Virus record (IMG/VR): IMGVR_UViG_3300042141_000070
Location: 1-26,170 of that record
Length of the DNA: 26,170 nucleotides
Source of the DNA: a virus
Direction: 5' to 3' (one strand)
Shown here: one piece after another, positions 1 through 26,170 of the stretch
How the letters are laid out: each line of letters begins with the position of its first letter
Numbering within the stretch: position 1 is the first letter of the stretch
Notes under the pieces: model-generated
The model's database searches: none
Told to the model about the DNA's origin: nothing
Seen by the model: only the letters and a program-made list of their open reading frames with translations
Position numbers and translations under genes: made by a program

Positions 1-210
1 TGTGCTGATTCTGACACTGTACCGCCGCGGCTCCCTCGGCTCGCTGTTTGTCTCTTTGAGACTAAACCCTTTGCGATTCGCTTTTTCATCTTTCCATTCC
101 AATCGTTCGAGTTTGCATCGCTCTTGTAATTCCTCTCGCCATCGCTGCTCCTGTTCCGGCGTCATTCTGTATCGACGACCCAACTTGTCGAACTCCTCAT
201 CGCTCATCAT
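1..210 (-). CDS. Charged hypothetical protein, cut by left window edge
   Basis: The frame is open from an ATG at 210 (a second ATG lies at 207) to the window edge, giving 70 residues without a stop, so the gene continues outside. It overlaps the csrA stop by 11-14 bases, and a GAGGAA ribosome binding site lies about 7 bases upstream of the first ATG, inside csrA. The visible protein is very rich in Glu, Arg and Lys (for example MTPEQEQRWREELQERC) and looks helical. It has no signal peptide or recognisable motif. I do not recognise the family. Its tight coupling to csrA suggests co-translation and is the only clue to its role. Confidence 0.6.
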   Translation of the reverse strand, partial: MMSDEEFDKLGRRYRMTPEQEQRWREELQERCKLERLEWKDEKANRKGFSLKETNSEPREPRRYSVRIST

Positions 211-367
211 GCTTGCGTTCCTCCATAAGTTCAGCCCGTACGACTCGCAGTTCACGCGGTGCATCGACACCAATTCTTACGTGTCCACTGCGGATCTCGA
301 CGACCGTGATTCGGATGTCGTCGCCAATCGTAATGACCTGACTTTCGCCACGTGACAGAACCAGCAT
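197..367 (-). CDS. csrA: CsrA/RsmA-family RNA-binding translational regulator
   Basis: This 56-residue protein matches CsrA along its whole length. It starts MLVLSRGESQVITIGDDI, has the VRIGVDAP core strand, and keeps Arg6, Arg31 and Arg44 at the positions where CsrA contacts RNA. CsrA family dimers bind GGA motifs in mRNA leaders and usually block translation. Residues beyond about 50 are shorter than in the E. coli protein (61 aa). The ATG at 367 is chosen over an upstream in-frame start because AAGGAGG lies 6 bases before it. That leader (CAAGGAGGATAAC) itself contains GGA motifs overlapping the ribosome binding site, so autoregulation is plausible. It sits in the small-gene operon with a further gene overlapping its 3' end. 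The family call is secure; its target, host or phage, is unknown. Confidence 0.93.
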   Translation of the reverse strand: MLVLSRGESQVITIGDDIRITVVEIRSGHVRIGVDAPRELRVVRAELMEERKHDER

Positions 368-469
368 GTTATCCTCCTTGAAAACGTTTGTTGAAAACCA
401 CCGGCGAATCATTCGCAGCGGAGATCAGCCGCCAGCGGACCTTGTGAGTGCTGCGATGGTTGTTGTGTT

Positions 470-922
470 CTATCGTGCGACCACCTTCGGGTCTGCCTGT
501 TTGCGTTCGGTCTTTGCCACCAGTTCGGACGATTCGGCCTTGACTCGCAGCATACTCAACTGCTGCGCCTGCTTGCAAATCGTCGCCGTGATTGCCTCAC
601 GCTGCGCGGGTGGCAGCTTGCTGGCGTCCACTGCCATCAATCGCCGATGTGCTCGCCGCATCAATCGCATGCCGTCGCGGAATCGCTTCGGATTGTAGTC
701 CGCCGCCTCTTCGTCCGTCAGAATAACCAGCCCTTCAGCCTGAATGCGGATGCTCAACTCGCGTTGATGCAGCTTTCGCAAGTGATTCTGAAGGTCTTGC
801 ATTGCTCGCAGCATCACCAGCTGGAAACCCACCGGGTCGCGTTGCTCGTTTGCGCTGTAGCCTATTGCCACTCTGTCCCGGCTGATGATGTCGCCGGGTT
901 TAAGATCGTCGCTGAATACCAT
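470..922 (-). CDS. Hypothetical phage protein, 150 aa
   Basis: This is the first gene after the pentamer repeat array. The ATG at 922 has a good ribosome binding site (GGAG, 7 bases away). The N-terminus (about residues 1-35) contains DLKPGDIISRDRVAIGY, which looks like a small beta domain. The rest is helical, basic and Arg-rich, with a Met/Arg-rich stretch near residues 84-95 (GMRLMRRAHRRLM). There is no signal peptide or transmembrane segment. I do not recognise the family. The 102 bases between its stop and csrA hold no convincing gene. Its translation starts directly downstream of the repeat array, so any effect of that RNA on translation would act here first. Confidence 0.75.
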   Translation of the reverse strand: MVFSDDLKPGDIISRDRVAIGYSANEQRDPVGFQLVMLRAMQDLQNHLRKLHQRELSIRIQAEGLVILTDEEAADYNPKRFRDGMRLMRRAHRRLMAVDASKLPPAQREAITATICKQAQQLSMLRVKAESSELVAKTERKQADPKVVAR

Positions 923-1015
923 CTGTCGCTCCTATAAAAACCTTGCCTTGCCAGACCTCGCCAAACTCGACCAATCCAAGCCAATCCACGCCTGACCAGA
1001 TCACACCTTGCCATG

Positions 1016-1046
1016 ACATTCGCGTAACGCCACCAACTCAAAGAGT
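1016..1046 (-). repeat. Array spacer element, copy 1 (31 nt)
   Basis: This conserved element lies between pentamer blocks 1 and 2. On the minus strand it begins ACTCTTTGAGT (a small inverted repeat), then carries TGGTGGCG, and ends ACGCGAATGT. It is one base shorter than copy 3 (1227-1258) and otherwise identical to it. Confidence 0.9.
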
Positions 1047-1126
1047 CCTCGCCTCGCCGTGCCTTGCCTCGCCGTGCCTTGCCTCTCCTCGCCGAGCCTC
1101 GCCGGACCATGCCACACCACGCCTTA

Positions 1127-1161
1127 ATAATTCACGGAAACCGCCACCAACTCAGAAAAGT
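1127..1161 (-). repeat. Array spacer element, copy 2 (35 nt, divergent)
   Basis: This is the divergent middle copy between pentamer blocks 2 and 3. It keeps the 13-nt core TGAGTTGGTGGCG shared by all three copies. Its flanks differ: ACTTTTC before the core, and GTTTCCGTGAATTAT after it. Confidence 0.88.
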
Positions 1162-1226
1162 CCTCGCCATGCCTTGCCAATCCTTGCCCTGCCGAGCCAT
1201 GCGTCGCCGAACCGCGGCCCGCCTTG

Positions 1227-1258
1227 ACATTCGCGTAACCGCCACCAACTCAAAGAGT
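1227..1258 (-). repeat. Array spacer element, copy 3 (32 nt)
   Basis: This copy lies between pentamer blocks 3 and 4 and differs from copy 1 by a single inserted base after the core. All three copies are preceded on the minus strand by AGG and then begin with ACT, which creates an AGGACT junction each time. Confidence 0.9.
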
Positions 1259-1319
1259 CCTTGTCTTGCCTCGCCAAGCCAAGCCGTGCCCTGCCCAGAC
1301 CTGCCCCGCCCAGCCCTGA

Positions 1320-1889
1320 CTACTCAAACGCCGTGACCTCAAACCGTCCAAATTTTGGCCGATAGTCGCACAGTCCGACCTGACGGCCAGCGTCATCAAT
1401 TGCCGTCCGCAGCTGCTCAATCGTGATTTGATCTTCAGCCCAATGCACGGTAAAGGTTGCTGACCACTGATTGAATCGCGGTCTGGTCCGCATCACTCGT
1501 GCCTGCCCGACCTTGACGCCTCGAACGTCTGCGTACGTGTCGGCCTTTTCCCACAACGCCGCCGGTGTCAGCTGTTCGCCGTACTCCAGAACCGCCGCAT
1601 CCCAAACGCTCATTGCAGCTTTGAAGGCCTTGCCCAGTTTGGCTTTCTTTGCCCCTTCCACCAGTGCGGACTCAATCACTTCTGACGGCAGAATCACCCG
1701 CTGTTTGTCGTCCAGATACAGCCCAGCCAGAAATTCCAACCGCTGCAGTTCCATGTGGTGTTCGTCCGTCTTTGTCCTGACGGATGTGATCTTTTTCATC
1801 TCCTTCGCCAGCGGATTCAGTGGGTTTGCCAGCTGTCCGTTGTGCATCAAAATCGGTGCAATGCCAGTGATTGTAATCGTCGTTTCCAT
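1320..1889 (-). CDS. Conserved phage protein of unknown function, 189 aa
   Basis: The protein starts METTITITGIAPILMHNGQ and contains DPLN-type text (ANPLNPLAKEMKK), LPSEVIESALVEGAKKAK near residue 80, a VGQARVMRTRP segment, and a C-terminal YRPKFGRFEV. I recall this pattern from phage proteins annotated only as hypothetical, but I cannot name a function. The ATG at 1889 is preferred to an in-frame ATG at 1922. GAGGGGAA lies 6 bases before 1889, whereas the 1922 start has no ribosome binding site, and the conserved text starts right after 1889. There are no transmembrane segments. It follows the winged-helix gene. Its stop codon is one base from the pentamer array, so the array forms its 3' untranslated region. 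Confidence 0.85.
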   Translation of the reverse strand: METTITITGIAPILMHNGQLANPLNPLAKEMKKITSVRTKTDEHHMELQRLEFLAGLYLDDKQRVILPSEVIESALVEGAKKAKLGKAFKAAMSVWDAAVLEYGEQLTPAALWEKADTYADVRGVKVGQARVMRTRPRFNQWSATFTVHWAEDQITIEQLRTAIDDAGRQVGLCDYRPKFGRFEVTAFE

Positions 1890-1918
1890 CGTCACTTCCC
1901 CTCGTAAAAAAATGGTAC

Positions 1919-2170
1919 TCACTCATGCCGAAAAATCGCCCGCGCTCGCGGGCAGTAGTACGTTGCCTGTTTGCCCGGCTCGCCCGTGCGAACCACACCG
2001 GACCCCAGACACTCTAAATCGCTGAAATCCCTCAAAAACTGCCTTTCATTCGGATATTCCAATGCCTTGCGGCATTCGGCTTTCGTCCTCCTTCCCGTAC
2101 ACAAAAACAACTCCAGACGACTCAGCCGCAGCAGAATCTGGATTCGTGGTGGTGTGGTGTACGTCCTCAC
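1919..2170 (-). CDS. Small winged-helix DNA-binding protein (probable)
   Basis: This 83-residue basic protein has a layout like a winged-helix repressor. A first helix is RIQILLRLSRLELFL (residues 9-23). A helix-turn-helix follows, with TKAECRKAL (29-37) and a likely recognition helix ERQFLRDFSDLECLG (42-56). The wing is GVVRTGEPGKQATYYC. The GTG start at 2170 overlaps the stop of the PEP-CTERM gene by 4 bases (GTGA), with GGAGGG about 8 bases upstream. The fold is inferred from the pattern, not from a close match. Its place between the PEP-CTERM gene and the conserved 189-aa gene makes local transcriptional control possible but unproven. Confidence 0.72.
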   Translation of the reverse strand: MRTYTTPPRIQILLRLSRLELFLCTGRRTKAECRKALEYPNERQFLRDFSDLECLGSGVVRTGEPGKQATYYCPRARAIFRHE

Positions 2171-2961
2171 GCCTTAGCCCTCCGTCTGTGGACCACAAAC
2201 CACGCCAGCCCAGCCCCACACGCCAGCCACGTTGACGGCTCCGGGACTGCCGCAAACTTCCGTTGCCCGGCAAACGCGCCCTCGGATGTCAGCAGTAACT
2301 CACCCACGGTAAAACTGGCAGGCGTCCCCGGAATTGGCGTCTGGTCCAGCTGCGTGATCGACAGCCAACCGGACCCAGCAAAAAACGTGTCCGGCTCCGG
2401 CCCGTCAAACTGATCAGCGTATGAATGCCAGACGAACGGAACGTAAATTTCGTGATGCCCGATCGGTATGACGGTTGACTGCCGCAGGTGTCCCACGCTC
2501 AGCATCGTCTCGGCTGTGCCCAATGCCGTTTCTCCGTAGGTGTAGGTCCTGATGAATCCATCATCATCGCCGAAAAACAACAAACCCTGACTGGTCAATC
2601 CGCCCACCTGATCCGAGTACGACCCGAATTCGAGATACGGCCCCAGCCCTGACCACGGTTCCGGCTGCTGAAGGGTAATCCAGCCCAGCGGATTGCCATG
2701 TCCTGCCAGACCGCTGCCGACCTCTGGCGTGAACCCTCCCGACTCTGGCCAGACCTGCTGGTTGTAGGTGTCGATCTGCAGGATGATGTCGCCCCGTGCG
2801 CTCAACCCGGCGCACAGCCAAATCAGGGCCCCAATCACCAGACACAGCCAATCCAGCGGACTCGGCCACCATGTATTGCTGCACCACAATCGACGGCACA
2901 TTAGGCGGACTCGATGCCGCATTTCACGCGGCAATGCGTGCGATCGTCTGCGTCTGCTCAT
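2167..2961 (-). CDS. Secreted PEP-CTERM/exosortase-sorted protein encoded in phage operon
   Basis: This 264-residue protein has an Arg-rich N-terminus (residues 1-25), a hydrophobic segment PLDWLCLVIGALIWLCAG (35-52) that can serve as signal sequence, and an ectodomain of about 185 residues. The ectodomain is rich in Gly, Tyr, Trp and Phe (for example EIYVPFVWHSYADQFDG at 171-187). The C-terminus is a textbook PEP-CTERM signal: VPEPSTW (239-245), a hydrophobic helix (about 246-258), then HRRRAKA. In PEP-CTERM/EpsH systems such proteins are cut and anchored or exported by exosortase, known from planctomycetes and several proteobacteria. The ATG at 2961 is chosen because it overlaps the preceding stop by 4 bases (ATGA) and has GGAGGG upstream; Met21 is a possible alternative. 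It is chained by overlaps to phage genes on both sides, so it belongs to the phage operon. Confidence 0.88.
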   Translation of the reverse strand: MSRRRRSHALPREMRHRVRLMCRRLWCSNTWWPSPLDWLCLVIGALIWLCAGLSARGDIILQIDTYNQQVWPESGGFTPEVGSGLAGHGNPLGWITLQQPEPWSGLGPYLEFGSYSDQVGGLTSQGLLFFGDDDGFIRTYTYGETALGTAETMLSVGHLRQSTVIPIGHHEIYVPFVWHSYADQFDGPEPDTFFAGSGWLSITQLDQTPIPGTPASFTVGELLLTSEGAFAGQRKFAAVPEPSTWLACGAGLAWFVVHRRRAKA

Positions 2962-3473
2962 CGTCCTCGCCCTCCTGCCAGTGCCTTGATTGTCAACAGA
3001 AACGCCGCCTTCATGCCCTCGGCGTGGTGGTCCATTGCTCTGGCGTTTGCTCGCCATTCTTGCGATTCCTGCCGTGCCTCGTCCAGCTGCTGCTGCAGCT
3101 GCTCAACCTCCGACCGCAGTTTCTGCGCTGCGGTGAATTCGCGATAACAGTCGGACTGCAGCCGATCGATCTCGGCTTGCTGAATATTCGACTGTTCCTC
3201 GGCGTCCGTCGCTGCGACACGCCATGTCTCGGCCTGCTGCAGTTCTGCCTTCAGTCGATCAATCTCGGCTGACTGGTCTGCCGTCCAGAATGGCCCAAGA
3301 TACTCGACCAGATCTGGGTTGGACTGTCGCCCAGCACTAAATTTGCCGTCGTCATGCACGTGGTACATGCCGTCGGTCCATTGCTGCCCGTTTAGCGGAT
3401 CGCATTGCGTTACCACAACACGCTGCCCTGATCGATTCCGCCACACACCCTCACGCACCTGAATGTCGGTCAT
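2958..3473 (-). CDS. Hypothetical protein with N-terminal beta domain and coiled coil
   Basis: Residues 1-62 form a probable beta-rich domain (WRNRSGQRVVVTQCDPLNG, then W-x-DG-x-Y-H-V, DGKFSAGR and DLVEYLGP). Residues about 65-145 form a long coiled coil with repeated EIDRLKAELQQAE-like heptads and EVEQLQQQLDEARQE. The tail is short and basic. There is no signal peptide or transmembrane helix. ATG at 3473 overlaps the previous stop by 4 bases. It lies directly downstream of one copy of a 64-bp duplicated segment, which supplies its ribosome binding region (GGGGAG). The domain pair suggests an oligomeric accessory protein, but I cannot name a function. Confidence 0.75.
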   Translation of the reverse strand: MTDIQVREGVWRNRSGQRVVVTQCDPLNGQQWTDGMYHVHDDGKFSAGRQSNPDLVEYLGPFWTADQSAEIDRLKAELQQAETWRVAATDAEEQSNIQQAEIDRLQSDCYREFTAAQKLRSEVEQLQQQLDEARQESQEWRANARAMDHHAEGMKAAFLLTIKALAGGRGR

Positions 3474-3937
3474 ACTCCCCGCCCTCCGTTATCGCCTCTG
3501 ACCCGTCGCTGCTGCTGCTGTGGTCGACCACCGACCACCGTATGTGGCAGATTCCGCGCGTAAATCCATTCCTCCGCCGGCGGGTCGTTCGCCTCAACTG
3601 GCTCCGGAAATTGCCCCACACTTAACCGCATTGGCACCGCTTCCACGTTGAGCGGAGGACTAAGCGGAAAATACGCCCACCATTTTGCGTTGTGCCGAGA
3701 TAACGCCTCTCTTGTTTGCTGCCATTGCTCCTCGTCTGTGAGCACCTCGCTAAGTGGCGTGCGAAGATCCAAAACGTTCACGTATCCGCGATGGTCTGCA
3801 ATGAGTATCAAATAGCCGGGCACTGGAAAGGTTTGCGACGCCTCTGTCCATGTAACGCGACTCAGCCATCGTGATCCATCTTGCGAACACGTTTTACCAC
3901 ACGGCAACCGCCCTTCGCATGGTCTTTTCGCTATCAC
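3470..3937 (-). CDS. Hypothetical protein, weakly DUF551-like, 155 aa
   Basis: The GTG start at 3937 overlaps the preceding stop by 4 bases, with GAGGGCGGGGA just upstream. The region from about residue 23 (RWLSRVTWTEASQTFPVPG) through LILIADHRGYVNVLDL to AKWWAYFPLSPPLN resembles the layout of DUF551-type phage proteins. Those begin with a Trp-containing strand, continue with a hydrophobic strand, and end in a W-x-P-L-P-x-P-P box. The match is loose, so this is a suggestion only. The last 20 or so residues (QQQQRRVRGDNGGRGV) are nearly the same as the end of the neighbouring membrane protein, because both 3' ends lie in a duplicated DNA segment. Confidence 0.7.
   Translation of the reverse strand: MIAKRPCEGRLPCGKTCSQDGSRWLSRVTWTEASQTFPVPGYLILIADHRGYVNVLDLRTPLSEVLTDEEQWQQTREALSRHNAKWWAYFPLSPPLNVEAVPMRLSVGQFPEPVEANDPPAEEWIYARNLPHTVVGGRPQQQQRRVRGDNGGRGV
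3476..3539. repeat. 64-bp direct repeat, copy A
   Basis: An ungapped alignment with 3940-4003 gives 56 of 64 identical bases. This copy encodes the C-terminal end of the 155-aa protein (RRVRGDNGGRG) and carries the ribosome binding region of the next gene. Most mismatches lie in the CTG-rich middle. Confidence 0.88.
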
Positions 3938-4128
3938 TGTCCCCGCCCTCCGTTATCCCCTCTGACCCGTCGTGCTGGCTGCTGTAGACGACCACCGACC
4001 ACCAGACGCGCCAGCAGATCCATCAGACACACCATCAGCACCAGCCCAAAAGCCCCCACGAAACACCCGCACACGAATCCGAATTGTGCGTCGTGGTTCC
4101 AGATGTCTGCCCAGCTGTAACCGCTCAT
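3934..4128 (-). CDS. Small single-pass membrane protein, 64 aa
   Basis: ATG at 4128 overlaps the upstream stop by 4 bases and has GGAGGG 6 bases before it, which selects it over an upstream in-frame codon. A hydrophobic segment FGFVCGCFVGAFGLVLMVC (about residues 16-34) is a clear transmembrane helix. It is followed by a basic C-terminal tail (RRVRGDNGGRGQ) that shares its sequence with the next protein's tail through the 64-bp DNA duplication. Small membrane proteins in phage accessory regions often act in exclusion or lysis control, but nothing here decides this. Confidence 0.75.
   Translation of the reverse strand: MSGYSWADIWNHDAQFGFVCGCFVGAFGLVLMVCLMDLLARLVVGGRLQQPARRVRGDNGGRGQ
3940..4003. 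repeat. 64-bp direct repeat, copy B
   Basis: This is the partner of 3476-3539 (8 mismatches in 64). It encodes the C-terminal tail of the small membrane protein and the translation start region of the 155-aa gene. Both copies therefore sit at the same kind of gene junction. Confidence 0.88.
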
Positions 4129-4346
4129 GACTTGCCCTCCCGCAATCGGACGCACCCCAACGCATCACTGAGCAGTTCATATCGCAGGTCATCTGCAGCT
4201 GCGACATCGCCTGTCAAATCGCCGTCTGCATCAACGATCGGATACCATCCCCAGCAGCAGGGACAGGTTTCCGCCAGTTCAACTGTCATGTGCTCGCCTT
4301 GATGCTCATCCAGCCATGCCTGCAATTCGTCTCGCTCTGTAGCCAT
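4125..4346 (-). CDS. Hypothetical 73-aa acidic protein with CPCC motif
   Basis: ATG at 4346 follows GAGGGGAC by about 6 bases, so it is preferred to an in-frame start five codons earlier. The protein starts MATERDELQAWLDEHQGEH and has a TCPCCWGW cysteine cluster near residues 27-34. It continues with Asp-rich DADGDLTGDVAAADDLRYELL. Only one C-x-C-C cluster is present, so a full zinc finger is not supported. No transmembrane segment is seen. It is the first gene downstream of the terminator at 4377-4405 and has no obvious promoter of its own. It probably relies on read-through. The family is unrecognised. Confidence 0.7.
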   Translation of the reverse strand: MATERDELQAWLDEHQGEHMTVELAETCPCCWGWYPIVDADGDLTGDVAAADDLRYELLSDALGCVRLREGKS

Positions 4347-4376
4347 GTCCCGTCCCCTCAATCAAATCGTTCCGCA

Positions 4377-4405
4377 GAAAAACCCCGCCGCACCATGCGA
4401 GCGGG
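4377..4405 (-). terminator. Rho-independent terminator of the 52-aa gene
   Basis: On the minus strand, CCCGC-T-CGC pairs with GCG-GCGGG (8 pairs, one bulged T, 5-nt loop ATGGT) and is followed directly by GTTTTTC. It starts 14 bases after the stop codon of the gene at 4419-4577. Confidence 0.75.
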
Positions 4406-4418
4406 AACGTTCACTAGA

Positions 4419-4577
4419 TCAGACAAATTTTATCTCGACAACATATCCTTCGTTCAGCAGGAATTCGATGTCGCCTGTTCCGCTCCACGCCTGCGCAGTA
4501 GCATTGAACACAAATCCACGCTTCTTCAAAAACTTGACAGAGTACGAAAAATCTTTGTTGGTCACTGTGACAGTCAT
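4419..4577 (-). CDS. Small protein in its own promoter-terminator unit, 52 aa
   Basis: The ATG at 4577 is 7 bases from GAGGG and is the best placed start. An ATG at 4583 and a GTG at 4604 are in frame but badly spaced. The protein reads MTVTVTNKDFSYSVKFLKK and continues RGFVFNATAQAWSGTGDIEFLL, ending in an alternating hydrophobic EGYVVEIKFV. The pattern of a Lys-rich turn, then GF-x-F-N and a-x-AW, recalls small phage proteins of unknown role with an LkxxGFxWn...kaW pattern. It has a sigma70-like promoter 67 bases upstream and its own terminator downstream, so it can be transcribed when its neighbours are silent. Confidence 0.72.
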   Translation of the reverse strand: MTVTVTNKDFSYSVKFLKKRGFVFNATAQAWSGTGDIEFLLNEGYVVEIKFV

Positions 4578-4643
4578 CGTCATTCCCTCGTGTTCGGTCG
4601 TCACTCAATCCCGCGTGTCACACTTTGCGACTCGCATGGTGGG

Positions 4644-4672
4644 ATAGTACGTGTATCGTCACATTGTGTCAA
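4644..4672 (-). promoter_or_regulatory. Sigma70-like promoter for the 52-aa gene
   Basis: On the minus strand a consensus -35 TTGACA (4672-4667) is separated by exactly 17 bases from a -10 TACTAT (4649-4644). It lies about 40 bases past the methyltransferase stop and reads toward the gene starting at 4577. A TTTCCGAAAA motif lies about 15 bases upstream of the -35. Confidence 0.7.
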
Positions 4673-4711
4673 TACCTTGAAGAAAGATTTTCGGAAAATA
4701 ATTCCAGTTCG

Positions 4712-5488
4712 TCAAAACAGCACCCCCTGCCGCAGTCGCTCGCGTGCAATCTCGCAATACTCCGGATTGATTTCGATCCCCAGATATTGCCTGCCCATCA
4801 GCTTTGCCATTTTTGCAGTGGTGCCGCTGCCGGAAAACGGATCGAGAACCAGATCGCCTTCGTTTGACCACGAAAGAATGTGGTCGCGGGCAAGTGCTTC
4901 GGGGAAGATCGCGGGATGCTTTCCTGTGCTGTCGCTCTCTTGGTTGACATAATACCCCCATACATTTCCGGGCACACACTCAGCCGGAACATGGCCGAGT
5001 GTGTGCTTTGGTTGCAAGTCGTCCCTACCTCCGTTTCTCATCGTGCCGCCACGTAGCTTCCCAGCGCTTGCCGCCTTTACCTTGATCGCATTCCATGTGT
5101 TCGGCTTTCCTCGCGATATGACAAACACAAACTCAAACGCCTGCTCATAGCGGCCGTGATTCAACGGCGGTGGATTCAGTCGCTCGTAGATCATCGTATC
5201 ATGCAACCTAAACCCGATCTCCATAAACCTGAGTGCCTGCCGGAATGATGTCCCTGTCTCGCTGCCGTCAACAGTCGCATCGTTCACCACCCAGACCACC
5301 ACACCTCCGGGTTTCGTGACTCGCCACAACTGCTGTGCCACGCCTTCGAAGTCCCACGAATGCCCGCCGTAGGTCCGCAGATTGTCATATGGCGGGCTGG
5401 TGACTGTCAGGTCAATACACGCATCCGGCAGCGTCCGCAGCGTGTCCACGTTGTCTCCGCAGATGATTTGATTGACTGGTACCGTCAC
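4712..5488 (-). CDS. Beta-class DNA methyltransferase (N4-cytosine or N6-adenine)
   Basis: This 258-residue protein has catalytic motif IV TSPPYDNLRTYGG (from residue 30) near the N-terminus. The AdoMet-binding motif I DPFSGSGTTAKMAKLMGRQY (from residue 216) is near the C-terminus, followed by LGIEINPEYCEIARERL. This circular order is the beta class. SPPY is typical of N4-cytosine enzymes but also occurs in adenine enzymes, so the base is undecided. The start GTG at 5488 overlaps the previous stop by 4 bases and has GGAGGG before it. No restriction endonuclease gene is adjacent, so this is probably an orphan phage enzyme that marks phage DNA against host restriction. It is complete, with no missing motif seen. 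Confidence 0.92.
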   Translation of the reverse strand: MTVPVNQIICGDNVDTLRTLPDACIDLTVTSPPYDNLRTYGGHSWDFEGVAQQLWRVTKPGGVVVWVVNDATVDGSETGTSFRQALRFMEIGFRLHDTMIYERLNPPPLNHGRYEQAFEFVFVISRGKPNTWNAIKVKAASAGKLRGGTMRNGGRDDLQPKHTLGHVPAECVPGNVWGYYVNQESDSTGKHPAIFPEALARDHILSWSNEGDLVLDPFSGSGTTAKMAKLMGRQYLGIEINPEYCEIARERLRQGVLF

Positions 5489-6066
5489 CGCTCAACCCTC
5501 CTCAACAAAACCACGCCGTCCCCCTGTTGCGTCGCGCTAAACCGATGCCTGCTGTGGTAATTGCTGCGCACAGCCCGCACGTCACGGTCAATCACGCCGG
5601 ACACTGTGACCTGTTCACCGGGCCCGAGTCCTCGCAGTGCCTGCACGATCCGCAGGTATTGTTCAGACCGGACACGCCGGAACCTGACCTGCAGCAGCCC
5701 CTTCAGGACGTGATGCTGCCCGTCTACACGCACCAGCCTGAACCTGTACCGCTGCCCGGTCTGACGTGCGATTCCGTTGGCTCGCACAACCGCGGCCCGC
5801 AGCTGGCCCGCGTCGCCCTCAATAGGCCTGCTGACGCCCACCTGCCAGTTCTCGCTGTCGTGGATTGTCACCGGCACCACATGCGACACCAGCACACCGC
5901 CGCAGACGCTCCGGCAGATCAGACGGCTTGCGGATTGCGTTCGGCTGTTGTGCCTGCTGACGGATCGGTGGACGGCTGACTGCTGCCGACCGTCGCAACG
6001 GATCAGCAGTTCCGCGCCCACTGGCAGGGCGTCCAGCCCGTGATGTTGAATCAATTGCTGGCTCAT
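5485..6066 (-). CDS. Hypothetical basic protein, 193 aa
   Basis: ATG at 6066 overlaps the preceding stop by 4 bases. The protein begins MSQQLIQHHGLDALPVGAEL and is rich in Arg, Val and Gln. It has several short beta-like stretches (GGVLVSHVVPVTIHD, RYRFRLVRVDGQHHVLKG, EQVTVSGVIDRDVRAVR). I see no membrane segment, signal peptide, zinc cluster or nuclease motif. The overlap coupling and length support a real gene, but I do not recognise it. It lies directly upstream of the methyltransferase, with which it should be co-translated. Confidence 0.7.
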   Translation of the reverse strand: MSQQLIQHHGLDALPVGAELLIRCDGRQQSAVHRSVSRHNSRTQSASRLICRSVCGGVLVSHVVPVTIHDSENWQVGVSRPIEGDAGQLRAAVVRANGIARQTGQRYRFRLVRVDGQHHVLKGLLQVRFRRVRSEQYLRIVQALRGLGPGEQVTVSGVIDRDVRAVRSNYHSRHRFSATQQGDGVVLLRRVER

Positions 6067-6296
6067 TCTGGCAAGCTCCTTCCCGGCTCGCACACCGTCA
6101 CACGATCCAACACGCGATCGTAATCGTACTCCTCTTGTCTGTTGCCCTCTAAGACACGGACACGATGCCGCGTCCGTGCCTGGCGTTCCTGCAGTGCACG
6201 CCTCTGGACTTCGGCAGCGTAGGCTGCGTAGTCCTGTGGATCGTCGTCCTCGCGGTCGCCCTGCTCCATGAATTTTCGTTCGGTCCAGCGGCTCAC
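6063..6296 (-). CDS. Hypothetical highly charged protein, 77 aa
   Basis: The GTG at 6296 is chosen because it overlaps the previous stop by 4 bases (GTGA) and has GGAGGG 6 bases upstream; an ATG at 6269 is the alternative. The protein has an acidic patch (EQGDREDDDPQDYAAYAAEV), then an Arg/Gln-rich helix (QRRALQERQARTRHRVRVLE) and an acidic YDYDRVLDRV end. It is likely helical, and its family is unrecognised. It is one link in the chain of overlapping small genes. Confidence 0.62.
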   Translation of the reverse strand: MSRWTERKFMEQGDREDDDPQDYAAYAAEVQRRALQERQARTRHRVRVLEGNRQEEYDYDRVLDRVTVCEPGRSLPE

Positions 6297-6526
6297 CGCA
6301 CGCCCTCCACGTATTCCCCGGTCTCCGGATTGAATTCGCATCGAACGTCCACCAATCTCATGCCCGTCAATTTTGCGGGTCGTTTTTCCAACGGCCCTGT
6401 CAGCGTTGTCTCAGTAACTATCGCTTTGCACGAAACGGTTCGCACAACGCCATCCACCAACGCTGTCACCTCAACGCGAATCAACTGCCCGACATCAATC
6501 GGCGTGATGTATTTGTCAAGACTCAC
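6293..6526 (-). CDS. Hypothetical beta-rich protein, 77 aa
   Basis: The GTG start at 6526 has GGAGG 8 bases upstream. The sequence alternates hydrophobic and polar residues (VGQLIRVEVTALVDGVV, CKAIVTETTLTG, MRLVDVRCEFNPETGEYV), suggesting a small beta-sandwich or barrel. No cysteine cluster, signal or membrane segment is seen. I do not recognise the family. Its start region shares 18 identical bases with the start region of the methyltransferase gene about 1 kb away. Confidence 0.68.
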   Translation of the reverse strand: MSLDKYITPIDVGQLIRVEVTALVDGVVRTVSCKAIVTETTLTGPLEKRPAKLTGMRLVDVRCEFNPETGEYVEGVR

Positions 6527-6529
6527 CGC

Positions 6530-6730
6530 TCAACCCTCCTTCTGCCATCCTTCAGCCCCCTGCCACGGCACGGAATAGGTGCCCTTGCCACTCAGCACGG
6601 TGTCGGACAACGTGCCCAACACCATCCTCGAAACCCGCAGCCGTTCCCGCAAGTCGCGGACTTCCGCGGCCAGCTGGTCCCGCTCAGCTGCGACTCGTTC
6701 CAGTTCACTCAATGCCTGTTGCTCTGTCAT
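6530..6730 (-). CDS. Small coiled-coil protein, 66 aa
   Basis: ATG at 6730 overlaps the preceding stop by 4 bases. Residues 3-38 form a leucine-rich coiled coil (ALSELERVAAERDQLAAEV, then RDLRERLRVSRMVLGTL). The remaining 25 residues are Gly/Trp-containing (KGTYSVPWQGAEGWQKEG). Function is unknown. The short heptad run suggests dimerisation, perhaps with the next upstream gene product, which is also helical. Confidence 0.65.
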   Translation of the reverse strand: MTEQQALSELERVAAERDQLAAEVRDLRERLRVSRMVLGTLSDTVLSGKGTYSVPWQGAEGWQKEG

Positions 6731-6939
6731 GGCACCTGTTCCTCCGCGTCGTTGTCGATCAATCGCGCCCGCAGTCGTCGCATGTCGCCCTCGATCCGGC
6801 TGACGCGTGTCAATGCGTCGCACAGTGCCGCGTTGATGCGGGCAATCTCCGCCTGCAAATCCGCAGGCGGTTCCGGTGTTGGTGCTGGTGCTGGCTGCTC
6901 AACGTCGCCGTCAACGTAGATCCTGATGATGGTCATCAC
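6727..6939 (-). CDS. Hypothetical protein with Pro-rich linker and helical tail, 70 aa
   Basis: The protein begins MMTIIRIYVDGDV, has a Pro/Ala linker (QPAPAPTPEPPAD, about residues 15-27), and ends in a helical segment LQAEIARINAALCDALTRVS with a further charged helix. The GTG at 6939 overlaps the upstream stop by 4 bases; an ATG one codon later is equally possible. The N-terminal strand, linker and coiled-coil layout suggests a tethered dimer. The family is unknown. Confidence 0.62.
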   Translation of the reverse strand: MMTIIRIYVDGDVEQPAPAPTPEPPADLQAEIARINAALCDALTRVSRIEGDMRRLRARLIDNDAEEQVP

Positions 6940-7121
6940 TGCACCCCCGCTGCGCTTGCCACGATTGCCGCCAGCCCTTCCTGCCGTGTTGCGTAGCGTG
7001 CATCAATCCACGCCACCACCGCAGGCGGGAGTTTCACCACGCACGTCACCGCGTCGCGGCTGTGCTTGCGAGGACGCCCCATCACGGGCTTCGTCTCGGT
7101 CTTCTGCTTTGCCTTCTTCAT
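6936..7121 (-). CDS. Small basic protein, possible ribbon-helix-helix DNA binder, 61 aa
   Basis: ATG at 7121 overlaps the upstream stop by 4 bases. The protein has a Lys-rich start, a GRPRK patch (residues 15-19), then a strand TCVVKLPPAVVAWIDARYAT followed by RQEGLAAIVASAAG. A short strand and two helices after a basic arm fit the ribbon-helix-helix pattern, and GRPRK resembles an AT-hook core. This is a fold guess from pattern only, but a DNA-binding role is reasonable for its size and charge. Confidence 0.65.
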   Translation of the reverse strand: MKKAKQKTETKPVMGRPRKHSRDAVTCVVKLPPAVVAWIDARYATRQEGLAAIVASAAGVQ

Positions 7122-7384
7122 CGGTCGCCCTTTCGTTTCTTTGCAAACTGTTCCACCTGTTCCGCGGCCTCACGAATCCGCGTCAACTCCTGCACCAAAT
7201 GCCGCGCCGCCTGTCGGCCACGCACGGACAGCCACGTTGCTGACGTAAGCCGTCCCAACTCCTCCACCAGATCCTTGACGATGTCATCAGTCACGGTCGC
7301 CCTTTCATTGAGTAAACACACTTCACACCGCGAGCCCTCCCACGGACACAGCGGCTGTCTGCACGTTTCGCACAGTTCGTTCAT
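7118..7384 (-). CDS. Small zinc-finger-like protein, 88 aa
   Basis: The N-terminus holds five cysteines, C5-x2-C8, C13 and C20-x2-C23 (NELCETCRQPLCPWEG, then SRCEVCLLNE), enough to hold one zinc ion. The remaining 60 residues are helical and charged, ending in QVEQFAKKRKGDR. The ATG at 7384 has GGAG 9 bases upstream. It is 4 bases from the preceding stop. The family is unknown. The zinc knuckle with a helical tail suggests nucleic-acid or protein binding. Confidence 0.7.
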   Translation of the reverse strand: MNELCETCRQPLCPWEGSRCEVCLLNERATVTDDIVKDLVEELGRLTSATWLSVRGRQAARHLVQELTRIREAAEQVEQFAKKRKGDR

Positions 7385-7388
7385 GGCC

Positions 7389-7631
7389 TCAATCTCCGAC
7401 AGACAACCATGCCGTCTGTGACTGCCTGATGCCGTTCACAAATTCAATCACGCGCACCCCGCAAAAATTGACCTTTGAACAGTCGTGTACCGCATGATTA
7501 TTAACCCACATGCGGTCAAAATTTCCGGCGTAGATTCGGGCAACGCTCCTCGCCTTTTCCTCGCTCGCAAACAACTCCAACGGGATGTCACACTCATCAA
7601 ATTCCGCCACCACCAACCAGACTTTTCCCAT
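7389..7631 (-). CDS. Hypothetical protein, 80 aa
   Basis: The ATG at 7631 follows GAGGGGAA by 5 bases and is chosen over an in-frame start nine codons earlier. The sequence MGKVWLVVAEFDECDIPLEL, then FASEEKARSVARIYAGNF and VRVIEFVNGIRQ looks like a small alpha/beta domain. It resembles phage proteins of the type in which a strand-Phe-x-Ser-x-E-x-A-x-x pattern is common. No function is assigned. It is the first gene after the terminator at 7657-7684 and has no visible promoter, so it probably depends on read-through. Confidence 0.68.
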   Translation of the reverse strand: MGKVWLVVAEFDECDIPLELFASEEKARSVARIYAGNFDRMWVNNHAVHDCSKVNFCGVRVIEFVNGIRQSQTAWLSVGD

Positions 7632-7656
7632 GCGTTCCCCTCGCTGACAAATCGCC

Positions 7657-7684
7657 AAAACCCCCGGCAGAACGCCTGCCAGGG
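7657..7684 (-). terminator. Probable rho-independent terminator of the 79-aa gene
   Basis: On the minus strand, CCCTGGCAG pairs with CTGCCGGGG (9 pairs, one T-G wobble, 5-nt loop GCGTT), followed by GTTTTGG. The T run is short. It lies 13 bases after the stop codon of the gene at 7698-7937. Confidence 0.6.
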
Positions 7685-7697
7685 TAGGTGTCGTCTG

Positions 7698-7937
7698 TCA
7701 CTGTTGCAGATCGCGATGGACCGCTCGCCAGTCTACCCGCACGCCGGGCACAAATACCCTGCTGGAAATCTGCGTGCCACGGCCTGTCACCAGCCACCCG
7801 CGTCGTCGGGCCAGCAGACCGAACTCACGCCAGCCCTGACATACTGATTTGCCGTTTGCCGTCCTAAACCAGCCTCCGCCGTTGCGCTGAACACCAGCAA
7901 CATCCGCGATAACCTGGAGCATGTGTGGATTGTCCAT
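7698..7937 (-). CDS. Small protein in its own promoter-terminator unit, 79 aa
   Basis: The ATG at 7937 (MDNPHMLQVIADVAGV) is chosen because GAGGGG lies 8 bases before it; an in-frame start fifteen codons earlier lacks one. The protein has WFRTANGKSVCQGWREFGLL, then basic LARRRGWLVTGRG and VFVPGVRVDWRAVHRDLQQ. There is no membrane segment, and the family is unrecognised. It has a near-consensus promoter 53 bases upstream and a terminator just downstream. It lies directly after the late operon terminator. This makes it an isolated unit at the boundary of the late and accessory regions. Confidence 0.7.
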   Translation of the reverse strand: MDNPHMLQVIADVAGVQRNGGGWFRTANGKSVCQGWREFGLLARRRGWLVTGRGTQISSRVFVPGVRVDWRAVHRDLQQ

Positions 7938-7989
7938 CGTCCTGTCCCCTCGTTCGTTGTTTGTTTGTCGTTCACTTGCCACGTGTCAG

Positions 7990-8018
7990 ATCATACTATT
8001 GTTTTCGGAAACTGTAAA
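7990..8018 (-). promoter_or_regulatory. Near-consensus sigma70-like promoter
   Basis: On the minus strand a -35 TTTACA (8018-8013) and a -10 TATGAT (7995-7990), each 5 of 6 to consensus, are separated by exactly 17 bases. It lies just past the late-operon terminator and reads into the gene starting at 7937. A GTTTCCGAAAAC near-palindrome fills most of the spacer and could be an operator. Confidence 0.8.
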
Positions 8019-8040
8019 GCCCTGTCTTGAAGATTTTTGA

Positions 8041-8072
8041 AAAATAAAAAACCCCGCGTTTTCGCGGGGTTT
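8041..8072 (-). terminator. Strong rho-independent terminator of the late operon
   Basis: The minus strand reads AACCCCGCG-AAAA-CGCGGGGTT (9 uninterrupted visible pairs, extendable to 10) and then TTTATTTT. It starts 24 bases after the stop of the tail-tip gene. The plus-strand reading lacks a T run, so it acts on leftward transcription only. Confidence 0.93.
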
Positions 8073-8096
8073 CGGGGTCTCATTTTGTTCGCCATG

Positions 8097-10319
8097 CTAT
8101 TCCGGATCGACCAACACGCCCGGCACAATCAGCAACCCGGATTGCAACCACGGCCTGAACAGTGCTCCCGGCACTGTGTAGGATGTCGCGCCCTTGCTGC
8201 CCCACGTTCGCGTCCACCTGACTGTGCCTGTTGTCCGGCTGTGACTCGCAATGCCTGCTGCGCAGTATTGACTGACATTCTGAAATTCAATTGTGACGGA
8301 ATTCGTCAGCAGGTAGTTTGGATTGATGTAGCTTTCCGTGTTGCCTGCAGCGTTGGCAAATCCTGCAAAACGAATTACCAGCCCCACGTCAAACAATCCA
8401 TAATCGGTGTTCCCGATTATTGCCGCAGGACCACCCAGCGGATACATGACCACGTTGTCAGTCACGCCGCCTGTGTTGGCCGTGAATATGTTGTCCAGTG
8501 CTGTTTTGATCTCGGTTGAAGTCGCGTCCCAGTCCAGCCACGCCGTTGTTTTTGTTGTCAACCCGCTGCGTGCAAACTTAAACCGGAACTGCGTAGTCAG
8601 TGCTGGCTTCACCCAATCCGTCGTGTACCATCGCCAGACATACGCGCGGGCATTTGTGTTGGCGATCATTGCCGGCGTGGTTGATGGTGGTATGAACTTC
8701 ACGCCTGCAACGTTTGTATCAACAATTGAATAATAGCCGTCTGCATCTGTTAGCACAGGGTATTGCCAATATGCGACGCCGTGCAATTGCGTCGTACCGT
8801 CATACACGCGGCTGCCGTCCAGATTGTACGCAAATAAACCGGTTGGACCTGATGCAGTTGCCGTGTATCCTGAGACGCTCCAGTTTGTGCTGCTGCCTTC
8901 ATGATAGTAGGCGCCCGGAAACTTGCCTGTACCAACTACGGACGAATCCGATGCCGTTGCCGTGCCGTCTGCAATCGTGACCTGTGCAATGCAACGGTTG
9001 CCGGCTGTAAATGCCGCACGCTTAAAATCAATCAGTTGTTTATCGCCCTCAACGTTCGACAGCCTGATATATTGAACGTTCACCCACTTCTGCCAGACCG
9101 CTGACCACGGCCCTGTCGTTTCCCAGCCTTCCACGTACAGCCCGTTCGTCGTCAAAACAGCCACGCGGTTGTTTGCACCAGCCCGGATGTCATCAATACC
9201 GTCACGCGCTGCGTAGTTGCTGGTTGGAACGCTGCCGGTATTGTCCACCAGCTTTGGCGGTGCCGATCCGTTCCGCAGTCCGAATTCATAGCCGACGCTG
9301 CTTGTGATCAGTCCCGTCCCGGTGTCGTATCGTGCCGCGATACCGTATGTCGGACGCTGAATCGTGTACCCTGCTGAACCACCGACGCATGTTCCGGGAA
9401 TGCCAACATCTCCTGGATTGCCGGGTGTCGCTGGTGCCGTTGCTACAGCTCCACCTGTGCAGCTGTCGGTGTTCAGTCCCCAGTAGTCTCCGGTTGGTGG
9501 CGGACTCAAAACCCAGTCCCATGTTGACGTGCCACCTCCGGCGCCAACTGTAACAGCGTATTGATGATCCACCTTCACGCCGTCAATATCGCCAGTCGCT
9601 GCGGACCACGTGACGCTAATTTCAATTTTGCGGTGTGGCCACGGTCCCCCTGTTGCGGTCGCTGCTGTGCAGTCTGCAGTTGCCTCAAACGCTGCTTCAA
9701 CATCTGCCGCTGTGGCGTTGTATTGCAGTTCAATCACTTCCAGACTGGTTTTTGTACGTATGTAAACCTTGCCGGCCTGCTGAATGTGAGCGTGTAGAAT
9801 ATACTCTTTGTCGGCTGTGTCGGTCGTGTAGTCCACCCACTCAATCGCCACCGCACGATTGCCCAGAATCACGTAATCGCCACCGGACAACGCTGCAGCA
9901 TTTCGGATGCTCATGGAATAGTAATCCGGCCCGGTGATCAGCGTGAAACTGTTGTCTGTCCCGTCCTGCTGAAACAGTCCGTCTATCGTCGCCGTTTCAA
10001 TAACGGTGCCGTCCGTTGCGTCCAGTTTCACCAGTGCAATTGATTCGCGGCAGTTCGCCGCCAGTGCTCCGGCTGTCCTGGCTGGTCGCGTGACGTAACT
10101 GTTAGCCGTCCCTATTGCCTGCAGCGCAACCAAAACAAACCGGTTTTTCGTGACGCTCAACGCGGCTTCGATGCCTGTGATTTCGTCGGTGCCGTAGTGC
10201 TCACGCCAAAATGAACCGTGCCCGTATTCCCAGACAGTCGTTCCGTCGCTAGTGTCCAGTCCTTTGATCGTCGTTGGCCGGCGTTCGCCGATGCAATTGC
10301 AACACCTGCCCATCAGCAT
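8097..10319 (-). CDS. Large tail-tip or receptor-binding protein, beta-propeller-like, 740 aa
   Basis: This is the last gene of the late cassette. The sequence has PQQ/propeller-like turns such as GLDTSDGTTVWEYG (20-33), VKLDATDGTVIETA (97-110), AARYDTGTGLITSSVGYEFG (328-347) and TTGTVRWTRTWG (696-707). Two copies of another domain follow the pattern of a strand, then LQYNATAADVEAAFEA (198-213) or LDWDATSTEIKTALDN (595-610), and then a Gly-rich strand pair. I associate this domain with planctomycete surface proteins. A Cys cluster RCCNCIG opens the protein. There is no signal peptide. A position after the tape measure and two distal tail genes fits a tail-tip or fibre protein. ATG 10319 follows the previous stop by 3 bases. 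Confidence 0.75.
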   Translation of the reverse strand: MLMGRCCNCIGERRPTTIKGLDTSDGTTVWEYGHGSFWREHYGTDEITGIEAALSVTKNRFVLVALQAIGTANSYVTRPARTAGALAANCRESIALVKLDATDGTVIETATIDGLFQQDGTDNSFTLITGPDYYSMSIRNAAALSGGDYVILGNRAVAIEWVDYTTDTADKEYILHAHIQQAGKVYIRTKTSLEVIELQYNATAADVEAAFEATADCTAATATGGPWPHRKIEISVTWSAATGDIDGVKVDHQYAVTVGAGGGTSTWDWVLSPPPTGDYWGLNTDSCTGGAVATAPATPGNPGDVGIPGTCVGGSAGYTIQRPTYGIAARYDTGTGLITSSVGYEFGLRNGSAPPKLVDNTGSVPTSNYAARDGIDDIRAGANNRVAVLTTNGLYVEGWETTGPWSAVWQKWVNVQYIRLSNVEGDKQLIDFKRAAFTAGNRCIAQVTIADGTATASDSSVVGTGKFPGAYYHEGSSTNWSVSGYTATASGPTGLFAYNLDGSRVYDGTTQLHGVAYWQYPVLTDADGYYSIVDTNVAGVKFIPPSTTPAMIANTNARAYVWRWYTTDWVKPALTTQFRFKFARSGLTTKTTAWLDWDATSTEIKTALDNIFTANTGGVTDNVVMYPLGGPAAIIGNTDYGLFDVGLVIRFAGFANAAGNTESYINPNYLLTNSVTIEFQNVSQYCAAGIASHSRTTGTVRWTRTWGSKGATSYTVPGALFRPWLQSGLLIVPGVLVDPE

Positions 10320-10322
10320 AAC

Positions 10323-10694
10323 TCAGCCCCCGCAATCCAGACTCACCAGCCTCCATTCGCCATCCATCCATCGACAATACACGATGTCGCCTGTGAATCC
10401 CTCGATGTGCTCCATTCGGTTGACCACGGTTTCGGTTCGGCCCGTATCAACCATGTTGCCGCTGGTGTCCTTGCCCCAGATGTTGACGGTTGCCGTTCCA
10501 GGGGTCGTGCTAAAACTTGTGGCCTTCGCCAGATTGCCGGCCAGTTTACCAGACAAATCCAATGGCTGAATAACCTGCTGCCCCTGCATCCGGTCAATAA
10601 TCCGCGCAACAGACTGCGCCAACGCATTCAACGCGGCTGCCGTCAGTCGTTGCCCTGGCTGAAATGCCGGCGGTGTGCGGTCTGCCTGCGTCAT
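10323..10694 (-). CDS. Distal tail-associated hypothetical protein, 123 aa
   Basis: ATG at 10694 overlaps the preceding stop by 4 bases, so it is preferred to a GTG five codons upstream. The N-terminal helix PGQRLTAAALNALAQSVARI (about residues 14-33) is a pattern seen in many phage tail and baseplate proteins. The remainder is beta-rich (ATVNIWGKDTSGNMVDTG, then FTGDIVYCRWMDGEWRLVS) and may form a small beta-sandwich. Its position before the large tail-tip gene suggests a small virion component or adaptor. The exact role is unknown. Confidence 0.72.
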   Translation of the reverse strand: MTQADRTPPAFQPGQRLTAAALNALAQSVARIIDRMQGQQVIQPLDLSGKLAGNLAKATSFSTTPGTATVNIWGKDTSGNMVDTGRTETVVNRMEHIEGFTGDIVYCRWMDGEWRLVSLDCGG

Positions 10695-11587
10695 GTCTGC
10701 GAAGTCCACAACGTGTTAAAGTCGAACGTCTGAAACATGGTTTCCGAACTGTCGGCGGACAACACTTTGTCATAATCCGCCGTGTCTGGCCTGTACTGAT
10801 GATTCCACCCGTAAATCGTTGTGCCTGCCGGACTGGCCCCCGTGCGTGCGGTGCTGCTGAACGCCTTCTGTGCCTTTTCAATGAATGTCAGCGTCAGTTT
10901 TCGCGTGCTCCATTGCCCATCTGTCGATAGCGTGACTTCGTCCTTCAATCCATCAAACAACAGCGTTTCAGGCTGGAATACCTGTGGGCTTCCTGGCAGC
11001 CTGAACGCCAGCGAATTCACACACCCTTTCATGTTGCCCAACGTTACCCACGGCACCACCTGCACCTGATTCCACGTCACGGTGTGCATGGTCACGCTGT
11101 CCGGGACTTGTTGGTTGATGTCTGCCGGCAGCAAAGCGCTGTCAGATTCCCATTTGCACCCGCGGCCAGGTATTGTTCGGAATTCTGTGTTGCTGTCTTG
11201 GTTGTACGTGCACCACGTCCCCGCGGGTAACGGTGTCGGGTCGTTCGGGTCGCCGGCCTGCAGCTGGTCTGCCTGTAGTGGCGTATAAACGAACGTGATG
11301 ACGGCCAGCGTTCCGTCGTGCGTGATGATGTCTGTGTTTGGATCTGATACCGAACCAGCGGGCAAATTGCTTACCCGTGAAATTTCAAATGAATCGGCCA
11401 GCACACCCGGCCACAGCGTACTGTACGACGCCGGCAGACCGAACGGCCCTGAACGCATATGCTCGGCGACGAAATCCCACCGGTCATTCCATGCCGTCAG
11501 GAAAATCCGCGTCAAATTGAATTTGCCGGATCGGTCGCCGGACTCCTTCGGGCTGTCCTCATGCTCTTGGAACGTCGGATACGGCAT
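10691..11587 (-). CDS. Distal tail protein candidate, 298 aa
   Basis: ATG at 11587 lies 4 bases after the tape-measure stop, with AGGG upstream. The protein begins MPYPTFQEHEDSPKESGDRS and has a Trp/Phe-rich start (RIFLTAWNDRWDFVAEHM). A long beta-rich middle contains YTPLQADQL and WNQVQVVPWVTLGNMKG. The C-terminal third includes WSTRKLTLTFIEKAQ and YGWNHQYRPDTADYDKV. The gene after the tape measure is usually the distal tail protein or hub in siphophages, so this call rests on position more than on sequence. No enzymatic motif or membrane segment is seen. Confidence 0.7.
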   Translation of the reverse strand: MPYPTFQEHEDSPKESGDRSGKFNLTRIFLTAWNDRWDFVAEHMRSGPFGLPASYSTLWPGVLADSFEISRVSNLPAGSVSDPNTDIITHDGTLAVITFVYTPLQADQLQAGDPNDPTPLPAGTWCTYNQDSNTEFRTIPGRGCKWESDSALLPADINQQVPDSVTMHTVTWNQVQVVPWVTLGNMKGCVNSLAFRLPGSPQVFQPETLLFDGLKDEVTLSTDGQWSTRKLTLTFIEKAQKAFSSTARTGASPAGTTIYGWNHQYRPDTADYDKVLSADSSETMFQTFDFNTLWTSQT

Positions 11588-11591
11588 TCTG

Positions 11592-13313
11592 TCACCCTAA
11601 GATCGCAACGCCGGCCAATCCGCCGGACACCGCGCCCAGAATCTGTTTGTTGACTTCCACAGCCTGCTTCTGCACGGCCAGTTGCTCACGCGCTATCTTG
11701 TCCGCTTCGGCCTGCTGCACCAGCCTGTCCTGCAGGCTGCGAAACATTTCGACGGCCCCGCCCCTCTGAACCTGTGCCTGTGCCACGGCCTGTACTGCCG
11801 CTGTTGCCGCAACGTCAGCCACGAACTCAGTCGGCGGTGCCTGCCCACGGTCCTGCTGCGTCTGTGCCAGCTGTCGCTGCTGCTCAAGACTCTTCCGGCC
11901 TTGTTCCTGCCGTGCCTCAATTCGCAATCGACGGGCAAGCTCTAATTCGTCCGCTATCGCCGTTCGCTCTGATGATCTCGCCTTGCTGGCTGACAACTTG
12001 AATTCCGGCAACTCCATTGATTCCGCTCGCCCCAGCAACACCTGCGGGCTTAGGTTGTTAGCAATCACAATGCCTGCTGACTTGGAGTAATTCACCAACT
12101 CAGAAATCCATGTGCGAATGTCATCGAATAGCAGTTTCAGCGTATTTGGTGCCTGTGCAAACGTCGTAGCGATTGCAATTCCGAGATCGGCAATGTTGTC
12201 CTGCACTTCCTGGAACATGGCTTTCGCGTTTGCGACGAACGATGCCGCGCCGCCGCCAATGTTGTCGAAGCTCTGTGCAGTCCCGTTGATTGAATCCAGC
12301 ATCGCATTCAGTTCCGGCAACAATGCCGAACCGATTGCTATGGCTGTCATCTCCACGTTGGTTTTGAATTTGCTGTACGCTCCGGCTGTTGTTGCGGCCA
12401 GTCGGTCGTTCATGCCGGCCAGTCGTCCGCTGCCTGTTGTCAGGCCCTCCAATGCCTTCGCCACCATGTCGAACGAAATCAATCCGGCTTCCATGTCTTT
12501 CTTTAGATCGACCATGCTCCGGCCCGTCATCTTGCTAATCTCAAACAGCGGACTGAATCCGCTGTTGATCAGCTGGTTGGCCTCCTGCCCCATCAATCGG
12601 CCAGCCGCTTTGACCTGTGCCATGCCACGCGCCAACAGCATCAACTGCTCGCTATTGCCCTGTGCCACTTCTGTCAGCTGCGACAACGTCGTGAAGGCTT
12701 CTTCGGACCCCATGCCGAAATTCAGCATCAACTTCTGCGCCGCAGCCAGATCCGGCAGACCAAACACAGTTTTCTTATCGAGTCCTCGCAGGTCTTCCAG
12801 CGTCTTTTTGGCCTTGCTGACAGATCCCAGCAGGACCTCAAACGAAATCGCTGTGGTCTCTGCGTCTGCGGACATTTTGAGCATTTGGCCGAATCCAGCA
12901 GCTGCCCCCAGCGTTGCCAATGTTCCACCAACACCACTCATTGCTGTTTTCAATGAACTATACGCTCTTTTTGAAGCGTTAGCCACAGTTGTCAACACGC
13001 CCATTGCCGACGCTGCCCGTGCTGCATTGCTTGGCAGCTGGCCCTGAATTCGCAAGTATTCAGTAATCTGCCTTTCTAGTCCGTCAAAGTCACCAGCTAA
13101 CGCATCGGCAGCATCCCCAGCCAATCCCAGCTGTCCGGTGATTCCTCCGATTGATATGGCGTATCCGCCAATAGAACCCAATGCAGCCCCGGCCCTGCCT
13201 GCACCTCCAGCCATACCCTGCATTGCCGTTGCAGCCTTGCCGGCTTCCGTTTGGACGGCCTTCATACCGTCTGCGGAAAACAGAACCTGTGCTTCCTGAA
13301 TCGTAATTGCCAT
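11592..13313 (-). CDS. Tail tape measure protein, 573 aa
   Basis: The protein starts MAITIQEAQVLFSADGM and then has an Ala/Gly-rich region. A typical tape-measure N-terminal domain spans about residues 140-330 (AETTAISFEVLLGSVSKAKK, MGQEANQLINSGFSPLFEIS, then a GLTTGSGRLAGMNDR loop). A long helical C-terminus (about 420-560) is rich in Gln, Arg and Ala (QEQGRKSLEQQRQLAQTQQD). Hydrophobic stretches in the middle are usual for tape measures. The ATG at 13313 overlaps the stop of the GT frame by one base (TGATG). At the usual 1.5 Angstrom per residue, the tail would be about 85 nm long (an estimate). Confidence 0.93.
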   Translation of the reverse strand: MAITIQEAQVLFSADGMKAVQTEAGKAATAMQGMAGGAGRAGAALGSIGGYAISIGGITGQLGLAGDAADALAGDFDGLERQITEYLRIQGQLPSNAARAASAMGVLTTVANASKRAYSSLKTAMSGVGGTLATLGAAAGFGQMLKMSADAETTAISFEVLLGSVSKAKKTLEDLRGLDKKTVFGLPDLAAAQKLMLNFGMGSEEAFTTLSQLTEVAQGNSEQLMLLARGMAQVKAAGRLMGQEANQLINSGFSPLFEISKMTGRSMVDLKKDMEAGLISFDMVAKALEGLTTGSGRLAGMNDRLAATTAGAYSKFKTNVEMTAIAIGSALLPELNAMLDSINGTAQSFDNIGGGAASFVANAKAMFQEVQDNIADLGIAIATTFAQAPNTLKLLFDDIRTWISELVNYSKSAGIVIANNLSPQVLLGRAESMELPEFKLSASKARSSERTAIADELELARRLRIEARQEQGRKSLEQQRQLAQTQQDRGQAPPTEFVADVAATAAVQAVAQAQVQRGGAVEMFRSLQDRLVQQAEADKIAREQLAVQKQAVEVNKQILGAVSGGLAGVAILG

Positions 13314-13950
13314 CAGACTGTTTTCTGTTGAAAGATGTCTTCAGGTGCCCAGTAGCCCAGATAAATTAAAGCCTGATACATGGTCAGACCTGCAACAGTG
13401 TCCGGTGTCCAGTGGTACTTTTCGCACAGCCCACGGAACACCGTAGCCCACGGCACGGTTCGCCGCGTTTGCATCGGTGCGCCTGGTTGCCCAGGCGGTT
13501 TCAGTTTCCCAGTGCGTCTTTCTGTTCAACCTTGTGGACAGCCTCAACGATCCTCCGCACGTCACCAAACCATGCGATAAAATCGCACCCCAGCTGAATG
13601 CCTTGCGTGTTGCTCACGTTCGGCGGAAACTCATCCGGATGATTGACGCACAACGCCCGCCAGACTGACCACGCCAGACCGCGGAACGAACGGTCAAACC
13701 GTTCCTCATCCTCCATCGTGGCAATCAATGGACGTGCCGCAATGTCAGCTGCAATTTTGAACGCCTCAGATCGCACACGGCTGTCTACAATCGACTCCAG
13801 CCCGTTGTACGGGCTGTTGGTCGTCTGAACAATCGCAGCCTCTTTGAGTGCGTAATCGGCCAGCGTGCGCAATGCCAGCCGATACGTTTTCCCGTCCTTC
13901 GTCAACTCCACAGTCCGCCGACTGCAGAGATTAAACAAACCGTCCGCCAC
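13313..13950 (-). CDS. Tail assembly chaperone GT fusion (made by -1 frameshift), 212 aa
   Basis: Reading the G frame from 13950 to the slippery GGGAAAC and then one base back gives 149 + 63 residues. The extension begins LKPPGQPGAPMQTRRTVPW and continues VFRGLCEKYHWTPDTVAGL and MYQALIYLGYW. The W-x-P-x-T/D-x-V-x-x-L-T pattern is typical of the T part of G-T chaperones. The extension ends at a stop overlapping the tape-measure start. In lambda, gpG and gpGT in a fixed ratio coat the tape measure during tail assembly. The fusion is inferred from sequence; no independent start for the T part is convincing. Confidence 0.9.
13501..13950 (-). CDS. Tail assembly chaperone G, 149 aa
   Basis: This is the zero-frame product. 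The GTG start at 13950 has GGAGG 7 bases upstream. The protein is alpha-helical (RTLADYALKEAAIVQTTNSP, then RSEAFKIAADIAARPL), contains WSVWRALCVNHPDEFPPN, and ends VHKVEQKDALGN at a stop placed immediately after the slippery site. It lies between the tail tube and tape-measure genes, the standard place for chaperone G. Family identity is supported by location, size and the frameshift rather than by strong motifs. Confidence 0.88.
   Translation of the reverse strand: MADGLFNLCSRRTVELTKDGKTYRLALRTLADYALKEAAIVQTTNSPYNGLESIVDSRVRSEAFKIAADIAARPLIATMEDEERFDRSFRGLAWSVWRALCVNHPDEFPPNVSNTQGIQLGCDFIAWFGDVRRIVEAVHKVEQKDALGN
13504..13510 (-). promoter_or_regulatory. Programmed -1 ribosomal frameshift site GGGAAAC
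   Basis: On the minus strand the heptamer is in the X-XXY-YYZ register of the G frame (CTG GGA AAC TGA). Slippage gives GGG AAA and then CTG AAA, entering the T frame. The zero-frame stop follows directly. It has the same geometry as the lambda G/T site. Confidence 0.9.
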
Positions 13951-13968
13951 GGTTGAACCTCCTTAAAA

Positions 13969-14379
13969 TCAGACAACGTCAAACGCGGTGCCGCTCGCTG
14001 CTGGCGCACCCTGTCCAGCAAACTTGTAGTCGATCGCTACCGGGTCGCCGCTGTCAGCGTCCAGCGTGATCGGCCCGACTTCAGTGATCAGAATTGTCCC
14101 GCTGATATAGTCGTCGCTGTCAGCGTGAAACTGTGCTGCCACTTCGTCATTCAGAATGAAAGGCATGGACTCGCCATCGTGAAGCATGATCCGGACTGTC
14201 CCGCTCCATTCCTTTGTGCCTTTTACGGACTTCCGCCAACCGCTCGTGCTGTTGCTGGCGTACCTGCCGCTGTTCGCTGTCAACGTGATTTCCCAGCGTC
14301 CTGTGTGGACTTCCTCGACTGCCGGGCTGCCAGTCTTAAACGTCATATCCTTGCCACCGTACACTGTGCCTGCTGCCAT
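13969..14379 (-). CDS. Major tail tube protein, 136 aa
   Basis: The protein begins MAAGTVYGGKDMTFKTGSPA. It has the beta-rich pattern of small siphophage tail tube proteins: TGRWEITLTANSGRYASN, a WRKSVKGTKEWSGTVRIML strand pair (about 48-66), DYISGTILITEVGPITLDAD, and a C-terminal VAIDYKFAGQG. The motif k-x-W-S-G-x-v near the middle is typical of this group. ATG at 14379 has AAGGA 9 bases upstream. It lies after the tail terminator and a cement-like gene and before the chaperone pair, the expected place for the tube gene. Confidence 0.87.
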   Translation of the reverse strand: MAAGTVYGGKDMTFKTGSPAVEEVHTGRWEITLTANSGRYASNSTSGWRKSVKGTKEWSGTVRIMLHDGESMPFILNDEVAAQFHADSDDYISGTILITEVGPITLDADSGDPVAIDYKFAGQGAPAASGTAFDVV

Positions 14380-14392
14380 TGCTGTTTATCCT

Positions 14393-14803
14393 TCAAGGCT
14401 TGGCGATTGCGGAATAGAGAACACCGATTTTCAAATTTGTGGCAGTGGTTGCCACGCCCAGAATCGTGACATAGTCACCAGATGCCAAATCGCTGTACGG
14501 TGCAATGCCGCCGGCGTTTGTGCTCGCAACATAGACCTGCCCAACAGTGAACGCGGAATTGAATGTCAGGTTGCCACCCGTGGCATACTGCAACGGCTGG
14601 CCATCGCTCGCACCATGCAAGGCTATTCCAGCCACCTTGCTCGATGCCAACACGTCAGCGTCCGCTGGCTTCAGCTTATTGCTGGCCGTCGTATCCTGAT
14701 AAACAGGCTGGCCAGCAGTCACAGTGCCACCGGCCACACCGATTGCAAATATGGTCGTGGTGGTCTTGACAACACTTGCCGCTGTGACGGAAACGTCTGC
14801 CAT
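14393..14803 (-). CDS. Second capsid-decoration-like protein, 136 aa
   Basis: The sequence MADVSVTAASVVKTTTTIFA is followed by GTVTAGQPVYQDTTASNKLK, ASSKVAGIALHGASDGQPLQ and a C-terminal LASGDYVTILGVATTATNLK. This alternation of a small pump-like beta repeat with GIAlhga and GQP turns is common to phage capsid cement and decoration proteins related to DUF2190. It is the second such protein in the cassette. Its location, between the tail terminator and tail tube, is unusual for a head protein. It could instead decorate the tail tube or neck. ATG 14803 has GGAG 9 bases upstream. Confidence 0.72.
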   Translation of the reverse strand: MADVSVTAASVVKTTTTIFAIGVAGGTVTAGQPVYQDTTASNKLKPADADVLASSKVAGIALHGASDGQPLQYATGGNLTFNSAFTVGQVYVASTNAGGIAPYSDLASGDYVTILGVATTATNLKIGVLYSAIAKP

Positions 14804-14806
14804 CTG

Positions 14807-15241
14807 TCAAACTCCGGTGTGCATTAACTCGAACTGAACCTGTGTTTCCCAGACGCCTGTTTGCGTGTCCTGCTCCGTTGTCAGTTGTCCGGTCGGTCTG
14901 CACTGAATCACCGTTGCAGCCGTGCCCGAAAATCCTTTGTCCGCCCATTGGGTGACGATCTCCTGCGCGATGGTCTTTCCGGCGTCGTAATTGATGGACA
15001 AACAGGACAGCGTCAGCGTTGTCCGATACCCGCGTTGGCTGTTCGTTCTCCATGCTGGCTCGGTCTCAATCGCGAATACCACTGCATCGTCGAAATAGCC
15101 GTCTTGGTCGTCGTCCTGCTGCTCGCCTTCATTGAATTCGTCAACACTGGCCACGACTCGATTTAGCGGGACAAGCGCCGACAGCGTCGGCGTCTGCGCC
15201 CACCATTCACCAACCAGCCTATCAATTCCTGTGTCCGCCAT
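14807..15241 (-). CDS. Tail terminator/completion protein, 144 aa
   Basis: ATG at 15241 overlaps the previous stop by one base (TAATG), so the longer upstream frame is ignored. The start MADTGIDRLVGEWWAQTPTL has a short helix and is followed by LVPLNRVVASVDEFNE. An acidic insert (GEQQDDDQDGYFDDAV, about 40-55) precedes strands TTLTLSCLSINYDAGKTIAQ and a C-terminal WETQVQFELMH. Strand-helix-strand order with a closing beta strand resembles tail terminator proteins (lambda gpU or DUF3168 type). The call is based on pattern and order: gp10-like gene before, tube gene after. Confidence 0.78.
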   Translation of the reverse strand: MADTGIDRLVGEWWAQTPTLSALVPLNRVVASVDEFNEGEQQDDDQDGYFDDAVVFAIETEPAWRTNSQRGYRTTLTLSCLSINYDAGKTIAQEIVTQWADKGFSGTAATVIQCRPTGQLTTEQDTQTGVWETQVQFELMHTGV

Positions 15242-15918
15242 TATTTCACCAGTGCCCGCCGTTTGTTGCTGCCCCTCAGTTGTGCTCCAGCCTTCACAAC
15301 CTGCTGCCCATACTCGCTCAGATGGTCCATCACTGACGGCCTCAAAAATGGCCTCTGCTTGCCGTCCTGCCGAAACTCCCACATTGCCATGTATGGGGCA
15401 ACCGTCTTGTCCACATACACGCGGCCCTCTGGCTTCTGTCCCTTCATCCGAATTTCAACCGTGATGGATTTTCGCCCTTTGCCTGTCCGCATTCGTGGTG
15501 GTTGTCCTGGACGACTGGAACCCGGATCTGGAACACGCACGCCCTTCTCGAATTCCTCCGCCAGCTGCTCCCCTGCAATGACCACACGGCCAAACTCACG
15601 CCGTCTGACTCGCAGTTCTGCCCGTTGTTTTCTCTGGTACTCCCTGACCTGTCGCCTGATGCCTCTGGTAAACTTTTTGACCCGCAATTGCTGCCGTTTG
15701 GCCAGCCTTGTCAACGCCTTTCGCGTTGTTGCCTTCCTGACTCGTTTTGCGACTCGCTTCGTGGCTTTGGTTGCCTGTCTTTGCAACCGCTTGCCGCGTT
15801 TTGTCAGTTGTCGCTGTGCCTTCCTACCTTGTTTCGTGATCGTGTTTCGTGCTCGTTTTGCCCGTCGTTTCAAGGTGTTGCGAAATCTCGTGAAACTACT
15901 CTGTCGTCGCCTCGGCAT
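15241..15918 (-). CDS. HK97 gp10-like tail completion protein with very basic N-terminal arm, 225 aa
   Basis: Residues 135-200 carry the HK97-gp10-like signature: a PGQPPRMRTGKGRKSITVEI segment, then APYMAMWEFRQDGKQRPFLR with the ending PSV. Such proteins join or complete the tail at the head-tail interface. The first 110 residues hold 46 Lys/Arg and only 3 Glu, with no Asp, in repeated patterns such as TKRGKRLQRQATKATKRVAK. This arm is unlike a standard family member (about 110-150 aa) and resembles a nucleic-acid-binding tail. ATG 15918 overlaps the previous gene by 23 bases, and its ribosome binding site is weak. Confidence 0.85.
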   Translation of the reverse strand: MPRRRQSSFTRFRNTLKRRAKRARNTITKQGRKAQRQLTKRGKRLQRQATKATKRVAKRVRKATTRKALTRLAKRQQLRVKKFTRGIRRQVREYQRKQRAELRVRRREFGRVVIAGEQLAEEFEKGVRVPDPGSSRPGQPPRMRTGKGRKSITVEIRMKGQKPEGRVYVDKTVAPYMAMWEFRQDGKQRPFLRPSVMDHLSEYGQQVVKAGAQLRGSNKRRALVK

Positions 15919-16093
15919 TGCGTTCGTTCTCCCGTCGTGTTGGCTTTCGCTTGCGTGTGTATCGCTTGCTTACCAGTTGCCTGGCAATCAAATGACACCG
16001 CTTGCTGCAACGCTCCACGAAAACACCGGCAGCCGTTCGCAAAAACTTCTGCAATTGCGGTCGCCTGTCGATCAGTTTGACTCGTGTGCTCAT
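15896..16093 (-). CDS. Small basic hypothetical protein, 65 aa
   Basis: ATG at 16093 overlaps the previous stop by 4 bases. The protein is MSTRVKLIDRRPQLQKFLRT with a helical stretch AAGVFVERCSKRCHLIARQL, ending in an Arg/Glu-rich tail. It resembles the N-terminal helices of gp10-like tail proteins, as if that part were split into its own gene before the following basic gp10-like gene. This is an inference only. No other motif is seen. Confidence 0.65.
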   Translation of the reverse strand: MSTRVKLIDRRPQLQKFLRTAAGVFVERCSKRCHLIARQLVSKRYTRKRKPTRRENERNAEATTE

Positions 16094-16707
16094 GCGTCCG
16101 ATCTCCGACAGATCAGATACGGCAGATCCACCCGGTTGAATTGCTGTTCGATCCGCTCCACGCGGTACGCCAGCCCAGCAGAATCAACCACGGTATCACC
16201 CACGCCGACATCCACAAGGCCCTGCAACAGCAAATAGAACTCGCCAACGATACCACGTCGCCGGCCTGCCTGGCTTGTCTCAATCTCTGCCGATGATGTG
16301 AACCACTTGCATCTGATGTTGCTTGTTTCGGTGTCCGCAATGTGACGCTCCGCCATGCTCTGCGTCTGCGCTGCTTTGCGTCTCCGAACGGTCACTGTGT
16401 CTGTCAATTGCTCGTGGCAGAATGAACGCTGAATCGCAGTCTCTGCCGGGTCTGTGTACATGACGCGCCAAACCGTCGTAACGGCCCCACGCTTCACGCT
16501 GAACAGATCCCCGACAGATACCCGCGTCGTCTCAATTGGCGTCCACACGTGCGCCCTGCGAATGGTCTGCCGGTCTGGTTGCTCAATCAACCTCACGCAC
16601 CGTGACAGGCTGCCGCCGCTTGCCTTTGTCCAGGTCGCGGCTTCGCCCAATTCGTCGGTGTTCAAAATTGCTGCACAGTCCAATGCAAACTGGTCGCGTA
16701 GGCTCAT
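16090..16707 (-). CDS. Head-closure/head-tail joining protein, 205 aa
   Basis: The protein opens with MSLRDQFALDCAAILNTDEL, a helix-strand start common in phage head-completion proteins. It then has VSVGDLFSVKRGAVTTVWRV and a C-terminal GEFYLLLQGLVDVGVGDTVV followed by AYRVERIEQQFNRVDL, a pattern of a small SH3-like beta barrel seen in head-tail stoppers. ATG 16707 overlaps the upstream stop by 4 bases. Position between the capsid and gp10-like genes supports a neck function. The family assignment is tentative. Confidence 0.72.
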   Translation of the reverse strand: MSLRDQFALDCAAILNTDELGEAATWTKASGGSLSRCVRLIEQPDRQTIRRAHVWTPIETTRVSVGDLFSVKRGAVTTVWRVMYTDPAETAIQRSFCHEQLTDTVTVRRRKAAQTQSMAERHIADTETSNIRCKWFTSSAEIETSQAGRRRGIVGEFYLLLQGLVDVGVGDTVVDSAGLAYRVERIEQQFNRVDLPYLICRRSDA

Positions 16708-16967
16708 TTGCTGGCCCTCTGTGTCTGCTCCGGCATGTCCTCAGCGGATACCTTCGTCAGATACTTTCTGACCACCAGTTCCTGCACTTGGTTTTCCAGA
16801 CTAACCCGCACCGCCTGTGGAGTCTGCAGGTCGATTTTGATAGGCTCGTCGCCTACCTCAATTTTACCTGCAGACGGATTCCCCACACGCTTCGGCCCGA
16901 TCCGAAACCCGAAGGTCTTGCCGCTTGCGTTCGGTCCTTTGGTGACTGTGATGCTTTTCAGTGCCAT
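16704..16967 (-). CDS. Hypothetical virion-cassette protein, 87 aa
   Basis: ATG at 16967 (MALKSITVTKGPNASGKTFG) is preferred to an in-frame start 24 codons upstream because GGAG precedes it by 9 bases and the upstream segment runs into a hairpin region. The protein is short and beta-rich (FRIGPKRVGNPSAGKIEVGD, then DLQTPQAVRVSLENQVQELV) with a basic helical end. The GPNASGKT text resembles a P-loop, but the protein is too small for an ATPase. It lies directly after the major capsid gene. Function is unknown. Confidence 0.7.
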   Translation of the reverse strand: MALKSITVTKGPNASGKTFGFRIGPKRVGNPSAGKIEVGDEPIKIDLQTPQAVRVSLENQVQELVVRKYLTKVSAEDMPEQTQRASK

Positions 16968-17000
16968 GTGATCAACTCCGCAAATCCGCCGCCAGAAAAT

Positions 17001-17055
17001 GCCTGCCCGCTGTGGCGGACAGCGAACAGGCCACCGCATCCCGTCGGATGCGGTG
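17001..17055 (-). other. Two back-to-back hairpins after the major capsid gene
   Basis: Hairpin 1 (17001-17031) has a GCCTG/CAGGC outer stem and a CGCTGT/ACAGCG inner stem separated by a 2x2 internal loop. Hairpin 2 (17032-17055) is a perfect 10-bp stem CACCGCATCC/GGATGCGGTG with a 4-nt loop. Neither is followed by a T run, so a simple intrinsic terminator is unlikely. An RNA-stabilising or attenuating role after the highly expressed capsid gene is possible. Confidence 0.75.
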
Positions 17056-17074
17056 TTGCTCGATCAAACCGCCA

Positions 17075-18004
17075 TCACGTGAACGTGGTCAACACAGCGT
17101 TCCACCACGCACCGTAACCAATGTTATAGCGTGCGTAGGTGCCCATCTGCAGCTGCTTCATGTTCATGTCTTCCGCACCCTGCACGTTGGCCGTCAGGGC
17201 TTCACGCGGCTGGAAAATGAACGGTCGCAACGGCACGTCAACACGCAACAGATACCACTTTGCCGCATTGGTCAAATGCGTGCTCATGGCGACGGCTGGC
17301 GTATCCAGCACAATGTTGGTGCCACCGCTGTTGTTCAGGATCTGATTAAACGCCTTCTTGGCAATCGTTTCCAGTGCACGCGGGACAAGTGCCACAAACT
17401 GCATCCCGGAATTCAGTCCGGTAATCACGTCCTCATGCAACGGTTCGCCGTTGTCGTCTTTGAAACCCATCATCGCGCTGCGGGCTGCTTCGTAGCTTCC
17501 CAGAAACTCGTCGATGGTTGGAGTGGTGCCGGTTGCTGCAGCGTACGTCAGGTCATTGTCCTGGCTGCCGCTGTTGCCCCAGCTGTGGTCAGTGTCAAAA
17601 AAGAACTGGCCGTCAAAACAGGCAGTGCTTTCGCCGTTCACAATCGCACTCATCAGCAGCTTGTCAGGATGTCGTGCGGCTCGCTGTGCCAGTGTGGTCA
17701 ACGCGCCGTCATACAGGCCCAAACGGTCGTCTGCAACGTCCTTCTTCTCAATCTCCAGCGAACCTTCCCACTCTTTGTTGGCGAGTGTGTAGGTTGCCCC
17801 GCGCAGCTTGTTATACACGCGGTCGCCGAGATATTCGCGGATCGACGGCATGGCACCCAGGATGCCATACTGTTCGTCTGCACCGTCAGACGGTGTGACG
17901 GTGCAAATCTGCGGATAGAACACGGACACCGCGGACGATTCGCGGTTGAATTTTGCGGTAAGTGCTCGGCTTGCCGCGATAGCCTTGGCAGTATCAAGTG
18001 CCAT
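17075..18004 (-). CDS. Major capsid protein, Mu gpT-like, 309 aa
   Basis: The protein starts MALDTAKAIAASRALTAKFN and contains LGAMPSIREYLGDRVYNKLR (about 49-68), TYTLANKEWEGSLEIEKKDV (71-90), and DGQFFFDTDHSWG (131-143), the hallmark region of Mu-like major head subunit gpT proteins. It ends in QMGTYARYNIGYGAWWNAVL. Length fits the family (about 300 aa). It should adopt the HK97 capsid fold. ATG 18004 has GAGGAG 8 bases upstream, a strong site suited to high expression. It follows the cement gene and precedes paired hairpins. Confidence 0.92.
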   Translation of the reverse strand: MALDTAKAIAASRALTAKFNRESSAVSVFYPQICTVTPSDGADEQYGILGAMPSIREYLGDRVYNKLRGATYTLANKEWEGSLEIEKKDVADDRLGLYDGALTTLAQRAARHPDKLLMSAIVNGESTACFDGQFFFDTDHSWGNSGSQDNDLTYAAATGTTPTIDEFLGSYEAARSAMMGFKDDNGEPLHEDVITGLNSGMQFVALVPRALETIAKKAFNQILNNSGGTNIVLDTPAVAMSTHLTNAAKWYLLRVDVPLRPFIFQPREALTANVQGAEDMNMKQLQMGTYARYNIGYGAWWNAVLTTFT

Positions 18005-18049
18005 TGTGAAAACTCCTCAACAGAAAAGAAAAGCGGTCAAACCAAACAA

Positions 18050-18643
18050 TCAGGAACCACGGTTTTCCAGATCCAACACGCGGACCTGCAGATTCTTGAT
18101 GACTGACAGCACGGTGTTGGCTTCATCCTGCGTGCTGAATCCGTATGGGCTGCTGTTCGTCGTGTTGGCAATTGCGTAGTCTGGTGTGCCCGGTGCGGTG
18201 TGTGTGATCGTGGTCAGTGCTGCCACCGGCAACGCTCCAACGCCAACCGCGTCAATATCAACACGAATCTTCGTGCTGCTGATGTACTCCGTGACCATGC
18301 CAATCGGAACAGATGCGGTGCTGATGCTGACGCCAACCGTGAAGTTGTCTTCAGCATAGACTTTGCTGCCCACGTCCGCCTGCGCAAACCCAGTGCCCTG
18401 CAGGACGAATTCGCCTTCTGGCCAGACCTCAACAGTCAGGTCGCCGGCACTGCCACTGCTGTTGTCCTGCTCGCCAACCGCAACACCAACGAATCCATTC
18501 ACACCAGTTGCGGTCACGTCTGTGGCGTAACCTGCAGCCGTCAGGAACACCAGCGTTCCCTCGTAGATGTGCACTGACGCTGCCACCGGGTAACTGCGTC
18601 GTCCTTCTCGCTTCTCAATCACCTGATTTGCCGTGACGGCCAT
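18050..18643 (-). CDS. Capsid cement/decoration protein, DUF2190-like, 197 aa
   Basis: The N-terminal text MAVTANQVIEKREGRRSYPV leads into VHIYEGTLVFLTAAGYATDV, VNGFVGVAVGEQDNSSGS and VEVWPEGEFVLQGTGFAQAD. These follow the pattern of DUF2190-type head decoration proteins (vkaGtlvfl-x-a, fvGvAv, and Gef). A C-terminal extension (about residues 140-197) ends in a helix ANTVLSVIKNLQVRVLDLEN that could trimerise the protein. ATG at 18643 has AAAGGG upstream. It sits between protease/scaffold and capsid genes, as decoration proteins commonly do. Confidence 0.87.
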   Translation of the reverse strand: MAVTANQVIEKREGRRSYPVAASVHIYEGTLVFLTAAGYATDVTATGVNGFVGVAVGEQDNSSGSAGDLTVEVWPEGEFVLQGTGFAQADVGSKVYAEDNFTVGVSISTASVPIGMVTEYISSTKIRVDIDAVGVGALPVAALTTITHTAPGTPDYAIANTTNSSPYGFSTQDEANTVLSVIKNLQVRVLDLENRGS

Positions 18644-18689
18644 TGCTCTGCCCTTTCAAATCGAAACCAAATCAAACCACGCCTGACCG

Positions 18690-19103
18690 TCAGGCTTTGT
18701 TTGCGTGCTTTACGTACTCGTCTTCCGTCATGCCGAACGTCATGCCGCGTTTCTGCAGGTCCGCAAACTCGGCTCGCAGTCCGGCGTGCGGGTCTGTTTC
18801 CTGTGGTGTGACTGATGCGGACAACACGGGATTTCGTGCGGTCACAATCTGCGTCAACGCTGCCTGCGTCTGCTCAACGCTGAACCCGGCGTCAACAAAG
18901 GTGTTGAACTTGTCGCCGGCTCCAGCCAGATCGCACAGGGCGCGGATCTGTTTGCATCGCACTCGCTCGACCTGTGCCAGGTCTGCGGTTGTCGTCTGAA
19001 CAACTTCCGGCTGTACGTCAACTGCTGACAGATCCGCAGCAGGCTGAACCGGTGTCGGTGTCTCTGATTCCACAACGTCCGGTGTCTGCGTCTCCGTAGC
19101 CAT
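18690..19103 (-). CDS. Scaffold protein from in-frame internal start, 137 aa
   Basis: Codon 242 of the protease gene is an ATG at 19103 preceded by AAAAGGAG with a 5-base spacer, a near-ideal ribosome binding site inside a coding region. The product starts MATETQTPDVVESETPTPV and is acidic at first, then helical (LAQVERVRCKQIRALCDLAG, ARNPVLSASVTPQ), ending in a charged helix. This matches lambda Nu3, made from an internal start in the protease gene C. The nested start is seen in sequence; scaffold function follows from the lambda precedent. Confidence 0.85.
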   Translation of the reverse strand: MATETQTPDVVESETPTPVQPAADLSAVDVQPEVVQTTTADLAQVERVRCKQIRALCDLAGAGDKFNTFVDAGFSVEQTQAALTQIVTARNPVLSASVTPQETDPHAGLRAEFADLQKRGMTFGMTEDEYVKHANKA

Positions 19104-19826
19104 CGGTGCTCCTTTTGAACTGAAATAGCGGTCCAAAAATCCTGCAATGCGTGCCCGGACCACGTCAGGCGCCGCATCGGTGAAATAGGTGTCCAGCAGC
19201 GCGGTTGCCTGCGCTGGCAGGTTCCGCAGGTCCGCATCTGCCAGACTGAAAAGCCCGGTTCTCGTTGCCGCTGGCGTGTCTACTACGTCAGCCGCTCGCA
19301 ATCTCGTGAATCTCATCGGCCACCGTGCTGCCTTGCGGTCTGCCGGTGCCATGTCTGGTAATGTGTCTTGCCACTGCTGAAGATTTGCTTCGTCCAGTGC
19401 CGTCGCAATGCTCACGCCGAAGGCTTCCGGGTCTTGATCAGCCATGTCCAGAACATACGTTCCCAGATCGCCCTGCGGACTCGTGAATGCTGCGTCAGCA
19501 ATGTGCAGGTCTGCCCGAACGGTGTCTCCGTCCAACCGGAAATTTGCCCACCTTCCGAGATACGACCCCATGCCGTCATTGCTCATGTTTGGGTGCGTGA
19601 ATCGGGCTTTGATGCCCCCGCGTGATGACTGCCCGAAGTCCACCACCTGTTGCAATGTCTGCATGTCGGCTGTCCACGGTCTCGCGTCGCCTTCATTCAG
19701 GCTGCCGGCCTGCATGATTGACGCGCCGTAGATGACGTTGCCCTGACGGTCTACGCGCTGCGGTGCGGTGCGTGATGCGTCCGTCCGGAACATGCCTGCA
19801 GCTGGTGCGGTGTCAATTGTTTGCAT
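18690..19826 (-). CDS. Prohead protease with C-terminal scaffold domain, 378 aa
   Basis: The ATG at 19826 (MQTIDTAPAAGMFRTD) overlaps the portal stop by 14 bases; the longer upstream frame lies inside the portal gene. Residues 30-190 are protease-like. A likely catalytic His78 lies in RFTHPNMSND, followed by GSYLGRWANFRLDGDTVRAD, and Ser139 lies in PEAFGVSIATALD. This fits S78-type prohead proteases, but the catalytic residues are inferred. Residues from 242 on are acidic and helical (TPTPVQPAADLSAVDVQPEV), typical of scaffold. A strong internal start at codon 242 can make the scaffold alone. The C-terminus ends in KRGMTFGMTEDEYVKHANKA, likely the capsid-binding helix. Confidence 0.88.
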   Translation of the reverse strand: MQTIDTAPAAGMFRTDASRTAPQRVDRQGNVIYGASIMQAGSLNEGDARPWTADMQTLQQVVDFGQSSRGGIKARFTHPNMSNDGMGSYLGRWANFRLDGDTVRADLHIADAAFTSPQGDLGTYVLDMADQDPEAFGVSIATALDEANLQQWQDTLPDMAPADRKAARWPMRFTRLRAADVVDTPAATRTGLFSLADADLRNLPAQATALLDTYFTDAAPDVVRARIAGFLDRYFSSKGAPMATETQTPDVVESETPTPVQPAADLSAVDVQPEVVQTTTADLAQVERVRCKQIRALCDLAGAGDKFNTFVDAGFSVEQTQAALTQIVTARNPVLSASVTPQETDPHAGLRAEFADLQKRGMTFGMTEDEYVKHANKA

Positions 19827-21801
19827 TGGCTTCGTCCCTCGCTCGCATCTGCTTCTGAACTTTGCTGCTCCACGCCTTGCCAGGATCTCCGCCCCACAAT
19901 GCCCACGCAATCCGACCGTTCGACGGATAACCCGGCTCACCCGGACTGAATCCTTCCCCCTGCTTGTCAACCTCGTGACGGGCAAAAAAGGACACCATGC
20001 GGCCAATGGTGCTCGGGCTGACGGCCTTGCCGTTGCTTAGATCGCGTGCTCTGGCAATGCCGACAGCCGTTCCGCCACGCTTGTGTTCACGTCGCCACGC
20101 CAACCCCTGACGTGCTTCGTCTCTGACACCTTGGGGTGGTCTGAAGTCGATGCCGGCGTACTTTTTCGGAACTGCCAGCAGTGTTGACCCGTCAGCGCTC
20201 ATTCCGGTTGCTGGCGTGTTGTCGTCCTGTTGCTGGCTGTCCTGTGGTTCCTGGTCCAAATCCAACGATGCCCGATAGGCTGCAACACGTGCCTCCATGT
20301 CGGCCTTGACCATCTGTTCTCGCTCAATCTGCTGCAGCGTCTCGTCAAAGTCCCGGCCACGTGCTGCCAGTGATTCTGTCTGCGTCGTCAGCCCGGCATT
20401 GATTGCCGCAACGTCTGCGTCCACTTCCTTCTGCGGATCAACCCACGGCCAGCCCGGTGGAATCCATTGATGCTGCAGGAAGTGGTCACGATTCTCCTCG
20501 TACCGCACAGCGTCCACAGGCAACAGGCCCTGCATGACAGCCCGGTCAATGAATCGCGCCCAGACTTTGCGCAACACCTGTTCAATCAGACAATACTGCC
20601 AGTTCTTGAACGTGATGCGGCCATCAATTAACGCCAGTCGTCCGCCGCTGAAATTGTTGGTGAATTGCTTGGCCAGCAGTTCATACGGGTATCGCAGAGC
20701 AGCTGCTACGCCGTGCAATGCCCACTCAACATACGGTGCCAGCGTCGTGCCCGGTCGTGCCGGATCGCTGAACTGCACGCCTTCACCGTCGGCCAGGTAT
20801 TGGATGGTGCCCGGTGCCAAATCTTCCAGATTGCTCCGCCCAGCCAATCGGCCAGACTGTGCCATTGTTGTCGGATCTGTCACACCCGTGATGAATGCCC
20901 CGTAACATGCCGCAACCTGTTCCGCCACAAGGTGCGCGTGCACGAAATCCTTCAGGTCTTTCAGCTTGCCCATTGCAGGCGAAAGCCACGGCACGCCTCG
21001 CAATTGCCCCGGCGTCAGTTCCTCGTAACAATGCAGAAGGTCCACCAGACTGACTTCGTCCTCAGTCATGTCCGCCTGCCATGAATCATACGGCAGGCTG
21101 CGACGAACAAACGCGGCTATCGGCCTGTTCTGGTTGTCCAGTCGCAACCCCAACCGCCGGCGTTCGTTGAACTGGATTTTGGAATAGGTCACAACCGGAA
21201 TACGTTGCGGGCTAATCACCTGCACCGTCAGCGTGACGGGCTTTTCGGGATTCGCATCGTCCGCCATGTGCAACCACGATTCGCCAAAAATCGCGTTACA
21301 CCGCTCCAGCATTCTCTGCTTCGCAAAAAACTGCTCAGTCTCTGCCCACTTGGCAAAATACCATTCGGACGCAACCCGGAATTCCTCAGCCTGTCGCGGT
21401 GTCAGAATTCCACGCTCAGCCTGCACTCGGCACTGTGGACGAATGCCGGTCCCGATGACGTTGTCAACACGTCCGTTGATTGCAGACGCCGCGAATACGT
21501 CGTTCCGGTACAGATCATTCGCACGGTCAACCAATCGCTCCAGTTCGTCCTGCAGCTGGTCGTTGCTGGTATGCTTGGAGACAATCCAGTTTTCACCGCG
21601 CAGGCGGTCGTTGCCAGCTGCTTCATAGGCTGCGAAATTCTCCGCGGCCTTGGCTGCCATCATCATCCGCAATTCGTGGTCAACACGGCTCTTCACGCGG
21701 CCTGCAGCCCAGCGCGGGGAGACTCGCTGAATGACGGCGTCCAGTCGCGTGTACTGTGCAGCAGACTTCACGCGCTCGGCATAGTTTGATGTCTGGTTCA
21801 T
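19813..21801 (-). CDS. Portal protein, lambda-type, with C-terminal accessory domain, 662 aa
   Basis: The N-terminus MNQTSNYAERVKSAAQYTRL leads to DRANDLYRNDVFAASAINGR (about 91-110) and VDNVIGTGIRPQCRVQAERG, the signature of lambda-type portals (Phage_portal_2). Further matches are GESWLHMADDANPE, PYDSWQADMTEDEVSLVDLL and NNFSGGRLALIDGRITFKNW. The core ends near residue 540. Residues about 558-662 form an extra domain with GIARARDLSNGKAVSPSTI, FFARHEVDKQGEG and IAWALWGGDPGKAW. I know this module from various phage head proteins rather than from the basic portal fold. ATG 21801 overlaps the gpW-like stop by 4 bases. Confidence 0.93.
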   Translation of the reverse strand: MNQTSNYAERVKSAAQYTRLDAVIQRVSPRWAAGRVKSRVDHELRMMMAAKAAENFAAYEAAGNDRLRGENWIVSKHTSNDQLQDELERLVDRANDLYRNDVFAASAINGRVDNVIGTGIRPQCRVQAERGILTPRQAEEFRVASEWYFAKWAETEQFFAKQRMLERCNAIFGESWLHMADDANPEKPVTLTVQVISPQRIPVVTYSKIQFNERRRLGLRLDNQNRPIAAFVRRSLPYDSWQADMTEDEVSLVDLLHCYEELTPGQLRGVPWLSPAMGKLKDLKDFVHAHLVAEQVAACYGAFITGVTDPTTMAQSGRLAGRSNLEDLAPGTIQYLADGEGVQFSDPARPGTTLAPYVEWALHGVAAALRYPYELLAKQFTNNFSGGRLALIDGRITFKNWQYCLIEQVLRKVWARFIDRAVMQGLLPVDAVRYEENRDHFLQHQWIPPGWPWVDPQKEVDADVAAINAGLTTQTESLAARGRDFDETLQQIEREQMVKADMEARVAAYRASLDLDQEPQDSQQQDDNTPATGMSADGSTLLAVPKKYAGIDFRPPQGVRDEARQGLAWRREHKRGGTAVGIARARDLSNGKAVSPSTIGRMVSFFARHEVDKQGEGFSPGEPGYPSNGRIAWALWGGDPGKAWSSKVQKQMRARDEANANN

Positions 21802-22031
21802 TGGCTGAACCTCACCAGATTACGGGCACCATGAATGCCGCCGCTCGCCTGTCGCCGCAGATCGGCAATGCGCGCGTCCAGTTCCGCCAACCATTCGGAA
21901 GTCGGCTCCTTCTGGACCATTTGCCCGTCGAGCGTGTACGCAACCACTGGCGCACCACCCAACAAAGCCGATTCGACTTTGTCGCGGATGCCTTCGTAGA
22001 GTGCCAATCGTTCGGTTGCGGATCGTGCCAT
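21798..22031 (-). CDS. gpW-like head-tail joining protein, 77 aa
   Basis: This short protein has an N-terminal helix TERLALYEGIRDKVESALLG and a beta hairpin APVVAYTLDGQMVQKEPTS. A second helix is EWLAELDARIADLRRQA. The helix-hairpin-helix layout, length (68-80 aa) and location just before the portal match gpW of lambda, which seals the DNA-filled head for tail attachment. ATG 22031 has only a weak GCGAG site. The next gene begins in its stop (4-base overlap). Confidence 0.85.
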   Translation of the reverse strand: MARSATERLALYEGIRDKVESALLGGAPVVAYTLDGQMVQKEPTSEWLAELDARIADLRRQASGGIHGARNLVRFSQ

Positions 22032-22090
22032 GCTCGCACAATCGCAACCGCGGTGTCGTTTGTCGCCTGCGGTCTACCAGACCTCTGGTA

Positions 22091-22288
22091 TTAACTGTTC
22101 ACAATTACCGTCTTGAACCGATTGCCACAATCGCAGGCCCGGTGCTGAATCCGAACGCCATTCGTTTCGTGGCTGCAATACGCGGTTGCAAATTTGCCGC
22201 ATGATGGACAGATACCAAACCCCGGAACAGCGTGCCGCGGTGTGTATTCTCGCCGTTGTGTGTATGCTGGACTTTTTGGCGGTTTCAT
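22091..22288 (-). CDS. Zinc-ribbon protein between terminase and gpW, 65 aa
   Basis: The ATG at 22288 overlaps the terminase stop by 4 bases (ATGA), so the longer upstream frame, which lies antiphase inside terminase, is rejected. Cysteines form C27-x2-C30 (GICPSCGKF) and C52-x-C54 (RACDCGNRFKTV), with C38-x-H40 between. The ribbon resembles NrdR and Ogr/Delta-type zinc ribbons, in which a GxRF-T end is common. Mu Com and Ogr are small regulators with such knuckles, so a regulatory role is possible but not shown. The first 20 residues are basic and rich in Pro. Confidence 0.78.
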   Translation of the reverse strand: MKPPKSPAYTQRREYTPRHAVPGFGICPSCGKFATAYCSHETNGVRIQHRACDCGNRFKTVIVNS

Positions 22289-24312
22289 CGCAGATTCCTC
22301 ACGAATTTCTGTGCTTTCTTGCCTGAAATTACGCCTTTTGCGGCCTGAATTTCCGCCTGTCTTTGCCGCTGAGATTCTACCGTATCGTCGTCGTAACGCA
22401 AAATCGACAAACCCACGAACGACAAATACGCCGCGTCCAGCAGGTGATTGCGCGTGAATGTCTGCTGCCACTTCGTCACAGATCCTTTGCCGACCTCAAA
22501 CGCTGTGACCTCGCGTTCTGCGGTCAACTGCTTGGCCAATTCAATCCGGTGCTCTGGCTGATCAGTCGCCGGCAGCAACAATGCCTGCGGGGACTCTGGC
22601 GGAACGCTTAATGCCTGATGGACTCGACGTTTCCACAGGTCTGCGTTGTTCTGGTATTCTCGATAACGGCCCGAAGGTCCAGTGAACAGCACGTCATGCC
22701 AGCCCTCACCCAGTTTGACCGTGATTTTTGAACGGTCCCGTGGTGCGTTGTAGATTTGTCCCAAATGCTGCTTGAACCCAAACCCCTTGCTGGTGTTCCA
22801 CAATGAATGCCGCGCGGCTTCCTCGCGGATGATGTCGGTTTCCCAACCAGCATCAATCAGCACAATATCCGCTGACCGATTGCCGCTGTCCGATTGCCAG
22901 CCTGAATCGAACTTTTCCTGCAGCAGTCTGATAGCCTGCCGAAGTGCCGTTTTCAGGTCCGCCAAATCCCGTTGCACTGGCTCAAACCCGTAGTCAATAC
23001 AGATCGGCTGTCCGTCTCGCTGCTCAGCTGTCACAAACCAGTCCAGCTGTGCCGCTCGCACGTCAACGCCTGCCGCAATGCGAACAGTCTCAGATGGAAT
23101 CTGTCCGCGTCGATAATCGCTCTGGCGGTGCATGATCGTCCGGAAGTCCAGCGGTTCAACGGCCTGTTCTTTCGGCTGTGCCGGCAATGCCCACGTCCAT
23201 TGCAACAGCTCGCGTTCGCTGTTGTCCGCGTCAATCTCTCGTTTTCCTCGCCATTCATCGGCCCCGACAATTGCCGCGGTCACAAACGTGTTTGTGGATG
23301 CCGAATATCGGAACCCCATTGTTTTTGTGGCTGGGATGTCCCCTGTGATGATGCCGGCGGAATCAATGTGCTGCCCGCGGTGCCGAAGTTTCGCCCGCTG
23401 CAGCATCTCCCGCCGCTTTGTATCGTCAAACAGCCACCCGCACGACGGGCAGGCCCATCGGCTGTTGGCCTCCGCCTCTGCCTCTGATTGTGCCTCCTGC
23501 CAGCCGTGGAGATGCTCACGACTCGGACACACGTAATCACCGCAGGAATCGCATGGGAAAACCACCTCGCCAGCTGTCCCGTTCTGGTACTCCTGCCAGA
23601 TGCGGCCATCCTCGACTGTGACGGTCGATTCCAGATAAATCCTTGCCTGTCCGCTTGCCCGGTACGCTCTGACTCTGCCCTCCATTTGCTTCAGCTTTGT
23701 GGCCTCATCAGACTTCCCGCCAACTTCATCGAGATGCGAAACCTCAGTCACCACCAGCACCGGCCCGGTGAACCCGGCTCGCTTTTCGTCACCGCCGCCC
23801 GCCGTGATGAATTTCAGGTTGGCACCGTTCGTGAACTGGATCAACTCCGGAGTGCTGCCCCGACTGCCCGCACCTTTTCGTGGCAGGAATCGTCCGTACT
23901 GGCTCGCCTCAATTGCCGGCTTGATGTCCAGCTGCCATTTGTCGTTGGCCATTTCCATTGAAGGCAGACCGAACAGAACTGTCTGCTGACGCTCGAAAAG
24001 GTGGTACAGGATCGGCACCACGACGAATGCCAGCGTCTTGCCTGACTGCTGCGGACCCGTGCACGCAAACCGGAAGAAATTGCCAGCGTCAACCGCATCA
24101 AAGAACAGGCCATGCGCCGGCTGACGACTGCAGCGAAACCGCTGCCCTTGGAACGGTCCGTCCGGCAGGATGATTTCGCTTTCGGCGAACTGGCGAAGGC
24201 TACGGAATGGGCGAATGATGACATGCCGGCGGAAAATTTCAGCCAACGCTCGCCGGCTGGTTTTCGCGTAGTCCGTCCACGGTATCGAATTCGGCGGTGT
24301 CTGCATGTGCAT
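22285..24312 (-). CDS. Terminase large subunit, GpA family, 675 aa
   Basis: The ATPase has Walker A TGPQQSGKT (85-93) and a Walker B-like VLVVTEVSHLDE (185-196). A coupling segment is near LESTVTVEDGRIWQEYQNGT (227-246). A zinc-binding insert FPCDSCGDYVCP with WACPSCGWLF pairs C254/C257 with C288/C291, typical of GpA. The C-terminal nuclease domain has acidic sites in AAGVDVRAAQLDWFVTAEQR and ADIVLIDAGWETDIIREEAA. It packages DNA with the small subunit. Starts at 24330 (GTG), 24312 or 24306 (ATG) are possible; 24312 is chosen because GGA lies 8 bases before it. It overlaps the small subunit by 74 bases. Confidence 0.94.
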   Translation of the reverse strand: MHMQTPPNSIPWTDYAKTSRRALAEIFRRHVIIRPFRSLRQFAESEIILPDGPFQGQRFRCSRQPAHGLFFDAVDAGNFFRFACTGPQQSGKTLAFVVVPILYHLFERQQTVLFGLPSMEMANDKWQLDIKPAIEASQYGRFLPRKGAGSRGSTPELIQFTNGANLKFITAGGGDEKRAGFTGPVLVVTEVSHLDEVGGKSDEATKLKQMEGRVRAYRASGQARIYLESTVTVEDGRIWQEYQNGTAGEVVFPCDSCGDYVCPSREHLHGWQEAQSEAEAEANSRWACPSCGWLFDDTKRREMLQRAKLRHRGQHIDSAGIITGDIPATKTMGFRYSASTNTFVTAAIVGADEWRGKREIDADNSERELLQWTWALPAQPKEQAVEPLDFRTIMHRQSDYRRGQIPSETVRIAAGVDVRAAQLDWFVTAEQRDGQPICIDYGFEPVQRDLADLKTALRQAIRLLQEKFDSGWQSDSGNRSADIVLIDAGWETDIIREEAARHSLWNTSKGFGFKQHLGQIYNAPRDRSKITVKLGEGWHDVLFTGPSGRYREYQNNADLWKRRVHQALSVPPESPQALLLPATDQPEHRIELAKQLTAEREVTAFEVGKGSVTKWQQTFTRNHLLDAAYLSFVGLSILRYDDDTVESQRQRQAEIQAAKGVISGKKAQKFVRNLR

Positions 24313-24754
24313 ATGCGTTGTCCAATCCACGCAGGACTTCGGCGTTTGCCTCCTCCAGCATCTCCCACAGGTCGCTGTTGCCCATACGTTTTACGTGTTC
24401 GGCCAGTCGCCTGTACGGTCCCAAAATCGCCTGCACAGCCTCCTCAAAATCGTTCAGCCTGACAATCTGTTGCCGCTGCTCCGCCAGTTTGATTTCCTCA
24501 ATCTGTGCCTTCGCCATGCGGTAACGCTCAAGGCCCTCCGACTCTGAACCCACCAGCATTTCGTCGCCGGATGCTGTCGGCTCCGGCTGGATCTGTGCTC
24601 GTGCGTGCCAGACCACCACAGCGTAAATCTCGGCAGTCTTGTCTGTGTCAAAGGCCGGGAATGCCGGGTCGTTGAGATACCGCGTGACACACGCCGGCCC
24701 CACCCCCAGCACCCTGGCCAATTCGGACTTGTTTGCCCGCTTTCGGTGCCCCAT
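24239..24754 (-). CDS. Terminase small subunit, Nu1-like, 171 aa
   Basis: An N-terminal helix-turn-helix NKSELARVLGVGPACVTRYL (8-27) is followed by NDPAFPAFDTDKTAEIYAVV. This fits small terminases that bind DNA near cos or pac. The middle and C-terminal helices SEGLERYRMAKAQIEEIKLA and LAEQRQQIVRLNDFEEAVQ look like oligomerisation helices, followed by YRRLAEHVKRMGNSDLWEML. ATG 24754 has no visible ribosome binding site, and a near-palindromic A/T hairpin starts just upstream (24755-24777). The 170-bp gap before it holds three 16-bp palindromes, candidate binding sites. Confidence 0.88.
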   Translation of the reverse strand: MGHRKRANKSELARVLGVGPACVTRYLNDPAFPAFDTDKTAEIYAVVVWHARAQIQPEPTASGDEMLVGSESEGLERYRMAKAQIEEIKLAEQRQQIVRLNDFEEAVQAILGPYRRLAEHVKRMGNSDLWEMLEEANAEVLRGLDNAYAHADTAEFDTVDGLRENQPASVG

Positions 24755-24853
24755 GGTAAAAACGTTGTTTTTTGACCCAGTTCAAAACCCAAAAACACGA
24801 AAAAACAGGGATGGGCAGAGCCCGCGTGACCCCTATTTGACCCGGAAGAACCT

Positions 24854-24904
24854 TTTCTCACTTTTGAGAATTCTCAAAAGTGAGAAAGTTCTCAGTTTTG
24901 AGAA
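24854..24904. repeat. Three palindromic TTCTCA-N4-TGAGAA elements upstream of terminase
   Basis: Elements lie at 24855-24870 (N4 CTTT), 24871-24886 (AAAG) and 24889-24904 (GTTT). The first two form together a perfect 34-bp palindrome (24854-24887, 17-bp arms, no loop). Spacing between starts is 16 and 18 bp. The rest of the 170-bp gap has no gene. Candidates are an operator or a terminase (cos/pac) binding site. Confidence 0.92.
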
Positions 24905-24924
24905 ACCGGCCATTTTGGCAGTGG

Positions 24925-25281
24925 TCACACCGCTGCCACTTTGACACCCACCCGCGCTTGCTCAGTGCCTGCCGCTGTCGTGAATGTGATTCGCAACGTC
25001 GTGGTCTGTTCATCGTCATCGCTCCCTGCTGTCCCTCCGGACAACGTGAAACTGATACCGGTGTTTGCCTCGATTGTGACCGCGTTTCCGTACTGGTCAT
25101 AGTCGCTGGTGTCAGCTGACAGCACAGCCGCTGCACTGATTGACAGTGCGCCGTCAGCACTGGTCACGCTGGTGACGCCTGTAATCGTCCGGCCTTTGAT
25201 CGCCTCACCCAGATCCACGTAATACGTTTTGGCCTCGCCTGTGTAGTGCAACAGAATGCCATCACCAATACAGCACGTCAT
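24925..25281 (-). CDS. Putative fibre-tail adaptor-like protein, 118 aa
   Basis: ATG at 25281 overlaps the preceding stop by 4 bases (ATGA) and has GGAGG 9 bases upstream; a GTG two codons earlier is less likely. The protein has an early MTCCIGDGILLHYTGEAKTY, then LGEAIKGRTITGVTSVTSAD, GISFTLSGGTAGSDDDEQTT and TLRITFTTAAGTEQARVGVK. This alternating strand pattern with an SGGTAG turn and a TxAAGxxxxR end is like small beta-sandwich fibre-tail adaptor proteins of phages. It would join a fibre to the tail. The assignment is from pattern and could be any Ig-like virion protein. Confidence 0.68.
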   Translation of the reverse strand: MTCCIGDGILLHYTGEAKTYYVDLGEAIKGRTITGVTSVTSADGALSISAAAVLSADTSDYDQYGNAVTIEANTGISFTLSGGTAGSDDDEQTTTLRITFTTAAGTEQARVGVKVAAV

Positions 25282-25496
25282 CTCCACGGTCCTCCATTCA
25301 CGATCCTGCCTCTGTGCTCAATCGTCGCTGTCCTGCTCCGCATCCCCAGCGTTGCAACCCTGCTGCGGTATTCAATCGCCACACCGTCACGGGCTGGCTC
25401 TGGCGATGGCACAACACCAGAATCAGCAAGCGCCCTCCCAGCCGCTCGCCAACCCTGTTGCGCAAACCCGCGAAAGATGAACCGTCCTGTGCTCAT
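25278..25496 (-). CDS. Small hypothetical protein, 72 aa
   Basis: ATG at 25496 overlaps the preceding stop by 4 bases, and its own stop overlaps the next start the same way. The protein is Arg/Gly-rich (MSTGRFIFRGFAQQGWRAAG, then ATIEHRGRIVNGGPWR) with few hydrophobic stretches and no signal. I do not recognise it. Overlap coupling with its fibre-like and adaptor-like neighbours suggests a virion-related partner protein. Confidence 0.65.
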   Translation of the reverse strand: MSTGRFIFRGFAQQGWRAAGRALADSGVVPSPEPARDGVAIEYRSRVATLGMRSRTATIEHRGRIVNGGPWR

Positions 25497-26170
25497 GTCT
25501 TACTCAACGTGGTCGTTGACCTGTTCCCGCTGCTGTCCAACCCACTGTAATCAACCGTGAACGTATTGCCGCCGATGCTCAGCGTGTACGTCTCCGCCGC
25601 CGTCTGCGCGTCGCTGCAGGCTCCGACCAACACGGCCAGCGAATAGCTCACGCGGTCGCTGACGATCAGCAGGTTTGCCGCGGTCGCCAGTCCCGCCTGC
25701 AGCTCTGTCACCGCACTGCTGGCGATTGCGTCCGCATCAAACACGTCCGTCTGCATCTCATGCACGTCAGCCGCTATGTGATTGCTGCCTGTGATCTGTA
25801 CCGTCCGTTGATTTGCGTTTTGCGCCAGCACCACGCTGTCGAGATACCCTGCCCGTGTCGATGTCCAAGCACTCGCAAGTGCTGCTCCGTCAGTGCCTCG
25901 CATGTCTGTATTCGTGGTTGTGGTATCGACCAACGTGACACGTGACAGATGCCCGCTGCCGTTGATACCCAACACGCTGAAATTCGTCGGAAACGTCACG
26001 CCAGAAATTGACCCGACGCTGCCTGTCACAGATCCAACCGCACCTGTCACTGATCCGACTGACCCGCTCACACTCGTGATCGTCTGGCTGGTGCTGATCG
26101 TTGTGCCGCTCAGATTGACTGTGGTGGTGGCCTGCGTGACCTTCGACCAGTCCACACCGCTGTAACCTGC
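25493..26170 (-). CDS. Fibre-like repeat protein, N-terminus cut by right window edge
   Basis: The frame is open through the right edge (an in-frame GTG at 26155 is internal; codons before it read AGYSG), so only the C-terminal 225 residues are visible. A Ser/Val/Gly/Thr repeat, SVSGSVGSVTGAVGSVTGSV, is typical of phage fibre or collagen-like shaft proteins. It is followed by a C-terminal region with LVDTTTTNTDMRGTDGAALA, SNHIAADVHEMQTDVFDADA and VGACSDAQTAAETYTLSIGG. The last part looks like a small beta domain. Position upstream of terminase means fibre genes lie at both ends of the late cassette. Function is inferred from composition. Confidence 0.75.
   Translation of the reverse strand, partial: AGYSGVDWSKVTQATTTVNLSGTTISTSQTITSVSGSVGSVTGAVGSVTGSVGSISGVTFPTNFSVLGINGSGHLSRVTLVDTTTTNTDMRGTDGAALASAWTSTRAGYLDSVVLAQNANQRTVQITGSNHIAADVHEMQTDVFDADAIASSAVTELQAGLATAANLLIVSDRVSYSLAVLVGACSDAQTAAETYTLSIGGNTFTVDYSGLDSSGNRSTTTLSKT

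Follow-up and report, generated by a model that had tools for sequence, protein, structure and literature searches.

The window, that is, the whole 26,170-nt stretch of viral DNA analyzed here, is a virus record with terminase and tail genes, and the locus described below is thus phage-borne; among the isolated phages listed, the best relatives of the terminase reach only 21 to 24%. At positions 941 to 1318, between genes encoding proteins of 189 and 150 amino acids (aa), lie four in-register blocks of pentamers. On the minus strand, which also encodes the flanking genes, their unit is GGYNN. The array is untranslated, as had been claimed for it originally. The features in Table 1 are named after the VIPR system, to which the locus is assigned below.

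Table 1. Coordinates of the predicted VIPR locus in the window, with the NN pairs of each block in the order of the minus strand.
Feature	Position	Strand	Description	NN series
VIPR cassette (vipr, vrRNA array, and candidate vap)	470–1918	−	absent as one piece in close relatives	
vipr, 189 aa, predicted RAMP (Csm3/Cas7-like) fold	1320–1889	−	stop codon TAG 1320–1322	
Predicted vrRNA 1	1229–1319	−	repeat block 1319–1261, tail 1260–1229	AG TG GG AG TG AG AC TT TT GA AA AA
Predicted vrRNA 2	1130–1228	−	repeat block 1228–1164, tail 1163–1130	AA GG GC TC GA AT TC AG AA TT AA AT GA
Predicted vrRNA 3	1018–1129	−	repeat block 1129–1049, tail 1048–1018	AA GT GT AT CC GA TC GA GA AA AC GA AA AC GA GA
Fourth repeat block	938–1017	−	without tail; continues into leader and ribosome binding site of the 150-aa gene	AT AA GT CT CA GT TT TT TT CG TT GA CT AA AA TT
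Leader and ribosome binding site of the 150-aa gene	937–923	−		
Candidate vap (Vipr-accessory) gene, 150 aa, no known family	470–922	−	homologues at vipr loci only, among the loci searched	

Register and tails of the pentamer array

In our parse, the blocks comprise 11 (plus one partial), 13, 16, and 15 units; 47 of these 55 units carry GG. The original prediction, which read the opposite strand, had reported CC as the first two bases in 50 of 56 units; the two tallies are close, and the exact count depends on the chosen block ends. The longest unbroken in-phase GG run in the array is 16 units, and its densest 15-unit stretch has GG in 15 of 15. When sequences of the same length and composition were simulated 5000 times with order-1 and order-2 Markov models, in-phase runs reached at most 7 (order-1) or 9 (order-2) units, and the maximum for a 15-unit stretch was 12. 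The proposed four-block array with a 5-nt register is therefore present and exceeds all simulations. In the rest of the window, there is no in-phase GG run of six or more units. An Rfam search returned no match.

The gaps between the blocks, which the original prediction overlooked, are three copies of a conserved element (GGACTCTTTTGAGTTGGTGGCGGTTACGCGAAT), a 31- to 34-nt hairpin tail at the 3′ side of three of the four blocks. The 26 distinct tails compared retain the stem despite changes in its sequence (ACTC/GAGT, GCAC/GTGC, GCTC/GAGC, and AGCC/GGCT); it is followed by an invariant UGGUGG and then by a short second hairpin of the GCGG/CCGC type. Stems were counted by script, since the MAFFT alignment of tails misplaced the hairpin arms. 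In one tail, from locus L164 (GACTCTTTTGAGC), the standard stem is incomplete. The joint exchange of both stem sides argues for an element that acts as RNA.

The number and length of blocks vary freely among phages, lengths changing in steps of five. For 16 of the 22 internal blocks of relatives, the distance from the end of one tail to the start of the next is an exact multiple of five; the others are one base off, and this slack falls at the junction 3′ of the tail (block ends in the alignments). The units adjacent to the tail are constrained, the last one being AA or GA and the penultimate one AA or AT, so that the constant part seems to start about two units before the hairpin.

None of the seven compared members of the clade defined below has a tail on the block that precedes the 150-aa gene, and this block reaches the ribosome binding site. 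It is nearly identical in five relatives (L130, L154, L156, L157, and L158) whose other blocks mostly differ. The fourth block of the window is unlike this five-phage version and is better preserved, with GG in 13 of 15 units. The tail-less block may be a leader bound by Vipr, or a relic.

The Vipr-family protein and its cassette

VIPR was described in a 2026 preprint as a phage RAMP protein with vrRNAs that consist of 9 to 16 YNNGG repeats followed by a constant tail (PMC13142463; bioRxiv 2026.04.26.720920). In that system, GGY stays unpaired and NN reads double-stranded DNA with one base skipped, often at the codon wobble position; the complex silences satellite and prophage genes without any PAM (PMC13142463). 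No further literature on VIPR was found in the papers searched.

With SUSP1 Vipr, the 189-aa protein shares 39% identity (E 4e-42; SUSP1 gene KT454805.2, 28474–29061), and its profile matches the “SUSP1 Vipr protein” in the Protein Data Bank (PDB 36pp_D, E 5.8e-53). An AlphaFold model, calculated from an alignment of the protein with 20 relatives, has a pLDDT of 94.1. In Foldseek, this model matched CRISPR RAMPs: the Csm3 subunits of several type III-A complexes and the type VII Cas7 protein, with E down to about 1e-5 and most TM values between 0.44 and 0.57. No family was found for the protein in Pfam, NCBIfam, or PADLOC, the sole family-type match being PHROG 4652, of unknown function. Judged by homology and modeled fold, the protein is a small RAMP homologue of the Vipr family. 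Defense-system models matched none of the three proteins tested, and no cas genes were recognized among the neighbors tested.

Arrays and vipr genes occur together well beyond the window. Period-5 GG arrays are present on the vipr strand in all 31 viral loci that were found by protein (98 to 35% identity); one of these loci, L176, has an additional, weaker GG run on the opposite strand. An automatic search detected arrays in 73 of 85 vipr loci, genomes included. Conversely, the bare pattern (GGCNN)8 occurs in at least 120 viral stretches; a Vipr homologue is encoded in 85 of the 120 listed, compared to none of 218 control viral stretches fetched with unrelated patterns. The check proposed at the outset, a search for in-register runs beside homologues of the 189-aa protein, thus gave a strongly positive answer. 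The remaining 35 listed stretches (for example, L010, L014, L018, and L026) have no Vipr homologue in the DNA examined; they are possibly guide-only satellites or carry more distant Vipr types.

The boundaries of the locus are revealed by relatives that lack it. In L492 and L489, nothing separates the stop of the 83-aa gene (p83) from the sequence that in the window follows the 150-aa gene. The vipr-less phages G001 and G002 are about 84 to 88% identical to the window over structural genes; in both, the stop of the 83-aa gene (window position 1919) abuts sequence starting at window position 470. Since the empty site is clean, vipr, the array, and the 150-aa gene make up a single cassette of about 1.45 kb. 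Being present in vipr-less phages, the 83-aa gene lies outside it.

Among the loci searched, homologues of the 150-aa protein are confined to the close and middle groups of vipr loci, and vipr-less relatives lack them; the middle-group relatives carry additional GGY arrays 3′ of this gene. Comparison with SUSP1 Vap1 by hhalign gave no significant similarity (probability 1.4), and the model of the protein had no structural match and no recognizable fold. We consider the 150-aa protein a candidate accessory (Vap) protein, which it probably is.

Several neighboring genes are worth recording in their own right. A gene for a CsrA-like regulator (197–412, minus strand; Pfam CsrA, E 1e-20) adjoins the cassette. 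A 296-aa protein (2167–3057, minus strand) has a PEP-CTERM sorting signal, which is unusual in a phage gene. A 155-aa gene (3470–3937) resembles an insertion flanked by short direct repeats: about 70 bases at 3470–3539 recur at 3934–4003, and relatives have a single copy of this stretch.

Guide turnover and target searches

To follow the guides at a nearly constant protein, we compared a clade of seven members, including the window, whose Vipr sequences are 97 to 98% identical. Each locus has two to six tailed blocks, 29 in total, plus one tail-less block. Over the tailed blocks, the entropy of the two G positions is 0.49 and 0.50 bits and that of Y is 1.03 bits, while the NN positions have 1.89 and 1.98 of 2 bits. 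The median unit identity between blocks of the clade is 9%, and only two clear pairs of shared blocks exist among the 29 (the first blocks of L155 and L157 are identical; those shared by L154 and L158 are 78% alike). With GG nearly fixed and NN nearly random at this level of Vipr identity, guides turn over while the scaffold stays. The earlier suggestion that the 5-nt phase is preserved and base identity is free is thereby upheld.

The composition of the NN pairs carries a further signal. We compared 277 pairs of the clade, with end units dropped, to the dinucleotides of this phage’s genes, strands pooled. NN pairs fit codon positions 1-2 better than positions 2-3 (by 29 bits) or 3-1 (by 36 bits), and the preference was positive in all 1000 bootstraps over guides. 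The margin was 14 bits over a mixture of all phases and about 12 bits over a uniform distribution. Short of proof, this fits the trace expected from one-base skipping aligned to wobble positions.

We found no convincing target of the window’s four guides in the loci examined or in the viral collection. The latter was searched with exact 8-unit seeds of the NNxNN one-skip type; seeds of the four guides matched 25, 68, 85, and 40 viral stretches, and the remaining units agreed at chance level. The best lead came from related phages: by the one-skip rule, guide 3 partly matches a D-rich linker in the portal gene of vipr-less relatives, at 24 of 32 positions (17 of 18 in the last nine units), in low-complexity sequence; 4 of 1000 unit-permuted guides equal this match, and of 31 clade guides just 2 stand out. 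The portal linker is hypervariable and D-rich in L462, L482, L495, and others, and the window’s own portal gene has no guide 3 match. Skip-1 matches of guides 1 and 2 (L280 and L453) were discounted, since these loci had been fetched with the seeds of the same guides. As no convincing target was found, we only infer that the window locus targets DNA.

The one-base-skip rule could be examined in the Vipr family outside the clade. Of 299 Pseudomonas genomes, 12 have a site that differs from one guide of the Pseudomonas juntendi locus L211 at 3 or fewer of 24 positions (three of them at one), and the reversed pattern matches none of the 299. Variation at these sites falls mostly on every third base, and at each of the three sites inspected skipping coincides with the third codon position in a small gene. 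The second L211 guide matches 4 of 299 genomes with three mismatches each, versus one control match. Thus, one P. juntendi guide fits the rule and supports it.

Assignment of the locus and comparison with known systems

Overall, the array is very probably a VIPR guide-RNA locus in an uncultivated phage, because a Vipr-family RAMP is encoded upstream on the same strand, the blocks have GGY/NN composition, the tails covary, the NN pairs are hypervariable, and the cassette is present or absent as a unit among relatives. The anatomy agrees with the published one, the blocks of 11 to 16 units being within the reported 9 to 16 GGY/NN repeats. By the SUSP1 work and homology, the transcript of the array would yield vrRNAs of about 90 to 110 nt, and Vipr subunits would line each block, the GGY bases forming the scaffold held by the protein. 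On double-stranded DNA, the NN pairs would be matched in the pattern NN x NN x NN, a single base being skipped between pairs, and the Vipr-vrRNA complex would then repress genes of competing phages or prophages. By analogy, the locus probably lets a virus recognize and silence the DNA of rival viruses via guide RNAs. Among the roles first proposed was one in RNA structure or protein binding, with a link to the 189-aa protein; Vipr homology and array linkage indicate that this was the right direction, with binding by the protein expected from the SUSP1 system. A guide-RNA reading was missing from that list, and what speaks for it here is the GGY scaffold together with the putative target information in NN.

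Even spacing of 5 nt also recalls TRAP. In the Bacillus trp leader, TRAP binds about a dozen short (G/U)AG motifs regularly spaced on the RNA, and the blocks resemble these sites in number and regularity. The array could accordingly be an mRNA leader whose regular GG motifs are contacted by a ring- or filament-forming protein that controls the gene downstream, NN being a mere spacer. The last block, tail-less, directly preceding the 150-aa gene and nearly identical in five relatives, would suit such a leader, and the explanation may hold for that block. For the array, it is improbable: loci hold several blocks that each carry a structured tail, other phages have arrays 3′ of the 150-aa gene too, and the protein is a RAMP unrelated to TRAP. 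TRAP regulates its own transcript, and its spacers are free of information, whereas NN here shows a codon-phase composition that a mere spacer would not be expected to have.

A functionless pentanucleotide microsatellite, decayed or grown by slippage, deserves hardly any credence. Slippage can produce short tandem units, and some adjacent units of the array do repeat one another (TRF), but slippage would copy NN together with GG, and yet NN is nearly random and GG fixed; furthermore, the position beside Vipr homologues is kept across very diverse phages and the tails covary. Just as negligible is the chance that the array acts as double-stranded DNA, in an architectural, packaging, or recombination signal. 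Five bases are half a helical turn and GC skew is strong at the array; however, the arrays keep to the vipr coding strand, apart from the weaker extra run in L176, tail stems show compensatory pair changes, and close relatives with the empty site do without the array. We found nothing in support of these DNA-level roles, which the original prediction had also listed. The locus does not have a class 1 CRISPR array of identical repeats and unique contiguous spacers: the variable parts are GGY/NN blocks, and no cas gene was recognized among the neighbors tested.

Because blocks are almost wholly different at 97 to 98% Vipr identity and all in GGY register, the VIPR reading can be extended to guide writing. 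VIPR phages would then have dedicated guide acquisition or rewriting, from target DNA to NN pairs, and a Vipr-bound tail-less block would control the 150-aa gene. We regard this extension as speculative and rather unlikely.

Here, a complete locus is found in a group of uncultivated phages whose close relatives are numerous, so that guide turnover can be measured. New here are this turnover at constant Vipr, the empty site that fixes the cassette ends, the covarying tail structure of the clade, the candidate accessory protein, and the tail-less block. The findings raise the question of what produces guides in the GGY register when no acquisition machinery is known.

Compared to SUSP1 VIPR, the locus shares a homologous Vipr, GGY/NN blocks, a structured 3′ tail, a small gene beside vipr, and location in a phage. 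It differs in layout, the entire array being placed between vipr and the 150-aa gene and no block occurring upstream of vipr; the repeat unit is mostly GGC, in contrast to mostly GGT in SUSP1, and the candidate accessory protein is not recognizably of the same family as that of SUSP1. A pseudoknot is predicted for the SUSP1 tail (PMC13142463), whereas the tail here, of other sequence, has a hairpin, the invariant UGGUGG, and a second small hairpin. Class 1 CRISPR effectors (Csm3/Cas7) resemble the predicted complex in backbone fold, in a protein-covered RNA with regular interruptions of pairing, and in a variable part capped by a constant structured part. Unlike in these effectors, the guide period is 5 nt and not 6 nt, the GGY scaffold lies inside the guide, and a single small protein is involved.
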